NCBI GenBank assembly: GCA_031082145.1
Contig: JAVHLP010000009.1
Coordinates: 1-64,000, forward strand
Length of the DNA: 64,000 nucleotides
Direction: 5' to 3'
From: a bacterium
GTDB lineage: Bacteria > Bacillota > Sulfobacillia > UBA995
The translations under genes were made by a program, and so were the position numbers. Below are positions 1-64,000 of this stretch, piece after piece (position 1 is the first letter of the stretch; the number at the start of each line of letters is the position of its first letter). The notes beneath the pieces were generated by a model that saw only the letters and a list, made by a program, of their open reading frames with translations, had not been told where the DNA came from and searched no databases.

Positions 1-135
1 CTGCCGGATCTCGCCGGCCTCGGCCTCCGCCCGCCGGGCGATCTCCACCGCCCGCCGCCCGGCCTCTTCCCGTACGCCCTCGGCCTCCGCGGCGGCGTCC
101 GCCGCCAGCTTGTCGACGATACGCTCGACGGTCAC
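1..135 (-). CDS. atpE: V-type ATPase subunit E, N-terminal fragment (cut by window edge)
   Basis: This is the first 45 codons of a gene that continues off the left edge. It starts at GTG (133-135), 6-8 nt after a G-rich ribosome site. The visible peptide begins MTVERIVDKLAADAAAEAEG and continues as an Ala/Glu/Arg-rich, charged helix without prolines. That is the N-terminal coiled coil of the peripheral-stalk subunit E of V/A-type ATPases, where E pairs with subunit H to hold the A3B3 head. It lies 11 nt after atpK in the order H-I-K-E, as in bacterial and archaeal ntp/aha operons. The fragment is too short for motif proof, so the call rests on the coiled coil and gene order. Confidence 0.8.
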   Translation of the reverse strand, partial: MTVERIVDKLAADAAAEAEGVREEAGRRAVEIARRAEAEAGEIRQ

Positions 136-146
136 CGGAAGCCCCC

Positions 147-725
<579 letters not shown>

Positions 726-2654
726 TTACCCCCGCACCACCGTGTACCGCCCCTCCCGCCGGAAGGGCCGGAACGGCTTGCCTCCGCCTTCGAAGAACTT
801 GGTGAAGAACTCCACGAACTGCAACCTGCCCGCGTGCACGAAGCTGCCCAGGGTGCTGATCAAAAGGTTGAACACGTGCCCCCCGGCCATCACGCCCGCC
901 CCCGCCACCACGCCGACCAGGGGGATGCCCCCCACCAGGACGGCGATCTGGTTGACGACGATGCCGATGATCGTCGAGGCCAACCCCAGGGCCAAGAGCC
1001 TGGCATACGACAGCACGTCGCCCAGGTACCCCATGACCCCGTAGAGCCCCAGCAACCCCGAGAAGGGCTTCAGGAGCCAGTTCCGCTGCTTCCTGGCGGC
1101 CCCCAGGGCCACCCCCAGGCCGGTAACCATGGCCAGCTTGGGAGCAACCTCGGCCAGGCCCAGGCTCCCGCCCACACCCATCAGCACCAGGCTGGGGAGG
1201 AACAACAGCCAGGTCCCCTGCTCCCAGATACCGTCCGCCGCCTGCCCCGCCTTCACCTGCAGGGTCAGCTTGATGGCGATCCCGGTCCAGACCTGCAGGA
1301 CCCCCAGGCCCAAGGATATGCCCAGCATGGTCAGGGGATCGGTCACCGGGTCGAGTTTGGCCAGCACGTCCCGGGCGAACACCACCGGGCCCCACCCCGG
1401 CAACAGCTGCAGGCTATCCCCGAACCAGCTCCCGCCGATGGCCCCGAAGAGGACCGCCGCCGCTCCTCCCAGCATGAGCAGCCTCGGCAGGCTGTCCTCG
1501 CCCGGCCGCAACCGGAGCTGCCGAATCAACATGTAGGCCAGGCCCATCAAGGCCAGCCCGTAACCGGCGTCGGCCAGAGCCACGCCGAAGAAGACGAAGA
1601 AGAAGGGCGCCAGCAAGGGCGTCGGGTCCACCTCGTTGTAGCGGGGATAACCGTACAAGGTGGTGACCACCTCGAACGGCTTCAGCCAGCGGGGGTTGTC
1701 CAGGGCCACCGGGGGCTCCTCGCCCTCCCGGGGATCCTCCACCACCGCGGCCACGCCCAGCCCCTCCAGGCTCTCCCGCAGGCCCTCGGCCCGGGCCGCG
1801 GCCACCCAGCCGGTGGCCAGGCCCACCTTCTCGGTCCTCCCCAGGACCAGCCCGGCCCGCTCGGCGGCCACGTAGTAGTGGTCGTGCAAGGCCTTCAGCC
1901 CCGGTCGCAGGCCCTCCAGGCTCCTCGCCCGCTCCCGCAGGGTTTCCCGCTCCTCCTCCAGGGCCCGCCGCTCCCCGGCCAGCCGCTCGAGTTCCTCCTC
2001 CGGCTCCCCGGCGAAGTCGCCGAAGACGACCCGCCGGGCTCCCCGCCCGGTCAGTTCCTCCTCCAGCCCCTCGCTCCGGGGCCAGACCGCCACGAAGGAG
2101 ACCTGACGTCCCGATCGGGGCGCCTTCCACAGGAACAGGGAAAGCTCCCCGGCCTGTTCCTCGATAGTCTCGAAAGCTTCCGCCGCCGCCACGTAAGCGC
2201 GCACCATGGTCGCCGGCATGTCGTCGAGGTCGCCCAGCCTGACCCCCAGGCCCCGCCATGGCTCCAGCAAGGCCTCTTCCTGCCCCAGCTCGCCCAGCCG
2301 GACCGCGATCTGGCCCCACCGCAGGTCGTCGCGCCCCACCCGGGCGCACACTTCCTCGGCGTTCAGCCGCCGCCGGAAGGCCTCGACCTCCTCCGGCCGG
2401 AGGTCCTGCTTCAAGGTCACGAACGAGCCCAACAGGCCCTTCTTCTCGGGCACGAAGCGATCGAGGTAAGACAGCGCGTGGGCCAGGCGCTCGACCATGT
2501 CGCCGGCCGGGCCCGCCACCGGCTCCTCCTCCAGGCGCACCTCTTCCGGGGTCTCCAACTGGACCACCCCGGCCCCCTGCAAGGAAGCCAGGATCTCGTC
2601 CCGCCGCTCCCGCGGGAAGAGCACCGAGACCCGCTTCATCCTAGCGACGGCCAT
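726..2654 (-). CDS. atpI: V-type ATPase subunit I (membrane stator, a-type)
   Basis: This large stator subunit (about 642 residues) has a soluble N-terminal half rich in Glu/Arg coiled coil and a C-terminal half with about seven or eight membrane helices. The conserved segment DVLSYARLLALGLAS carries the family's essential Arg facing the proteolipid ring. The start is uncertain. The ATG at 2654 gives MAVARMKRV, which matches the usual MxxxKMKK-like N-terminus. A TTG at 2666 has a closer AAGGAG site, and an ATG at 2639 begins one base after the upstream stop. A long open frame on the opposite strand here is a high-GC artefact. Confidence 0.93.
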   Translation of the reverse strand: MAVARMKRVSVLFPRERRDEILASLQGAGVVQLETPEEVRLEEEPVAGPAGDMVERLAHALSYLDRFVPEKKGLLGSFVTLKQDLRPEEVEAFRRRLNAEEVCARVGRDDLRWGQIAVRLGELGQEEALLEPWRGLGVRLGDLDDMPATMVRAYVAAAEAFETIEEQAGELSLFLWKAPRSGRQVSFVAVWPRSEGLEEELTGRGARRVVFGDFAGEPEEELERLAGERRALEEERETLRERARSLEGLRPGLKALHDHYYVAAERAGLVLGRTEKVGLATGWVAAARAEGLRESLEGLGVAAVVEDPREGEEPPVALDNPRWLKPFEVVTTLYGYPRYNEVDPTPLLAPFFFVFFGVALADAGYGLALMGLAYMLIRQLRLRPGEDSLPRLLMLGGAAAVLFGAIGGSWFGDSLQLLPGWGPVVFARDVLAKLDPVTDPLTMLGISLGLGVLQVWTGIAIKLTLQVKAGQAADGIWEQGTWLLFLPSLVLMGVGGSLGLAEVAPKLAMVTGLGVALGAARKQRNWLLKPFSGLLGLYGVMGYLGDVLSYARLLALGLASTIIGIVVNQIAVLVGGIPLVGVVAGAGVMAGGHVFNLLISTLGSFVHAGRLQFVEFFTKFFEGGGKPFRPFRREGRYTVVRG

Positions 2655-2967
2655 AGGCTCTGCCAACCCTCTCCTTGACCAGCGCTACCGCCCGCGGCGC
2701 CCGCTCCCGGGCCCTCGCCAACACCGCCTCGGCCTCCACCCGGGCCTGTTCGACCAGGGCTCCGGCCTCGTTCCCGGCCGCGGCCTCGGTCCGGGCCACC
2801 GCCTCCCGGGCTTCCCGCTCGGCCTCCGCCGCGGCCCGTTCCTTCACATCCCGGGCCGCCTGCTCGGCCTCGGCCACGATGGCCTCCGCCTCCGCCCGCG
2901 CTCTCGCGACGCCGTCCCGGCAAGCCGCTTCCGCTTCCTCGATCTTCGCCAGGGCTTCCTTCAGCAA
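2641..2967 (-). CDS. atpH: V-type ATPase subunit H-like peripheral stalk protein
   Basis: This 108-residue protein is almost entirely an Ala/Glu/Arg-rich amphipathic helix, with AEAE and ARAE heptads and no cysteine-rich or membrane segments. It matches the small stalk subunit H/G (NtpH/AhaH), which forms the E-H coiled coil of V/A-type ATPases. It is the first gene of the visible ATPase operon (H-I-K-E), transcribed leftward. The start is TTG at 2965-2967 after a GGTGAGCAGG site; no ATG is available further in. The family is recognised mostly from size, composition and position. Confidence 0.8.
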   Translation of the reverse strand: MLKEALAKIEEAEAACRDGVARARAEAEAIVAEAEQAARDVKERAAAEAEREAREAVARTEAAAGNEAGALVEQARVEAEAVLARARERAPRAVALVKERVGRAYGRR

Positions 2968-3046
2968 ACCTGCTCACCGCCCCGTCCAGGGGTTACAACC
3001 GAGTTTTCTAGCCATTTTGCCCCGAGTCCTTGCCGCACTAGTGGGA

Positions 3047-4714
3047 CTATTGGCCGTCCCCCACCTCGAGGATGACGGGCAGGAGGACCGGCCGCCGGCC
3101 CGTGCGCTCGAAGAGGAACCTGCCCAGCCCCTCCCGGACCGCGCCCTTGACCGCGGCCCAGTCCCGCCCGTCCAGCCTGGCCAGTAGTTCGGCCACCTTC
3201 TGGCGGGCTTCGCCGATCAGTTCCTCGGACTCTCTCATGTACACGAAGCCACGGGAGATGATGTCCGGGCCCGCCGCCAGGGTCCCCGTCTTGCGGTCCA
3301 GCACCAGGAAGACCACCACCACGCCTTCCTGCGCCAGCTGCAGGCGATCGCGGATGACCACTCCCCCCACGTCGCCCACGCCCAGGCCGTCCACCATGAC
3401 GTTCTCGGCCGGCACCCGGCCCGCTTCCCGCACCCTATCGCCGGTGAACTCCAGGACGGCCCCGTTCTCGGCCACCTGCACGTTCCGCTCCGGTATCCCC
3501 AGCTCGCAGGCGAGCTCGGCGTGCCGCACCAGGTGCCGGTAGGCGCCGTGGATGGGCACGAAGAACTTGGGCCGCACCAGGTTGATCATGAGTTTCAGTT
3601 CTTCCCGGCTGCCGTGGCCGGAAACGTGCACGCCCCGGTGGGCCTCGTACACGACCTCGGCTCCCCGCCGGAACAGCTGGTCTACGGTCCGGGCCACCAG
3701 CCGCTCGTTCCCCGGCACAGGCGTGGCGGCGATGACCACCGTGTCTCCCTGCCGCACCTCGGCCCGCCGGTGGTCCCCGCTGGCCATCCGCGACAAGGCG
3801 GACAAGGGCTCGCCCTGGCTGCCGGTGGTCATCAGCACGACCCCCGCTGCCGGCAGCCGGTTGGCCTGCTCGACCTCCACCATGAGGCCGTCGGGGACCT
3901 CGAGGTAGCCCAGCCGGGAGGCGACCTCCACCGTCCGCTCGATGCTGCGCCCCACCACCGCGACTTTCCTATCCGCCTTGCCGGCGGCCCACAGCACCTG
4001 CTGGATGCGGTGCACGTTGGACGCGAAGGTGGTGACCAGGACCCGCCCCTGGGCATGCCGGCAGATCTCGTCCAGGGCCCTTCCCACGGTCCGCTCCGAC
4101 GGGGTGTAGCCCGGCCGCTCGGCGTTGGTGCTGTCCGACAGCAGGGCCAGCACTCCCCGCTCGGCGTACCCGGCCAAGCGGCCGAGGTCGGTCACCTTCC
4201 CGTCCACCGGGGTCTGGTCGAACTTGAAGTCGCCGGAGTGCACGACCAGCCCCGCCGGGGAGTCGATGGCCAGGCCCACCGTATCCGCTATGCTGTGGTT
4301 GACCCGGAAGGTCTCCACCTCGAAGCAAGCGGCCCGGAACTTCTCCCCCGGCGTCACCGTCCGGGACCCTCTCGGCAGCTTGACCCCTTGCTCCCGGAGC
4401 TTGTCCTCCAGCAGACCAAGGGCCAAACTGGTCCCGTACACCGGCAGCCGCACCTCTTTCAAGAGGTAAGGCACGGCTCCCAGGTGATCCTCGTGGCCGT
4501 GGGTGATCACCAGTCCCCGCAACCGGTCCCGGTTCTCGTGAAGGAACGAGAAGTCGGGGAGGATGATGTCCACGCCCGGGTCCTCGTCCCGGGGAAAGGT
4601 GATGCCGGCGTCGACGATCAACATGTCCTCGCCGCAGCCGAACACCATCATGTTCTTGCCGACTTCGCCCAGACCGCCGATGAAAGTGACGGTCAGGGCC
4701 TGCTTTTTCGCCAT
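3047..4714 (-). CDS. rnj: Ribonuclease J (metallo-beta-lactamase / beta-CASP RNase)
   Basis: This 555-residue protein, the usual length for RNase J, is a 5'-to-3' exoribonuclease and endonuclease of RNA turnover. The metallo-beta-lactamase zinc motif HGHEDH is at residues 72-77, followed by LGAVPYLL. Downstream are the HSGDFKFDQTPVD, SDSTNA and beta-CASP blocks, then a C-terminal oligomerisation domain. The gene is monocistronic, reading away from the peptidase gene to its right, with its own sigma-A-like promoter at 4810-4838. In many Bacillota an rnj gene follows dapA; here the two are about 49 kb apart. Confidence 0.97.
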   Translation of the reverse strand: MAKKQALTVTFIGGLGEVGKNMMVFGCGEDMLIVDAGITFPRDEDPGVDIILPDFSFLHENRDRLRGLVITHGHEDHLGAVPYLLKEVRLPVYGTSLALGLLEDKLREQGVKLPRGSRTVTPGEKFRAACFEVETFRVNHSIADTVGLAIDSPAGLVVHSGDFKFDQTPVDGKVTDLGRLAGYAERGVLALLSDSTNAERPGYTPSERTVGRALDEICRHAQGRVLVTTFASNVHRIQQVLWAAGKADRKVAVVGRSIERTVEVASRLGYLEVPDGLMVEVEQANRLPAAGVVLMTTGSQGEPLSALSRMASGDHRRAEVRQGDTVVIAATPVPGNERLVARTVDQLFRRGAEVVYEAHRGVHVSGHGSREELKLMINLVRPKFFVPIHGAYRHLVRHAELACELGIPERNVQVAENGAVLEFTGDRVREAGRVPAENVMVDGLGVGDVGGVVIRDRLQLAQEGVVVVFLVLDRKTGTLAAGPDIISRGFVYMRESEELIGEARQKVAELLARLDGRDWAAVKGAVREGLGRFLFERTGRRPVLLPVILEVGDGQ

Positions 4715-4809
4715 CCAGCCTCCATGTACAAAGGGCCGTCCCGGCCCTGGACTATGTCCATCTCACACAAACGGGCCGGCGGCTCGCCGGACCCGTCGCC
4801 CACGTGTAC

Positions 4810-4838
4810 ATTATAACGCTAGGGGACGAGCTTGGCAA
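4810..4838 (-). promoter_or_regulatory. Sigma-A-type promoter of rnj
   Basis: On the minus strand TTGCCA (4833-4838) and a perfect TATAAT (4810-4815) are separated by exactly 17 nt. The predicted start is near 4803, leaving a leader of roughly 90 nt before the rnj ATG at 4714. A consensus promoter in otherwise GC-rich DNA stands out clearly. Confidence 0.75.
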
Positions 4839-4920
4839 AGCATGCTGGGATGGGACTTATGTGGAGGTATGGAGCGCTCTTCCGCCGAATTCCCAGTTCT
4901 ATCCGAGAGGAGGGCCGGCC

Positions 4921-6108
4921 ATGAGCAACCCTGTCCAGCGCTGGCTTGAACACATCCGTTACCTCGCCGGGACCATCGGTCCCCGGGGGCCAACGACCCC
5001 GGAGGAGAAGAAGGCCCTGGACTACTGCGGCCGCACCCTGGTCACCCTCGGCCTTCCCACCGGCGAGGATCACTTCCTGAGCGCCGGCTCGGTCTTCCGG
5101 CCCCACCTGGTAGCGGCCCTCGGCTTCCTGGCCGCCTTCGTCATCTACCCGCTCTCTCCCCCGCTCACTCCCTGGCTGGCGGCCATCCTGGCCCTGGCAG
5201 TACTGGTCTCGGAGGTCCTGGAGCTCCTCCAGCGCCCGAATCCCCTGCAGTGGGTGCTGCCCAAGGCGCCTAGCCGCAACGTCTACGCCACGGTGGACCC
5301 CTCGGGACCCGCCGAGCAAGACCTGGTCCTGATCGGGCACGTCGACACCCAGCGCACGGCGAAGATCTTCAGCTCGCCGGGATGGTTCCTGGCCTACCGG
5401 ACCTTCTCCACGGTGGCCTTCGTCTCGTTCGTCTGGATGGTGTTCACCTACTTTCTAGGAGCGGCCTTCGGCTGGGCCTGGGTGTGGCCAGCCTCCGCGG
5501 TGTCGGCTTTCATGGGGCTCGGCCTGTTGGCCCTGACGGTGGAGGCGGACCGCAGCCCGTTCACCCCGGGGGCCAACGACAACGCGACGGCCGCCGGCCT
5601 GGTGCTGACCTTGGCCGAGGAACTGAAGGCCAAGCCGCTCCGCCGCACACGGGTGTGGTGTGTATGCACCGGCTGCGAGGAGGCCTTGCACGAGGGGGCC
5701 AAGACGTTCTTCCGGGTGCACAAGCAGGCCCTGGTCAACCCGAGGGCGATCGCTTTCGAGATGCTGGGGTGCAGTGGGCCGGCCTGGATGGTGAAAGAGG
5801 GAGTGCTCTTGCCCATCTACAGTGACCGGGGGCTCAGAGAGGTGGCCATGCGGGTGGCGGCGGAGCACCCGGAGCTGGGGGCGTATCCGGGGAGCCTGCA
5901 GGGCGGGGTCGGGGAGATGGCAGATGCCCTGGCGGCGGGGGTGAGGGCGATGACGATCATCGGGTTGACGCCAGAGGGCAAGGCGCCGTACTGGCACCTG
6001 GCGACGGATACGGTGGACAAGATGGACCCGAAAGTAATGGAGAGGAACTACCGGTTCGTGAGGGCGATGTTGGGGGCGGTGGATGCACAGTGGCCGACGC
6101 AACTATGA
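4921..6108 (+). CDS. Membrane-associated M28-type zinc peptidase
   Basis: This 395-residue aminopeptidase-like protein has the M28 metal-site layout: GHVDT (His140, Asp142), GANDNATAAG (Asp220), CEEALHEG (Glu253/Glu254) and a late HLATDT (His359). The third-ligand loop reads EML where many relatives have Asp. Two hydrophobic blocks, about residues 60-95 and 150-200, interrupt the fold, so it is probably membrane-embedded, unlike classic secreted M28 enzymes. I chose ATG 4921 because AGGAGGG lies 6 nt upstream; the frame is open upstream but has no equal site. The substrate is unknown. The gene is the last host-like gene before the first accessory island. Confidence 0.8.
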   Translation: MSNPVQRWLEHIRYLAGTIGPRGPTTPEEKKALDYCGRTLVTLGLPTGEDHFLSAGSVFRPHLVAALGFLAAFVIYPLSPPLTPWLAAILALAVLVSEVLELLQRPNPLQWVLPKAPSRNVYATVDPSGPAEQDLVLIGHVDTQRTAKIFSSPGWFLAYRTFSTVAFVSFVWMVFTYFLGAAFGWAWVWPASAVSAFMGLGLLALTVEADRSPFTPGANDNATAAGLVLTLAEELKAKPLRRTRVWCVCTGCEEALHEGAKTFFRVHKQALVNPRAIAFEMLGCSGPAWMVKEGVLLPIYSDRGLREVAMRVAAEHPELGAYPGSLQGGVGEMADALAAGVRAMTIIGLTPEGKAPYWHLATDTVDKMDPKVMERNYRFVRAMLGAVDAQWPTQL

Positions 6109-6393
6109 GTCGCCATGGGTCAGTCAACCAGGCCCCGTTCGCATCCCGGCCAAGTCTACGGGCCCGCGAGTGCGCCCTCGTCGGTGACTGCGCCACACGC
6201 AGGTGAGAAACCGGGCGGAAAACCCGTGACTCGAAGGTACTTCCAAGGGCACCTCGTGTACCTGGTGCTTCCCGGTACTGCAGACGCCAACCGGGCATTG
6301 GCTAAGATCTGAGCCTCGGCTGTCAGGAGGTTGGGTGCCCATGGGTGTCGAATCCCGTCCCATCATTACTGTAATTCCCAATAGAGGTGACCA

Positions 6394-9300
6394 ATGGCTA
6401 CGGGCAACCTGGAGAGCCTCTACAGACTGGTGGAGCAGGCGGCTCCCACCTTCCTCGAGGTTGTTGCTGAGGCTGCCAACTCAGCCCGCAACGAGCGGGA
6501 GTTCCAGACGAGCATCACTCGGCACATACAGGGATTCGCTGATAGCATCGGCGTGAGCCTCCTCCTCCGGGAGGAGTATACCTTAGCTACGGGCCGGGCG
6601 GATGCCGTCTACAACCGGCTTGTCATTGAGTATGAGCGCCCCGGTTCCATGCGCCTTGACCTAGGACACTCCCACACAAGACACGCTGTTATGCAGGTGA
6701 AGCAGTACATAGCGGAGGTGGCAACCCGAGAGCACCATGATCGGGACCGGCTTCTCGGCATGGCGTGGGACGGAAGGGTCATGGTTTTTGCTCGATACAG
6801 AGACGGCCATTGGTACGAGGAGCCCCCATTAGAAGTGAACAGGCACTCCATTTCCCGTTTCCTTCGCTCCCTTGTGTCCCTGTCCTCAGGGCGCGCCCTT
6901 ATCCCTAAGAACCTTGTTGAGGATTTCGGAGCTCAGAATATGTATAGCCAGAGGATCACCAGGGCACTGTACAATGCTTCAGAGCGAGCTACAGACGGCC
7001 TTCCGGCTAAGCTCTTCCTTCAGTGGCAGCGCTTCTTCGGCCAGGTTAGCGGGTACGAGGAGGCCTCTCTCCGACTACAGAACAAGAGGGAACTGCGGCG
7101 ACTAGCTCGCGGCATGGGGCTCCAGCCTGAGACCACCGACCCATCCCGGCTGTTCTATGCCATACACACATACTTCTCCTTCTTGCTGAAGTCGATTGCC
7201 CGCCTTGTTCTGGAGCGTTACGCTGGCGGCCACTTGGGGACCACACCTCTAACTGGGCTAGCTACCTTAGAGGGCGTTGCTCTGAAGCGAGAACTAGTGC
7301 GATTGGAAGACGGTGGGATCTTCCGAACTCTGGGACTCGTTAACCTACTTGAGGGAGATCTTTTCTCGTGGTATCTTGAGGCTTGGTCCACTGAAGTCGA
7401 AGACGCGCTGCGCCTCACACTCTCCCGGTTGGCCGAGTACAACCCCGCCACTATAGAGGAAGACCCGTTTGCCGCCAGGGATCTGCTTAAGAAACTGTAC
7501 CATTATCTGCTGCCGAGGGAACTCCGCCATGATCTCGGTGAGTACTACACCCCTGACTGGCTGGCGGAGAGAGTTCTCATGCAACTCAACGAGCCTCTCT
7601 TAGTGGCGCCGCGAGCTAAGCGGCCTGCTGTCAGGCTTTTCCCTGCGCGAAGGGTGCTTGACCCGGCCTGCGGGTCAGGTACTTTTCTGATACTGGCAAT
7701 ACGCTCAATCAAAGAGCACTGCCTACGCCAGGGGCTAGCCGAGGCAGATGCCCTCGAGTACATACTGGAGAACGTGGTCGGTGTTGACCTAAACCCGCTT
7801 GCAGTCATGGCTGCCCGGGTTAACTACCTGTTAGCAGTCGCTGATCTCGTTCCCTACAGGCGCGGCCCCCTTGTGATCCCTGTCTACCTGGCTGACTCCA
7901 TTGTGACTCCCACAGAGGGGACCACTCTCTTTGAGCGATCGGAGCGGCGCCTGAACACTGTGGTCGGGAGCCTGCCGGTGCCGCAAAGCATCGACACTGC
8001 CGGTGCCATCTCCAAGCTGACCGACCTCCTCGACGAGTGTGTCTCCAACTTGTTCACCCCACAGGCGTTCGTGGCGAGAGCCAACAAAGAACTGAGCATA
8101 TCTCCGGGCGGTCCGGATGAGGCCACTCTGAGGGAGCTCTATGGCAAGCTGCTGGACTTGAGAGCTCAGGGACTGGATGGTGTCTGGGCCAGGGTTCTGA
8201 AGAACGCTTTCATGCCGCTGTTCCTCGGCCAGTTCGGCTATGTGGTCGGCAATCCCCCGTGGGTCAACTGGGAGAGCCTGCCTGACAGGTACAGACAGCA
8301 AATCGTGCCTCTGTGGAAGAAGTACGGGTTGTTCGTCCACTCTGGGATGGACACCATTCTGGGGAAGGGCAAGAAGGACATTTCTACTTTGATGGCCTAC
8401 GTCGCCATGGACCGATACCTGCGAGCTAATGGCAAACTGGGGTTCGTCATTACTCAGACAGTTTTCAAGACCTCGGGGGCAGCCCAGGGCTTTCGAAGGT
8501 TTGGGCTTCCCGATGGCACCCCGCTTCGCGTACTTCACGTGGACGATCTAAGCGATCTTCAACCGTTTGAGGGAGCCACCAACCGGACCTCTGTAGTGGT
8601 GATACAGAAGGGTCAAGCCAACAAATATCCCGTGCCGTATACACGCTGGCAGAAGACCGTAAAGGGCAAGGGGGTGAACTACGACAGTACGTTGGCCGAC
8701 GTCTTGGCGATGGTGCGTCGCATGCAGTTCCAGGCAGTGCCGATTGACATCGATGACGCTACATCCCCATGGCTTACAGCCCGGAGAGGTGCTTTGGCGG
8801 TCCTGTCAAGGGTTCTCGGCAGTTCCCCTTACTACGCTCATGCGGGCGTGTACTCGGGTGGTGCGAACGGAGTGTACTGGCTGGAGGTCGTCACTCGACG
8901 GCCAGACGATCTCCTTGTTGTGCGCAATATGACCGAGGGCAGCAGGAAGGATGTTGAGGAGACTACTGCTGAGATCGAGGCGACATTTGTCTACCCGCTT
9001 CTGCGGGGTCGAGATGTTCACCGGTGGCAAGCGCTTCCCTCGGCTCACATTCTGATGATACAGGACCCGGTGAAGCGCCAGGGGTTTGACGAAGCAGAAC
9101 TGCAGGCATCTTGCCCCAAGACCTATGTGTACTTAAGGCACTTCGAGACAGTGCTGCGGAAGAGAGCTGCTTTCAGGCGTTATTTCACTCGCGAGGGCAG
9201 CGATACTGCCCCTTTTTACTCCATGTTCAACGTAGGGGAGTACACCTTCGCCCCGTACGCAGTCGCTATTCGACAGATAACCGAGAGCATGCAGGCTGCG

Positions 9301-9729
9301 GTGGTGGGCGAAGTGGATGACCTCGTTCTCGGTCGGAAGAGAGCGCTCCCAACACACAAGCTGCTGTGCGTTGCCGTCCAGAGCCATGAGGAAGCCCATT
9401 ACCTGTCAGCAGTATTGAACTCCACCATCAGTCAGCTATTCGCGAAGGCTGTGATGCTGAGCACTGGTTTCACGGCGGGAGCTTTGGCAAAGCTGGCCAT
9501 ACCGGGCTTTGACCCCTGTGATCCGGTGTGCGTGGAGTTGTCTGAGCTTTCCATGAGGGCACATGCTGCCGTACGCAGCGGGATCCACCCACTACCTGTT
9601 GAGGAGGCCATAGCCGAAGCTACCGGCAGGCTATGGGGGATCACCGAGAGCGAGACTAGGCGTATCGAGAGGAGTCTGTCCGAGATGACCGAACCTACCG
9701 CGGGGACACCTGCAGACGAAGATGCCTAA
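6394..9729 (+). CDS. Eco57I-like N6-adenine DNA methylase with possible N-terminal nuclease domain
   Basis: This 1111-residue protein is a large modification or modification-restriction polypeptide of the type IIG/Eco57I kind. Methylase motif I DPACGSGTFL begins at residue 423 and catalytic motif IV NPPW is at 620-623, the N6-adenine signature. The region after residue 800 resembles a target-recognition domain. Residues 68-84 (GRADAVYNRLVIEYERPG) look like a PD-(D/E)xK core with Asp70 and Glu79, but the usual Lys is replaced (E-Y-E), so cleavage activity is uncertain. ATG 6394 follows GAGGTG. It is the first gene of a four-gene operon whose next gene overlaps it by 8 nt. GC content and codon use are visibly lower than in the flanking genes. 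Confidence 0.88.
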   Translation: MATGNLESLYRLVEQAAPTFLEVVAEAANSARNEREFQTSITRHIQGFADSIGVSLLLREEYTLATGRADAVYNRLVIEYERPGSMRLDLGHSHTRHAVMQVKQYIAEVATREHHDRDRLLGMAWDGRVMVFARYRDGHWYEEPPLEVNRHSISRFLRSLVSLSSGRALIPKNLVEDFGAQNMYSQRITRALYNASERATDGLPAKLFLQWQRFFGQVSGYEEASLRLQNKRELRRLARGMGLQPETTDPSRLFYAIHTYFSFLLKSIARLVLERYAGGHLGTTPLTGLATLEGVALKRELVRLEDGGIFRTLGLVNLLEGDLFSWYLEAWSTEVEDALRLTLSRLAEYNPATIEEDPFAARDLLKKLYHYLLPRELRHDLGEYYTPDWLAERVLMQLNEPLLVAPRAKRPAVRLFPARRVLDPACGSGTFLILAIRSIKEHCLRQGLAEADALEYILENVVGVDLNPLAVMAARVNYLLAVADLVPYRRGPLVIPVYLADSIVTPTEGTTLFERSERRLNTVVGSLPVPQSIDTAGAISKLTDLLDECVSNLFTPQAFVARANKELSISPGGPDEATLRELYGKLLDLRAQGLDGVWARVLKNAFMPLFLGQFGYVVGNPPWVNWESLPDRYRQQIVPLWKKYGLFVHSGMDTILGKGKKDISTLMAYVAMDRYLRANGKLGFVITQTVFKTSGAAQGFRRFGLPDGTPLRVLHVDDLSDLQPFEGATNRTSVVVIQKGQANKYPVPYTRWQKTVKGKGVNYDSTLADVLAMVRRMQFQAVPIDIDDATSPWLTARRGALAVLSRVLGSSPYYAHAGVYSGGANGVYWLEVVTRRPDDLLVVRNMTEGSRKDVEETTAEIEATFVYPLLRGRDVHRWQALPSAHILMIQDPVKRQGFDEAELQASCPKTYVYLRHFETVLRKRAAFRRYFTREGSDTAPFYSMFNVGEYTFAPYAVAIRQITESMQAAVVGEVDDLVLGRKRALPTHKLLCVAVQSHEEAHYLSAVLNSTISQLFAKAVMLSTGFTAGALAKLAIPGFDPCDPVCVELSELSMRAHAAVRSGIHPLPVEEAIAEATGRLWGITESETRRIERSLSEMTEPTAGTPADEDA

Positions 9730-10864
9730 CCCTTTTGCGGCCATCACTCCGGTCCTAGCCGTGCTAGCAACAGATGGGAGAATCTTGCCCGCTACAGGCC
9801 AGGCCATCATTGACTTGGCAGGCAACGACCTTGACGAAAGTTATGATCGGGCGATCTCAGAAACAACCTCGGTGGGAACCGTGTGGGAGACTCGGCGGAG
9901 CCTCTATCATCCCGTTCGTCCAGTACCCCGCTACGAACGTCATTGCCTCCAGTACTTCCTGGACGGCTCTACCCGCACATACTTTGTGGGAACCGTCCTT
10001 GAACATGATCGGTCGAGTCCGGTACAGTTTGCCCAGGTCGGGGCGGCTGGTGTGCAGCGAGAAGAGGACGGACGCATACGGGTGGTCAAGGTGCGCCGTA
10101 AGCTCGTTCTCCTCCTAGACAGGTCATCCCTCTCGCAGGAACTATGGCTCAAAGTGGCACGGACAACAGCCCAGGTTCCCAGCTGCACCCTTCGTACGAC
10201 TTCAGAGGAGGATCCCTACGGAAAGGGTGTGCGGGAGAAGCGTACGCGGGGAGCCCACAAGGCCAATTGGGCCATGCGGGAGGAGGAAATCGCTCTGGCC
10301 AACGATGACTTGGGGGAACGGTCTGGAGATGAATGGCTAGCGGTCGACGGCGGGTTGGGGAATGAATACATGGACTGGCAAGGACCACCCGTGATCGGCG
10401 TCGCCAAGTCATTTCAGAAGGACCTTCATTTCAGACTGGGGTCTGGGCCCCGGGGTCGCAGTCTGAACTTGTACGGTCTCCTGGCCGGTCTGGAGGAAGG
10501 CAACCGCACCGCCGTTTTTCCTCGTTGGGCAGGAGAGGCTCGGGAGGGGAAGATCGCCTTCTGGTACGTCCGTATCAGGCCGCAACGAGGGCTGGACTAT
10601 CCCCTGATGGGCGTTGTGAAGGTTGACATGCCCAATCGCAGCCGAGAAGTCGTGGACTCCGACCTAGTCGACATGGTGAGCGGTGCCGTCATTGCTGAGC
10701 GTTGTGTTGCCCCGCACGGGCGAGACAGCCGCTGGCATGCACATCTCTATCCCATCTCTATCGCCGAGCGAGTCATAAGAGATCAGTTCTACTCCGGAGA
10801 GGTGCTGAAAGCGGCCATTCGCTGGCCTCAGTTGCCCCTGTCCTCAGCAGTCGGGGGGTCATGA
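9722..10864 (+). CDS. NurA-like nuclease
   Basis: This 380-residue protein shows the elements of NurA-domain nucleases, the partners of HerA ATPases in DNA end processing. A Val-Asp-Gly-Gly strand at Asp209-Gly210 corresponds to the family's catalytic DGS. GVAKS around residues 226-230 matches the second conserved block (GxxK). A C-terminal RWHAHLYPISIAERVI resembles the NurA closing motif (P-xx-L/I-A-E/D). The N-terminal 200 residues are longer than in archaeal NurA and unassigned. The start ATG overlaps the methylase stop (ATGCCTAA), and the HerA-like gene begins 1 nt after its stop, so coupling is tight. The identification is by motif and genomic partner, not by search. Confidence 0.62.
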   Translation: MPNPFAAITPVLAVLATDGRILPATGQAIIDLAGNDLDESYDRAISETTSVGTVWETRRSLYHPVRPVPRYERHCLQYFLDGSTRTYFVGTVLEHDRSSPVQFAQVGAAGVQREEDGRIRVVKVRRKLVLLLDRSSLSQELWLKVARTTAQVPSCTLRTTSEEDPYGKGVREKRTRGAHKANWAMREEEIALANDDLGERSGDEWLAVDGGLGNEYMDWQGPPVIGVAKSFQKDLHFRLGSGPRGRSLNLYGLLAGLEEGNRTAVFPRWAGEAREGKIAFWYVRIRPQRGLDYPLMGVVKVDMPNRSREVVDSDLVDMVSGAVIAERCVAPHGRDSRWHAHLYPISIAERVIRDQFYSGEVLKAAIRWPQLPLSSAVGGS

Positions 10865-10865
10865 G

Positions 10866-12623
10866 ATGGAAGCGAAGGATTCGCAAGGGATGCCGACCGA
10901 CCAACCAGATGTGTTGGAGACCGAAGTATCGGAGGCAGAGGCGTTTGAGTCCGAAACTGTAGTCGGTCGAGCTTCAGCAACAGAGAGAGACTCTAACAGT
11001 GCCTCGCAGTTCTCGTTCTGGCTGCGTCCTTGTTATAGGGTGAACCCCTTCGACATCGTTGCCGCCGAACAGGGAGAGGACAGCCACACCTACGGCTTAG
11101 TGACCAACATCCGGCACTTGACGGATGCAAGCAGCCACCTCTCGAATTATATCTCGAATGACTTCGGGGAAATGCTCGACGAACCGAATACGCCCCGCCA
11201 AGGAACCAATGTGGCCGAGGTTGCAGTCTTATCCAACAACAAGGACATTTACATGCCTGTTCAGAGTGAAGCCCGGGTACGATTTGCGGATGAGACTGGC
11301 GTTCACGGCGCCCTCGGGATTGATGTGGTGAAGCTGAAGGAGGCTCGCGAGCAGAGAGCTGTTTGCGTACCTGCAGGAATTATCCGAATGAGCAACGGTG
11401 CTAAAGCTGTCGCCTACCTTGATGCGGACTACGTTCTTGGCCCCGAGGCGGCGCACGTGAACGTGTCTGGCATCTCGGGGCTAGCCACAAAGACGTCGTA
11501 CATCATTTTCCTTATACAGTCGATCCTTCAGACCTTAGACGCCTCGAGAATCGCTACCATCCTGTTGAATGTGAAGTACGACGACCTCCTGCACATCGAG
11601 GAGCCACGCGCACTGGCACCAGAGGAACACGAAATGTGGGAGCACTTAGGCCTGCGCGCGGAGCCGTTTCCCAAAGACAGGGTTCACTACTTGCTACCAT
11701 GGGGGAGAGGTTCCCAGACTACAGGCCGCCCCAACAGCTTCGGGGACCCTCCGCTTCCGCACAAGATGTATGCCTATTCCCTGAGGGAAACCGCAGATAA
11801 ATTGGACCTGCTGTTCGCGCAAGTTCCCGATCCATGGGACACTGTCGGAGCCCTGCTGGGCGAGGTGATGGTCGGTATTCAGAACAACGAGTCCCGCTTC
11901 CGCAACATCGTCACGTGGGATGACCTCTTGACCAAGCCTCCGTTGATGGATGGAGGTGTTCCCCAACAAGTTCTGCAGGTTAGGCCATCCAGCGTGGGGC
12001 GGTTCGTGAGGCTGTTGAGGAGAGTAATCAAGACTCGCCAGTCTGGCGTTTTTGTTCCTCAGCTATCCACTAGGATGGTGGCTCTACATAGTGAGATTGG
12101 TGACCTCAAGGGCGGGCACACGTATGTCGTGGATATAGCCCGACTTCAACCAGATGAACAGACCTTGGTGTTTGGCGATGTGCTTCGCACCATCTACGAA
12201 CTGTACTCGGGCGAAAGCGGACTAGAGACTGCTGAGGAACTGCCCGAGAAGGTGATCGTGTTCGTGGACGAGCTGAATAAGTACGCACCGTCTTCTTCGC
12301 GGGGTCAGGAGACACCCATTCTTGACCAGGTTCTTGATATCGCGGAGAGGGGCAGGTCCTTTGGCATCATCCTCTTCTCGGCTCAGCAGTTCCTTAGTGC
12401 TGTCCACCCGAGGGTGACGGGCAACGCGGCCACGAGAGTTTTCGGGAGGACTGATAGCACTGAGATTGCAGAGGCCCCATACCGTCGCCTGAACCAGGAC
12501 GTAAGAACCCACTTGACGCAGTTGACTCAGGGGGAACTCGTCCTAGCGCATCCGATATACAGACAGCCCGTCAAGATTAGATTCCCGCGGCTGGCATTTC
12601 GCCAGGGACGGGCCAGAACATGA
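10866..12623 (+). CDS. HerA/DUF87-like P-loop ATPase (DNA translocase)
   Basis: This 585-residue protein has a HAS-barrel-like N-terminal region followed by a HerA/FtsK-type ATPase core. The P-loop position reads GISGLATKTS (residues 202-211), which is atypical: one residue longer than GxxGxGKS and lacking the Gly before Lys209. Walker B is VIVFVDELNKY with Asp468-Glu469. It is followed by ILDQVLDIAERGRSFGIILFSAQQF, which contains the HerA-type RGRSFG and sensor region. HerA hexamers pump DNA into bound NurA, and here the NurA-like gene lies immediately upstream. The stop overlaps the next gene's ATG (ATGA at 12620). Assignment to the superfamily is firm; its specific role in this operon is inference. 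Confidence 0.8.
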   Translation: MEAKDSQGMPTDQPDVLETEVSEAEAFESETVVGRASATERDSNSASQFSFWLRPCYRVNPFDIVAAEQGEDSHTYGLVTNIRHLTDASSHLSNYISNDFGEMLDEPNTPRQGTNVAEVAVLSNNKDIYMPVQSEARVRFADETGVHGALGIDVVKLKEAREQRAVCVPAGIIRMSNGAKAVAYLDADYVLGPEAAHVNVSGISGLATKTSYIIFLIQSILQTLDASRIATILLNVKYDDLLHIEEPRALAPEEHEMWEHLGLRAEPFPKDRVHYLLPWGRGSQTTGRPNSFGDPPLPHKMYAYSLRETADKLDLLFAQVPDPWDTVGALLGEVMVGIQNNESRFRNIVTWDDLLTKPPLMDGGVPQQVLQVRPSSVGRFVRLLRRVIKTRQSGVFVPQLSTRMVALHSEIGDLKGGHTYVVDIARLQPDEQTLVFGDVLRTIYELYSGESGLETAEELPEKVIVFVDELNKYAPSSSRGQETPILDQVLDIAERGRSFGIILFSAQQFLSAVHPRVTGNAATRVFGRTDSTEIAEAPYRRLNQDVRTHLTQLTQGELVLAHPIYRQPVKIRFPRLAFRQGRART

Positions 12624-13882
12624 ACGGTTCGACGAACGCGGGTTCACTACCGATCATCCCGACGAGCTTTGAGTATCGACTAGACCTGGCCCGCGCTGCT
12701 ACTTCGCGGGATCTGAGACTGGCTCCTAGACACCGGTGGTTCCATTTCGCCCACAGCTACTCGCCCTTGTTGGTTCACGAAGTTCTGGATAGCTGGCAGC
12801 TCACGGGGTACCCTCTAGTCTTGGACCCCTTTGTGGGGGCAGGAACAACTCTGCTAGTGTGTAGGGAGCGATACATTGGCGGACTAGGCTTTGATCTCTC
12901 ACCTCTTGCTACCCTCGTTGCCAGTGTCAAGATCGCTGAGCATGATCCTGCTGAACTCCGGGTCTGTGTTCAGAGCGCGTGTCGTGACTCGCGAGGTGCT
13001 GACGCAATACCGGCTTGGTCATCTCCCCGACTGAAGAGGGCCTTTACAGTTCGAGAACTCGCTAGGCTCTGGGCCCTCGGTCAGGCGATCTCGAGACAGC
13101 CCAACGCTGTCAGGGGGTTCCTCACTGTCGCCTGGTTGCGGACTGCGTGCACGCTTAGCCGCGCTCTTGCTGACGGCGGCTGGTTCCGCTGGACAGAGGG
13201 GCCGGATCGCAGTCACACAATACTTGCCGCTTTTACGTCTCAGGCGAGTTTGATGCTGCAGGACCTGGCAGGTACGACTCCCCCAAGCCAAACTGGGGTC
13301 CTGGAGGTCAGGATCGGGGATGCACGAGCCTTAGACGTAAGACCCAATAGGGTTGACGCGGTGATCACCTCCCCGCCATACCCGAACCGCCATGACTACA
13401 CCCGGGTGTTCCACATTGAACTGCTGTTGCTTGGCCTCAGCGAACATGAGATTACAGAACTCAGGTACCGATCATTGAGATCACATGTTGAGGCCAGACC
13501 GTTGGCCGCTCTGAGCTCGGGCTTGGAAAGCTTCACGGTGCCGCACTCCCTCAATAGTCTGCTGACGCAGTTATCTTCCTGCACTCGGAAACGGGTTCAG
13601 CGGATGCTTTGGGGATACTTCGAGGACTTGTACCTCACGCTCAGGGAAAGCTATCGAGTTCTGAAGCCCGGTGGCCGGGCAGCTTTCGTGGTGGGCAATG
13701 TTAGACATGCAGGAGTCCTGATACCCGTGGATGAGTTGCTCCAAACCCTGGGAGAGCAGGTCGGGTTCTGCCACCACCGCACATGGGTGATCCGGCTTCG
13801 CGGGAATAGTGCACAGCAGATGGGGCGCTTCGGGCGGGAACCACTGAGGGAAAGCGTAGTCATGCTGCGAAAGCCTCGCTAG
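12620..13882 (+). CDS. Site-specific DNA methyltransferase (SPPY class)
   Basis: This 420-residue amino-methyltransferase carries the S-adenosylmethionine motif DPFVGAGTT at residues 69-77 and the catalytic motif TSPPY at 250-254. Motif I comes first in the chain. TSPPY followed by PNRHDYTR is common in N4-cytosine or N6-adenine methylases; the modified base cannot be told by eye. The C-terminal block LKPGGRAAFVVGN is a typical final strand. It starts at the ATGA overlap with the HerA-like gene and is the last gene of the operon. It gives the module a second modification activity besides the Eco57I-like protein. Confidence 0.85.
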   Translation: MNGSTNAGSLPIIPTSFEYRLDLARAATSRDLRLAPRHRWFHFAHSYSPLLVHEVLDSWQLTGYPLVLDPFVGAGTTLLVCRERYIGGLGFDLSPLATLVASVKIAEHDPAELRVCVQSACRDSRGADAIPAWSSPRLKRAFTVRELARLWALGQAISRQPNAVRGFLTVAWLRTACTLSRALADGGWFRWTEGPDRSHTILAAFTSQASLMLQDLAGTTPPSQTGVLEVRIGDARALDVRPNRVDAVITSPPYPNRHDYTRVFHIELLLLGLSEHEITELRYRSLRSHVEARPLAALSSGLESFTVPHSLNSLLTQLSSCTRKRVQRMLWGYFEDLYLTLRESYRVLKPGGRAAFVVGNVRHAGVLIPVDELLQTLGEQVGFCHHRTWVIRLRGNSAQQMGRFGREPLRESVVMLRKPR

Positions 13883-14285
13883 GGCGACATAGCATAGGGT
13901 TGTTCATCCCCGCAACAGATGGCCGACACATTGCCGTACCAGCCCGTTGATCGCCGAAGGCATCCACTCGGAGCTTCTTGGAGACCCTCGACAACTACGG
14001 CCCTGCCCGTTGTCGCGCTATAGGATGAGACGGGAACGGAACTGTTATGCTTCGAAACCGCTGGCCGTGGGTTCGCCGTCTGGTATCAGCCTCATAATGC
14101 CGTATGAGCGACTATCACGCGGGCTGTCAGGTTGCACTGAGCAGCTGCGCCAGGCAGAGCCGCTGTCATCTCACCACTAGCCCGGAGTTTGCCCGCCGGG
14201 ACGTTCCGTACGGGGTTCTCCCCCGCCCTTATCGCTTCGAGTGTAGCTGTTAAGAAACAATGGCTCTCTTCTTAGGCGGTCATGC
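13883..14285. other. Intergenic stretch without recognised gene
   Basis: Four hundred bases follow the methyltransferase operon. A plus-strand open frame (13947-14180) shows no family features and no ribosome site. No convincing terminator or tRNA was seen. It borders a decayed transposase and is probably island debris. Confidence 0.4.
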
Positions 14286-14728
14286 ATGAACTCTATGAGG
14301 ACCGCGCAGCACATTAGCCGACCGGGTCGTTACCGCAAGCTCGAGAGTGGCCTGGAGCTCAAGGAGGTCGTCACGGGAGAAGACAGCGTCACCCGCCAGC
14401 GCTTTGGTGGTCTACAACCCGAAGGGGGAGAATGTGATCGGCACGAGCGGGCAGACATTATCGCTGAGGTGAAACGCAGGCTGGCCGAACTCGAGCTGCT
14501 TGCAGGGGAGCCGCACAACAAGGCGGCATGTGCTATACGGGCCCACTCGAGCTACGGGCGATACAACGCAGGACCGCCCTGAACCGGGCCCTTATCCGGC
14601 CGGAGGCCGCCTTTGATGGCAAGCTCCTGGTGAGCAACTCTGACGGGAGACCATCGCGAACAGGGCCAAGGCCTAGGAGGAGGAGTCCAAGTGGCACGAG
14701 ACTATGCGCCGGCAGGGCTGCAAAGCCG
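14286..14728 (+). pseudogene. Decayed IS1634-like transposase remnant
   Basis: Pieces of a DDE transposase are spread over different reading frames. They are, in order, RPGRYRKLESGLELKEVV, then VVYNPKGENV in a second frame, then DRHERADIIAEVKRRLAEL back in the first, and AAFDGKLLVSNSDG in a third. The order and wording match IS1634-type transposases (yNP... then RDxxxRexIxxxLe, then FDGxxxlxTN). Several frameshifts and both ends missing make it inactive. It lies between the methyltransferase operon and the TIR pair and points to past IS traffic in the island. The family call is from remembered motifs only. Confidence 0.55.
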
Positions 14729-15907
14729 CTAGTCGTCAGTCTCGGAACAGATGATGCCCGAAGCCTGTATCAACTGAACCCACTCGTTCATCACCTGACC
14801 ACCCTCAACCATGATGGTGAGTCCCTTCTCAAGGCGGCGCAAAGGGGGGCGCAGGTCTCTCGACATCCCCTTGAGGGGGGCACATGCATCAATCATCTTC
14901 TGGATCGACTCGAGCGCAGCGCTCGCCGCTGCAGAGACTCTGGTGACGGACCTGAAGAAATCACAGAAACCTGCTTGGGAGTCAGGGTTCTCTTGTACCT
15001 CAGCTGGCGCTCGCTCAATCAGATCGCGGAATCCTGTGTTGATATCATGCAGGTGGGAAGCGTATTCGTTACTCCACTCCCAGATGCGTTGGGTCGGACA
15101 GTCCAATTGGCTAGCGACCCTGCGAACGGTGACCAACCTGGCGGCGAACCCCTTTCCCTGTTGGTCTGCTCGTTTGATGCAAGCAGTCCCTTCGGTCATA
15201 ATCTGCCCAATCAAGTTGATGTCTTGGCTGATGAGACGCAGGATATCATTGGACTTCGGTAGCGCCTCCTCAGCCTTTGCGAGACGGTCCAGAAGGCCGG
15301 GTGAGTCATTAGTCATACCTTCCTCAAGACGCAGGTCGATCTGGGGGGTGGTTGAGACCCCCTCCGCTAGCCCTGCGTCTTGATTCGCCTGCCTGAGTCG
15401 TAAAGCAAGCCGCCGGACACCCTTCCGATGTTGGGGGGACGAGGGATCGGCAAGGCTCAGTTCTGTCCAGTCCTCGTACTGGAATTGCCTGAGAGACCGG
15501 ATGAGGGGGTCCTGACTCAACTCATTGGGAAAACCGGGAACGTTGACATAGAGCAAAGGCATGAGGAGGTCTTCGTAACCCAATCGCTTCGCCTTTCGGA
15601 TGAACTCCTGCAATTCACGTCGGCACTCGGGGCTCTCGAAGTACGCAGGGGTAAGGACTGGGATGAAGAACGTAGTCGAAGCTAGGCTTTTGTCAATGAC
15701 GGTTTTCCAGTGCTGGCCCCACTCGATCGCATCACGATCAAGGAACAGGGGGAGCTTCTCGCCACCCGTGAGGAGTTCGTATTGGTCTTGGACTAAAGCT
15801 GCCAGGGCGGAAATGCGCCCGCCTTCGATCTCATCATCGCGACGAACATAGGACCAGAACCCCCGTGAATAGTGGTGTTCTTCACCGCCGGTCTCGCTCC
15901 TAATCAT
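14729..15907 (-). CDS. TIR-domain protein
   Basis: This 392-residue protein has an N-terminal TIR domain (about residues 10-150). The visible features are FWSYVRRDD (box 1-like), LFLDRDAIEWGQ, FFIPVLTPAYFESPECRREL with the candidate catalytic Glu98, and later DWTEL. Bacterial TIR domains with this Glu are NAD-consuming enzymes or produce cyclic-ADP-ribose signals in antiphage defence. The C-terminal 200 residues are helical and unassigned. I chose ATG 15907 because AAAGGAC lies 8 nt upstream and it overlaps the DUF5677 stop by 8 nt. The open frame extends 41 codons further upstream, but that part only mirrors the neighbouring gene. Confidence 0.82.
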   Translation of the reverse strand: MIRSETGGEEHHYSRGFWSYVRRDDEIEGGRISALAALVQDQYELLTGGEKLPLFLDRDAIEWGQHWKTVIDKSLASTTFFIPVLTPAYFESPECRRELQEFIRKAKRLGYEDLLMPLLYVNVPGFPNELSQDPLIRSLRQFQYEDWTELSLADPSSPQHRKGVRRLALRLRQANQDAGLAEGVSTTPQIDLRLEEGMTNDSPGLLDRLAKAEEALPKSNDILRLISQDINLIGQIMTEGTACIKRADQQGKGFAARLVTVRRVASQLDCPTQRIWEWSNEYASHLHDINTGFRDLIERAPAEVQENPDSQAGFCDFFRSVTRVSAAASAALESIQKMIDACAPLKGMSRDLRPPLRRLEKGLTIMVEGGQVMNEWVQLIQASGIICSETDD

Positions 15908-16676
15908 TACCAGCAAGTCCTTTCGCTGAGCAGTCGGGACCGCTTGTCGCGAGACATGATCGAACTCCACTATGAAGACCCTGGTAGGCGGACGGGATTG
16001 TGACGCCTCGCACCTTGCATAGCTCTTCAACAGCTATACCGACTAGGAGGACAGCTGTCTTGAGCACCAAGGGAGCAACGCTGTCAGACTCAGTGAGAGC
16101 ACGGCCGTCTCGTAATAGGATGCCAGTATCAGTCCACTTGGCATAGCTCCTCGCGGTAATAGGCGATCCGTGGGCATAGCCGGATCCGAACCTGTAAGGC
16201 AGAGCGTAGAGATGGAGGACATCGACTTCCCTGGCTTTCGCCTCAAGACTGAGGTCACTCCATCCCTGGGCGTTGACTCTTCTATAGTTGCGTTCTATAA
16301 GACGAACCTGGTCCTCCGGATAACGGTGGGCGAACGTCTCAGGTGGATACACGTCCCGGAGAGCGTTCATGCGCTTATGCTCCTCCACCCAAAGATGATC
16401 AGCGTATAGTCCGGCTCGGGACGACGGTTCGGCGTTAATGTAGAGCAAACTAATGACGTTCTCTACCATTGAGCGCATTACTATGACTGCATCGGCGTCT
16501 AGTCCGTGTTTGCAGAGAAGCTTAATAGCGCGGAAGCTCGTCCGGGTCCTGCTGAGGAAGACGAGGTTAATTAGTAGATGAGGCGTGACCTCGCGTGTAT
16601 GCCTGGTCAAGGATGCAGCGAGCTCCTCAATCGTCCGATCTGCGCATTCGAGGAGCTGTTCGAGGGAAGGCCCCAC
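15900..16676 (-). CDS. DUF5677-family protein
   Basis: This 258-residue, mostly helical protein matches the DUF5677 pattern: repeated long helices, RSMVENVISLLYI, the HKRMNAL segment, and YRFGSGYAHGS. The last resembles the Arg...His arrangement of HEPN-like folds, though the spacing differs from classic RxxxxH. It is translated from GTG 16676 after GGAGGT, and its stop lies inside the start of the TIR gene, so both are made from one message. The function is unknown. Its fixed pairing with a TIR protein in an island suggests it is the sensor, regulator or partner of the TIR effector. Confidence 0.65.
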   Translation of the reverse strand: MGPSLEQLLECADRTIEELAASLTRHTREVTPHLLINLVFLSRTRTSFRAIKLLCKHGLDADAVIVMRSMVENVISLLYINAEPSSRAGLYADHLWVEEHKRMNALRDVYPPETFAHRYPEDQVRLIERNYRRVNAQGWSDLSLEAKAREVDVLHLYALPYRFGSGYAHGSPITARSYAKWTDTGILLRDGRALTESDSVAPLVLKTAVLLVGIAVEELCKVRGVTIPSAYQGLHSGVRSCLATSGPDCSAKGLAGND

Positions 16677-17385
16677 TGACTGACCTCCGTGAGAATGGAT
16701 GGCACGTCATGCATTGCGGGATTCGACAGGTTCCCAGGATTCTCCTTCTGTCTGTTACCTGGTGTCGGTAGGAAGGTCACCACCTGGATGTCTGTGGCGC
16801 AAAGAATGTGCATTGCTCCCCCAGCTCCGGCTAGCAACCGGCAGTTCCGGCCTGCTCTGGGAGTGGGCTGACGCCGCGCCCACCGGGGACATCATGGTCT
16901 CCCTGAACAGTGACTCGTAAGGCTTCACCGACCTGCTCCCGGAGACCCCGAACTGCGGCGGCTCTACCGGGCCGGCGACCCGGGAGTCGAAGCCGTCTGC
17001 CGAGGGTCGAGGCAGGAGATGGTCCACATGCTGGGGCACCGCTGCAGAGTCACTGCTGCCGACGGCGTCCACCATCCGGGCCGAGGTCATCAGCCATCGC
17101 TGGTGGCAGCTACAGGCGACGGCGGAGGACCCGGGCGGTATGGTCTGGAGCCGGACCACCGTGTGGCGGGTGGCGGACGGACACCGGGACTCGATCGGGG
17201 ACATGGCGACCCATCGCCGGAGAGTTACACCCTCAGCCCCTATCACTCCATCGTCGGCGCCCCCCGCAGCCGAGATCGAGTATGCCCCGGGCACGGATGA
17301 CAACCGGCAGTGTGCCGTGGGACCCGGAACTTCCCGCCCCCTCCCCCGTCCATATACCCAGAACCCCCTCCCGGGAGGTATCGCC
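16677..17385. other. Island edge, no recognised intact gene
   Basis: About 700 bases separate the DUF5677 start from the exported-protein gene. GC content rises from left to right, so the island boundary probably lies near 16850-16920. Open frames on both strands cover it, but none has a good start site. The plus-strand translation around 17080-17220 (ending in a WRVADGHRDSIGDMATH-like stretch) looks protein-like and could be the tail of a disrupted gene. I could not name it. No direct repeat matching the left edge near 6109 was found. Confidence 0.35.
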
Positions 17386-18930
17386 ATGCCCAGGTTCCTC
17401 CTCCCCCTGCTGCTCTCCCTGCTCCTCCTCCCCCTCCCCGCCCACGCCAACGACGCCAGCGTGGGCCGCATCGGCGAGACCATCCGGCCCATCCAGGACA
17501 CCCAGATCCAGATGATGGCGGAGGAGGTCCGGGTCCACGTGACCCGGGAGCGGACCTACGTCGAGGCCACCTTCACCTTCCGCAACACCGAGTTCGCAAC
17601 TACCGTCCTCATGGGCTTCCCCGAGCACCAGCTGGAAGACGAGGGCTTCCCCGGCGACCCCCACCTTCGCGACTTCCGCACCTGGGTGGACGGCGTGAGC
17701 ACCCCCGCCAAGCGCGAGCCCGGCCTGGTACCGAAGGTCACCGGGTCCGACGACTCCGGCTCGCTCCTTCGGGAGCGGGACTTCCCCGCCTGGCACACCT
17801 GGGAGGTCCCCTTCGCGGCGGGCCAGACCCGGGAGGTACGCAACACCTACTGGTGCCACCCCACCTTCCGGTCCAACGGCGAGGTAGGCACCGGCTACAT
17901 CCTGGTCACCGGAGCCACCTGGTACGGTAAGATCGACCGGGCCACGGTCACCTTCGAATTCGATGGCATCCTCCCCTACCAGCTGTCCACGGTCAGCCCC
18001 GGCGACTACCGCTTCGAAGGCACCAGCCTGGTCTGGGAGTGGACCGACTTCGAGCCGGTCGAGGACATCCGCCTGGTCATCGACGCCCGCGGCATGCTCG
18101 CCGTGGCCCACGGGTACCTACCCGAGCAGGCGGGCGAGCTGGAGGACCTCTGCCGGCAAGGTGATTACGCAGCCCTGCTGGCCTGGGTACGGGCGCTCCA
18201 GACCCGGGCCACCCCCGAGCAAGGTCCCACCTTGCTTCTGTACGAGGCCCGCGCCCACCAGGGACTCGGGCGGACGGCTGAGGCCGTCCAGGCCTGGGAG
18301 CGGCTCCTGGAGATGGCCCCCAGGGCCGGCGAGACCGCCCAGGAGTACCTAGTAGCGGCCGACGCTCGAGCCGAGATCTTCTACTACCTCGTCACGCAGG
18401 CCCACGCGGCGGGTGACCGGAACCGGCTGGAGAAGCTCTACCGCCAGATCCGGGAGGCCCGGGCCAGCCTGGTTGTGCAGCGGTGGGTGGAGACCCTGCT
18501 GCCGGCGGCGAGCATCTCCCGCAGCGCCCCCCTGGGTGCGGCCGAAATCCGCCCCGACCCCCACTCCGGCCACTGGTGGTTGCATGTGGAAGCCGAAGAC
18601 CCCGATGCCGACATGGTCAGCATCCGGGCCGTCGCCTGGCTCGTCACCGACGGCGACCGGGTGATGGCCATCGACGAGCAGACGCCGGTGGGACAGGACA
18701 CCTACCGCACCTCCCACGCGTACTACCTGGGCGAGATCCCCCCCGGAGCACAGGTCGAGTACTGGGTTGAGGTGAGCGACACCGAGGGCCTCGGGACCGT
18801 GGTGAGCACGGCCGAGGAGGCAGAAGAAGCCGCCGAACCGGCCCCCCGGTCCTGGCTGCTGAACCTGGTGGCCGCGGCCATGCTCGTTCTCGGGTCGGCG
18901 TGGGTTCTCCGCCGGCGGCAGGCCGGCTGA
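17386..18930 (+). CDS. Exported, C-terminally anchored DUF4424/TPR-like protein
   Basis: This 514-residue protein has a clear signal peptide (MPRFLLPLLLSLLLLPLPAHA) and a beta-rich domain starting near residue 40. That domain contains FTFRN and a VLMGFPE block, which resembles DUF4424. Residues about 240-370 hold a helical repeat of TPR character (ARAHQGLGRTAEAVQAWERLLEMAP). A late Ig-like beta domain follows, then a single C-terminal membrane helix ending RRRQAG. The start is ATG 17386, 7 nt after GGGAGG; the longer open frame upstream has no site. It probably sits on the outer face of the membrane. The role is unknown. Confidence 0.7.
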   Translation: MPRFLLPLLLSLLLLPLPAHANDASVGRIGETIRPIQDTQIQMMAEEVRVHVTRERTYVEATFTFRNTEFATTVLMGFPEHQLEDEGFPGDPHLRDFRTWVDGVSTPAKREPGLVPKVTGSDDSGSLLRERDFPAWHTWEVPFAAGQTREVRNTYWCHPTFRSNGEVGTGYILVTGATWYGKIDRATVTFEFDGILPYQLSTVSPGDYRFEGTSLVWEWTDFEPVEDIRLVIDARGMLAVAHGYLPEQAGELEDLCRQGDYAALLAWVRALQTRATPEQGPTLLLYEARAHQGLGRTAEAVQAWERLLEMAPRAGETAQEYLVAADARAEIFYYLVTQAHAAGDRNRLEKLYRQIREARASLVVQRWVETLLPAASISRSAPLGAAEIRPDPHSGHWWLHVEAEDPDADMVSIRAVAWLVTDGDRVMAIDEQTPVGQDTYRTSHAYYLGEIPPGAQVEYWVEVSDTEGLGTVVSTAEEAEEAAEPAPRSWLLNLVAAAMLVLGSAWVLRRRQAG

Positions 18931-18938
18931 GAAGCATC

Positions 18939-18972
18939 GGGAGGCCCTCCGGTCTCAGCCGGGGGGCCTCCC
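18939..18972. terminator. Convergent hairpin terminator
   Basis: A perfect stem GGGAGGCCC (18939-18947) / GGGCCTCCC (18964-18972) carries a further inner CCGG pairing. It lies between the stop at 18930 and the convergent RidA stop at 18994. There is no T-run, so it may be inefficient or serve both directions. Confidence 0.6.
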
Positions 18973-18993
18973 CTTGGGAAAGGATGTCTGACC

Positions 18994-19449
18994 TTACTCC
19001 CTCACCCTGACCAGCAGCTCAATCTCCACCGGCGCGTTGAGGGGCAGCTCGTTGACGCCAACGGCCACCCGGACATGCGCCCCCTTCTCCCCGAAGACCT
19101 GGATCAACAGCTCTGAGGCGCCGTTGACCACCGAAGGCTGATCGGTGAAACCGGGGGCACTGGCGACGAAGCCGGCTACCCGGACTACGTGGACCACCCG
19201 GTCGAGGTCGACGACGCTCTTGATTGCGGCCAGGCAGTTGAGCATGCAGGTCTGCGCGCACTCTCTCCCCTGCTCGACGGTTACCTGCTCCCCTACCCGG
19301 CCGAGGTACTTCATCTGCCCGTCCACCCGGGGGATCTGACCCGAGGTGTAGACCAGGTCACCCACCTTCATGGCCGGGACATAGGTGGCCACCGGCTTGG
19401 GGGTGCCGGGGAGCTGAAGGCCGAGTTCGGCCAGCTTCTTCTCTACCAT
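18994..19449 (-). CDS. RidA-family enamine/imine deaminase (YjgF/UK114-like)
   Basis: This 151-residue member of the longer RidA subfamily shows VYTSGQIPRVDGQ, a central CMLNCLAAIKSVV, and the C-terminal block RVAVGVNELPLNAPVEIELLV. That block contains the conserved Arg and Glu of the active-site cleft. RidA proteins hydrolyse reactive enamines and imines released by PLP enzymes. A PLP enzyme lies directly upstream on the same strand, separated by a hairpin, so the pair probably shares a pathway. The start ATG has AAAGGAG 8 nt before it. Confidence 0.9.
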   Translation of the reverse strand: MVEKKLAELGLQLPGTPKPVATYVPAMKVGDLVYTSGQIPRVDGQMKYLGRVGEQVTVEQGRECAQTCMLNCLAAIKSVVDLDRVVHVVRVAGFVASAPGFTDQPSVVNGASELLIQVFGEKGAHVRVAVGVNELPLNAPVEIELLVRVRE

Positions 19450-19472
19450 TGGCAGACTCCTTTCTGAGGAGG

Positions 19473-19506
19473 GGCCGGCCGGGAGAGAAGGCTCGCCCGG
19501 CCGGCC
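19473..19506 (-). terminator. Intercistronic hairpin between PLP enzyme and RidA genes
   Basis: A perfect 11-bp stem GGCCGGCCGGG (19473-19483) / CCCGGCCGGCC (19496-19506) sits between the PLP-enzyme stop and the RidA ribosome site. It could terminate part of the transcripts or protect the 3' end of the upstream message. Confidence 0.5.
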
Positions 19507-19515
19507 AGTGCGGGA

Positions 19516-20952
19516 TTATCTGGCTTCTTCCGCGTAGCGATGGAGCAGTTCCAGTGACTTCATGACCGCTTTGGCACAGAACCGCATGGCGTCCTTGATG
19601 AGTGAGCCGTCCTCGTTGGTCGTACCCAGGCCGGGCGAGAGCATGATGTTGGCGTCATAGCCGATGGTGGGGATGAGGCCCATGGCCTTCCACCCTTCCT
19701 GGATGAGGTTGCAGCCGGCATACATGTCCTCGATGGTGAAGATGGGCAGGCCCGTCTGCTCGTAGTTGATCTCCACCGTGTTGGAGTTGGCGGACCGGGT
19801 GATGATCATCTTGTCCTTGATCTCCCGGGGGAGAGTGGAAGCGGCGAACTCCGCCTGGACCAGAGCCAAGGTCTCATCGAGGGGCCGGAGGAACTCGTCG
19901 GCGTGCTCCTTGATGAAACGCAGGCTGGCGATGACGCCGAGCAAAGCCTCCTTGCCGGGGTCGTTAGTCACGTAGGCAGCCTTGCCGTGGGAAGTGGGGT
20001 TGCCTGAACGCTCACCGTGGATGCCCAGAGCCCGGCGGATGGGCACCATCACCTCTTCGCGGCCGATGATCAGGCCCACCGTGGGCGCCCCGGCCGCCTT
20101 GTCCATGCTGTAGAGCATCACGTCGGCGCCGTTGGCGCGGGGATCGGTGCCCACGAAAGGAGTGCCCCAGGCGTTGTCCACCACGTAGGGGACGTTGTAG
20201 GTCCGGGCCAGCTCGGCTATGAGCTTCTGGAGGAGTGGAGTACCCTGGGCGTCTTTCTCGGCGTAGCCGTAGCCGGGAGTGTCATAGCCCAAGGAAGCGA
20301 AACCTGCCAGCTGACCGCAGTGGCGCTCGGCCAGACGGGCCAGCAGGGGCTGGGAGGCCCGGGCGTTGACCGCGGCCAGGAGCACCGCGGCCGCTTGCTT
20401 GAACCCGTGCACCTCGTAGCGAGCGCCGGCCAGAGGCTGGATGGCGACTTCCAGATTGGTCAGCCGCTTGCCGTAGAAGCCGAGTTCGCCGGCGGTCACC
20501 CCGCGGTCGGCGTAGAGGTCCTTGTAGCGCGGTGGAAACGGCCGGCCGTAGCCCGCCTGGTGATGCATGTGGCGCTCGTAGGGAGCGATGTAGCGGCTGC
20601 GGTAGACGTCCCCGCGGCCCTGCAGGGGAGGACTGAAGAGCACGTCATAGGTGACCCATAAGGCCGCTTCGCAGGTGTTGATGGCGGCGGCGTCCCAGTC
20701 GTCGCCGTAGACGTCCTTGACCACGTCTCGCACCTTGTCATTCAGGACCGAGTTGGGGATGACCTGGCGGGCGCCTTGGGCCATCGCATCCTCCACGTAC
20801 TTGGTCAGCAGACCGTGGCAGCCCGACACCGCTCCGGTGAGGCCGAACGGTCCGGGCGGGCGGGGACCGAACCCTTCCGCCGCCTTGCGGCAATCCTCGT
20901 AGTACGCGTTCTTCCTGTCAAACAGCTTCTGGTAGAGCTTGAACCTGTGCAC
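19516..20952 (-). CDS. Fold-type I PLP-dependent enzyme of unknown specificity
   Basis: This protein is about 478 residues long. The core has the usual order of fold-type I enzymes: GFKQAAAVLLAAVNA, then VVDNAWGTPFVG (the Asp that pairs with the pyridine nitrogen), then LYSMDKAAGAPTVGLIIG, whose Lys is the probable Schiff-base residue. I could not match it to a named aminotransferase, lyase or selenocysteine-type enzyme. I chose GTG 20952 because GAGGAGGGG precedes it by 7 nt; the open frame reaches 11 codons further. Its neighbours RidA, a TPP enzyme and a Liv importer suggest degradation of an amino-acid-like compound. Confidence 0.7.
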   Translation of the reverse strand: MHRFKLYQKLFDRKNAYYEDCRKAAEGFGPRPPGPFGLTGAVSGCHGLLTKYVEDAMAQGARQVIPNSVLNDKVRDVVKDVYGDDWDAAAINTCEAALWVTYDVLFSPPLQGRGDVYRSRYIAPYERHMHHQAGYGRPFPPRYKDLYADRGVTAGELGFYGKRLTNLEVAIQPLAGARYEVHGFKQAAAVLLAAVNARASQPLLARLAERHCGQLAGFASLGYDTPGYGYAEKDAQGTPLLQKLIAELARTYNVPYVVDNAWGTPFVGTDPRANGADVMLYSMDKAAGAPTVGLIIGREEVMVPIRRALGIHGERSGNPTSHGKAAYVTNDPGKEALLGVIASLRFIKEHADEFLRPLDETLALVQAEFAASTLPREIKDKMIITRSANSNTVEINYEQTGLPIFTIEDMYAGCNLIQEGWKAMGLIPTIGYDANIMLSPGLGTTNEDGSLIKDAMRFCAKAVMKSLELLHRYAEEAR

Positions 20953-21170
20953 CGAGTACCCCTCCTCAGATTCGTCTGCGCTCAAGGGCCACTACAACCG
21001 GGAGATCCTTCTGGATTTGGATTCAGCGGGGGCTAGAGATCCTCCTGCCAGTCGCCAGCGAATTGTTTGATGGTCACTCAAGACATGCACGCGCTTCGAG
21101 CCTGGAAGGAGTTGCAGTTCACACTGTTGAAACCCCTCATGCCGTCGACTGGGCAGGACGGAGGTGTGGC

Positions 21171-21611
21171 ATGCCACGCGATCCTTACTCCAACCGGCTA
21201 CTGACCGGAAACCCGTACGCCAGCAAGTCCGACGTTACCGGGAAGCTGGTGGCGGTGCTCGACTCGGCAGTGTCGGGGCGGAAGCTGGAACTGATCGTCA
21301 TCCGGTCCCGCTGCGTCTGCCGGGGGGAGATCCACGAGTTACTGGTCGCCGGTGAGGCCAGCGAACCCGGCGACGTGGTCGAGGACTGCTGGGGTCTGGG
21401 CTTCCTGGAGATCAAGGAGGGGGGCGTACTGCTGTGCGGGGACGAAGTCAGGATCGGCGACCGGATGGTCGGCGCCCTGGCCGGCTTCGACCTCACCCAC
21501 GCTCCCAACCACATGAACCTCGTACTCAAGAGCCCTCGTCCCATCACTGGGGCAGCCCAAGGGCTGCGGGTGGGCGACCGTATCGTCTTCTCGCCGGAGA
21601 AGGCGCCATGA
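21171..21611 (+). CDS. Small conserved-looking protein coupled to a TPP enzyme
   Basis: This 146-residue protein matches no family I recognise. It has a short polar N-terminus (SNRLLTGNPYASKSDVTGKL), a beta-rich body with Cys-Val-Cys and GEIHELL, and a later DLTHAPNHMN segment whose His/Asp residues could bind metal. ATG 21171 follows GGAGGTG. Its stop overlaps the ATG of the TPP-enzyme gene (ATGA), so the two are almost certainly co-translated. That suggests an accessory subunit or partner enzyme. It reads divergently from the PLP-enzyme gene, with about 220 nt between. Confidence 0.6.
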   Translation: MPRDPYSNRLLTGNPYASKSDVTGKLVAVLDSAVSGRKLELIVIRSRCVCRGEIHELLVAGEASEPGDVVEDCWGLGFLEIKEGGVLLCGDEVRIGDRMVGALAGFDLTHAPNHMNLVLKSPRPITGAAQGLRVGDRIVFSPEKAP

Positions 21612-23332
21612 CTGGCGCCGACCTGGTTGTCAAGATGCTGGAGGAGTACGGAGTCCGGTACGTGTTCGGCCTACCCGGTGACACCAGCGTGGCTCTTTAC
21701 GAGGCATTCCGGAGGAGCCGGAAGGTCGAGCACGTGCTGACCCGGGACGAGCGGTCATCGGCCTACATGGCCGACGCTTACGCCAAGATCACCGGCGCCG
21801 TGGGCGTGTGCGAGGGGCCCAGCGGAGGAGGAGCGCTGTACCTGATCCCCGGCGTATCGGAGAGCGACGGCTCTCGGGTTCCCCTGGTATCGCTCACCAC
21901 CGACACCCCCCTGAGCAGCGACGGCCGTGGCTCACTGACCAGCCTGGATCAGGTGGAGCTGTTCGGGCCGGTGTGCCGGCTGGCCGCCCGGGTCCTGCAG
22001 CCGGCGAAGGTGCCGGAGAGCATGCGGCGGGCCTTCAGGTACGCGACGGCGCCACGGCAAGGGGCCACGCAGGTCATATTGCCCGAAGATGTGCTGTCGG
22101 GGCCGGTCTGCGCCGGCGGCGTGGCCGACCTGTACGCCGAGGAACGGCATGCCAGCTTCCCCGCTTATCGCTACTCGCCGCCGGCGGCTGAGGTCGAGGC
22201 GGCGGCGGCGTTGCTGGCGAGGGCATCCCGCCCTATCATCCTGTGCGGGGGCGGTCTTCACCTCTCGGGGGCCGGGGACGAGCTCCGGCAACTGGCCGAG
22301 GAGACCTCGACGCCGGTGGTCACCACCCTGAACGGCAAGGGTTCGCTCGAGGAGGTCCACCCCCTCTCGCTGGGAGTCTGTGGCGGCAACGGGGCCAAGC
22401 AGGCCACCAACGAGGCGGTGAGGAACGCCGACGTGGTACTGATCGTGGGCAGCCGGCTCAACTCCACCAGCACCGCGGGCGGGTCCATCTTCAACGACGG
22501 GGCCCGTCTGGTGCAGGTGGACCTCGACCCGGCCCAGATCGGCAACAACTACCGGCTGGAAGTGGGATTGGCCGGCGACGCCCGGCCGGTTCTGGCCGCT
22601 CTGGCGGTCCTGAGCCGTCCGCCGGGTGATGATCGGCGGCATTGGGCCCGGGGGTGCCGGGAAGCCGTGCGGCAGGAGCTGGACGCCTACGAGCAGTGCG
22701 CGGCCGCCGACTGCTCCCCCTTCCTGCCTCACCTTGTGGTGCGGGCCCTGGAGCGGACACTGCCCGGAGACAGCATCCTGCTGTGTGACGCGGGGACGCC
22801 GACTCCGTACGTGGCCGCCTACTACCGGCCGGCCACGGCCGGGCGGACCTTCATCGCCGGCAGGGCCCACGGCTCGCTCGGTTACGCCCTGCCGGCCGCC
22901 ATAGGGGCGAAGATCGGCGCTCCCGATCGTACCGTGGCGGCTCTGTTTGGCGATGGCAGCTTTGGCATGGCGTGCGGGGAGCTGGAGACGATCGGGAGAC
23001 GCCGGTTGCCGTTGATCCTGATCTCCTTCCGCAACGGCTGCTACAGCTGGATCAAGTGCCTGCAGAAGCTGTACTACAACGAGGGCTACTTCGGGGTCGA
23101 CCTGGGCGTGCACGCCGACTACTCCGAGGTGGCCCGGGCTTGCGGCATTCACGCCGCACGGCCGGGATCAGGCCCCGAGCTGGAGGAGGAACTCCGGCGG
23201 GCGGTGGCCTCGGACGCGCCGGCGTTTGTGGAAGTGATGACCGGGTGCATGACCGGCTTCACCCCGCCCGTCGCCGCCTGGCAACGTGACTCCCGGTTAG
23301 ACCCGGAACAGAGGCAACGGAAGAGCTACTGA
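21608..23332 (+). CDS. Thiamine-diphosphate-dependent enzyme, acetolactate-synthase family
   Basis: This 574-residue enzyme has the three-domain decarboxylase/carboligase layout. The N-terminal pyrimidine-binding domain has catalytic Glu48 in TRDERSSAYMADAYAK. The middle domain (about 190-330) has RPIILCGGG. The C-terminal diphosphate domain has GDGS at 448-451 and Asn476, the Mg-ThDP motif. It belongs to the IlvB/Xsc/oxalyl-CoA-decarboxylase group, but the substrate cannot be set by eye. It is not in an ilv operon and no small ilvN-like subunit is present, so housekeeping acetolactate synthase is unlikely. The ATG overlaps the upstream stop. Confidence 0.85.
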   Translation: MTGADLVVKMLEEYGVRYVFGLPGDTSVALYEAFRRSRKVEHVLTRDERSSAYMADAYAKITGAVGVCEGPSGGGALYLIPGVSESDGSRVPLVSLTTDTPLSSDGRGSLTSLDQVELFGPVCRLAARVLQPAKVPESMRRAFRYATAPRQGATQVILPEDVLSGPVCAGGVADLYAEERHASFPAYRYSPPAAEVEAAAALLARASRPIILCGGGLHLSGAGDELRQLAEETSTPVVTTLNGKGSLEEVHPLSLGVCGGNGAKQATNEAVRNADVVLIVGSRLNSTSTAGGSIFNDGARLVQVDLDPAQIGNNYRLEVGLAGDARPVLAALAVLSRPPGDDRRHWARGCREAVRQELDAYEQCAAADCSPFLPHLVVRALERTLPGDSILLCDAGTPTPYVAAYYRPATAGRTFIAGRAHGSLGYALPAAIGAKIGAPDRTVAALFGDGSFGMACGELETIGRRRLPLILISFRNGCYSWIKCLQKLYYNEGYFGVDLGVHADYSEVARACGIHAARPGSGPELEEELRRAVASDAPAFVEVMTGCMTGFTPPVAAWQRDSRLDPEQRQRKSY

Positions 23333-23347
23333 GGGGAGGAACGCAAG

Positions 23348-23650
23348 TTGGTGGAGGTCAGACCCATGCAGTTGGAGTGCGGGACCGTCATCGGGGTGGT
23401 GGTTGACCTGCCCCAGACCCGGCTGCTGAGCATCAACACCGCCCGCGGCTACATCACCTGCGGCGCCCTGGACGTACAGGTGGTGGACAGGGTTCACCCC
23501 GAGCGGGACGTGATCGCGGCCCGGATCTTCAAGGTCCGGACGCTGGAGGACTTGCTGGCGGGGAGGGTGGAGTCCTCCACCCGTAAAGCCCAGGAGCTGG
23601 GCATCGTGGCCGGGATAACGGGGGCCGAGGCTCTGGCCAGGATGATGTAA
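23348..23650 (+). CDS. DUF1805 (YunC-like) protein
   Basis: This 100-residue protein is a clear DUF1805 type: VIGVVVDLPQTRLLSINTAR leading into GYITCGALDVQVVD, then a C-terminal VRTLEDLLAG and LGIVAGITGAEALARM. The biochemical function of the family is unknown. The start is TTG 23348 (or GTG 23351) after GAGGGGAGG, 15 nt behind the TPP-enzyme gene, so it is the third gene of that operon. A strong terminator follows the stop directly. Confidence 0.8.
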   Translation: MVEVRPMQLECGTVIGVVVDLPQTRLLSINTARGYITCGALDVQVVDRVHPERDVIAARIFKVRTLEDLLAGRVESSTRKAQELGIVAGITGAEALARMM

Positions 23651-23679
23651 GGAGCATCCGGGGAAACCCCGGACGCTCC
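23651..23679. terminator. Strong hairpin between convergent operons
   Basis: A 13-bp stem GGAGCATCCGGGG / CCCCGGACGCTCC with one mismatch and an AAA loop begins right after the DUF1805 stop. It lies before the stop of the convergent SDR gene (23687). It probably ends transcription in both directions. Confidence 0.8.
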
Positions 23680-23686
23680 TTACCAA

Positions 23687-24439
23687 CTACTGCGCAATCC
23701 AGCCGCCGTCCAGGGTTATGACCGTGCCGGTGGCGTAGCTGGACTCTTCCGAGCCGAGGTAGACCGCGGCTCCCGCCAGATCTTCGGGGTCACCCACCCG
23801 GCCCAGCGGTATGTTGGACAGGTACAGTTTCAGCCGGTCGGGGTCGGTCACCCGGCCGTGGGTGGCGGGAGTGTGGATGATGCCGGGGGCGATGGCGTTC
23901 ACCCGGATGCCGTGGGGAGCCAGTTCCAAGGCGGCCGACTTGGTGAGCAGGATCACTCCCGCCTTGACGGCCGCGTAGTGAGCGAGTCCCCGCATACCGA
24001 TAAAGCCGGCGATGGAAGCGATGTTGACGATGGAACCCTTGTGGCCGCGGGCGATCATGGCCGCCGCCACCGTCTGGGTGCAAAGGAAGGTGCTCTTCAG
24101 GTTGACGTCCACCGTGATCTGCCAGGTCTCCTCGGTAGTCTCCAGGAAGGGAGAGAACAGAGCCACGCCGACGTTGTTCACCAAGACGTCGACCTCGCCC
24201 AACTCCGTCTTGATCTGCTGGAAGAGGGCCTGCACTGCATCCTTGGCGGTAACGTCGGCCTGGTAGGCCTGGGCCTTCCCGCCTGCCCGGCGGATGAGCC
24301 GGCAGGTCTCCTGGGCGCCGGTCAGATTGAGGTCGGGGACGGCCACCATCGCCCCTTCCCGGGCCAAGCCGAGGGATATGCCCCGGCCGTTGCCGGAACC
24401 ACCCCCGGTCACAACCGCTACTTTCCCCTTGAGTCTCAT
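23687..24439 (-). CDS. SDR-family oxidoreductase 1
   Basis: This classical short-chain dehydrogenase of 250 residues has the cofactor motif TGGGSGNGRG (11-20), NNVG (88-91), and the catalytic triad Ser142, Tyr155 and Lys159 in HYAAVKAG. The Asp at position 36 after the second strand favours NAD(H). It is the last gene of the long minus-strand Liv-associated operon, 12 nt after the second SDR. The substrate is unknown; it probably oxidises or reduces an intermediate made from the imported compound. Confidence 0.9.
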   Translation of the reverse strand: MRLKGKVAVVTGGGSGNGRGISLGLAREGAMVAVPDLNLTGAQETCRLIRRAGGKAQAYQADVTAKDAVQALFQQIKTELGEVDVLVNNVGVALFSPFLETTEETWQITVDVNLKSTFLCTQTVAAAMIARGHKGSIVNIASIAGFIGMRGLAHYAAVKAGVILLTKSAALELAPHGIRVNAIAPGIIHTPATHGRVTDPDRLKLYLSNIPLGRVGDPEDLAGAAVYLGSEESSYATGTVITLDGGWIAQ

Positions 24440-24451
24440 GAGTGACTCCTT

Positions 24452-25198
24452 TCAGTCCATTATCAAGCCGCCGTTAACGTCCAGGACCTCACCGGTGATG
24501 TAGTCCCCGCTCTCCCCCACCAGGAACAGCACCGCCCGGGCGACGTCCTCAGGACGGCCGAAGCGGCCCAGTGGGATCGCCTTTCGCATCTGCTCTTGCT
24601 GGTCGGGTGTGAAGGCAGCGAGCATCGGCGTCATGGTGGGGCCGGGGGCCACGCAGGTGACGTTGATGCCGTCGGCGGCCAGGAGCTTGGCGAAGCACTT
24701 GGTCAACACGATCACCCCGGCCTTGGCGGCCGAGTAGTGCATGCCGGCCACGATGGCGCCGGCCTTGCCGACCATGGAAGCGATGTGGACGATGCGGCCA
24801 CGCTTGCGTTTCCGCATCGACAGGGCGGCCGCCCGGCTGCCCCAGAACACGCCCTTGAGGCAGACATCCATCACCCGGTCCCACTCCGGCTCGGTCATGT
24901 CCTCCATCGCCGTCACCGGCGCGAAGGAGGCGCAGCTGACGAAAACGTCGAGGCCGCCGAGCTCCTCCTCGGCCAGTGCCACCGCCCGGCGGTTGTCGTC
25001 GTCCCGGGCGACATCGCCCGGAAGCGCCAGCGCCGAGCCTCCGTCAGCGGTTATGGACGCCTGTACCTGCCGGGCCCGCCCGGCGTTAGCGTCGAAAATG
25101 ACCACCTTGGCCCCTTCGCGGGCGAACAGCCTGCAAATGGACTCGCCCATGCCCGAGGCCCCGCCGGTCACGACCGCCACCCGCCCCTTGAGTTGCAC
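24452..25198 (-). CDS. SDR-family oxidoreductase 2
   Basis: This 248-residue short-chain dehydrogenase is paralogous to the next gene. It has TGGASGMGE (11-19), an acidic end to strand two (Asp36), and triad Ser141, Tyr155, Lys159 (HYSAAKAG). The usual NNAG motif is altered to SCAS (88-91), which is uncommon and may affect the active-site wall. It starts at GTG 25198 after GAGGAGGG. The two SDRs in tandem suggest sequential redox steps or two stereoisomers. Confidence 0.9.
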   Translation of the reverse strand: MQLKGRVAVVTGGASGMGESICRLFAREGAKVVIFDANAGRARQVQASITADGGSALALPGDVARDDDNRRAVALAEEELGGLDVFVSCASFAPVTAMEDMTEPEWDRVMDVCLKGVFWGSRAAALSMRKRKRGRIVHIASMVGKAGAIVAGMHYSAAKAGVIVLTKCFAKLLAADGINVTCVAPGPTMTPMLAAFTPDQQEQMRKAIPLGRFGRPEDVARAVLFLVGESGDYITGEVLDVNGGLIMD

Positions 25199-25218
25199 CT
25201 GGCACCCTCCTCAGCGGA

Positions 25219-26418
25219 CTAGAGTTCGCGCATATCGCGGTCCAGCCGGGTCAGATAGCGAACGCCGGTTCCGGTGACCACTATCGTGTCCTCAAGCTGT
25301 ATGCCGGCGAACCCGATCTCGTAGTAGGGACACTCTATGTTGATCACCATGCCTTCCTCGATGGCCGGGTCGAGGGCGGGAGTGGCCGCCGGCCGGATGG
25401 ACGGATGATCGTAGAACTCCAGCCCTATCCCGTGCCCGCAGTGGGGGCGCTGGAAGTGGGGGATGCCCGCCTTCCGGATGGTGTTCACGGCCAGGTCGAA
25501 GAGCGCCGACGCCTTGACTCCCGGCCGGATGGCTTCGATCAAGGCCTGCTGGCCTTCGCGCATGGCGTTGTAGTACAGCGTCAGCTTGGCTGAGGGCCTG
25601 CCCATCACCGCCGTACGGGCGGTGTCCGACCAGTAGAAGTCCTTGACGCAGCCCACGTCGTACTTCAAGCAGTCGCCGGGCTTGAGAATGTAGTCGGGGC
25701 TGGAGGCCAGCAGGGCCGCTCCCGAGCGGGTGCCGGCGTTGACGTAGAAGCAGCCGGGGACGGCGCCTTCGCGGCCGATCGTCTCAAGGTAGGTGTCGAG
25801 CAAGTCGGCTTCCGTCATGCCCACCCGGGCGCAGTCCATAGACCGCTTGATACCCGCCTCGGCAATCGTCACCGACCGGTGCAGGCGGTCGATCTCCTCC
25901 GGGGTCTTGACCGTGCGGATACGCTTGATGGTGTCGTAGGCGGGGACCAGTTCGACGCCGGTCAGGCCGTCGGCCACCTGCTGCCACACCACCGGTGAGA
26001 TCCGCATCTCGTCAATGCCGATCTTCCTCCAGCCCCGTTCCTTGACCAGGCTGACCAGAGCCTCGACGCCATTGGCATACTGGCCTGGCTCCTTCACCAC
26101 CTCGGCCAGCGCCCGGTCAAAGCCCCTGGCCGTCCCGTCCGGCAGGGCGATGCCGAAGCTGCCGTAGAAGCGGACGTCCTTGATCCAGGACGGCCGGTCC
26201 AGTGCTTCGGGGGCGTTCACGATAGGGAGCAGCAGGGTCGCCGCGGCCAGATCCTCCCGGGGCAGGACGGCAAAGGCCAGCGAATCCTTCCAGCCGTGCA
26301 GTGTGCGGGCGGTGAACTCGGCGAAATAGGCGAGATTCTCGACCGTCGTCGCCACCAGCGCATCCAGCCCCAGATCGGTCATGTAGCCTCTGGCTCGTTC
26401 CGCGTTCAGTAGCTTCAT
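25219..26418 (-). CDS. M24-family Xaa-Pro peptidase/creatinase-like hydrolase
   Basis: This 399-residue pita-bread enzyme has an N-terminal creatinase domain (to about 140) and a C-terminal M24 domain with all five metal ligands: Asp254, Asp265, His329 (HCGHGIGLE), Glu362 and Glu376. With the five ligands intact it should be a metallohydrolase of the Xaa-Pro dipeptidase type. Creatinase-type activity on a small C-N compound cannot be excluded, because it sits in a catabolic operon between an importer ATPase and two dehydrogenases. Confidence 0.88.
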   Translation of the reverse strand: MKLLNAERARGYMTDLGLDALVATTVENLAYFAEFTARTLHGWKDSLAFAVLPREDLAAATLLLPIVNAPEALDRPSWIKDVRFYGSFGIALPDGTARGFDRALAEVVKEPGQYANGVEALVSLVKERGWRKIGIDEMRISPVVWQQVADGLTGVELVPAYDTIKRIRTVKTPEEIDRLHRSVTIAEAGIKRSMDCARVGMTEADLLDTYLETIGREGAVPGCFYVNAGTRSGAALLASSPDYILKPGDCLKYDVGCVKDFYWSDTARTAVMGRPSAKLTLYYNAMREGQQALIEAIRPGVKASALFDLAVNTIRKAGIPHFQRPHCGHGIGLEFYDHPSIRPAATPALDPAIEEGMVINIECPYYEIGFAGIQLEDTIVVTGTGVRYLTRLDRDMREL

Positions 26419-26442
26419 GCGCGTCTCCTCCTGTCTGGTGTC

Positions 26443-27162
26443 TTACCCGCCCAGGTAGGCGGCCTGGACACGAGCATCCTCCTTCAAGACTTCGGCTGGC
26501 CCCTCATGGACGATGCGGCCCGCCTGCAGCACGTAGCCCCGACTGGCTACCTCCAGGGCCATGGATGCATTCTGCTCCACCAGCAGGATGCAGACCCCCT
26601 GGCGGTTGATCTCGGCTATCTTGCCGAACACCTGCTCCACGAGCAGGGGAGCCAGGCCCATGGATGGCTCGTCCATCAGCAGCAACTTGGGGTCGGCCAT
26701 TAACGCCCGGCCGATGGACAGCATCTGCTGCTCCCCGCCGCTCAGGGTGCCGGCCATCTGACCGCGTCGCTCCTTCAGGACCGGGAAGAGCGCGAATACC
26801 CGGTCATAGGAGTCGCTCAGGTCTGCGGGGGGGCGGTTGAAGGCCCCCAGCCGGAGGTTGACCTGCACCGAGAGGCGGGGGAACACCCTCCGGCCTTCCG
26901 GCACCTGAACCAGCCCCAGCCGGGCGATGTGATGGGGCTCCAGGGCGTCCGTGCGCCGGCCACCAAAGCTCACCGTCCCCTGGCGCGCCCGCACCAGGCC
27001 GCTGATGGTCATCAAGGTCGTTGACTTTCCGGCGCCGTTCGCCCCCAGGAGGCTAACCACTTCCCCTGGCCGGATCTCCAGCGATATGCCTTCCAGGGCC
27101 CGCACCTGCCCATAGTAGACGGTCAAATCCGATACCTTTAGCAAGGCGTCGCTACTGGTCAC
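26443..27162 (-). CDS. livF: Liv-type ABC importer ATPase (LivF-like), system 1
   Basis: This 239-residue ATPase has Walker A GANGAGKST near residue 40, signature LSGGEQQML and Walker B LLLMDEPS, ending SxxVxxAYLGG as LivF proteins do. Together with livH, livM, livG and livK upstream on the same strand it completes a hydrophobic amino-acid/amide-type importer. It is separated from livG by three redox/cupin genes, an unusual split. Confidence 0.93.
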   Translation of the reverse strand: MTSSDALLKVSDLTVYYGQVRALEGISLEIRPGEVVSLLGANGAGKSTTLMTISGLVRARQGTVSFGGRRTDALEPHHIARLGLVQVPEGRRVFPRLSVQVNLRLGAFNRPPADLSDSYDRVFALFPVLKERRGQMAGTLSGGEQQMLSIGRALMADPKLLLMDEPSMGLAPLLVEQVFGKIAEINRQGVCILLVEQNASMALEVASRGYVLQAGRIVHEGPAEVLKEDARVQAAYLGG

Positions 27163-27198
27163 TGCCGGCCTCCTATCCCCGCCCCATCGCTTCCCCCG

Positions 27199-27537
27199 TC
27201 AGTCGGGAGCGGACAGGACGCACAAGAAGATGAGCGTCTCCGACCCGTTGTTCTTCAGCTGGTGCCGCTGGCCACCGGGAATGTGAATGCAGGTGCCGGC
27301 GGAGATAGGTGTCTCACCGGCGGCGCCGACGGCCAGACCGCTCCCCTGCAGTACATACACGGCGTGCTCGCCGGGGTGTTCGTGCCTGGGGCTGTTGCCG
27401 CCCGGCTGCAGCTCGAAGATGCGCATGTAGCATCGTTTGGGGCCTGTCCGCGGTCCCAGCACCCAGCGGACCTTAAGTCCCCGGCTGCCCGCTTCGGCCT
27501 CCTCCAGCAAAACCTCAGTGTAGTGCCTGATCTCCAT
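27199..27537 (-). CDS. Small cupin-domain protein
   Basis: This 112-residue single-domain cupin has motif 1 GGNSPRHEHPGEHAVYVLQG (His, His, Glu metal ligands) and motif 2 GTCIHIPGGQRHQLKN (His). A metal centre is therefore likely. It starts at ATG 27537, overlapping the ferredoxin stop by one base (TGATG). It may be an isomerase, dioxygenase or ligand sensor for the operon; nothing in the sequence decides between these. Confidence 0.82.
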   Translation of the reverse strand: MEIRHYTEVLLEEAEAGSRGLKVRWVLGPRTGPKRCYMRIFELQPGGNSPRHEHPGEHAVYVLQGSGLAVGAAGETPISAGTCIHIPGGQRHQLKNNGSETLIFLCVLSAPD

Positions 27538-27731
27538 CAGCCCTCGCTCCCTTCCGCCGGCCATGCCAGTGCCTCCTCGGGGCAGTTCTCGATGCAGGTA
27601 CCGCAGGCCACACAGAGATGATCTATCTCCGGCCCCCGCAACGCCAAGGCGACGGCGCCGGCCGGGCAGCGTTGGGCGCACTGCCCGCAGGCCGTACACA
27701 GTCCGGGACACACCGGCTTGGCCACCGTCAT
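27537..27731 (-). CDS. Two-cluster [4Fe-4S] ferredoxin
   Basis: This 64-residue protein has two complete CxxCxxCxxxCP motifs (CTACGQCAQRCP and CVACGTCIENCP), enough for two [4Fe-4S] clusters. It starts at ATG 27731, overlapping the flavoprotein stop (ATGA). A much longer open frame upstream in this phase only shadows the flavoprotein. It is the obvious electron partner of the flavoprotein, an arrangement like AprA/AprB or fumarate reductase subunit pairs. Confidence 0.88.
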   Translation of the reverse strand: MTVAKPVCPGLCTACGQCAQRCPAGAVALALRGPEIDHLCVACGTCIENCPEEALAWPAEGSEG

Positions 27732-29308
27732 CCGGCCATCGCCCCTCCGCCCCGAGGATCCAGGCGCACCACTATCGGTCTCGCTTGCCCGGACTCCGGC
27801 TGCGGGTAGTCCTCCCGGCAATGAGCCCCCCGGCTCTCGGTTCGGGCCATCGCCGATTCCATCGCCAGTCCGAGCAAAGTCAGCATCCACCGCAGTTCCT
27901 GATGCCGGGCGACCAGGCTAGCGCCGGCGGGAAGGCCGCTGAGCGCGCGGCTCAACCCGGCCACACCGGCGATGCCCTCGCGCAGCTGGGGACGGCCGCG
28001 AACAGGCCCCAGGTGACAACCACCGATGGCCATCGCTCGCCGCCTGAGTTCCGCCAGATCGGGACTCGTGGCCGCGGGAGGCTGCCGGGCCGCGGCCAGC
28101 AGCAACCGCGAGGACTCGGGTGGGAACACCGGTGGGCGGGTCTTCGTCCTCGCTGCCAGCCCGGCAGCACCCTGGCCGGCCGCCCGGCCATGCACCAGGC
28201 AGGCGGTCAGGGCGTTGCCGCCGCAGCGATTGGCCCCATGCTGGCCGCCGACCACCTCGCCGGCCGCGAACAAGCCCGGAAGAGCCTGCAGATTCTCATC
28301 CACCGCCACCCCACCCATCGTGAAGTGGGCCAGGGGACGCACCCTCACTCGCTCTCGTCTCCACCCGTAGCGGTCGAGGAGCTGGAGGCATAGCAGGTCG
28401 CTGCCGCCACGGCCGAAGCGCACCCAGGCCGGCCTGCCGGCCTCTCTCTCGTTCGCCAGCACGATCGCCAGCCGGTCCCGGTCCCGAGTGCAGACGTCCT
28501 CCAGGGTCCGACCGGGGAAGTGGGAGGCCAGGAGGTCACCGCCGGCCTCGTCTTCCAGCGCCGTTCCCGCCGGGTAGGGATACGGCAGCGGATAGCTGGG
28601 CAAGTCGGGAGCGTCCAAGCCGACCGGGAAGAACTGGATGAACTCCAAGTCGCGGAGGGCCGCGCCCGCCTCCAAGGCCCAGACCTGGCCGGCGCCGGCG
28701 ACACAAGGCGAGTTGTCGTTGGGCGACAGGCAGCCCGCGTACCCGCCGGTAGCCAGGATGGTGGCGGCGGCGATCACCCGAAAGGCACTCCCGTCCGGCA
28801 GAACTCCGTGGGCCCCCCACACCCGGCCAGTCCTGGTCAGCAAGCCGAGCACCGACGCGCCGGCCAGGACCCGGATCCCGGCCGCGCGAACTAGCTTCAC
28901 CAGGGCCACCGTGAGCGCATGCCCGGGGAGTCCGAAGTCCGGCCCGGACGGCAGCCGGTAATGCCCCCGGCCGAGATAGATCAGTTCAATCCCCGTCTCC
29001 CGGGTCAGCGCGCGGAGTTCCGTTCCGGCCTGGGCGGCCAAGTTGACGGCCAACCCGGGATCGGCCAGTCCCTGTCCAGATGCAAGAGTGGCCCGCGCGT
29101 GATCGCGGGAACTGAAACCATCCCCGGCAGCCAGGAGACCGCCTCCGGCCAGAGAGGTATTTGTCCCCGCACCCAATGGCGCCCGGGACAGGATGACAAC
29201 CGTCGCTCCCGCCCGCGCGGCCGTCAGCGCGCTCCACAACCCGGCCGCTCCGGCCCCCAGTACCGTCACGTCCGCCTTCAACACCAGTTCACCTTGACCC
29301 AATGCCAT
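27728..29308 (-). CDS. FAD-dependent oxidoreductase, fumarate-reductase/L-aspartate-oxidase family
   Basis: This 526-residue flavoprotein has an N-terminal dinucleotide fold (GAGAAG at 18-23), ATGGYAG in the middle, the family's substrate-domain block HFTMGGVAVDENLQ, and AGEVVGGQHGANRCGGNALTACLVHG near the C-terminal side of the FAD site. A terminal helical domain carries MARTESRGAHCREDYP. All are typical of FrdA/SdhA/NadB/AprA proteins. The gene is coupled to a ferredoxin and a cupin inside a Liv operon, so housekeeping NAD synthesis (no nadA/nadC nearby) is unlikely. It may reduce or oxidise the imported substrate. Confidence 0.88.
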   Translation of the reverse strand: MALGQGELVLKADVTVLGAGAAGLWSALTAARAGATVVILSRAPLGAGTNTSLAGGGLLAAGDGFSSRDHARATLASGQGLADPGLAVNLAAQAGTELRALTRETGIELIYLGRGHYRLPSGPDFGLPGHALTVALVKLVRAAGIRVLAGASVLGLLTRTGRVWGAHGVLPDGSAFRVIAAATILATGGYAGCLSPNDNSPCVAGAGQVWALEAGAALRDLEFIQFFPVGLDAPDLPSYPLPYPYPAGTALEDEAGGDLLASHFPGRTLEDVCTRDRDRLAIVLANEREAGRPAWVRFGRGGSDLLCLQLLDRYGWRRERVRVRPLAHFTMGGVAVDENLQALPGLFAAGEVVGGQHGANRCGGNALTACLVHGRAAGQGAAGLAARTKTRPPVFPPESSRLLLAAARQPPAATSPDLAELRRRAMAIGGCHLGPVRGRPQLREGIAGVAGLSRALSGLPAGASLVARHQELRWMLTLLGLAMESAMARTESRGAHCREDYPQPESGQARPIVVRLDPRGGGAMAG

Positions 29309-29332
29309 CTCTCCTGCCGGTGGACTGCCCGG

Positions 29333-30088
29333 TCAGGCTCCCTTCCGCCGGCCCAGGTACGCCTCAATGACCTGGGGATGATTGCGAACCTCCTCCGTAC
29401 TCCCCCTCGCGATGACGCGGCCATGGTTGAGCACCAGGATCTCCTCGGATATGCCCATGACCACGCTCATGTCGTGCTCCACCAGGACAACGGTGATCTT
29501 CAGGTCCTTGACTAGGCCCTGGATGAGTTTCGAGGCCCCCGTCTTCTCGCTGGGATTGAGCCCGGCAGTGGGTTCATCCAGCAAGATCAGCTGGGGCTTG
29601 CCCGCCAGCACCCGGGCGATCTCCAGCCGCCGCTGATCCCCGTAGCTCAGATTGCCCGCGAGTTCCGAGGCCCGGGTGTGCAGGCCCACCCGGTCCAGGC
29701 ATTCCCGGGCCTCCTGCTGCTCGAATGCCCAGTTGCGGCCAAACGGGAGGATGCAGCGGGCGAGCCGGGTCTCGGCCTGGCAATGCTGCCCGGCCAGGAC
29801 GTTCTCAAGCACGGTCATGTTGGCGAACAGGTTGATGTTCTGAAAGGTGCGGTAGATGCCCCGGCGGGCTACCAGGTGAGGCGGCAAGCCGGTGATGTCG
29901 TTACCGTCAAACAGCACTTGCCCTGCCCGGGGCCGGTAGAAACCGCTGATGATGTTGAACAGGGTTGTCTTGCCCGACCCGTTGGGACCGATGACGGAGA
30001 ACAGGGCCTGTGGTCTAACCTCCAGCGACACGCTGTCGAGGGCGACCAGGCCTCCGAAAGTGATGCCGACGCCGTTTACCTGGAGCAC
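29333..30088 (-). CDS. livG: Liv-type ABC importer ATPase (LivG-like), system 1
   Basis: This ATPase of about 251 residues has GPNGSGKTTLFN, the LivG-type extended helical insertion (residues about 95-150), LSYGDQRRLEIARVLA and LILLDEPTAGLNP. I prefer GTG 30088 because it gives the standard LxVxxVxxxFGGLxAL N-terminus. The frame stays open to an ATG at 30142, which would add 18 Pro/Gly-rich residues. It follows livK after a small hairpin. Confidence 0.92.
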   Translation of the reverse strand: MLQVNGVGITFGGLVALDSVSLEVRPQALFSVIGPNGSGKTTLFNIISGFYRPRAGQVLFDGNDITGLPPHLVARRGIYRTFQNINLFANMTVLENVLAGQHCQAETRLARCILPFGRNWAFEQQEARECLDRVGLHTRASELAGNLSYGDQRRLEIARVLAGKPQLILLDEPTAGLNPSEKTGASKLIQGLVKDLKITVVLVEHDMSVVMGISEEILVLNHGRVIARGSTEEVRNHPQVIEAYLGRRKGA

Positions 30089-30137
30089 GCAGACACCACC
30101 CCTGCCAGGGATCGGGCCGGAACGGGGGGCGGTGGCC

Positions 30138-30152
30138 GGCAAGCCCCTTGCC
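30138..30152 (-). terminator. Small intercistronic hairpin behind livK, system 1
   Basis: GGCAAG-CCC-CTTGCC forms a 6-bp stem with a 3-nt loop between the livK stop (30172) and the preferred livG start. Such elements often make the binding protein more abundant than the transport subunits. Confidence 0.35.
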
Positions 30153-30171
30153 CCCCTGTCCGGACCTGGAT

Positions 30172-31326
30172 CTAGTGCGGTGTGACCACGAAGCGACCGT
30201 TTGTGACCTGGATGATGATCGACTTCATGCTCACCTGGTGGTCGGCGCCGAAGTGAATGCCCGTCTGGCCAAAGGCATCCCAGGTACTCTTCCTGATGGC
30301 ATCCCGGACCGCCGTCTTGTCCGCGGTGCCCACTTCCGCCCAGATCGGGGCCAGTACCCTGACGATAGCCTGATAGGTGTTGCTGGCCTGATGTGGGGGA
30401 TCAAGCTGGAAGCGCGCCCGGTACCGCTGGGCAAAGTCGCGCACCTCGGGGTCGTCCACCTCGGCGTTGAACGGTGTCACAGCGTACACGCCCTCGCTGG
30501 CCCCGGGAGCTAAGTCGATGTAGGCCTGCTGCGAGATACCGGTCATGACGATCTTGAGGTCGTTCATCCCCAGATCGCGCGCTTGCAGGGTGATCAGGGA
30601 AACCTCGGGGTAGACGCCGAACAGCCCCAAGGCCTTGGCGCCGCTAGCCCGGATCTTGACCAACTGGGCGGTGAAGTCCTTATCGCCGGTGTTGTAGGGC
30701 TCCACGGTCAGCGGCTTGACCCCAAACATCCGTCCGGCGGCGACAAAGAAATCCTTGCAGCCGGTCCCGTAGTCGCCGGTGTCATGCATCACGGCTATCT
30801 CGGTCAGCTTCAGGGTGTTGATGATGAAGTTGGCCGCCTGCGAAGCGGCGGTGGCGTCACTCTGGTGCAGCCGGAAGGTCCACTGCCGGCCGGGAGCGGT
30901 TATGGCGGGAGTGGAAGCGCTGGTCACGATGAAGGGAACCCCTTCCCGCTCCACGACGGGGATAACCGGCATTGCCAGCGAGGACCAGTTACCGCCGATG
31001 ATCGCATCTACCTTCTGCTGCATGATCAGGGCGTTGACGGCGCTGACGGCCTGAGCCGGAGAAGTCGCGTCGTCTTCCACCACCAGTTTGACTTCGCGAC
31101 CGCCGACTCCGCCGGCAGCATTCAGGTCATCCACCGCCAGCTGGGCGCCCCACCAGATGTGGTTGCCCGATCCCGCCCCGCCGCCGGTCAGGCTGGTGGC
31201 GATGCCGATGATGATCGGGGTCTTCTCCCCCTGGGCCGCCTTCTTGAAAACACAGCCTCCCACCGCCAGCACGAGCGCCAGCCCAATTGCCAGTACCAGA
31301 TACCACCGGTGTGCTCTCCTACTCAT
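30172..31326 (-). CDS. livK: Liv-type substrate-binding lipoprotein, system 1
   Basis: This 384-residue periplasmic-binding-type protein has a lipoprotein signal: a hydrophobic stretch, then LAVGGC with the lipidated Cys25. The mature part starts with IIIGIATSLTGGGAGSG and has INALIMQQKVDAIIGGN-like and YNTGDKDFTAQL blocks of the Leu/Ile/Val-binding family. The ligand is not predictable. In related operons it may be an amino acid, amide, urea or aromatic acid. It provides specificity for the downstream catabolic genes. Confidence 0.93.
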   Translation of the reverse strand: MSRRAHRWYLVLAIGLALVLAVGGCVFKKAAQGEKTPIIIGIATSLTGGGAGSGNHIWWGAQLAVDDLNAAGGVGGREVKLVVEDDATSPAQAVSAVNALIMQQKVDAIIGGNWSSLAMPVIPVVEREGVPFIVTSASTPAITAPGRQWTFRLHQSDATAASQAANFIINTLKLTEIAVMHDTGDYGTGCKDFFVAAGRMFGVKPLTVEPYNTGDKDFTAQLVKIRASGAKALGLFGVYPEVSLITLQARDLGMNDLKIVMTGISQQAYIDLAPGASEGVYAVTPFNAEVDDPEVRDFAQRYRARFQLDPPHQASNTYQAIVRVLAPIWAEVGTADKTAVRDAIRKSTWDAFGQTGIHFGADHQVSMKSIIIQVTNGRFVVTPH

Positions 31327-31368
31327 GCCTCATGCCTCCTCGTGCTCTGTTTCCGAGCCGGGGTGGCT

Positions 31369-32370
31369 TCACCCCGTCCTCACGGTCTGTCTCCCCGCCC
31401 GATCGGCCCCGGCGAACAACCGTTGCCAGAGCTCTTCCAGGTACCCACCGACGCCCTTGGGGAGGAAGATGATGCAACCCAGCAACATCAGTCCGTAGAC
31501 GATCATCCGGTACTCTCTGAGGGCTTTGAGGTACTCCAATCCGAAGGTCAACAGGATGGCGGCCCCCACGACTCCTAGGAGACTGCTCTTGCCGCCCACG
31601 ATGATGACGATCAGGAGGAAGATCGACTCCGCCAGGCTGAAGGCCGGCGGGTCGATGTAGGTGACGTAGTGAGCGTAGAGGCTGCCCGCAATCCCTCCCA
31701 GGCAAGTGCTAATGGCGAAAGCAAGCACTTTGTAGTAGACGGTGTTGATGCCGACCGATCTGGCTGCCACCTCGCTGTCCGCTACCGTCCTCAACACCAC
31801 CCCCACCCTGGAGTTAGTAAGGCGCCAGACGAACAGGATCGTAAGGGCCAGGAACACGACTACAAGCGGGTAGTAAGCTCTGGGCCCGTAAAGGTGCTGC
31901 CCCAGCACCGACGGAGGGGGGATGTTGATAACTCCCATCGGTCCCCCCGTAAGCGAGATCCAGTTCAGGAAGACGAGACGTGCTATCTCGACAAACCCGA
32001 CCGTGATCATCGCCAGGTAGAGGCCGGACACCTTCAAGGACGGCAAACCGAGGCCGATGCCGACCAGCAAGGACACGAGCACCACGGCCGGCAGGCAGTA
32101 CCAGAAGTCCCATCCCAGCCGCGTGGTCAGCAAGGCCGAAGTGTAGGCCCCCACCCCCCAGGCCCCCGCCTGGCCCAGACTCAACTGGCCGGTAAGGCCG
32201 GTGACCACGAACAACCCCAGCGCCAGGATGGCGTATATCCCCGCTATGACCGCCATGTGGGTCACGTAGCGGCTCACGCCCGTCATGGGGAGGGTCACCA
32301 GCCAGGCGACGCCCAGCCAGCCGGCCCCAACCAGGACCCTCCGAACCTCAGACCGCCGCATGGTCAGCAC
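31369..32370 (-). CDS. livM: Liv-type ABC permease (LivM-like), system 1
   Basis: This 333-residue integral membrane protein has about nine to ten helices. It has the LivM landmarks GLFVVTGLTGQLSLGQAGAWGVGAY near the N-terminus and GGKSSLLGVVGAAILL in the C-terminal half, the EAA-like loop contacting the ATPases. Its ATG directly abuts the livH stop. No extra C-terminal domain is present, unlike the LivM of system 2 in this window. Confidence 0.93.
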   Translation of the reverse strand: MLTMRRSEVRRVLVGAGWLGVAWLVTLPMTGVSRYVTHMAVIAGIYAILALGLFVVTGLTGQLSLGQAGAWGVGAYTSALLTTRLGWDFWYCLPAVVLVSLLVGIGLGLPSLKVSGLYLAMITVGFVEIARLVFLNWISLTGGPMGVINIPPPSVLGQHLYGPRAYYPLVVVFLALTILFVWRLTNSRVGVVLRTVADSEVAARSVGINTVYYKVLAFAISTCLGGIAGSLYAHYVTYIDPPAFSLAESIFLLIVIIVGGKSSLLGVVGAAILLTFGLEYLKALREYRMIVYGLMLLGCIIFLPKGVGGYLEELWQRLFAGADRAGRQTVRTG

Positions 32371-33264
32371 CTACACTTTCTCCATGGGGGTGGTTCCTAA
32401 CAGCCCGGCCGGCTTGACCAGGAGGATCACGATCACCACGAAGAACGCTATCGCACTGCGGTAGCCGGCGTGGAGCAGACCCGCCCCGAGGTTCTCCAGG
32501 ACTCCCAGCAGCAGGCCGCCCGCGATGGCGGCGGGGACGTTGCCGATGCCGCCCAGCACGGCGGCGGCGAACCCCTGCAGTCCGTAGAACAGCCCGGAAT
32601 TGAAAGCAACGTAGAGGAGCGGGCCCACCAGCAGCCCGGCCACCGCTCCGGTGACATAGGCCACACAGAAAGTTGAGTAGATGGAGCGTTGCACGTCGAT
32701 CCCCATCATCGCCGCCACCTGCCGGTCCTGAGCCACGGCCCGCATGGCCAACCCCACCCGGGTGTAGTAGAGCAAGGCCTGGAGCAGGAGTACCATCACC
32801 CCGGTGGCGATCAGCATCCAGACATAGAGACCGGGCACCGACAGGCCCCAGAACTTAACCAGACCCCGTGGAAAGAGGGGGAAGAAGATGGGTTCCGTCA
32901 ACCAGACGATCCGGGCCACATTCTCCAGGATGATACCCAACGAGAGAGTGGTGATTAACATGTTCACGCGCAGGAAGGAGGGACTAGAACGCCGGATGAC
33001 CGGGCGGTGCACTGCGGTCTGGATCAGGACAGCCAGACCGGCCATGGTCACTGCCGTGATCACGAAAACGGCCAGCACCAGGGGCACCCCTCCCAGGTAC
33101 CGGCCCAGGACCCGCCAGGCCGCCAGGCCGATGAAGCCCCCGAACATGACCACGTAGCCCTGAGCAAAGTTCAGAAACCCGAGGGCCGCCCAGATCATGC
33201 TGTAACCTACGGCGACCAGCGCGTACACACTGCCAATAGCCAGGCCACCTATGATGTACTGCAT
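32371..33264 (-). CDS. livH: Liv-type ABC permease (LivH-like), system 1
   Basis: This permease of about 297 residues has MQYIIGGLAIGSVYALVAVGYSMIWAALGFLNFAQG at its N-terminus and VLGGIGNVPAAIAGGLLLG in the C-terminal half, both LivH hallmarks. I prefer ATG 33264, which is 8 nt after GAGG; GTG 33270 is the longer option. It is the first gene of the roughly 9.6-kb minus-strand operon running to the SDR genes at 23687. Confidence 0.93.
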   Translation of the reverse strand: MQYIIGGLAIGSVYALVAVGYSMIWAALGFLNFAQGYVVMFGGFIGLAAWRVLGRYLGGVPLVLAVFVITAVTMAGLAVLIQTAVHRPVIRRSSPSFLRVNMLITTLSLGIILENVARIVWLTEPIFFPLFPRGLVKFWGLSVPGLYVWMLIATGVMVLLLQALLYYTRVGLAMRAVAQDRQVAAMMGIDVQRSIYSTFCVAYVTGAVAGLLVGPLLYVAFNSGLFYGLQGFAAAVLGGIGNVPAAIAGGLLLGVLENLGAGLLHAGYRSAIAFFVVIVILLVKPAGLLGTTPMEKV

Positions 33265-33667
33265 TACCACGGCCTCGTCACCCCGCAGACCCTTGTCATC
33301 AGAAACCTCGGCTTCATTCGCTATACTCCCTGAATACTCCTCCCTCGCTATTCGATTGTACCTAAAGCATCCACATTACCACATTCTGTATCGGGTTGCC
33401 GGGCAATATCTATGCCTATGGTCTCGTGTTTCATAAGGCCCAAGGGGTTTGCCACAGGTGAAGTAGGAGAACAGGGGCGAGTCGGGCAGGAAGTAGCAGG
33501 CTGGGTCCGGGGCTGATAGCGGATGGGCTCCTTCGAACGCGGGCTGCGATCCTGCCCAAGGACTCCCCAGCCATGCCCGGAGGGCGGTTACCTCATCGCC
33601 CATGTCCGGCAGGTATCCGATTGAAAACATAGAAAAGACCGACAAGCGATGCCGGGAGGCGGTTGTC
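33265..33667. other. Divergent control region between the two Liv systems
   Basis: Four hundred bases separate livH (leftward) from the acyl-CoA synthetase (rightward). The stretch 33300-33420 is visibly AT-richer than anything nearby and contains several TATA-like elements (on the minus strand TACAAT about 85 nt before livH). It probably holds promoters for both operons. No -35/-10 pair with good spacing could be settled. A minus-strand open frame (33376-33669) has no support. Confidence 0.45.
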
Positions 33668-35356
33668 ATGGCGTGGACGGCCTATGCCGGGAAGCCCTGG
33701 CTCCAGCATTACGAGGGAGTTTCCCCCAACGTGGAAGTGCCCGAGCGGAGCCTGGTGGAGGTCTTCGACGAGGTCACGGGGAGGTTCGCCGGCCAGACCG
33801 CCATCATCTTCTACGGCAACCGGATCCGCTACCGGGAGCTCCGGGATCAGGTCGACCGGCTGGCCACGGCCCTGGTTGACCTGGGGGTCGAGCCGGGCGA
33901 CCGGGTGGCCCTTTACCTTCTGAACAGCCCCCAGTTCGTCATCGCCTACTTCGCGGCTCTGAAAGCGGGGGCCACGATCACCCCCATCAGCCCCGTGTAC
34001 ACCAGCGGCGAGGTGCGGCACCAACTGGCCGACAGCGGGGCCCGGAGCGTGATCTGCCAGGACATCCTGTACGAGAACGTGGCCCGGACGGGCCTGGAAC
34101 TCGACCGCATCATCGTGACCGCCATCGACGAGTACCTGCCGCCGGTGGCCAGGCTACTGGGCAAGAGCGTCATGCGGAGCGCCTTCCAGGGTATGGCCGC
34201 CCCCCGGGGGAGCATCACCGGGCTGCTCCGCTTCTCCGAGCTGTTGGCCCGTTACCCCGCCCATGCGCCGGAGGTCAAGGTGGACCCGGCGCGGGCCCTG
34301 GCCTCCTTGCCGTACACCGGGGGGACCACCGCCGCCCCCAAGGGCGTCATGCTGACCCATCAGAACCTCTTGGCCTGCCATACCGAGGTGTTCGCCCACT
34401 ACTCCTTCCTGGAGGAGGGCAAGGAGACCGGCCTGGCCTTCCTGCCCTTCTATCACATCTACGGCCAGGTGGTGGTCATGCTGGGGACCCTCTTCACCGG
34501 CAGCACCATGGTCCTCTTCACCACCCCCGACATGGACCAGGTCCTGTACGCGTTGGAGAAGTACCGGGCCACCACTTTCTACGGTGTGCCCACCCTGTAC
34601 GAGTTCCTGAAGGAGTACGAGCGGACGGGAAGGGTCGACTGGAAGCGGCTCAAGGTCATCACCTGCGGGGCGGACACCCTGCACGAGGCGACGGTGAAGG
34701 ACTGGGAGCGGCGGACCGGGTCGAGAATCCTGGAGGGCTACGGCATGACCGAGACCTCCGGGGTCAGCCACGTCAACCCGCCGGGGCGGCCCAAGACCGG
34801 CTCCTTCGGAGTCCCCCTGCCCAACATGACGGCGGGGGTGGTCGACCCGGAGAGCAACGCCTTCCTGGACGTGGGCGAGACCGGGGAGCTGGTGGTGGCG
34901 GGCCCGAACATCATGCGGGGGTACTGGAACCGGCCCGAGGAGACACGGGCCACGCTGGTGGAGATGGAGGGGCTGACCTGGCTGAAGACCGGCGACCTGT
35001 GCTCCATGGACGAGGAGGGCTACTTCCACTTCTACGACCGCAAGAAAGACCTGATCAAGCACCGGGGTTACTCCGTGTTCCCCCGGGAGATCGAGGAGAT
35101 CCTGTACCAGCACCCCCAGGTCAAGGCGGTGGGCGTCATCGGCGTGCCCGACCCCCGGGTGGGCCAGACCATCAAGGCCCACATCGTGCTGCAGCCGGAG
35201 GCGAGGGGCAAGGTGACCCCGGAGGAGATGATCGAGTTCTGCCGGGGGAAGCTGGCCCACTACAAGGTGCCCCGGGTGGTTGAGTTCCGGGGCGAGCTGC
35301 CCAAGACCGACGTGGGCAAGATCTCCCGCCGGGAGTTGAGGGAGGAGCTCGAATGA
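33668..35356 (+). CDS. AMP-forming acyl-CoA synthetase/ligase
   Basis: This 562-residue ANL-superfamily enzyme has P-loop YTGGTTAAPKG, then LPFYHIYG, the EGYGMTETSG adenylate-binding motif, the KTGDL Asp that binds ribose, YDRKKDLIKHRGYSVFPREIEE, and the C-terminal catalytic Lys in PKTDVGKISRREL. All catalytic elements are present. ATG 33668 is preceded by GGGAGG; the open frame extends 22 codons upstream without a site. The stop overlaps livG (ATGA). Co-operonic Liv genes suggest an imported carboxylic acid (fatty or aromatic) as substrate. Confidence 0.92.
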   Translation: MAWTAYAGKPWLQHYEGVSPNVEVPERSLVEVFDEVTGRFAGQTAIIFYGNRIRYRELRDQVDRLATALVDLGVEPGDRVALYLLNSPQFVIAYFAALKAGATITPISPVYTSGEVRHQLADSGARSVICQDILYENVARTGLELDRIIVTAIDEYLPPVARLLGKSVMRSAFQGMAAPRGSITGLLRFSELLARYPAHAPEVKVDPARALASLPYTGGTTAAPKGVMLTHQNLLACHTEVFAHYSFLEEGKETGLAFLPFYHIYGQVVVMLGTLFTGSTMVLFTTPDMDQVLYALEKYRATTFYGVPTLYEFLKEYERTGRVDWKRLKVITCGADTLHEATVKDWERRTGSRILEGYGMTETSGVSHVNPPGRPKTGSFGVPLPNMTAGVVDPESNAFLDVGETGELVVAGPNIMRGYWNRPEETRATLVEMEGLTWLKTGDLCSMDEEGYFHFYDRKKDLIKHRGYSVFPREIEEILYQHPQVKAVGVIGVPDPRVGQTIKAHIVLQPEARGKVTPEEMIEFCRGKLAHYKVPRVVEFRGELPKTDVGKISRRELREELE

Positions 35357-36114
35357 TCTTCTTCGAGGTCGACGGGCTGACCAAGCGGTTCGGGGGCGTC
35401 ACCGCGGTGAACCAGATCAGCTTCCGGGTGAAGCGGGACGAGGTGGTGGGCCTGATCGGCCCCAACGGGGCCGGCAAGACCACCCTGGTCCGGCTGATCC
35501 TGGGCATCCTCCGGCCCAACGCGGGGACCGTCCGCTTCCGGGGGGAGGACATCACCCGGCTGAAGACCTGGGACATCGTGCAGCGGGGGATCGCCGGCAC
35601 CTTCCAGAACACCCGGCCCTTCCGGCGGCTGCCCATCATCGCCAACGTCATGGTCCCCTGCCTGGGTCCCCGGGCGGCGAGGCGGGGCGAGTGGGTGAAG
35701 ACGGTCGAGGCCCGGGCCATGGATGCGCTGGAGTTCGTGGGCATCTCCGACCTGGCCCGGGAGCCCGCGTCGAGGCTCTCCCACGGCGACCTCAAGCGGC
35801 TGGAGTTGGCCCGGGCCATCGCGACCGAGCCCGACCTGTTGATCCTGGACGAACCCTTCGGGGGTTTGAACCCCGCCGAGACCGAGCTCTTGGCCAAGTC
35901 GATCCGGCGGTTGCACCGCGGCGGGCGCTTCGGCCGCCTGCACAGCGAGGGAGCGGCCATGGTCATCATCGAGCACAAGCTGTCCGAGCTCATGAAGATC
36001 GTGGACCGGGTGGTGGTGATGCACTTCGGGGAGATCATCGCCGACGGGCCGCCGGCGGAGGTCGTGCGGGACCCCCGGGTGCTGGAAGCCTACATCGGCA
36101 AGGAGGTCGGCTGA
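35353..36114 (+). CDS. livG: Liv-type ABC ATPase (LivG-like), system 2
   Basis: This 253-residue protein has GPNGAGKTTLV, the LivG helical insertion, LSHGDLKRLELARAIA and LLILDEPFGGLNP. Between Walker B and the switch His lies an unusual basic segment (RRLHRGGRFGRLHSEGAA), where relatives have a short IRxLxxxGxT loop. The H-loop IIEHKLSELM follows. The gene overlaps both its neighbours and lies between the acyl-CoA synthetase and livF. Confidence 0.92.
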   Translation: MIFFEVDGLTKRFGGVTAVNQISFRVKRDEVVGLIGPNGAGKTTLVRLILGILRPNAGTVRFRGEDITRLKTWDIVQRGIAGTFQNTRPFRRLPIIANVMVPCLGPRAARRGEWVKTVEARAMDALEFVGISDLAREPASRLSHGDLKRLELARAIATEPDLLILDEPFGGLNPAETELLAKSIRRLHRGGRFGRLHSEGAAMVIIEHKLSELMKIVDRVVVMHFGEIIADGPPAEVVRDPRVLEAYIGKEVG

Positions 36115-36866
36115 TGCTCCTGGAAGTCGACCGGCTCACGGTGGCCTACGACACGGCGATGGTTCTCAACGAGGTCAGCCTCGGCGTGGAACGGGGAGAA
36201 CTGGTCAGCCTGGTGGGTCCCAACGGCGCCGGCAAGACCACCTTGCTCCGGGCCGTGAGCGGGCTCATCCGGTGGGAGCGGGCCGCCTTGCGGGGGAGCC
36301 GGCGGGGCGACATCACCCTCGAGGGCCAGGTCAGCTTCAACGGGGAGCGCATCGGCCGGCTGCCGGCGCACCAGATCGCCAGGCGGGGGCTGGTGCTGTG
36401 CCCGGAGCGGAGGCGACCCTTCGCCGAGATGACGGTCGGGGAGAACCTGCGGGCAGGCGCCTACCTGGTCAAGGACGCGGGGGAGGAACGGCGGCGGCGG
36501 GAGGTGGTCTACCACCTCTTCCCCGTCCTGCGGGACCGGGCCCGGCAGCTGGCCGGGACCCTGTCCGGGGGCGAGGGCCAGATGCTGGCCATCGGCCGGG
36601 CCTTGATGCTGGAGCCGGCCCTGCTCTGCATCGACGAGCCCTCGACGGGACTTGCCCCGCTGGTCAAGCAAGCCCTCTTCGAGCGGATCGGGGAGATCCA
36701 GGCGGCGATCGGGATCACCGTGCTCCTGGTGGAGCAGGACGTGGCCCTGGCTTTCTCCCTGTCCAGCCGCAGTTACATCCTCTCCCACGGCCGGATCGTC
36801 GGCGAAGGGGCCAGCCGGGACCTCTTGCGGGACGAGGCCGTTCGCCGGTCCTACCTCGGCCTCTAG
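36114..36866 (+). CDS. livF: Liv-type ABC ATPase (LivF-like), system 2
   Basis: This 250-residue ATPase has GPNGAGKTTLLRAVSGLI, then an Arg/Gly-rich insertion (RWERAALRGSRRGD) before EGQVSFNGERI that normal LivF proteins lack. It continues with LSGGEGQMLAIGRALM, LLCIDEPSTGLAP and a C-terminal RSYLGL. It starts at ATG 36114, overlapping the livG stop by one base. Its own stop overlaps that of the convergent livM in a TCTAGA palindrome. Confidence 0.92.
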   Translation: MLLEVDRLTVAYDTAMVLNEVSLGVERGELVSLVGPNGAGKTTLLRAVSGLIRWERAALRGSRRGDITLEGQVSFNGERIGRLPAHQIARRGLVLCPERRRPFAEMTVGENLRAGAYLVKDAGEERRRREVVYHLFPVLRDRARQLAGTLSGGEGQMLAIGRALMLEPALLCIDEPSTGLAPLVKQALFERIGEIQAAIGITVLLVEQDVALAFSLSSRSYILSHGRIVGEGASRDLLRDEAVRRSYLGL

Positions 36867-37927
36867 AGCGGGGGGGCCACTTCCTGGCGGCGGGCTAGCC
36901 GCCGGACAGCGGTGCCGCAGACTCGGCAGGCCCGCCGGGTGAAGGCGTTGCGGGCGCGGCAGCGGGGGCACTCCGGCTCCAGGCGGTGCTCGAGCCAGGG
37001 CACCAGTCCCTCCGGCATGAAGCGGAGCAGCACCAGGACCAGGAGGGCGAAGCCGAGCATGCGGATCTCCTTGACCACCCGCAGGATCTCCAAGGCCGGG
37101 TAGAGGACGAAGACCCCCACCACCGGACCGTAGATGGTGGCCGCACCGCCGAAGATGGTCCAGATGATGGCCTGGAAAGAGAAGAACATGGCCAGCAGGG
37201 AGGGCCCGGCGATGCGGAGGAAGTGCGCGTACATCCCCCCCGCCAGGCCGGCGAAGAAGCCGCTGAGGGAGAAGGCCAGCAGCTTGTAGCGGGTGGTGTT
37301 GATGCCGGAGGCCCGCACCGCCACCTCGTCCTCCCGGATGGCGTGGAAGATGATGCCCAGGCGGGACTCGGTGATCTTCCACATCGCCGTCGTCAGGACC
37401 AGCATCGCCCCCAGGGTCAGGTAGTACTCCCGGACCCGGGTCCGGCCCAGCCGGGTGAGACCGGAGACCCCCAGCTCCCCCCCGAAGAAGCTGGGAAAGG
37501 CGAAGATGAGGCCGGTCAGCATGATGGGAAAGGCCAGCGTGGCCAGGGCCAGGTAAGGCCCCTTCAGGCGCAGGCAGGGCACACCTACTAGCAAGGCCGT
37601 CAGGACCGCCGTCAGGGCCCCGGCGGGGATGGTGAGCCAGGGGGTCAGGCCCAGCTTCAGGTTAAGCAGGGCCGAGGTGTAGGCGGCGACCCCGAAGAAG
37701 AGGGCGTGCCCCAGGTTGACCTGGCCGGCGAAGCCGGACAGCAGGTCCCAGCTGGCGGCGAAGACGGCCAGCAGGCTGGCCAGGGCGGCCACCCGGAGGA
37801 GATAGGGGTCCTGGGTCAAGAGAGGCAGGAGGAGGAGGCCCAGGCAGATCAGGACGGCGGCCAGACGGGTGGGCAGCACCAGGATCTCCCCCGTCAGGTA
37901 GCGCCAGACCCACTTCACGGCCGCCAC
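36863..37927 (-). CDS. livM: Liv-type permease (LivM-like) with C-terminal zinc ribbon, system 2
   Basis: This 354-residue protein has about ten membrane helices with the LivM blocks LLSGFAGQVNLGHALFFGVAAYTSALL and FGGAATIYGPVVG. After the last helix it carries an additional cytosolic tail with CPRC-x11-CRVCG spacing, a CxxC...CxxC zinc-ribbon-like module of about 30 residues. I do not know this as a standard part of LivM. The gene converges on livF with overlapping stops and lies 2 nt behind livH. Confidence 0.9.
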   Translation of the reverse strand: MAAVKWVWRYLTGEILVLPTRLAAVLICLGLLLLPLLTQDPYLLRVAALASLLAVFAASWDLLSGFAGQVNLGHALFFGVAAYTSALLNLKLGLTPWLTIPAGALTAVLTALLVGVPCLRLKGPYLALATLAFPIMLTGLIFAFPSFFGGELGVSGLTRLGRTRVREYYLTLGAMLVLTTAMWKITESRLGIIFHAIREDEVAVRASGINTTRYKLLAFSLSGFFAGLAGGMYAHFLRIAGPSLLAMFFSFQAIIWTIFGGAATIYGPVVGVFVLYPALEILRVVKEIRMLGFALLVLVLLRFMPEGLVPWLEHRLEPECPRCRARNAFTRRACRVCGTAVRRLARRQEVAPPL

Positions 37928-37929
37928 CG

Positions 37930-38799
37930 CTATCGCTCCCCCTCGAAGAGGACCCCGAAGAGGCCCTCGGGCCGGATCAGGAGGATGGCCAGCATGAGGG
38001 TGAGGGCCAGGGCGGCCTTGAGGAAGGCCCCCTGGGGCACCAGGAAGACCACCAGCACCTCGGCCAGGGCCAGGATCACGGCGCCGATGAAGCTGCCCTT
38101 GATGCTACCCAGCCCGCCCAGGACCACCACCGCCAGGATGGTCACCATCGGCGGCTGCCACATGTGCGGCTCCAGGACGTAGATGGGCGCCACCATGACC
38201 CCCGCCACGCCGGCCAGGACCACCCCGATGACCATGGCCACCGTCGCCACCCGGGACACGTCCATGCCCATGAGGTTGGCCACCTCCCGGTCCTGGGCGG
38301 TGGCGCGGATGGCGATCCCCAGCCGGCTGTGCTGGAGCAAGGCCCACAGGCAGGTGGAGGCGACGATGACGACGGCCAGGGTCAGGAGGTACTGGTAGGT
38401 GACCCGCACTCCCAGCAACGTGGTGTAACCCGCCCAGAGGCTGGGCACGCCCCGGTAGTGGCCGCCGAAGCCCAGCAGCAGCCCTTCCTGGAACAGGATG
38501 GCGGTGGCCAGGGTGACGATGAGGACGGTGGCCTCGTGCTCGCGGAGGGGATCGATGATGAGCTTATAGACGATCGTGCCCAGGACGGCGACGATGGCCA
38601 GGGCGATGGGGATCGCCAGGTACACGTTGAGGCCCCGGGTGACCGTGAGATAGAACATGGCGAAGGCGGCGGCCATGTAGAAGGCAGTATGGGACAGGTT
38701 GATGATCCGGGCCGCCCCGAAGATCAAGGAAAACCCTACCGCCAGCAGGGCGTAGACGCCGGCGTTCATGAGCCCGGTAACCAGGATATTGGCGAGCAA
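37930..38799 (-). CDS. livH: Liv-type permease (LivH-like), system 2
   Basis: This 289-residue permease has the LivH features GVYALLAVGFSLIFGAARIINLSHTAFYM and VVLGGLGSIKGSFIGAVILALAE. It lies behind livK with a very stable hairpin in the 45-nt gap and immediately before livM. The half-operon livK-livH-livM runs toward the livG-livF half on the other strand, so two promoters are needed for one transporter. Confidence 0.93.
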   Translation of the reverse strand: MLANILVTGLMNAGVYALLAVGFSLIFGAARIINLSHTAFYMAAAFAMFYLTVTRGLNVYLAIPIALAIVAVLGTIVYKLIIDPLREHEATVLIVTLATAILFQEGLLLGFGGHYRGVPSLWAGYTTLLGVRVTYQYLLTLAVVIVASTCLWALLQHSRLGIAIRATAQDREVANLMGMDVSRVATVAMVIGVVLAGVAGVMVAPIYVLEPHMWQPPMVTILAVVVLGGLGSIKGSFIGAVILALAEVLVVFLVPQGAFLKAALALTLMLAILLIRPEGLFGVLFEGER

Positions 38800-38812
38800 C
38801 GGGAGCCTCCCC

Positions 38813-38836
38813 GGGGGGCCCCGCGAGGGGCCCCCC
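38813..38836 (-). terminator. Stable GC hairpin between livK and livH, system 2
   Basis: A perfect 10-bp stem GGGGGGCCCC / GGGGCCCCCC with a GCGA tetraloop lies in the livK-livH gap. It has no T-run. It probably lowers read-through or stabilises the livK message so that binding protein is made in excess. Confidence 0.6.
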
Positions 38837-38844
38837 GACAGACG

Positions 38845-40140
38845 TTACCTACTCATCCAGTACTGGATGACCCGTGGCGGTATGGCGTAGGGCTTGATGC
38901 CCTCGTAGTTGAGGCCCTGCCAGCCGGGGAAGGGCCACACCACGACCATCTCGCCGTCCTGCCACTGGGTCACGATGCCCGTCACGTGGGCCGGACCCCA
39001 GGTGACGTCGTGGAGGGCGTCGAAGACCAGCCGCCCGGTGGGGCCGATGACGTCGGTCTTCTCGAGTTCGGCGACAACGGCGTCGGAATCCAGCGTCCCC
39101 GCCCGCTCGATGGCCGCCACCAGGATCTCGATGGCCTGGTGGGCGCCGGCGGTGTAGGCCGGGGCTTCCCCGAACCGCTCCACGAAGGCGTTGTAGAAGG
39201 GCATGGTGGTCTCGTTGATGGAGACCCGCCCGTAGGTGTTGAGGGTCGTCTCGTAGTTGCCGTAACCCCGGGTGGCCTGCCAGAAGCCGAGCTTCTGGGC
39301 TTCCACGTTGATGCCCTGCATGACCGCCGGGATCTCCAGCTCACCCCACTGCCGGGCGCAGGTGATGCCGACCGGGCCGGAGTTGATCTGGAAGATGATA
39401 TGCGCCCCCGCCGCCTTGATGGCGGTGAGCTCGGCGGTCACGTCGGTGGCGGTGGCCGAGGGACGCCAGACGCCCACGACGTCCATGCCCAGGAGGGCCG
39501 GCAGCATCTGCTGGGCGCCGGCGATGAGGGCCTCGTTCCACTGCAGCTGCTCAGCCAGGATGGCCACCCGGAGGCGCTGCGCCCCCAGGACCTGGCGGAG
39601 GATGGCCCCCGTGTAGCCCAGCATCTCAAAGCAGATCTTGGCCAGGTCGGTGGATCGGATGGGGGTCACCCGGAACAGGTACTTGTAACGGTCATAGTTG
39701 GTGTCCACCCGGCCCACCAGGAGCTCGTTGGTGGCCGCCCCGGCGATCATGAAGATCTTCTGGTGGTCCATGGCCACCTCGGTCATGGGGAAGACCCCCT
39801 CGGTGCGGAAGCCCCCGATCAGGAAGTCCACCTTGTCCACGGTGATGGCCCGTTCCACGGCGGTCGCGGCATCCTCCGGGCTCAAGATCTCGTTGGTGTC
39901 GATCTTGACCAGCTCGATCAGCCACTTCTCGCCGCCCACCTGGACGCCCCCGGCCGCGTTGATCTCCTCCATGGCCATGGTGGCTCCCGCCCAGTGGTGC
40001 TCGCCCTGGATGAAGGCCATCGGGCCGGCGATGCCGATCTTGATGGTAGGCGGCCCCACCGCCTGCTTGCGGCACCCGGAAGCCCCGAACAAGCTCCCCA
40101 CCAGGACAGCGACTAACAGGAGACATGTCACCCTTCGCAT
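38845..40140 (-). CDS. livK: Liv-type substrate-binding lipoprotein, system 2
   Basis: This 431-residue binding protein has a lipoprotein signal ending FGASGC (Cys23). The mature part begins TIKIGIAGPMAFIQGEHHWAGATMAMEEINAAGG, characteristic of Liv-type receptors. It differs clearly from the system 1 protein in length and sequence, so a different ligand is likely. With the acyl-CoA synthetase next to the ATPase genes, a carboxylate ligand is plausible but not shown. Confidence 0.92.
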   Translation of the reverse strand: MRRVTCLLLVAVLVGSLFGASGCRKQAVGPPTIKIGIAGPMAFIQGEHHWAGATMAMEEINAAGGVQVGGEKWLIELVKIDTNEILSPEDAATAVERAITVDKVDFLIGGFRTEGVFPMTEVAMDHQKIFMIAGAATNELLVGRVDTNYDRYKYLFRVTPIRSTDLAKICFEMLGYTGAILRQVLGAQRLRVAILAEQLQWNEALIAGAQQMLPALLGMDVVGVWRPSATATDVTAELTAIKAAGAHIIFQINSGPVGITCARQWGELEIPAVMQGINVEAQKLGFWQATRGYGNYETTLNTYGRVSINETTMPFYNAFVERFGEAPAYTAGAHQAIEILVAAIERAGTLDSDAVVAELEKTDVIGPTGRLVFDALHDVTWGPAHVTGIVTQWQDGEMVVVWPFPGWQGLNYEGIKPYAIPPRVIQYWMSR

Positions 40141-40346
40141 GCCAACCCACTCCTTCTTCAGGCTCGGCTGGGTACCCGGCGACAGAGGAAAGTCCCGACA
40201 GTGGAATAGTCGGAATAGTGAATACGCCGCTGAAGCGGAAATTCCTGCTACTGATCTGCGGGCCGCTCTTCGCCACCCGCGTGTGTTGCCTTGACGGCAG
40301 GGATTTGCCGGATACCGTGAGAAATGACGGGTAGGAGGCCTGGCAG

Positions 40347-41156
40347 ATGAAGGATAAGGTCCGGCTGGCCATGGTGGTGGGAATCCTGGCCACCCTTCTG
40401 GTGGCCCCCGGCCTCTTCCCCGCCCCCGCCGGCGCCCCCGCTCCCGCCGAACCGGCGAGCCTCCCCGAGCCCGGCCCGGCAGAAGCCCCGCCCGCCGCCT
40501 GCTGCCCCCACGAGCATGAGGCCCCGGCGGGGCCGGTGAAGACCGCCTACCTGACCTTTGACGACGGGCCCAGCGAGGTAACCCTGGACATACTGGACAT
40601 CCTGGGGGACTTCGGGGTGCCGGCCACCTTCTTCGTCTGCGGCAACCACTGGGACTTCGGGAGGAACGCTTACCGCCGGATGCTGGACGAGGGCCACGCG
40701 ATAGGCAATCACAGCTACACCCATAACCTCACCCGCATCTACGCCTCGGCCGCGGCCTTCTGGGCCGACTTCGACCGCCTGCAGCATCTCCTGGAGGAGG
40801 CCACCGGGGACCGGCCGCCGATCATGCGCTTCCCCGGCGGGAGCAACAACCGGTTCGCCCGGCGGGAGCTCATGGACGAACTCCTGGCCGGCCTCGAGGA
40901 ACGGGGCATCCGCTACTTCGACTGGAACGTCTGTTCCGGCGACTCGGCCGTGCTGGGCCAGGACCCGGAGGTGATCATCCGGCGGGTGCTGGACGGGGTG
41001 CGGGGCCTGGACGAGGCGGTGATCCTCTTTCACGACAGCTATAGCCGCGCCACCACGGTCACCGCGCTGCCGGTGATCCTGGAGGCCCTGCTGGCCGATG
41101 GCTTCGCGTTCCGGACCCTCGGCCCGGACTCCACCGGCGTTCAGTTCCCCCGCTAG
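40347..41156 (+). CDS. Exported polysaccharide deacetylase (NodB fold)
   Basis: This 269-residue protein has an N-terminal signal/anchor helix, a Pro/Ala-rich linker, and a NodB domain with TFDDGP (Asp72, Asp73), HSYTH (His122, His126, the metal ligands with Asp73), RFPGGS and DWNV. This fits a metal-dependent peptidoglycan or chitin-type N-deacetylase of the PdaA/PdaC or PgdA class acting on the wall. ATG 40347 follows TAGGAGG. It stands alone between divergent livK and the DUF255 gene. Confidence 0.93.
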   Translation: MKDKVRLAMVVGILATLLVAPGLFPAPAGAPAPAEPASLPEPGPAEAPPAACCPHEHEAPAGPVKTAYLTFDDGPSEVTLDILDILGDFGVPATFFVCGNHWDFGRNAYRRMLDEGHAIGNHSYTHNLTRIYASAAAFWADFDRLQHLLEEATGDRPPIMRFPGGSNNRFARRELMDELLAGLEERGIRYFDWNVCSGDSAVLGQDPEVIIRRVLDGVRGLDEAVILFHDSYSRATTVTALPVILEALLADGFAFRTLGPDSTGVQFPR

Positions 41157-41237
41157 GCAGCCACCCCAAGGGGTGTCGGACACTCCGCGTCAGGGTATTC
41201 TGAGGGCGAGAGAACCGCCTGGTGAGGGGGAGTTGAG

Positions 41238-43274
41238 CTGAACCGGCTGGCTGGGGAGAAATCCCCCTACCTCCTGCAACATGCCCACAACCCGGTTGAC
41301 TGGTATCCCTGGGGGCCGGAAGCCCTGGAGAAGGCAAGGCGGGAAGACCGCCCCATCTTCCTCAGCATCGGCTATGCGGCCTGCCACTGGTGCCACGTCA
41401 TGGAGCGGGAGTCCTTCGAGGATGAAGAGGTGGCGGCGATCCTGAACCGGCACTACGTGCCGGTCAAGGTGGACCGGGAAGAGCGCCCGGACCTGGACCA
41501 CGTCTACATGACGGCCTGCCAAGCCCTGACCGGCCAGGGCGGCTGGCCCCTGACCGTCATCCTGGACCCCGACCACCGGCCCTTCTTCGCCGGCACCTAC
41601 TTCCCCAAGCGGAGCAAGTGGGGCAAGCCCGGCCTCCTGGACCTCCTCGAGCGAGTGGCCAAGCTGTGGCGGGAAGACCGGGAGGGCCTGCTGGAGGCGG
41701 GTGAGCGGATCACCGCGCTCCTCCAGACGCATCTGTCCCGCACCACCGGCGGCCAGATCACCGCCGACGTCATCCCCAAGGCTTACCGCCGCCTGGAGTC
41801 CCAGTTCGACCCGGAGTACGGCGGGTTCGGGCGGGCCCCCAAGTTCCCCACTCCCTCCAACCTGACCTTCCTCCTGCGGTACCACCGGCAGGCGGGCGAG
41901 GCCCGGGCCCTGGCCATGGTGGAGACCACCCTCCGGGCCATGCGGCAGGGAGGCATCTGGGACCACGTGGGCTTCGGGTTCGCCCGCTACTCGACCGACC
42001 GCCAGTGGCTGGTCCCCCACTTCGAGAAGATGCTGTACGACAACGCACTCCTGGCAACCGTCTACCTGGAGGCTTACCAGGTGACCGGCGACCGGGAGTA
42101 CGCCGGGGTGGCCAGGGATATCTTCACCTACGTGCTCCGGGACATGACCGGTCCCGAAGGTGGCTTCTACTCGTCCGAGGACGCCGACTCGGAGGGAGAG
42201 GAAGGCAAGTTCTACCTGTGGACACCCGCCGAGGTCCGGCAGGTCCTGGGCGAGGAGTTGGCCCACCTGTACTGCCGGTTCCTGGACATCACGGAGGCCG
42301 GCAACTTCGAGGGCAAGAACATCCCCAACCGCCTCCGCTCGCCCTGGCAGCCCGGCGGCGACATCGCGGGGGTCCTGGAGGGAGCGCGGGCCCGCCTCCT
42401 GGAGGCCAGGAGCCGCCGGGAGAGGCCGCTCAAGGACGACAAGGTCCTCACCGGCTGGAACGCCCTGATGGTAGTGGCCCTGGCGAGGGGCCATCGTGTG
42501 CTGAAGGATCCCTCCTACGCCCGGGCCGCCGAGCGGGCCCTTGACTTCATTGAGACCCGGCTCCGCCGCGCCGACGGGCGCCTGCTGGCCCGGTACCGGG
42601 ACGGCGAGGCCGCCTTCCCGGCCTACCTGGACGACCACGCCTTCCTGACCTGGGCCCTCCTGGAGATGTACGAGGCGGTGTTCGACCCCGCCTACCTGGA
42701 GCGGGCCCTGCAGGTCAACCAGGACACCCTGGAGCTCTTCGGCGACGACAATGGGGGCCTCTTCTTCTACGGCCAGGACGCCGAGACGCTGATCGCCCGG
42801 CCCAAGGAGCTGCAGGACGGCGCCTTGCCGGCCGGCAACTCGGTGGCCGCGTTGAACCTGTACCGGCTGGCCCGGCTGACCGGCCGGGAGGACCTGAAGG
42901 AGGCCGCCGACCGCCAGCTGGAGGCTTTCGCCGGCCAGGTGGCGGAGATCCCCGCCGCCTCGCCCCACTTCCTGATGGCCCTGCAGTTCAGCCTGGGACC
43001 GCCGATGGAGGTGGCCGTGGCCGGGAAGGGGGGCGCCCCGGACACCAAGCGGCTGCTCGATGTCCTCCAGCGGGCTTTCCTGCCCAACGCCGTCCTGGTG
43101 CTTGTGCCCGACGGGCCCGGCCGCGCCAAGCTCGAGACACTGGCCCCGTTCGTGAAGGACCTGCGCCCCCGCGACGGGCAGCCCGCCGCCTACGTGTGCG
43201 AGGATTACGCCTGCCGGGCCCCGGTCACCGAGCCGGCGGAGCTAGCCCGGGTCCTGGGCGGCCCCAGCGCCTGA
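41238..43274 (+). CDS. DUF255 thioredoxin-like/glycosidase-like protein (YyaL, SSP411 family)
   Basis: This protein of about 678 residues has an N-terminal thioredoxin-like domain with CHWC (Cys49, Cys52) and a long alpha/alpha-toroid C-terminal part ([31 protein letters not shown]-like, [13 protein letters not shown]). The family start, N-R-L[11 protein letters not shown], is encoded only from 41238, where the codon is CTG. No ATG, GTG or TTG occurs in frame between a stop at 41223 and the ATG at 41400. GGGGGAG lies 5 nt before the CTG. Using ATG 41400 would delete the active-site cysteines. The biochemical role of the family is unclear. Confidence 0.88.
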
Positions 43275-44352
43275 AGAGGTGGCCGGCCACCAGACCGGCG
43301 CCGAACCCGGCCGCCATGTTGACGGCCAGGGCCACCGCCGCCGTCACCGCTGCCAGGGCCAGCTCGCTGCCCCGGAGGCGCAGGCCAAAACGGGCCAGTT
43401 CCACTCCCACCACCAGCATCATGGCGCCGACGATGCCGGTGGGGAACACGCCGAAGATGTACGCCACCGACCCGGCCAGGAACAGGCCCAGGAATACCTC
43501 GAGGAGACCCTCCATGATATTGGCCCCCCCGGTGCGGGCGCCGAAGAAGTACTGGCCGGCCAGGCCACCCGCACCGTGACACAGGGGCATCCCCCCGAAG
43601 AAGGGGATCACCAGGTTCGCCACGCCCATGTTCAAGCCGAGCTTCTCCTCGGGGACCCGCCGGCCGGGCCAGTAACGCTCGATCAGGGCGGCGGTGGCGA
43701 TCACGGCGTTGCTCAGGGTGAGCAGCACCTGGGCGAAACCCGCCAGGACCATCCCCTGCCACACCTCGGCCAGGGTAAACCCGGTCAAGGACGGGAGCGC
43801 GAACCCCCACCGCAGGCCGGCGCACAGTTCTCCCCGGGCGGCGGCGACGCCCAGGCCGAGGCCGACCAATAGGAGGGCTGCCGGCGCCTGGCGGTTACGC
43901 CTCAAGCCCAGGATCATGCCCAGGGCCACCAGGGCCAGGGGCCAGTTGCCGAGGGCCAGGGCCAAACCCGTCCGGGCCAGGAGGAACCCGAGCGCGAGCT
44001 GCAGCCCCGCGGCAACGCCGGGCGGGGTCAGGCGGGCCAACGCCCTCACGACGCCACTCACCGAGAGCACCAGCCACACCACCCCGGCCCCGAAGGCGGC
44101 GCCATAGACCAGTGAAGGCGGCCAGCGCTGGGCGATGGCGGTGACGGCGATCACCTTCATGGGCTCCACCGGCATGGGCAGCCGGTAGATGAGCCCGGTG
44201 GCGATGTTCATGAGACCCATGGTGACCAGAAGGCCCGCCGGGTGGAGCCCACACAGGGTGACGTAGCCCACGGCCAGGGGGAAAAGAGTCCCGAGGTCGC
44301 CGAGGGAACCCGACAACTCCCGGAGGTTGAACTCAAAGTCGCCCAGCTTCAT
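43225..44352 (-). CDS. SulP-like sulfate/molybdate transporter (MOT1 type)
   Basis: This 375-residue membrane protein has about ten helices. The conserved blocks are [19 protein letters not shown] near the N-terminus, [16 protein letters not shown], and [26 protein letters not shown], the pattern of MOT1-type molybdate/sulfate transporters without a STAS domain. ATG 44352 gives MKLGDFEFN, the normal family start; the open frame further upstream crosses the island repeat. Its 3' end overlaps the convergent DUF255 gene by 50 nt. Before the island inserted, this gene probably lay directly behind dam. Confidence 0.85.
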
Positions 44353-44411
44353 GGCGACCGCTTCGGCGCCGGCCCGGCCATACCTGCCGGTCCCCTGGAG
44401 GCACCTCAGGG

Positions 44412-44440
44412 GCCAGGATTTCCCTGGCCGGGGTGCGGTC
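44412..44440. repeat. Left direct repeat of the island (att-like)
   Basis: This copy is identical over 29 bp to 49163-49191. It contains the inverted repeat GGCCAGG-5 nt-CCTGGCC (44411-44429). Read on the minus strand it encodes DRTPAREIL, the end of the Dam protein. Confidence 0.9.
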
Positions 44441-44463
44441 TGGTATATTGGACCTGGGTGGTC

Positions 44464-45693
44464 ATGATGGCTCTGGTTTCCAGACCCGTTGGCGTTTGCC
44501 CTGCTTGTGGAGAGGGCAAGTACGGGGGTGTTCTGATCCGGAAGGATAGCGTCCTGTATGGGTGTTCTCGATGCAGCTTCCAACAGACTTACCAACTACC
44601 AGCACTCACCAAGGAGATCGTCTACGTCGATCAGTTGGTCCTCAGCCTGGCGACCATGTACCAGACCACAGGTCGCGGTGACAAGAAGTGGCTTGATCTC
44701 TACGACCGACTTCAGCACCTCTCGCGAAGGCAGTTGATAGTGTGTCCCCTCTCAGAACTTCATGAACATGAGGCAGATCTTTCGGCCTCTAGCGGGTCAA
44801 GCATCGTCACCTCCGGGCAGCTCCTAAGCCAGGGTGTGAGAATGGGCGGGTATCTCGAAGTTGAGGCGAGCCAGTTGGGCAGATCACTTGCCCGGTTCCT
44901 CAAAGGTGATCCGCCTGACCCGGCGTGGGGTGAGCTGGGTTGGAGGGATGCATTCCGGACTAGCCCACATGCATGGACCGACTATACGTCCCTATGGGTC
45001 AGGTCAGAGCCAGCTCCCGAAGACGTGGTACGGCGGCGTAGCGGTAAAGATAAGGCTCATGCTGTCATGCAGGAAGTGCTCAAGGACTGGATGGTCAGAC
45101 AGCGCATCCACTTCGATGAGGTCTACAGAGAGGAACTGGATTGCATCGGGCCTGCTGTTTGGCTCCACGCGAGTGCCTACTACAAGAGGCTAGCCTCTGC
45201 CGCTGATAACTCTGAGCGACGGAGGCTCTATTGGGAGGCCGGGCACTCCGTTCTCCTAACCGAGCACCTTGTAGCCCTCGTTCGGAAGCAACACCCGGAC
45301 GGAAACGCCCTTGAGGTAGTCGCCAAGTTCTATCATTCCGACCACTTCAAACAGACTCCCTTCGCTATTCTGCAAGCAAGGCTGTACGCTGGCATGGCCA
45401 GCCACGTGAAGGGCGGGCGGGTGTTGAGTGCTAGCGACTCCTACGACGTCCTAGTCATCTCTAGGTATGCACCGTATTGCGACGCAGTGTTCGTAGACGA
45501 CTTCATGAGGTCACTGTCCAGCGGGACACCTGTGAACCTGGAGAAGTTCTGCGGAACTCAGTTCTTCTCGGCCAAGACCCTGGGCAGTTTCCTCGGGCGC
45601 CTAGCGGGCCTGGAGAGCCGCATGTCGACCTCACATCAAGAAGCCCTTGAGCTAGCGTATCCTAGGCTAAACGGGGCAGGGAAGAAGGAGTAA
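44464..45693 (+). CDS. Zinc-ribbon protein with PIN-like nuclease domain
   Basis: This 409-residue protein is not assigned to a named family. It has an N-terminal zinc ribbon with Cys12, Cys15, Cys34 and Cys37 (CPAC...CSRC). The pattern of a PIN-like RNase follows: VYVDQLVLS (Asp56), VCPLSELHEHE (Glu98, Glu101 or Glu103) and, near the C-terminus, YCDAVFVDDFM (Asp340, Asp345/346). The order Asp, Ser-x-x-His-x-x-Glu, CD...DD is characteristic of large PIN-like proteins. The start is the first of two ATGs. An extended -10 (TGGTATATT at 44441) begins one base outside the repeat and would give a very short leader. It is the only rightward gene of the island. Confidence 0.6.
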   Translation: MMALVSRPVGVCPACGEGKYGGVLIRKDSVLYGCSRCSFQQTYQLPALTKEIVYVDQLVLSLATMYQTTGRGDKKWLDLYDRLQHLSRRQLIVCPLSELHEHEADLSASSGSSIVTSGQLLSQGVRMGGYLEVEASQLGRSLARFLKGDPPDPAWGELGWRDAFRTSPHAWTDYTSLWVRSEPAPEDVVRRRSGKDKAHAVMQEVLKDWMVRQRIHFDEVYREELDCIGPAVWLHASAYYKRLASAADNSERRRLYWEAGHSVLLTEHLVALVRKQHPDGNALEVVAKFYHSDHFKQTPFAILQARLYAGMASHVKGGRVLSASDSYDVLVISRYAPYCDAVFVDDFMRSLSSGTPVNLEKFCGTQFFSAKTLGSFLGRLAGLESRMSTSHQEALELAYPRLNGAGKKE

Positions 45694-45805
45694 GTGGGAC
45701 TAGGGCTCGGGGAAGCAGGCCGTCATCCGAGTGTGGACAGCCCAGCACATGCCGTGCGCCATACGATGAGCGGTCAACCTGCGCCGGGTGGTATGAACCG
45801 GACGG

Positions 45806-45853
45806 GGCCCCAGCACAGCCGACGTCAGGCTGAACCGCTGGCTAGCTGGGGCC
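45806..45853. terminator. Convergent hairpin inside the island
   Basis: Arms GGCCCCAGC (45806-45814) and GCTGGGGCC (45845-45853), with a further GCC/GGC pairing inside, lie between the PIN-like gene stop (45693) and the convergent TIGR02391 stop (45853). There is no T-run. Confidence 0.45.
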
Positions 45854-46758
45854 TATTCGAGGCCGGTGCGCACGGCTTGATCTAGACGACGATGCAGTAG
45901 TGAGCACAGAGATAGTATGTCGAGCGCATCTTGTTCGCCCATAGGCCAGCTTATCTTCGGAGCGTGCGCCAGTGTGTTCCGGAAAGTCCCAAAGAGACCC
46001 TTGAGCAGGTTCATCAAGCCCCTGTGCTCCCCCCGTTCAGTCTCTGAGCGGAGTGGGTTGAAAGCAAGAAGCGGGTACTCCGAAGCCCCAAACGCGAAGG
46101 CGGAATCGACTAGCTGGGAACCATCGCCATCGAGTTCAGACTTCTCACGGATCTTCTGGGCCACACTCTTCGCGGCCTCAAACACTGCATGGAAGTAGTT
46201 ATCCTGCAATAGCTCAGCCCGGCAGAACTTCAGGACATCGGGATGGACTCGCCGCTCTATGAGAGCTGACTTCAGCTTGGTGGCCCTCTGGTCGGCCTCT
46301 GAGAGGGTGTGTACTTGCTGCACTTTGATCAGAGTACCATCTTCGCGCAACTCGAGACCACAGAACGCCAGAGTCTGATTTAGACTTGTGCGGCGTATCT
46401 CAAAGGACGCACGATTGTCGACGTACCTGACCGGCTTCATAGCCGCTTGGATGAACGCAAGGACGTTGTTAGCACATCGATCGGCTTGCTGCCTCATGAA
46501 GAGCGCTCCGTACAAACGATCGCGCTTGGTCATAGTGGGCGATAGGTCTGCGATTCCAGCCTGCGATAGAAGGCGGCCTATCTCACTTCCGGTGAGCCCC
46601 GTGTGTGTATCGGCTAGCACAGCACAAATGGCCTCAAGCTCGGCGCCTCCAATAGGCGGAATAGCAGCCAGCAAGACCACCTCCCACAGTTCATATGACG
46701 TCCGCGGCGTCACCGGCAGCGAAGCGAGTCCGGTGGACGCCGTTGTTGGACACCACAC
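45853..46758 (-). CDS. TIGR02391-family HEPN-like protein
   Basis: This protein (301 residues at most) has the TIGR02391 (Ymh-type) layout: an N-terminal segment ICAVLADTHTGLTGSEIGRLL, a middle with KRDRLYGALFMRQ and VLAFIQAAMKPVRY, and a C-terminal helical domain with LLKGLFGTFRNTLAHAPK. The Arg260-Asn...His265 pair is the RxxxxH motif of HEPN ribonucleases. The start is uncertain: GTG 46758 has no ribosome site, while TTG 46674 has GGGAGG 5 nt upstream and would drop 28 residues. It lies 12 nt behind the AbiJ-like gene, in one transcript. HEPN toxins typically cut RNA after phage infection. Confidence 0.72.
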   Translation of the reverse strand: MWCPTTASTGLASLPVTPRTSYELWEVVLLAAIPPIGGAELEAICAVLADTHTGLTGSEIGRLLSQAGIADLSPTMTKRDRLYGALFMRQQADRCANNVLAFIQAAMKPVRYVDNRASFEIRRTSLNQTLAFCGLELREDGTLIKVQQVHTLSEADQRATKLKSALIERRVHPDVLKFCRAELLQDNYFHAVFEAAKSVAQKIREKSELDGDGSQLVDSAFAFGASEYPLLAFNPLRSETERGEHRGLMNLLKGLFGTFRNTLAHAPKISWPMGEQDALDILSLCSLLHRRLDQAVRTGLE

Positions 46759-46770
46759 CGAGCCAGAGCA

Positions 46771-47628
46771 TCAAAATGACCTACCGCGCCGTCCGGCCAA
46801 CACGGCCAGGATGTTGACAACGGTGGATGTCGCCTCTGCACACAGTGCAGCCATTCGGAAGTCTGCGGTCCGCTTATGCTGCAGAGCAACTGCTAGACGG
46901 AGAGCAGCTCTTGCGTGTATGCGTACTTCTTCGTTCGCACCCCCACCAAGTTCGACATCAAAGAACGCTTCCAGCATACGTCCTGCATCCGTAGCACTCG
47001 GAGCTACGCCATCCAACGTTGGGTGACGACGCGGATCGAAAACTTCCTGTGAAACGGTGATTAAGACCTCTCGGCAAAGAAGACCAACAGCTTGATACTG
47101 CTCCTCGGTTCCGGCTGTGTCCAGACGGAGCCGCACTTCCTGAAGCTGACGATCCACCTTCTTCCAACCAGTGGGATCCTCGAATACCTCCGCTCTGTGC
47201 CCAAGTCTCTGGGCGGCGAACACCGGCTTGCCCGATATCTGCTTCGCCTCAACAAGCGACCATCCGTCAGCCGCGATTTCTCTATTGTAGGCTGCGACTA
47301 GGTCTCTTGCTTCGGCGGTAGACGGGCGAACGACGGGATGAACCGTTTCACAGAGAAACCGTAGGAACTCACTATCCGGCGCGTGGATAAGGTTGAAACG
47401 ACTATCGTAGAACACCCAATCTTCGTCCCAGTCCCGCCAGTTGACGCGGTGCTGATGGATATCTGATGCGGCCGTTCGCATACGTGAATCGTTAGAGGGC
47501 AGAGATGTCAGGTCATATAGGCGTGCCAGAAAGTCGTCCTCTTGAAGGCGGCCTGCCCAGTGCGTACCGGATGTAGTCAGGAAGTCCACTATGGCGCGCC
47601 GTGTGACTTCGGATATCTCATCCGGCAC
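46771..47628 (-). CDS. AbiJ-like (AbiJ N-terminal domain 3) abortive-infection protein
   Basis: This protein is about 285 residues long. The N-terminal half fits the AbiJ_NTD3 pattern: RRAIVDFL, W-x-GRL-x-x-x-x-FLARLYDLTSLPSNDSR, DIHQHRVNWRDWDEDWVF, and RFLCETVHPVVRP. The C-terminal half is helical and resembles the HEPN-like region of AbiJ proteins. GTG 47628 follows a perfect GGAGGAGGAGG by 6 nt, so I prefer it to the longer frame starting at 47712. Abi proteins stop growth of infected cells. Pairing with the adjoining HEPN-like gene suggests a two-gene defence unit. Confidence 0.65.
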   Translation of the reverse strand: MPDEISEVTRRAIVDFLTTSGTHWAGRLQEDDFLARLYDLTSLPSNDSRMRTAASDIHQHRVNWRDWDEDWVFYDSRFNLIHAPDSEFLRFLCETVHPVVRPSTAEARDLVAAYNREIAADGWSLVEAKQISGKPVFAAQRLGHRAEVFEDPTGWKKVDRQLQEVRLRLDTAGTEEQYQAVGLLCREVLITVSQEVFDPRRHPTLDGVAPSATDAGRMLEAFFDVELGGGANEEVRIHARAALRLAVALQHKRTADFRMAALCAEATSTVVNILAVLAGRRGRSF

Positions 47629-48459
47629 TACATCCTCCTCCTCCGGTGTCCAGCAATGACCATGCTGATCCGTATAAGACACCAGACACTGACCCCTCTG
47701 CCCGCATATCACGCAGCCAGCAGACGGCCACTGCTCTCTTAACAGCGATACTGTGCCCCATCTGAAGCATCATCGGCATCTTATCGGGATACGCGTAACA
47801 GCTTCCCACTACTTCATAGCTCATCCCAGGGCTGCGATCCCCTGCGGGCCGCGGTTGAGCATGGTCCTCCATTAGCTCAGACCCGAAACCTCACAGGGCC
47901 TGTCGCATCCATTTGCCCCCACCCCCGTCGAATCCTGCCAGTTCCAGGTCGTCGTCCGCGTCTTGTCCTGTAGCTCGCACGACGGAGTTGCAACTCAGGA
48001 GTGAGTTGGCTCTGGCAAGCCTCGAGTGATCTCACTGCCGCCCGGCCTCTTCCGCGTGCGCCATGGAAGGACTGAGCGCCGCTACGGCAGGCCGCGCAGC
48101 AAGCTGGGGAAGACGTTGCTGCGGGTTCCGGCAGAGGAACTCGGCGGGTCCGCCTCACGGCTCGACGCCATCAAGAGGGCGCGAGCACGTCTTGAAAGCA
48201 GACTGGTTAAGGCTGACCTGGAGGTCACAGTTGATAGCATGGGAAGTGGTGGAAGAGCATGGAATGGCATGTTCACGCCTGCCGTAACTGGCCGACCGGC
48301 CAACGTAGCCCAGTCTTCTGCGGGCCACTTGGGATTAGCCGACGACACGTTATGGGTTCGATCGGGATGGCGGCGGAGAAAGCGTGGGAATAGGAATTCA
48401 AGGTATCGGGGCTGCTGAAGAAGCCGGGCCCATTGGTGCTTGCATTTGGCCAGGCTATG
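47629..48459. other. Island interior without recognised gene
   Basis: The stretch between the AbiJ-like start and the broken transposase holds only short overlapping open frames on both strands, none with a family pattern. A 28-codon extension of the AbiJ frame (to 47712, with CGQRGQC and HGHCW) could be a leader peptide. The right part probably includes the frameshifted end of the transposase. Confidence 0.35.
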
Positions 48460-49140
48460 CTGGTTGAAGAGAGCAATCAGATATCCGTAGTGAAGCCCCC
48501 GCAGGGCCAATCGGTCTCCCGATGGCCTTGAGGACGTTGTGGGCGAGAGCCACGAGAGGCAGCCCTCACATCTAACTGCTGGCAGGCCGAAGCGACGTAC
48601 TCGCCGGAACCCGAGATCCGTCAAGTGGGCAAGAGCCCCTTCGACTACTGCTTGCCTTCGTTTCCGCAGGCACTGGCGCCACCGAGTCCGGTTGCGGGAT
48701 TCGGCCCTCAGGAACTCTGGTTCGCACTTCGATAGCTGGATAACCCGCCGCTTCCGGAGTGGAGGCAGGCACTGGTCCTTTCGGCAGCACTGTTGGCAGT
48801 CGCTGGTCGCGGCGGCATGAGTCCATGTCTCATCCTTCTCGTAGTAGGTAACTCGTCTGAGCACCTTGCCGGCAGGGCAGGGCAGCGCATCCTGGTGTCT
48901 CAGGTAGAAGCCCTTCCGCGAGTTGCGGTCCTGCAAGTGTCGGGTGTGAAGGGGGATGTGGGCCTCCACTTCCCGACGCTCAAGGTAGTGACGCAACGCG
49001 CCCGAGGTATAGCCTGTGTCCGCGGTGAAGAGCCTCTCTGGCACAGGAGCCTCAGCGAGCAGCTTGAGAACGGGATCGGCATCTCCCGTGTTTGAGTGCG
49101 TGACATCCTGGGCCAGGAAACCGTTGCTGTCGGTAATCAC
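48460..49140 (-). pseudogene. Truncated IS1182-like DDE transposase
   Basis: The frame begins within the catalytic domain (VITDSNGFLAQDVTHSNTGD, then LFTADTGYTSGALRHYLE). It continues through the cysteine-rich CPAGKVL and DCQQCCRKDQC insertion and EPEFLRAESR to the Glu region VEGALAHLTDLGF. Near 48560 the natural continuation (LVALAHNVLKAIGRPIG) has moved to another frame. The N-terminal third is missing, ending at a stop about 10 nt before the right direct repeat. It is inactive. The deletion endpoint coincides with the island edge. Confidence 0.7.
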
Positions 49141-49146
49141 ATGCTG

Positions 49147-49944
49147 CTAGACCCCCCTGAGAGCCAGGATTTCCCTGGCCGGGGTGCGGTCGCCGGTGCA
49201 GCTGATCATGCGAGGCGCGGAGAGGAAGCTCAGCGTGAAGCCGAGATCGCGGTAGAGGGCGACCACCCGGTCGGTGGCCTGGTTAGAGGCGATGACCGGC
49301 CCGGGGTGGCGGGCCAGCCAGTTGGCCAGGCGCACCTGGTCCTCCCAGCGGAAGCCCTCCCTGGCGTACTGGCGGAACTCGACGTCGTAGGGAGGGTCGG
49401 CGTAAAGAAAGGCGTCCGGTCCAACCGGCAGGACTTCGAAGTCCTGGCAGAGGAAGACCCACCCCCGCAGGGCGGCGCCGTACGGCGCCAGGCCGGCCGG
49501 GTAGTTGATCCGCCGGTAGCGCCCGAAGGGCACGTTGAACTCCCCGCCGGCGTTGAAGCGGCAGAGCCCGTTGTAGCCGGTGCGGTTCAGGTAGTAGAAG
49601 AGCTGGGCGGCCTCCCCGCTGCCGGCCTGACCGCCGGCGATTAGCTCGTTGAAGCGGCGCCGGTGGGAGTAGTACAGTTCCTCCTCGTTGCGCATGGGGA
49701 TGGTGAAGCGCAAGTCCCCCTGCAGCCAGCGGTAGAAGTTGATCAGGTGGGGGTTGGCGTCGTTCAGGTAGGCCCGCTCCGGCAGGAGGCCGAGGGCTAC
49801 CGCCAGGCCGCCGCAGAAGGGCTCCACCAGCGGGCGATGGCAGTGGGCTCGCCAGTAGGACCGGAGGTAGGGAACCAGCCAGCGCTTGCCCCCGGCCCAC
49901 TTCAGGGGCGGCCTGAGGGCCGGGGCGATCGCCTCCTGGCTCAC
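49147..49944 (-). CDS. dam: Dam-type N6-adenine DNA methylase
   Basis: This 265-residue D12-class methylase has KWAGGKR (15-21), SAM motif EPFCGGLAVAL (41-51), DPPY at 183-186, and the C-terminal RMISCTGDRTPAREILAL typical of the family. GTG 49944 follows AGGAGGGAGG. No partner endonuclease is adjacent, so it appears to be an orphan regulatory methylase. The last codons overlap the right direct repeat. On the far side of the island the same reading frame would have run 25 codons further to a TGA at 44333-44335, overlapping the start of the transporter gene. Confidence 0.92.
   Translation of the reverse strand: MSQEAIAPALRPPLKWAGGKRWLVPYLRSYWRAHCHRPLVEPFCGGLAVALGLLPERAYLNDANPHLINFYRWLQGDLRFTIPMRNEEELYYSHRRRFNELIAGGQAGSGEAAQLFYYLNRTGYNGLCRFNAGGEFNVPFGRYRRINYPAGLAPYGAALRGWVFLCQDFEVLPVGPDAFLYADPPYDVEFRQYAREGFRWEDQVRLANWLARHPGPVIASNQATDRVVALYRDLGFTLSFLSAPRMISCTGDRTPAREILALRGV
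49163..49191. repeat. Right direct repeat of the island (att-like), within dam 3' end
   Basis: This copy is identical to 44412-44440 over all 29 bp and in the same orientation. Here the repeat is part of the intact dam coding sequence and ends 14 bases before its stop. Confidence 0.9.
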
Positions 49945-50009
49945 CGGCGGCCCTCCCTCCTGGCGGCGCTCCCCTCCTGGTTCTTCCCCGGGCGCCGGTT
50001 CCCTCCCTC

Positions 50010-50765
50010 CTACTCCGTCCGCCAGTCCAGGCGCCGGGTGGCCAGGTAGAGGGTCACGGCGCCGAAGGCCGCCAGGACACCGAGACTGGTCCAGACGGCT
50101 GGATCGCTCCGCCCGGCCAGCGTGGCCCGGAAAGCGTCTGCCGCGTAGCTGGTCGGCAGGAACTTCGAAGTCACCTGCAGGATGCGGGGCAGGTTCTCAT
50201 AGGGGATCAGGACCGGCGACAGGAACATCACCACCAGCATGGTCAGGTTGTTGATCATGTTGGCATGGTGGATGTTGCGCGCGTACACCCCGGCCAGGAT
50301 GCCGAAGCCCACCATGGAGAGGGCGGCTGCCAGCATGACGGGCAACACCAGGAGGCTGGGACGCAGCGGAAAGCCGAACCACCAGCGCCCGAGGGCCAGC
50401 GTGTAGACCATACCGGGCAGGATAAAGACGGTCGAGACGGAGGCGAAAGCCAGGGTCAGCTGGAGCTTGGACACGGGCAGGGAGTCGTAGTACTCCAGGT
50501 CATGACGCTGCCGCCCCCAGGCCAGGTCGTTGGCCAGGCCCTGCATGGGGCCCAGGATGATGCCGAGGATGCAGTTGCCGGCGGTCACGTACAGGCCGCT
50601 GGCCGGGTCGGTGGCGGCCCCGGTGAGCTTCAGGAAAGCCAGCAAGGCGGTGGGGAACAGCGGGCCCAGGATGACGTACCAGTACCACTCGTTACGCACG
50701 TTGGCCCAGCGGATGAAGCACATGTCCAGGTAAACACCTATCCAGCGCCTAGTTCTCCCGAGCAA
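50010..50765 (-). CDS. ABC-2 type exporter permease
   Basis: This 251-residue membrane protein has six helices in the ABC-2 arrangement. A first cytosolic coupling segment precedes WYVILGPLFPTALLAF, and a C-terminal MFLSPVLIPYENLPRILQVTSKFLPTSYAADAFRA block is typical of DrrB/NodJ-like permeases. The start overlaps the ATPase gene by 17 nt. Together they form a two-gene drug, lipid or polysaccharide exporter controlled by the TrmB-type regulator upstream. Confidence 0.88.
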   Translation of the reverse strand: MLGRTRRWIGVYLDMCFIRWANVRNEWYWYVILGPLFPTALLAFLKLTGAATDPASGLYVTAGNCILGIILGPMQGLANDLAWGRQRHDLEYYDSLPVSKLQLTLAFASVSTVFILPGMVYTLALGRWWFGFPLRPSLLVLPVMLAAALSMVGFGILAGVYARNIHHANMINNLTMLVVMFLSPVLIPYENLPRILQVTSKFLPTSYAADAFRATLAGRSDPAVWTSLGVLAAFGAVTLYLATRRLDWRTE

Positions 50766-51693
50766 GCCGCTCCCCCCCTCCCAGTTGCAGGTACACGTCT
50801 TCCAGGGTCGGCGTCAGGATGCGGAAGTCGTCCAGGGAAGCCAGTCCCAGGTCGCCCATGACCCGGTCGATGGCGTCCCGGGCCGAGTTGCGCTCCACGA
50901 GCAGGAGCCAGTGCCCCCGGCCCAGGGGGCGGACTTCCGCGCAGGTGAACTCGGCCAGCCGGGCTTCCGCCTCTTCCGCGTTGAGCCGGAGTTCCAACCG
51001 CACCCTCCGGTCGACCCGAGCTTTCAGCTCACCGACCGTCCCCAGGGCGGTGATGCGGCCGCGGTTGATAATGCCCACCCGCTCCAACACCTTCTCGGCC
51101 TCCACCACGTTGTGGGTGACCAGGATGACGGTGGTCGCCTGTTCCCGGTTCAGCTGCCGGAGCTTCTCCCACACCTGCCGGCGGTGGGACGGGTCAAGGT
51201 CGTTGGTGGGCTCGTCCATGACCAGGATGGGGGGACGGTTCATGAGGGCCAGGTAGAAGGCGACCAGGCGCTGCTCGCCCCCGGAAAGCTTGCCCAGCGG
51301 CCGGCGGCCGAAGGCGGTCAACCCGAACTCCTCCGCCAGTTCACCCGCCTGGAGGGCCGCCTCCCGCCTGGCCATCCCCCGCAGGCGCCCGGTCAAGGCC
51401 AGGGCCTCGCCGGCGGTGAGATCGGCCAGGGCGCCCGCCCGCTGGGGTATGTAGCTGACGTAGCGGGTTACGACTTCCCGGGTGGCAACGACGTCATGCC
51501 CGAAGAGTTGGATGGAGCCGGAAGTGGGGGCCAAGAGGCCGATGAGTTGCTTCACCAGGGTGGTCTTGCCGGCGCCGTTGGGGCCCAGCAAGCCGAAGAT
51601 CTCCCCTTGCTCGATGTCAAAGTCGAGCCCGTCGTTGGCCACCACCCCGCTGCGGTAACGCCTGACGAGGCCCCGTACCCGGTAAGCATGCAC
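50749..51693 (-). CDS. ABC exporter ATPase
   Basis: This 314-residue ATPase has Walker A GPNGAGKTTLVK, signature KLSGGEQRLVAFYLA, Walker B ILVMDEPTNDLDP, switch His THNVVEAE, and an extra 100-residue C-terminal domain as in DrrA/CcmA-type multidrug ATPases. It starts 4 nt after the TrmB-type regulator gene, in the same operon. Confidence 0.92.
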   Translation of the reverse strand: MHAYRVRGLVRRYRSGVVANDGLDFDIEQGEIFGLLGPNGAGKTTLVKQLIGLLAPTSGSIQLFGHDVVATREVVTRYVSYIPQRAGALADLTAGEALALTGRLRGMARREAALQAGELAEEFGLTAFGRRPLGKLSGGEQRLVAFYLALMNRPPILVMDEPTNDLDPSHRRQVWEKLRQLNREQATTVILVTHNVVEAEKVLERVGIINRGRITALGTVGELKARVDRRVRLELRLNAEEAEARLAEFTCAEVRPLGRGHWLLLVERNSARDAIDRVMGDLGLASLDDFRILTPTLEDVYLQLGGGERLAREN

Positions 51694-51697
51694 GGCG

Positions 51698-52849
51698 CTA
51701 ACCTCCCAACAGGGTCTGGAGACGGGCGGCCTGCTCTATGGCGCCCGTCACCTGTATCCGGTCACGCTCGTAGACGGCCCCGGGGGGCAGGGTTCCCCCG
51801 GCCAACGCCAAGAGATCGGCAGCGCTCATCCGGACCACCAGGCCGGGGTCGGGGGCCGGTCCGGGGCCGACGTCGATCCGGCCGCCCCGGAGGTCGACGT
51901 GATAGGTCTGGTCACTTGCCAGCCGGAACTCGTAGCAGCCCCCGATGTCGCGGGCCAGGGTGGGATCCAATTGCAGGCGTTGCCGGAGATCCTCGAAGAA
52001 GGAGGTCACGGTGAGGCCGGCGGGGACGGCCGCGCCGGCAGCGGCCGGCTCCCACGTCCAGAGCTCGGCCAGCAGCTGCCTGGTGCCGGGGGACAGGGCG
52101 GCCAGGGCCCCCGGGCCGACTTCCTCCAGGACGGCGTGCGCGTACATGTCGTGCTGGATCCCCGCCGCCAGGGCGAAGACCAGGGCCGGCGCCGTCGTCC
52201 ACATCCCCACCGTGCGGCCGGGACCGCTGAACTGGGCGACCAGGCCCTGGTCGAGGCCGGCGACCAGGGTGAGCCACCGTCCCCAGGCCGCCACCTGCAC
52301 GTACTGCAGCGGGGAGACACTGTGGCGGAAGAGCCGCTTCACGGGAAGGTCGACGTCGCCGTAGGCGAGGACCCAGACCCCCACTCCCCGCTCCTCGGCC
52401 AAGCAGAAGTCGGGACCCAGCAGCGCGAGATCTTCCGGCCAGCCGCTCACGAAGAGCCGGGACCCGGGCTGGGCGCAAAGGTGCCGGCAGCGGGAGATGA
52501 TCGCCTCCCGGTCCCGGATGACCAGGAACTGGGGGTCGTCACTGCGGGCGGCCAGCCGGTCCAGGCGGGTCGCCAGGCCGGTCATCAACTGCTGCAGCCG
52601 CTCGCGATGACCGGCCAGGAGAAGGCGGTGCTCCACGGGGTGGTAGATCTGCTTACCGTCCGCCGTCTGGACCAGGGCGGCGCCCCGGTGGACCAACCCC
52701 TCCAAGACCTCGTAGACCCGGGCCCGGGGCACCCCGGAGTGCCGGCCGGCCTCGTAGCCGGTAATCCCCGGGTGGCGGACCAGGGCGCAGTAGACCTTGG
52801 CCTCGTACTCGGTGAAGCCGAGTTCCTGCAGTGCGGACAGGATGTCCAT
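51698..52849 (-). CDS. TrmB-type regulator fused to an SCP2-like domain
   Basis: This protein has 383 residues. Residues 1-75 are a winged HTH of TrmB type (LGFTEYEAKVYCALVRHPGITGYEAGRHSGVPRARVYEVLEGL). They are followed by a short coiled coil and the TrmB sensor region (SRLFVSGWPEDL, about 130-240). The last 95 residues (CYEFRLASDQTYHVDLRGGRIDVG ... VVRMSAADLLALAGG ... VTGAIEQAARLQTLL) look like an SCP2 sterol-carrier fold, which binds hydrophobic ligands. TrmB proteins usually sense sugars; a lipid-binding tail suggests a hydrophobic ligand, perhaps the exported one. ATG 52849 has GGAGG 5 nt before it. Confidence 0.75.
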   Translation of the reverse strand: MDILSALQELGFTEYEAKVYCALVRHPGITGYEAGRHSGVPRARVYEVLEGLVHRGAALVQTADGKQIYHPVEHRLLLAGHRERLQQLMTGLATRLDRLAARSDDPQFLVIRDREAIISRCRHLCAQPGSRLFVSGWPEDLALLGPDFCLAEERGVGVWVLAYGDVDLPVKRLFRHSVSPLQYVQVAAWGRWLTLVAGLDQGLVAQFSGPGRTVGMWTTAPALVFALAAGIQHDMYAHAVLEEVGPGALAALSPGTRQLLAELWTWEPAAAGAAVPAGLTVTSFFEDLRQRLQLDPTLARDIGGCYEFRLASDQTYHVDLRGGRIDVGPGPAPDPGLVVRMSAADLLALAGGTLPPGAVYERDRIQVTGAIEQAARLQTLLGG

Positions 52850-52866
52850 GGCGGCCTCCGGTAACC

Positions 52867-52896
52867 ATTATAGTAGTCACTACTCTCCTTGGTCAA
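52867..52896 (-). promoter_or_regulatory. Sigma-A promoter of the TrmB/ABC exporter operon
   Basis: TTGACC (52891-52896) and TATAAT (52867-52872) are spaced by 18 nt on the minus strand. The leader is only about 10 nt longer than the ribosome site. This is one of the clearest promoters in the window. Confidence 0.8.
52872..52884. promoter_or_regulatory. Palindromic operator inside the promoter spacer
   Basis: AGTAGT-C-ACTACT is a perfect 6-bp inverted repeat located between -35 and -10, touching the -10 hexamer. A repressor bound here would block RNA polymerase. The TrmB-type product of the first gene is the natural candidate (autoregulation). Confidence 0.65.
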
Positions 52897-52984
52897 GGAA
52901 GTCTTGCGGGACCCGGCGGCCCGGGATCTGAAACCCCCGGCCTCCATCCCGCGTCGTAGACGGTATTGGGGGAAGGCAGGTACC

Positions 52985-53350
52985 ATGATCGCCGGAAGCT
53001 GGATGTACGGTCTGCTCACGGCAGCGGGGACCTTTGCCGGCTGGCTGCTGGCTCACCCGGGGGAGGTCGGGGCGGCCGTCGAGGCCCTCATCCTGGCCGG
53101 GAGCCTGACCACCCTGGCCGCCGGAAGGTCCGGCTACGCCATCGCCGGTCCCCTGCAGGGGCTGGTGCAGCTAGTAGTGATCGCCACCGCCACCGCCCTC
53201 CTGGGCCCGGCTACCGGCCGCTGGGCGGTGGTCTTCGCCGTCGCCGCCTCGCTGGCCGTGGGCGAGGCCACCCGCCGGCGCGGGACGGGGGCCGTCCTCC
53301 TGGCCTGGTTGCTGGTCCTGGGCGCCGGCTTCATACTCCCGGCCGTTTGA
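52985..53350 (+). CDS. Small membrane protein of unknown function
   Basis: This 121-residue protein consists of about four hydrophobic helices with short Arg-rich turns (GEATRRRGTG). No catalytic or binding motif is visible and I do not recognise the family. It reads divergently from the TrmB-type regulator, with ATG 52985 after AGGCAGG. The next gene on the same strand also encodes a small membrane protein. Confidence 0.55.
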   Translation: MIAGSWMYGLLTAAGTFAGWLLAHPGEVGAAVEALILAGSLTTLAAGRSGYAIAGPLQGLVQLVVIATATALLGPATGRWAVVFAVAASLAVGEATRRRGTGAVLLAWLLVLGAGFILPAV

Positions 53351-53421
53351 CGGCATAATCGGGCGGTATTGGATTCAGGCTATACCCGGAAGGCCATCGC
53401 CGGCCGCCGGGAGGCAAGCCA

Positions 53422-53907
53422 TTGTCATCGCTTCTGCCCTTGCGGGACAAGATCGTGCTCAGCCTGATCGCGGGCGTCCTGGGCACCCTGGTCATGTACA
53501 GCGTCGGCATACCCCTGTTCCTGCTTAACGTCGCCAAGGCCATCTACCTGATCTTCACCATTGAGATGTTCGTCACCCCGGACATCGCCCGGACCCTTCC
53601 CGGACTGCTGACCGGGGCCGTGACGGGGATGATCGTCGGCGGCACCCTGGCCCTGCCGCTGAAGCTGATCATCGAGTGGACCGGCGCCGGCTGGCTGTGG
53701 GTAAAGGCCCTGGCCTACGCCGCCGTGGCCTGGTTCGCCGCCGTCGGTATCCTGCGCCAGCTCCTGAACGTGTCCCCTTACCTGTCGACGGACCTGCGTA
53801 CGACCCTGATCCTGCTCCTGCAGAGCGTGATCTGGGTCCTGGCCACCACCTTCTTCTTCCTGAAGCTGGGCGGGGGCCGGAGCCTGCTGGAGAAGGGCGG
53901 CCGCTAG
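53422..53907 (+). CDS. Small integral membrane protein
   Basis: This 161-residue protein has four predicted membrane helices (LIAGVLGTLVMYSVGIPLFLL, LLTGAVTGMIVGGTLAL, AYAAVAWFAAVGIL, LLQSVIWVLATTFFFL). TTG 53422 follows GGGAGGCAAG. The fold resembles the small unannotated membrane proteins common in spore-formers, but no motif assigns it. The stop overlaps that of the convergent dapA by 4 nt. Confidence 0.6.
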   Translation: MSSLLPLRDKIVLSLIAGVLGTLVMYSVGIPLFLLNVAKAIYLIFTIEMFVTPDIARTLPGLLTGAVTGMIVGGTLALPLKLIIEWTGAGWLWVKALAYAAVAWFAAVGILRQLLNVSPYLSTDLRTTLILLLQSVIWVLATTFFFLKLGGGRSLLEKGGR

Positions 53908-54785
53908 CTCTCTTCCACCCCGGCCAGTATGGCCCTGAGCGCCTCGCGCTCGGCTTCCGTCGCCTCGACCAGGGGCAGCCGGGGAGGCCCGGGATCGAAG
54001 CCCGACAGGGCCAGGGCCGCCTTCACCGGCACCGGGTTGGTGGTCATGAAGATGCCCCGGAACAGGGGGTACAGGCGCCGGTGGATGGCCGCCGCCTCGG
54101 CCACCCGCCCGGCCTGGTAGGCGTCCAGCATGGCCCGGATCTGGCGGCCGGCCAGGTGGGCGGCCACGCTGACTACCCCCCGGCCCCCCACCGCCAGGAT
54201 GGGCAAGGTCAGGCTATCGTCGCCCGAGAGTACGTCGACGCCTTGTCCGGCCACCGCCTGGACCGCCTCTGTCACCTGGTCCAGGTTGCCGCTGGCCTCT
54301 TTCAGCCAGCGAACGTTGCCCAGCCCGGCCAGCCGGCCGACCGTGGCCGGCAGCAGGTTAACCCCGGTGCGGCCGGGGACGTTGTAGAGCATGAGGGGCA
54401 GCCGGGTGGCGGCCACGGCCTCGGCGAAGTGCCGGTAAAGGCCTTCCTGGGAGGGCTTGTTGTAATAAGGAGTCACCACCATGACACCGTGAACCCCGGC
54501 GGCTTCCATCTGCCGCGTGAGCTCGACCGTGGCCGGGGTGGAGTTGGAGCCGGTGGAGGCGATCACCGTGGCCCGGTCGCCGGCGGCCGCCAGCACCGAC
54601 TCGGCGAGCCGCAGTTTCTCCTCTGTGCTGAGCACCGGCCCCTCGCCGGTCGTGCCGCTCACCACCAGCCCGTCCGAACCCTGCTCCACCAGCCGGCCGG
54701 CCAGTTCGGCGGCCCGCCGGTAATCGACGGCCAAGTCGCCGTCGTAGGGAGTCACCATCGCCGTGAAGAGGCGGGGACCGTTCAT
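53904..54785 (-). CDS. dapA: 4-Hydroxy-tetrahydrodipicolinate synthase
   Basis: This 293-residue (beta/alpha)8 enzyme condenses pyruvate with aspartate semialdehyde. It has GTTGE at 44-48, YYNKPSQEGLYRHF, Tyr134 in YNVPGRTG and the Schiff-base Lys162 in LKEASGN. ATG 54785 has GGAGTTGAGG upstream and begins 5 nt after the aspartokinase stop; the frame upstream is only open. The product feeds both lysine/diaminopimelate and, through dpaA/dpaB, dipicolinate. Confidence 0.96.
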   Translation of the reverse strand: MNGPRLFTAMVTPYDGDLAVDYRRAAELAGRLVEQGSDGLVVSGTTGEGPVLSTEEKLRLAESVLAAAGDRATVIASTGSNSTPATVELTRQMEAAGVHGVMVVTPYYNKPSQEGLYRHFAEAVAATRLPLMLYNVPGRTGVNLLPATVGRLAGLGNVRWLKEASGNLDQVTEAVQAVAGQGVDVLSGDDSLTLPILAVGGRGVVSVAAHLAGRQIRAMLDAYQAGRVAEAAAIHRRLYPLFRGIFMTTNPVPVKAALALSGFDPGPPRLPLVEATEAEREALRAILAGVEES

Positions 54786-54790
54786 CGCCC

Positions 54791-56026
54791 TCAACTCCTG
54801 TCCTCGGGACTCTCGTCGGGCTCGGCCGACAGGCCGAACGTCTCGTGCAGGGCGCGGGCCGCCCGGACCAGATCCTCCTGTTTCACCAGGCACGAGATGG
54901 TCAGGTGGGAGTCGGAGGTCTGGAGAATGCCCACCCCCGCCCCGTACAGGCCTTCCACTACCCGGGCCATTACCCCGGGGCGCCCGCGCATGCCCATGCC
55001 CACCACCGACACCTTGGCACAGTCCTTGCGCAGCGTGACCTCGAACCCGCAGTCCTGGAGGATGGCAGCGGCCCGGTCGGCTGAGCCCTGGGCGACGATG
55101 AAGCTCTGCCGATCGGGCGAGGCGTTGATGAGGTCGACGCTGATGCCGTTCTCAGCGAGGGAGCGGAACACGTCTAGAGTCATGCGGGGAGAGGCCCCGG
55201 CGGGACCGGGGGTGACAACGATCTGGGCCATGCCGGGGAGGTGGGTTACCCCGGTGACCGCCCGGTCGTCGCGGATCTCGCCGCGGGGGCTGGCGATGAG
55301 GGTTCCCGAGCCGCCGGCCAGTGAGCGGACGCTCACCGGCACTCCCCTCCGCATGCTGATGTCCACCGCCCGGGGGTGCACCACCCGCGCTCCCTCCCTG
55401 GCCATCTGGGCGATTTCCTGGTAGTTCATGACCCGGAGGGTCCGGGCTTCCGGCACCACGTCCGGATCGGCGGTCATGACCCCGTCCACGTCGGTGTAGA
55501 TCTCCAGGCGCTCGGCCCCCAGGGCCGCCGCCAGGGCGGCGGCGGTGGTATCCGAGCCTCCCCGGCCGAGGGTGGTCACGTCGCCCATCTCGGTGGCCCC
55601 CTGGAAGCCAGCCACCACCACCAGGCGGCCCTGATTGATGTGGCGCAGCAGGTGCTCCGGCTCCACGCGGACGATGCGGGCGTCGCAGAAGTTCTCGTCG
55701 GTGACGATGCCGGCCTGACCCCCGGCCAAGGCCATGGCGTCCAGGCCGGCCGCTCGCAGCGTATTGGCGACCAGCACGGCGGAGATGATCTCGCCGCAGG
55801 ACAGGAGGAGATCCATCTCCCGGGGCGCCGTGTCGGGGTAGATCTGCAGGGCCAGCTGGATAAAGGTATCGGTGGCGTACGGGTCGCCGGCCCGGCCCAT
55901 GGCCGATACCACCAGCACCGGATGGTACCCGCCGGCGACGGCCTGGCGGACCAGCTCCACCACCCGCGAGCGCTGCCGTGGTGTGGCCAGCGAGGTCCCG
56001 CCGAACTTCTGCACGATCAGCCGCAA
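54791..56026 (-). CDS. dapG: Aspartate kinase (DapG/LysC type)
   Basis: This 411-residue kinase has VQKFGGTSL at the N-terminus, GRGGSDTTAAALAAAL in the ATP region and YTDVDGVMTADP, then two C-terminal ACT domains (about 255-400) for feedback control. I prefer TTG 56026, which gives RLIVQKFGGTS as in relatives; GTG 56047 adds seven residues. It overlaps the asd 3' end. Its place between asd and dapA matches the Bacillus dapG operon that supplies dipicolinate in sporulation. Confidence 0.95.
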   Translation of the reverse strand: MRLIVQKFGGTSLATPRQRSRVVELVRQAVAGGYHPVLVVSAMGRAGDPYATDTFIQLALQIYPDTAPREMDLLLSCGEIISAVLVANTLRAAGLDAMALAGGQAGIVTDENFCDARIVRVEPEHLLRHINQGRLVVVAGFQGATEMGDVTTLGRGGSDTTAAALAAALGAERLEIYTDVDGVMTADPDVVPEARTLRVMNYQEIAQMAREGARVVHPRAVDISMRRGVPVSVRSLAGGSGTLIASPRGEIRDDRAVTGVTHLPGMAQIVVTPGPAGASPRMTLDVFRSLAENGISVDLINASPDRQSFIVAQGSADRAAAILQDCGFEVTLRKDCAKVSVVGMGMRGRPGVMARVVEGLYGAGVGILQTSDSHLTISCLVKQEDLVRAARALHETFGLSAEPDESPEDRS

Positions 56027-57018
56027 CTCTGTGGACTCCCCTTCCACAGGAACTGGGCGATCTGGACGGCGTTGGTGGCCGCCCCCTTCCGCAGGTTGTC
56101 GGCCACCACCCAGAGATCCAGGGCGTTCTCGGCCGAGGCGTCCTCCCGGACCCGGCCCACGAAAACGTCGTCCGACCCCGCCACGGCCAGGGGAGTCGGG
56201 TAGCCCTCCTCCACCAGGACCAGGCCCGGCTGGGCCCGGAGGAGATCCAGGGCCTCCTGCCGGGTTACCCGGCGGTCGAGTTCCACGTTGACCGCCTCGG
56301 CGTGGCCCACGAAGACCGGCACCCGCACCGTGGTGGCGGTCAGCCGCAGGCCGGGCGCTTCCAGGATCTTGCGCGTCTCCTCCACCAGCTTGACCTCCTC
56401 GCCGGAGTAGCCGTGGGGGCCGAACTCGTCGATATGGGGAAAGAGGTTGAAGGCGATGGGCTGCGGGTAGACCTCGGCGGCGCCCTCCCGCCCGGCCAGG
56501 AACGCCTCCGCCTGGCGGCGGAGTTCGGCCACCGCCTCCCGCCCCGTGCCGGACACCGACTGGTAGGTGGCCACCACCACCCGCCGGATACCGGCCGCCC
56601 GGTGCAGGGGGTTAAGCGCCATGACGAGCTGGATCGTCGAGCAATTGGGGCTGGCGATGATTCCCCGGTGGCGCCGGAGGGCCTGGGGGTTCACCTCGGG
56701 GACGGCCAGGGGGACATCCGGATCCATGCGGAAGGCCCGCGACTTGTCGATGACGACGCAGCCGGCGTCGGCCGCCATGGGAGCGTGCTCGCGGGCGGCC
56801 TCCGCCGTGGCGCAGAAGAACGCGAAGTCGAGCCCCCGGAAGGAGCCGGGACCGACCTCTTCCACCGTCAGCTTCTCGCCGGCAAAGGGGATGGCCAGGC
56901 CGGCCGAGCGGGCGGTGGCGAACAGGCGCAGCTCGGCCAGTGGCAAGGCCTTCTCCTCGAGCAGCCGGAGCAATTGCCCCCCCACCATGCCGGCGGCGCC
57001 AAGAACGCCCACCCGCAT
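56017..57018 (-). CDS. asd: Aspartate-semialdehyde dehydrogenase
   Basis: This enzyme of about 333 residues has the NADP fold GAAGMVGGQLLRLL at the N-terminus, catalytic Cys126 in ASPNCST, TYQSVSGTGREA, and a C-terminal RVPVFVGHAEAVNVE. It reduces aspartyl phosphate to the semialdehyde. ATG 57018 gives the usual MRVGVLGAAG start; the open frame adds 12 residues upstream. It lies between dpaB and the aspartokinase gene. Confidence 0.95.
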   Translation of the reverse strand: MRVGVLGAAGMVGGQLLRLLEEKALPLAELRLFATARSAGLAIPFAGEKLTVEEVGPGSFRGLDFAFFCATAEAAREHAPMAADAGCVVIDKSRAFRMDPDVPLAVPEVNPQALRRHRGIIASPNCSTIQLVMALNPLHRAAGIRRVVVATYQSVSGTGREAVAELRRQAEAFLAGREGAAEVYPQPIAFNLFPHIDEFGPHGYSGEEVKLVEETRKILEAPGLRLTATTVRVPVFVGHAEAVNVELDRRVTRQEALDLLRAQPGLVLVEEGYPTPLAVAGSDDVFVGRVREDASAENALDLWVVADNLRKGAATNAVQIAQFLWKGSPQSCG

Positions 57019-57050
57019 CTCGTGACCCAATGGCCATTCCCCCCCCGGGC

Positions 57051-57638
57051 TCAAGCCCGGCAGATCAAGAGTGGCTGCAGTTGCCTGCCCTCCAGGGCCG
57101 CCAGTACCGTGGGCAGTAGCTGCCCCTCGTCGGCATCCAAGGAGTTCGGCTTGACCTTGGGGTTATCCTGGCCGAAGGGAACAAAGTAGATGTTCCGGGT
57201 GGCCAAAAGCACTCCCAGGTTGCGGGCATTGAGGCCGAGGCCGTCGTTGGTGGAGATGCTCAGCACCAGCGGCCGGCCGTTACGCAGGTGGGCCTTGGCG
57301 GCCATCAGCACCGGGGTGTCGGTGATCGCGTTGGCCAGCTTGGCCAGGGTATTCCCGGTGCAGGGAGCGATCACCAGGATATCTAACAGGCGCTCGGGAC
57401 CGATCGGTTCCACCTCCGGAAACGAAGTCAGGGACCGCCGGCCGGCGATCTTCTCCACCTCCTCCCGCCAGCAGGCGGCAGTGCCGTACCTGGTGTCCAC
57501 GGTCGCCACGGCCGGCGAGAGAATGGGCACCACCTCCGCCCCCTCGTCGACCAGCCGCCCCATCTCGGGCACGATCCGGGCCAGGGTGCAGTGGGACCCG
57601 GTCAGGGCGAAACCAATGCGCCTTCCCGCGAGGACCAT
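57051..57638 (-). CDS. dpaB: Dipicolinate synthase subunit B
   Basis: This 195-residue flavoprotein-like subunit has GFALTGSHCTL at the start, PILSPAV, DILVIAPCTGNTLAKLANAITDTPVLMAAKAHLRNGRP and the C-terminal VPFGQDNPKVKPNSLDAD, all characteristic of SpoVFB. With DpaA it converts the DapA product to dipicolinic acid, the Ca2+ chelator of the spore core. The start overlaps the dpaA 3' end by 37 nt. Confidence 0.97.
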   Translation of the reverse strand: MVLAGRRIGFALTGSHCTLARIVPEMGRLVDEGAEVVPILSPAVATVDTRYGTAACWREEVEKIAGRRSLTSFPEVEPIGPERLLDILVIAPCTGNTLAKLANAITDTPVLMAAKAHLRNGRPLVLSISTNDGLGLNARNLGVLLATRNIYFVPFGQDNPKVKPNSLDADEGQLLPTVLAALEGRQLQPLLICRA

Positions 57639-58546
57639 TCGCCGACCCCCCCTTCCCCCGAGTATTCGGCCAGGTGGCGCGTCACCACCCCGGCCAGCAG
57701 GCGCCCCGCGCTCACGGGGGCCACTTTGCCCGGGAGGCCCGGCGCCAGCACGGCCGTCCGGCCCAGGTCCGTCGCGGCCGCGAAGTCGACGCCGCCGGGG
57801 GCCGAGGCGAGGTCGATGACGACGGCGGCGTCCGGCAGGGAGGCCAGAATCCCCCGGCCGACCACCGGGGCCGGCACCGTGTTGAACAGGAAGTCCAGCC
57901 GGCCGGCGATGGCGGCCAGCTGGGAGAAGGGCAGCGGCTCGTGTCCCAGGGCGAAGGCGCGGGCCCGGTCGGCCGCCTTGCGGGCCAGGGCCAGCGTCCG
58001 CGAGCCCAGCGCGGCCAGCAGGCGGGCCAGGGTCAGGCCTGTCCGTCCCATCCCCAGGACCGCCGAAGTCGATCCGTGAATGGTCAGCGGCGAGAGCTCC
58101 ATGGCCAGCTGCAGGGCGCCTTCGGCCGTGGGAACGGAGTTCAGGATGGCCATCTCGTCGTCATCGGCCAGCTCAACGAGGCCGATGGCTCCCTCCCGCT
58201 CGAGGCCGCGAAGGTGAGCGTTGGCCCTTCCCACCAGGACGAGGGCCCCCGGCTCCAGCCGGGCCAGATCCGGGCCGGTCAGGTAGAGCGGCGGCCGGGC
58301 GGCCATCGGTGCCCATACCCGGCCGTCCTCGCCCACCCCGGGCATGGGTCCGAGCACGGCGGCGGCGGATTGGAGGGCCTCGGCGGCCAAGGCCGCCCGG
58401 CGCGCTCCCTCCGGATCCGGGGCCAGTTCCCGCCCGGCGGTGACGACCGCGGCGCCCAGCCCGAGCAACTCACGGATGACCTCCGCTTCCCGCCGGTCAC
58501 CGCCCAGGACGGCGACGGTGAGGTGCGAGAGGGGACCTCCGGCCAT
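57602..58546 (-). CDS. dpaA: Dipicolinate synthase subunit A
   Basis: This 314-residue subunit has VAVLGGDRREAEVIRELL at the N-terminus, the SpoVFA-specific NSVPTAEGALQLAMELSPLTIHGS, a second Rossmann fold VLGMGRTGLTLARLLAALG, then NTVPAPVV and DLASAPGGVD. It is paired with dpaB and preceded by dapB. In Bacillus this operon is switched on in the mother cell (sigma-K). I saw no unambiguous sigma-K promoter, and a hairpin lies just upstream. Confidence 0.97.
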   Translation of the reverse strand: MAGGPLSHLTVAVLGGDRREAEVIRELLGLGAAVVTAGRELAPDPEGARRAALAAEALQSAAAVLGPMPGVGEDGRVWAPMAARPPLYLTGPDLARLEPGALVLVGRANAHLRGLEREGAIGLVELADDDEMAILNSVPTAEGALQLAMELSPLTIHGSTSAVLGMGRTGLTLARLLAALGSRTLALARKAADRARAFALGHEPLPFSQLAAIAGRLDFLFNTVPAPVVGRGILASLPDAAVVIDLASAPGGVDFAAATDLGRTAVLAPGLPGKVAPVSAGRLLAGVVTRHLAEYSGEGGVGEWSSREGALVSP

Positions 58547-58574
58547 GGGTCGTACCTCCGGGGGTAGGACTGCC

Positions 58575-58598
58575 GCCCCCTGCCGTCAGCCAGGGGGC
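58575..58598 (-). terminator. Hairpin between dapB and dpaA
   Basis: GCCCCCTG (58575-58582) / CAGGGGGC (58591-58598) forms a perfect 8-bp stem with an 8-nt loop in the gap between the dapB stop and dpaA. It would separate vegetative dapB from sporulation-controlled dpaA expression. Confidence 0.55.
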
Positions 58599-58611
58599 AA
58601 CGCCTTGTAGT

Positions 58612-59367
58612 TTATGACCCGTCCCCTTCCCCGGTTCCTGGCCCGGGCCGTAGCAGATCGTCGAGGTCCTGCACCAGGCCTCGGCACTGCCGGGCCCGCC
58701 TGATGGCCAGCAGTAGGCCGGGGATGAAACACTCCCGGCTGGTGCTGTCATGCCTGAGGGTGAGGTACTCACCTCGCCCGCCCAGGATGATCTCGTGGTG
58801 GGCCACCATGCCTGGCAGCCGGACGCTGTGCACGGGGATTCCCGCCGTCCGCCCCTCACCGAGGATTGCCGCCAGCCGGAGGGCGGTGCCGGAGGGAGCG
58901 TCCCGCTTGCCCTGGTGGTGGCATTCGATGATCTCAAGCGCCGGCAGGTGGCGGACGGCTTCCCGGGCCAGGCGGGCCAGAACGGTAGCACCCAGCGAGA
59001 AATTGGGGATGACCAATGCCGGCAGGCCGGACCGGACGCAACCGGCGGCGATGGTCTCCAGCTCCCCGGCCTTGAAGCCGGTCGTCCCCACCACCGGGAC
59101 GGAGCCGTGGGCGTGGGCGGCGGCGATGACCTGGAGCGAGTGGGCGGGCACGCTGAAGTCCACCACCACCCGCGGCGAGACGATGGCGAGGACCTCTGGC
59201 AGGTCGGAGCAGCGCACGGGGACGCCGGGCGCCGGGCGGCGAGGGTACTGGCTGCTCACCATGGCCACCAGGTCGATGTCCGGCTCCTGGTCCAGGACCG
59301 GGGCGACCACCCGGCCCATCCGCCCCCCCGCTCCCGTCAGGACAACCGTGATCGGCTCGCCGGCCAT
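58612..59367 (-). CDS. dapB: 4-Hydroxy-tetrahydrodipicolinate reductase
   Basis: This 251-residue enzyme has the NAD(P) motif GAGGRMG (12-18), VVGTTGF (92-98), and the catalytic ECHHQGKRDAPSGTA with His150/His151 and Lys154. The C-terminal LxxAIRRARQ is typical. It reduces the DapA product on the way to lysine and so competes with dipicolinate synthase for it. ATG 59367 follows GGGAGGTGG; the longer frame has no site. Confidence 0.96.
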   Translation of the reverse strand: MAGEPITVVLTGAGGRMGRVVAPVLDQEPDIDLVAMVSSQYPRRPAPGVPVRCSDLPEVLAIVSPRVVVDFSVPAHSLQVIAAAHAHGSVPVVGTTGFKAGELETIAAGCVRSGLPALVIPNFSLGATVLARLAREAVRHLPALEIIECHHQGKRDAPSGTALRLAAILGEGRTAGIPVHSVRLPGMVAHHEIILGGRGEYLTLRHDSTSRECFIPGLLLAIRRARQCRGLVQDLDDLLRPGPGTGEGDGS

Positions 59368-59484
59368 CCCAACCACCTCCCTGGACAGGCGGGCGGCGGC
59401 GGGGACCACCCCCGCCAGCCGCCCGGTTTTGACTCCCTGGTGCCTAGTACTATTCCCGAACCCGGTCGCGCTCTCCTCCTGCCG

Positions 59485-59994
59485 TCAGTGGGTCTCCACC
59501 TCGACGGCCCCGTTGCGACGGAAGATCTGGGCCGCTTCCTCAGTCTTGTCCCGCTTGCAGCGAACTACGGCCACGATGTTGCCCCGCTTGACCTCATCCT
59601 CGTACTGGCGCCCGCGCTCGGCGGGGATCCCGTAGTCCACCAGGCCCCCGGCGATGCCGCCGGTCACCGCGCCCGACAGGGCGGCGGCGATGGGTCCGGC
59701 CGCGAGCACGGGACCGATCCCGGGGATGGCCAGGGCGCCCGCCCCGGCCAGGAGTCCCGCCGCACCGCCCAGAACACCTCCCGTGGCGACGCCCTCACCC
59801 ACGTCCTGGCGGCCCATCCGGATGCCGCCCTCGCGGCCGCCGGCCCCGCCTTCGCCGCCCCGGCCACCCTCCTGGCGGCCCTCGCGGGCGATAAGGGAGA
59901 CGTCATCAGTACGGAATCCACGATCCTTGAGTTCCCCGACGGCCTTCTCGGCCTGGCCCTCAGACTTGAACACGCCGACTACTGTACCTTCCAT
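59485..59994 (-). CDS. General-stress-protein-17M-like glycine-zipper protein
   Basis: This 169-residue protein has an N-terminal GSP17M/YflT-type domain (VVGVFKSEGQAEKAVGELKDRGF ... VSLIAR). A disordered Gly/Arg/Glu stretch and a long glycine-zipper segment follow (GGVLGGAAGLLAGAGAL ... GAVTGGIAGGLVDYGIP), and then a C-terminal betabeta domain ending FRRNGAVEVETH. Such proteins are stress-induced in Bacillota; the biochemical role is unknown. An inverted repeat covers its ribosome site. Confidence 0.75.
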   Translation of the reverse strand: MEGTVVGVFKSEGQAEKAVGELKDRGFRTDDVSLIAREGRQEGGRGGEGGAGGREGGIRMGRQDVGEGVATGGVLGGAAGLLAGAGALAIPGIGPVLAAGPIAAALSGAVTGGIAGGLVDYGIPAERGRQYEDEVKRGNIVAVVRCKRDKTEEAAQIFRRNGAVEVETH

Positions 59995-59996
59995 TT

Positions 59997-60051
59997 GCCG
60001 ACCCCCTTGACTTTAGAGTCATGGATAGTGTTGGTACCCACCGGGGTCGGC
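59997..60051 (-). repeat. Inverted repeat over the ribosome site of the stress-protein gene
   Basis: GCCGACCCC (59997-60005) and GGGGTCGGC (60043-60051) are perfect 9-nt arms around a 37-nt loop that itself contains GACTTTAGAGTC. On the minus strand the arm next to the ATG includes the G-rich ribosome site, so pairing could hide it. Confidence 0.45.
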
Positions 60052-60074
60052 CATGCTGGTACTTGTTGACAGGG

Positions 60075-61322
60075 TCAGGTGGGAGCCAGGTCGCTGTCGA
60101 CCGGGCCGATGGCGCAGACCGTCAGCCCTTCGGGATCCAGGCAAGCCCTGGCCACCCGGAGCGCGTCTTCGAGGGTGACGGCGTCGACCCGGGCCACAAC
60201 CTCGTCGGTCTCCAGGATCCGGCCCAGAAGGAGCTCCCCCCGGCCCAGGCGCGACATGCGGGAACTGGTAGACTCCAGGGCAAGCACAATGCTGGCCTTG
60301 ACCTGATCCTTGGCGCGCTCCAGTTCTTCCTCAGAGACACCCTGCCGGGCCACCGACGCCAGCTCTTCCCGGATCAGATCCAGGACGGGCGCCGCCTGCT
60401 CGGGGCTAACGCCGGCGTAGATCCCGAGCAAGCCGGTATCGCAGTACGAACCGGTGTAGGAGAAGACCGAGTAGGCCAAGCCCCGCTCCTCGCGGATCTG
60501 CTGGAACAGGCGGGAACTGGTGCCCCCGCCGAGCGTCATGCTGAGCAGTTGCAGGGTGTACATGTCGGGATGCTCCAGGGGAACCCCCGGCGCGCCGACC
60601 GCCAGATGCACCTGCTCGGTATCCTTGCGCCGCACTTCCCGCCGGGAAACCCGCTGCGGCGTGCCGCCGGCAGGCGGCGACGATCCTCCCGTCAGGCCGG
60701 CGAAGGCGGCCGCGGCCGCTTCCCGGATGGCGGCCGGATCCACGTGCCCGGCCACCGCCAGCACCATGTTGGCGGGCCGGTAATAAGCATTGTAGAACCC
60801 CAGCAGGCGCTCGCGGTCGAACTGCTTGACGGCCGCAGCCACGCCGAGGACACTGCGCCCCAGGGAGTGCCCGTCCCACATGGTCCGGGCCAGGAAGTCG
60901 TGGATCAGCTCGTCGGGAGTATCCTCGTAGAGCTTGATCTCCTCCAGGACGATCCCCTTCTCCTTCTCCAGGTCGCCCTCGTCCAGCCGGGGGCGCAGGG
61001 CCATGTCGGAGATCACGTCCAGGCCCAGGGAGAAGTGCTCATCCAGGACCCGGGTGTAGATACAGGTGTACTCCTTGGTGGTGACCGCGTTCAACTGGCC
61101 GCCCACCCGGTCCATGGTCTCCGCGATCTCACGGGCCGAGCGACGGGCCGTCCCCTTGAAGAACATGTGCTCCATGAAGTGGGAGAGCCCGCTGGTGGCA
61201 CTATCCTCGTGGCGGGAGCCTACCCCGTACCAGAGGCCTACCGACACCGATCGCACGTGCGGGATCGGCTCCACGACCACCCTCAAACCGTTGGGCAGCG
61301 TCTCTCTTGCGAACGCCTCCAT
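60075..61322 (-). CDS. M16-family zinc peptidase (YmxG/MlpA-like)
   Basis: This 415-residue peptidase has the inverted zinc motif H48-F-M-E51-H52 (SHFMEHMFFKG), the distal Glu in the following helix (GIVLEEIKLYEDTP), and the second half-domain with LGGGTSSRLFQQIREERGLAYSVFSY, which binds substrate. This is the M16B layout. The gene lies between the spoIID-like gene and the dap cluster, as ymxG does in Bacillus. It is translated 6 nt after the spoIID-like stop. Confidence 0.94.
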   Translation of the reverse strand: MEAFARETLPNGLRVVVEPIPHVRSVSVGLWYGVGSRHEDSATSGLSHFMEHMFFKGTARRSAREIAETMDRVGGQLNAVTTKEYTCIYTRVLDEHFSLGLDVISDMALRPRLDEGDLEKEKGIVLEEIKLYEDTPDELIHDFLARTMWDGHSLGRSVLGVAAAVKQFDRERLLGFYNAYYRPANMVLAVAGHVDPAAIREAAAAAFAGLTGGSSPPAGGTPQRVSRREVRRKDTEQVHLAVGAPGVPLEHPDMYTLQLLSMTLGGGTSSRLFQQIREERGLAYSVFSYTGSYCDTGLLGIYAGVSPEQAAPVLDLIREELASVARQGVSEEELERAKDQVKASIVLALESTSSRMSRLGRGELLLGRILETDEVVARVDAVTLEDALRVARACLDPEGLTVCAIGPVDSDLAPT

Positions 61323-61328
61323 CGCCCC

Positions 61329-62843
61329 CTAGCGGGCCGCCGTGAGCACGGCACCCGGGTAAAAGCTGGCCAAGATCAACTCCGCCGACCGGCCGGCGAG
61401 GGCCATCTCCCTGGCCCCCCACTGGCTCATGCCGACTCCGTGCCCGAAACCGTCCCCCAGGAAGAAGAACCCCGCCGGCCACGCCCAGCCGGGGGTCAAC
61501 CCGAAGGGGACCGGTGAGGAGTCGCCCAGCGGGAGGCTGATCAGCTCCAGGGTAGCTTCGGCCGCCGAGGGCCAGCGGGCATAGGTCAGCACCGGCGCCC
61601 CCGGAGGACCGAACCTCGTCTCGAGCAAGGCCACCGGCTGGAACAGAGTGCTGCGGAAGACGCCGACCCCCAGTGCCTCGCGCAGGGCGTTGCCGGACAG
61701 CCGGGCCACCCCTCGCGCCGCCTGGATCTCCAGTTCCTTGACGCGACCGGCGGCGGTATGAAGGGCCGGCAGGAGGCCCCTGATGCCTCCCGAGCCCCCG
61801 GCCAGGGCCGGCGCCGCCGCCCGCAGGCGGGACTCCAGGGCCGCCTCAAGCCCCGCCCGGGTGACATAAAGACGCCAGGGAAGCGGCTTCTCGCCGGTCG
61901 TGGACACTCCCGGCAGGTAGGGAGCCGACCATCCCCATATCGCCTGGCTGGAGTCGGTGTGCCCGCCGGCATGGGCGTGGAAGACCGCGTTGATGGGCGT
62001 CCCCCCGTAGGTGAGGATCAGTCCCGCCGTCGCCGCCACCGCCCGGTCGGTGCGCTCGTGCTCCACCGCCCGCCCCCCGTAGACCTGACAGTGAACGCCG
62101 GCGCAGAGGTCAAAGCCGGCGGCCGCGTGGCGGCCCCGGTTGGCGGCGGCGTAGGTGCGGGCGGCCACCGCCTGGGCCTTGAGGGCCTCCAGGGGCCAGC
62201 CGGCCGGCATCTCGTGGGGGACCACCCCCCGGAGGTAATCCTCCCCGGCCACGGCGTTGACCGCCTGTAAGAGGCCAGTTGCCGGCGATCGGGCGATCTC
62301 CAGCGATCCCCGGTAGGCCCGTCCCTCCACCTCCGCCCCGGTGACGTCCAACTTGGAGAGCAGCACGAGGCCCGCACCCTCGGCGGTGAGCAGCCGGAAG
62401 CCGGGGGCGCCGGCGTCCGGGTACCGGCCGAGGTCGACCCGGGTCGCGAAGCCGGCCTGGGCCAGGGCGGCTGCCAGTTCCGCCGCGGCTTCCGCTCTGG
62501 GCTGGGGTGGCGTGGCCACCACCCAGGTTTCCCCTTCCCGGGAGACCAGGGCCGGGTAGCCGGTCTCGCCCAGGGCCCTGGCCGCAGCCCGGGCCAGCCA
62601 GGAGCTGGTGTACTGGCCGGCCCGGGCCCGGTAGGCGGCCAGTTCCACCCCCCAGGATTCCCCGGCGAGGGTGGGACCGGCTGGAGATCCGTCGGAGGAG
62701 GTCAGCGCCGTGATCTGGCCGCCGCGGAGGGCGACGCCGGTCTCCCCCACCCGGACCCCGATCCGCAGATCGCCGGCCCGGGCGGGACCGGCCAGGACAA
62801 GAAAAGCTAGCAGCAAGACGCCGATCCCGATGGCGCTCCGCAA
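61329..62843 (-). CDS. SpoIID/LytB-domain exported protein
   Basis: This 504-residue protein has a signal peptide (about 1-23) and an N-terminal SPOR-like region with an ALAQAGF-type repeat. The SpoIID domain begins YRGSLEIARSP and continues NAVAGEDYLRGVVPHEMPAGWPLEALKAQAVAARTYA, with the catalytic-site Glu in PHEMP, then HAHAGGHTDSS and a late GFGHGVGMSQWGA. SpoIID is a lytic transglycosylase of peptidoglycan used in engulfment. This copy is longer than SpoIID and sits beside nfo and an M16 peptidase, so it may be a paralogue acting in germination or wall turnover. Confidence 0.9.
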   Translation of the reverse strand: MRSAIGIGVLLLAFLVLAGPARAGDLRIGVRVGETGVALRGGQITALTSSDGSPAGPTLAGESWGVELAAYRARAGQYTSSWLARAAARALGETGYPALVSREGETWVVATPPQPRAEAAAELAAALAQAGFATRVDLGRYPDAGAPGFRLLTAEGAGLVLLSKLDVTGAEVEGRAYRGSLEIARSPATGLLQAVNAVAGEDYLRGVVPHEMPAGWPLEALKAQAVAARTYAAANRGRHAAAGFDLCAGVHCQVYGGRAVEHERTDRAVAATAGLILTYGGTPINAVFHAHAGGHTDSSQAIWGWSAPYLPGVSTTGEKPLPWRLYVTRAGLEAALESRLRAAAPALAGGSGGIRGLLPALHTAAGRVKELEIQAARGVARLSGNALREALGVGVFRSTLFQPVALLETRFGPPGAPVLTYARWPSAAEATLELISLPLGDSSPVPFGLTPGWAWPAGFFFLGDGFGHGVGMSQWGAREMALAGRSAELILASFYPGAVLTAAR

Positions 62844-62893
62844 GCTCTGCTCCCCCCTCCGGTCAGCCGTAGTTTACAGGCGGCGACAGAAGC

Positions 62894-63727
62894 CTATTCG
62901 GCCCGCCACCGCCGCAAGCGCCCGAGTTCCTCCGCCAAGTCGCCGTCCTCGGTCCGGGGCGTCTCCAGGACGCCCGGCAGCCCCCGCAGCCTGGGGTCCT
63001 GTAGCAGGCCGCGAAAGGCGTCCTCGCCCAGTAGCCCGTCGCCCACCCGGACATGGACGTCCTTGCGGGAGCCGGGTGGGTCGAGGGAGTCGTTGAGGTG
63101 GACCACCTTCACCCGGTCCAGCCCAATCTTCTCCTCGACGTCGCCGAGGAAAGCCTGCCGGCCGTCTTCCCGGCTGAGATCATAGCCGGAACTGAACGCG
63201 TGACAGGTATCCAGGCAGAGTCCTACCGGCGCCGCCCGGAGCAAGAAGGCTAGTTCCTCAAGGCTTCCCCCCAACTGGCGGCCGCCGCCGGCCGTCTGTT
63301 CGACCAGCAGGCCCGGAGCGTCGGCGGCATCCTCGAGCAGGCGCAACAGGGCGGCCGCCACCCGCTCCAGCCCGGCGTCGGGGGACTCGCCCCGGCCGGG
63401 GCTGCCGGGGTGGGTGATCACGTACCCGGCCCCCAGGTCCCGCCCCCGCTCGAGGTCCAGCGCCACCGTCGCCACGGCGTACTCGTAGAGCCGGGGGTCG
63501 GGGCTGGCGAGGTTCACGAAGTAGGGGACATGGATGGCCAGGGGACTGATGCCGGCGCCGTCCAGGACCGCCCGCATGCCGGCGATCTCCTCCACCCGCA
63601 GCTCCCGGGGCTTGCCTCCCCGGGGGCTGCGGGAGAAGATCTGGACCGTCTCACAACCCAGGGTCACCGCCATGGCCGCCATGGCGGGGAGACCCGGGGC
63701 CACCGAGAGGTGCGCTCCCAGCCGCAC
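62894..63727 (-). CDS. nfo: Endonuclease IV (AP endonuclease)
   Basis: This 277-residue TIM-barrel enzyme repairs abasic sites with three zinc ions. It shows LGAHLSVAPGL, VQIFSRSPRG, IHVPYFVNLASPD, VITHPGSPGRG, GLCLDTCHAFSSGYDL, VVHLNDSLDPPGSRKDVHVRVGDG and VLETPR, which is the full series of His/Asp/Glu metal ligands. It is slightly shorter than E. coli Nfo at the C-terminus. It lies 3 nt behind pnp. Confidence 0.95.
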   Translation of the reverse strand: MRLGAHLSVAPGLPAMAAMAVTLGCETVQIFSRSPRGGKPRELRVEEIAGMRAVLDGAGISPLAIHVPYFVNLASPDPRLYEYAVATVALDLERGRDLGAGYVITHPGSPGRGESPDAGLERVAAALLRLLEDAADAPGLLVEQTAGGGRQLGGSLEELAFLLRAAPVGLCLDTCHAFSSGYDLSREDGRQAFLGDVEEKIGLDRVKVVHLNDSLDPPGSRKDVHVRVGDGLLGEDAFRGLLQDPRLRGLPGVLETPRTEDGDLAEELGRLRRWRAE

Positions 63728-63730
63728 GTC

Positions 63731-64000
63731 CTAGTCCTTCTTGTGTGCGGGCTGGCCGCGGCGTTCCTCCCTCAGGGCGGCCTTACGGGAGAGGTTGATG
63801 CGGCCCAGCCGGTCGATCTCGCTGACCTTCACCAGAACCTGATCGCCCACCTGCACCACGTCCTCAACCCGGTTCACCCGTTCCTCCGCCAGTTCGGAGA
63901 TGTGGACAAGTCCCTCCTTGCCGGGAAGGACCTCCACGAAGGCGCCGAAGTTCATGATGCGGGTGACCCGGCCCGCGTAGACCTCGCCCGGTTTCACTTC
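63731..64000 (-). CDS. pnp: Polynucleotide phosphorylase, C-terminal S1 domain (cut by window edge)
   Basis: These are the last 89 codons of a gene entering from the right edge. The peptide [38 protein letters not shown] is the S1 RNA-binding domain as it appears at the end of PNPase, followed by [29 protein letters not shown] and a charged tail. The downstream order nfo/spoIID-like/M16/dap supports pnp over ribosomal protein S1 or another S1 protein. No start is visible. Confidence 0.9.

Follow-up and report, generated by a model that had tools for sequence, protein, structure and literature searches.

A probable tdtA-type operon of type IIG, NurA, HerA and methyltransferase genes in a member of the Sulfobacillia

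Four closely packed genes in a 64,000-nucleotide stretch of bacterial DNA (Bacillota; Sulfobacillia; contig JAVHLP010000009.1; hereafter, the window) raise the question of whether a HerA–NurA pair joined to two DNA methyltransferases represents an undescribed restriction or antiphage system, as the initial annotation proposed, or an operon type that has already been published.

The locus and its four products

All four open reading frames are intact on the forward strand between positions 6394 and 13882 (Table 1), and when re-derived they gave exactly the junctions first annotated: g1 and g2 overlap by 8 nt, a 1-nt gap separates g2 from g3, and g3 and g4 overlap by 4 nt. The lower-GC island described at the same time was also recovered, with the GC content falling from 66–72% to 56–60% between about 6 and 17 kb of the window, and a third-position GC of 0.57–0.67 in the island genes versus mostly 0.83–0.95 in the flanking genes. 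The operon is absent from a genome of the same family (G001), whose left-flank genes are syntenic with those of the window (71% identity for a V-ATPase subunit, 82% for RNase J and 61% for a peptidase); the right-hand flanking gene has no match in that genome, so that the empty site is demonstrable on the left side alone. Within the class the operon is sporadic, a related NurA being found in 3 of 154 genomes. Judged from its sequence, the operon was evidently acquired horizontally as a unit. No tRNA was found within the window, no integrase on its contig and no direct repeats of at least 13 bp between the searched flanks of the operon.

Table 1. Predicted features of the locus in the window.
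Feature	Positions	Strand	Length	Assignment
g1	6394-9729	+	1111 aa	predicted type IIG restriction endonuclease-methyltransferase, TspDTI/Tth111II subfamily
g2	9722-10864	+	380 aa	predicted NurA-family nuclease
g3	10866-12623	+	585 aa	predicted HerA/FtsK-type ATPase, TdtA-like
g4	12620-13882	+	420 aa	predicted N4-cytosine/N6-adenine amino-methyltransferase
Island, low GC and low GC3, evidently acquired	6110-16700			operon, TIR gene and DUF5677 gene (opposite strand)

Downstream of g4, the same low-GC3 island carries a TIR_2-domain gene and a DUF5677 gene (14729–16676, reverse strand) that overlap by 131 nt. They were considered as parts of the operon and rejected, neither being a recurring shared family across related loci. 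A second low-GC island, at 44600–49140, encodes an AbiJ N-terminal-domain protein (46771–47712), a Hypoth_ymh protein (45853–46758) and a DDE transposase (48082–49140).

The g1 product matches the PADLOC model for IIG restriction-methylation proteins (PDLC03630) over its whole length, with 1322 bits. It is composed of a nuclease head (D70-E79-E81), a helical linker, a gamma-type N6-adenine methyltransferase, with DPACGSG at 423 and NPPW at 620, and a C-terminal target recognition region. The same order is found in the TspDTI subfamily (TspDTI, Tth111II/TthHB27I and TsoI), with which g1 also has in common a size of ~1100 aa and the hallmark motifs D-EXE, (D/P)PACGSG and NPPW (PMC3384240, PMC3751577); in TspDTI itself, the catalytic residues have identical spacing (D66-E75-E77), motif I is at 422 and NPPW is likewise present. 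The earlier Eco57I/N6_Mtase assignment holds, and the nuclease head that had been suspected is conserved across 44 homologues, the aspartate and the first glutamate being invariant and the third position being occupied by glutamate in 29 and by lysine in 15. The atypical D-EXE and the typical D-EXK (window 6601–6636) coexist within one operon family. A model of the N-terminal 269 residues, built from an alignment of 40 homologues, reached a pLDDT of 85, and its sole significant match in the PDB is the restriction-modification enzyme DrdV (E 5e-4). We assign g1, on motifs and domain order, as a predicted type IIG restriction-modification enzyme of the TspDTI/Tth111II subfamily. The Tth111II motif CAARCA occurs in the window at chance level (37 versus 33.7 expected), and the site of g1 itself may differ from it.

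No Pfam hit was obtained for g2 or g3, and the NurA Pfam model itself fails to score g2. A profile of the g2 family, built from 63 homologues, finds the NurA of Deinococcus radiodurans (7f6d_H, E 9.5e-6), and the AF2 model of the protein (pLDDT 91) matches the same nuclease (7f6d_G, E 2.9e-14, probability 1.00), with no other significant match. The invariant residues among 73 homologues include D209 and K229. Profile and predicted fold agree in identifying g2 as NurA, and the suggestion of a NurA-like nuclease, for which a fold check had been asked, is thereby borne out. The g3 product matches the HerA of the same structure (PDB 7f6d, E 2.8e-35, 125 bits) and contains a Walker A motif at 202 (GISGLATKTS) and a Walker B motif at 467 (VDELN). 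The Walker A sequence is of an unusual form, GISGxATKTS, common to g3 and the solved D. radiodurans HerA (GISGVATKTS), and K209 and D468/E469 are invariant in 80 homologues. Its description as a HerA-like ATPase stands, and g3 is predicted to be a HerA/FtsK-type ATPase.

The second methyltransferase, g4, scores above the cut-off against PF01555 (32.9 bits) and matches the PADLOC MTase_II model. Motif I (DPFVGAGT, at 69) precedes TSPPY (at 250), both being essentially invariant in 28 homologues, which upholds the SPPY-type assignment.

Regarding known defence systems, g1 and g3 give weak matches to PglX (BREX) and to mad2 and mad8 (MADS), in all cases far below the family cut-offs; PglX is matched below threshold only, and PglZ, BrxC and BrxL were not found in the island. 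Neither a SIR2 nor a DUF4297 domain was found there, the partner of HerA being NurA. The earlier statement that the gene set does not match BREX or the SIR2/DUF4297–HerA systems stands, but its list of known systems overlooked the tdtA operon of Thermus.

Correspondence to the Thermus tdtA operon

The tdtA operon of T. thermophilus HB27 is formed by TTC1877 (the IIG enzyme Tth111II), TTC1878 (NurA), TTC1879 (TdtA, an FtsK-HerA protein) and TTC1880 (a PF01555 methylase); it has 58% GC in a genome of 68% and is located on the 14.9-kb element ICEth1 (Blesa 2017, PMC5365140). In the window, both the four gene types and their order are the same, and the operon likewise has a GC content lower than that of the host. 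Product sizes of 1106/377/568/410 aa in HB27 compare with 1111/380/585/420 aa here, a likeness drawn from the published description, and spacings of 4, 2 and −4 bp (PMC5365140) compare with −8, 1 and −4. A cluster in T. scotoductus DSM 8553, whose IIG enzyme is 50% identical, was called tdtA-like by the same authors (PMC5365140); its proteins are 46–48% (g1), 42% (g2) and 57% (g3) identical to those of the window (L032/L104). The locus is very probably a tdtA-type operon. The system can no longer be called undescribed, the same four-gene operon having been published as HB27 tdtA on ICEth1 (PMC5365140); the new locus is a further example of that poorly understood operon type. As an antiphage system, the operon was not found reported in a literature search that left preprints and most subscription journals outside its coverage.

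The surroundings differ. ICEth1 has a XerC-type integrase and tRNA-derived direct repeats, neither of which was found around the window operon, and it is therefore the operon, not the element, that is claimed here. A search of the genus Thermus (27 genomes) found no HB27-like four-gene operon; it gave four full-length g1 copies, each without g4 within the stretches examined and one with a broken HerA. In the latter copy (L101:3407-5099), HerA is split into two frames, which suggests decay of the operon there.

Conservation of the operon among relatives

A scan with g3, using one genome per species, returned 456 relatives, and the 80 best loci were retained. The counts that follow cover 66 of these 80, in which HerA is at least 50% identical, and genes lost at contig ends were scored as absent. 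The IIG gene is beside or near NurA–HerA in 54 of the 66 loci, in some of which one to three other genes separate it from NurA; the methylase comes after HerA in 27, and 21 keep the complete order IIG–NurA–HerA–methylase, g4 being missing from many operons. Some operons have the alternative order NurA–HerA–IIG. Since the IIG gene is beside NurA–HerA in so many loci and the four-gene order recurs in 21, such an arrangement far exceeds what chance would give. Carriers belong to ~15 phyla according to record titles, mostly of metagenome bins, so that single assignments may be wrong.

The catalytic residues are invariant or nearly so in all four protein families. The distance matrices of g1, g2 and g3 correlate with r of 0.87–0.93 (0.87–0.89 for g1 versus g2 and g3), none of 500 permutations being as high; those of g4 correlate with g1–g3 at 0.69–0.76, again with no permutation as high. 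The g4-bearing operons cluster in the tree (support 80/96). The results support the coupling of HerA–NurA to two methyltransferases, together with its acquisition as a single unit and its conservation across many phyla.

Several variants were observed among the relatives. Some g4-bearing operons have extra genes upstream of NurA. In L012:5786-8811, L015, L017 and L019 there are three of these, one of which encodes a BrxC/BrxD-like AAA ATPase; in L014, L020 and L021 a DUF4276 protein is encoded together with an AAA_21/OLD-like ATPase. Radical SAM genes are located 3' of the IIG gene in L049, L055, L056, L067, L068 and L071. A distant clade with HerA 36–39% identical (L075 and L077-L089, e.g., L078:8870-14939) occurs in Clostridia, Spirochaetota, Desulfovibrionaceae and Verrucomicrobiota; here genes for a GHKL-type ATPase (PF13589) and a radical SAM protein come after NurA–HerA, most junctions being overlaps of 1 to 4 nt. 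No description of this arrangement was found in the literature search. In Marinitoga camini virus 1 (L110:4927-7635), an annotated exonuclease adjoins a HerA 32% identical to g3, indicating that phages carry such a pair.

Restriction or DNA export

By homology, g1 would recognise a short asymmetric site and methylate an adenine there; if that site carries no modification, g1 would nick or cut the DNA at a fixed distance downstream. A HerA ring (g3) with NurA (g2) would load on the resulting end or nick, HerA translocating the duplex while NurA trims it. The g4 enzyme would add a second mark, of N4 or N6 type, as an accessory without which the core can do. The self-marking and HerA–NurA degradation first proposed are possible, since the family that includes g1 is one of genuine restriction-modification enzymes. 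We give an even chance to the explanation as a whole, that of a tdtA-type operon in which a IIG enzyme is coupled to a DNA pump and restricts unmodified incoming DNA. The role in this host is finely balanced, restriction of such DNA being slightly likelier than export; we lean this way because the window lacks integrase and att sites and an integrase is rare among the relatives.

The genomic surroundings can be listed on the side of restriction, since the TIR gene adjoins the operon and, among 131 flanking proteins of relatives, matches of GmrSD, AbiLi, AriAB and BREX (BrxC/BrxF) type are found beside some loci. An enrichment of defence genes in these flanks is not demonstrated against the control, as 44 ordinary proteins of the window also yield PADLOC matches at the same threshold. 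Against restriction, the sole experimental result on a homologous operon concerns DNA donation, not phage resistance. TsoI and Tth111II are moreover weak cutters, methylation outweighing cleavage in TsoI (PMC3751577), which would be odd for a restriction system.

The donation results favour a different role, DNA secretion (transjugation), in which g1 would make transfer origins by nicking the genome of its own cell at many sites, and HerA–NurA would pump duplex DNA out to competent neighbours, as in HB27. In that strain, donation is abolished by deletion of tdtA and lowered 4–5 orders of magnitude by deletion of nurA and ~3 orders by deletion of the IIG gene, and transfer is higher where more Tth111II sites are nearby; the authors proposed that Tth111II marks transfer origins for a NurA–TdtA complex (PMC5365140); the operon methylase matters little for donation (PMC7767461). 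ComEC is encoded in the genome of the window, but it is nearly universal and says little. No integrase or att sites were found near the operon, a tyrosine recombinase is present in just 5 of ~80 loci, and the sporadic occurrence within the class also counts against secretion, which we consider a credible but somewhat less probable role for the locus.

A DNA repair module, in which HerA–NurA would resect breaks as in Deinococcus and archaea with the methylases as bystanders, is improbable. It draws on the nearest solved relatives of g2 and g3 being those of D. radiodurans, and on more distant HerA relatives adjoining SbcD–SbcC. The D. radiodurans complex has been studied in repair and end resection; the pair in the window is tied to a type IIG gene. 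Against a repair role, the HerAs linked to SbcCD belong to a clade of their own that is very distant, and g1–g3 are sporadic in occurrence and tightly co-inherited. UV sensitivity in HB27 is barely seen in the tdtA mutant and is greater in a mutant of a separate repair HerA (PMC5365140). Least probable is a chance flanking of HerA–NurA by two independent restriction-modification genes, which would fit the plasmid-borne g1 relatives of ~30% identity, whose annotation is N-6 DNA methylase, and the frequent absence of g4, but which is disfavoured by the conservation survey, with its IIG adjacency and g1 distance correlations, as well as by the 1- to 8-nt junctions.

With regard to the family, restriction through a IIG cut feeding HerA–NurA, which would degrade unmodified DNA processively, may be what the tdtA-type operon mainly serves across its ~15 phyla, donation in Thermus being a side use; we put this forward tentatively, at a little under an even chance. 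A restriction enzyme joined to a DNA pump would connect two supposed opposites, the destruction of foreign DNA and the export of a cell's own. Homologues of the Thermus DNA-donation operon are present in many bacterial phyla, mostly without a nearby integrase, and this broad, integrase-poor spread is the interesting part, for it makes the choice between restriction and cell-to-cell DNA transfer a general question.
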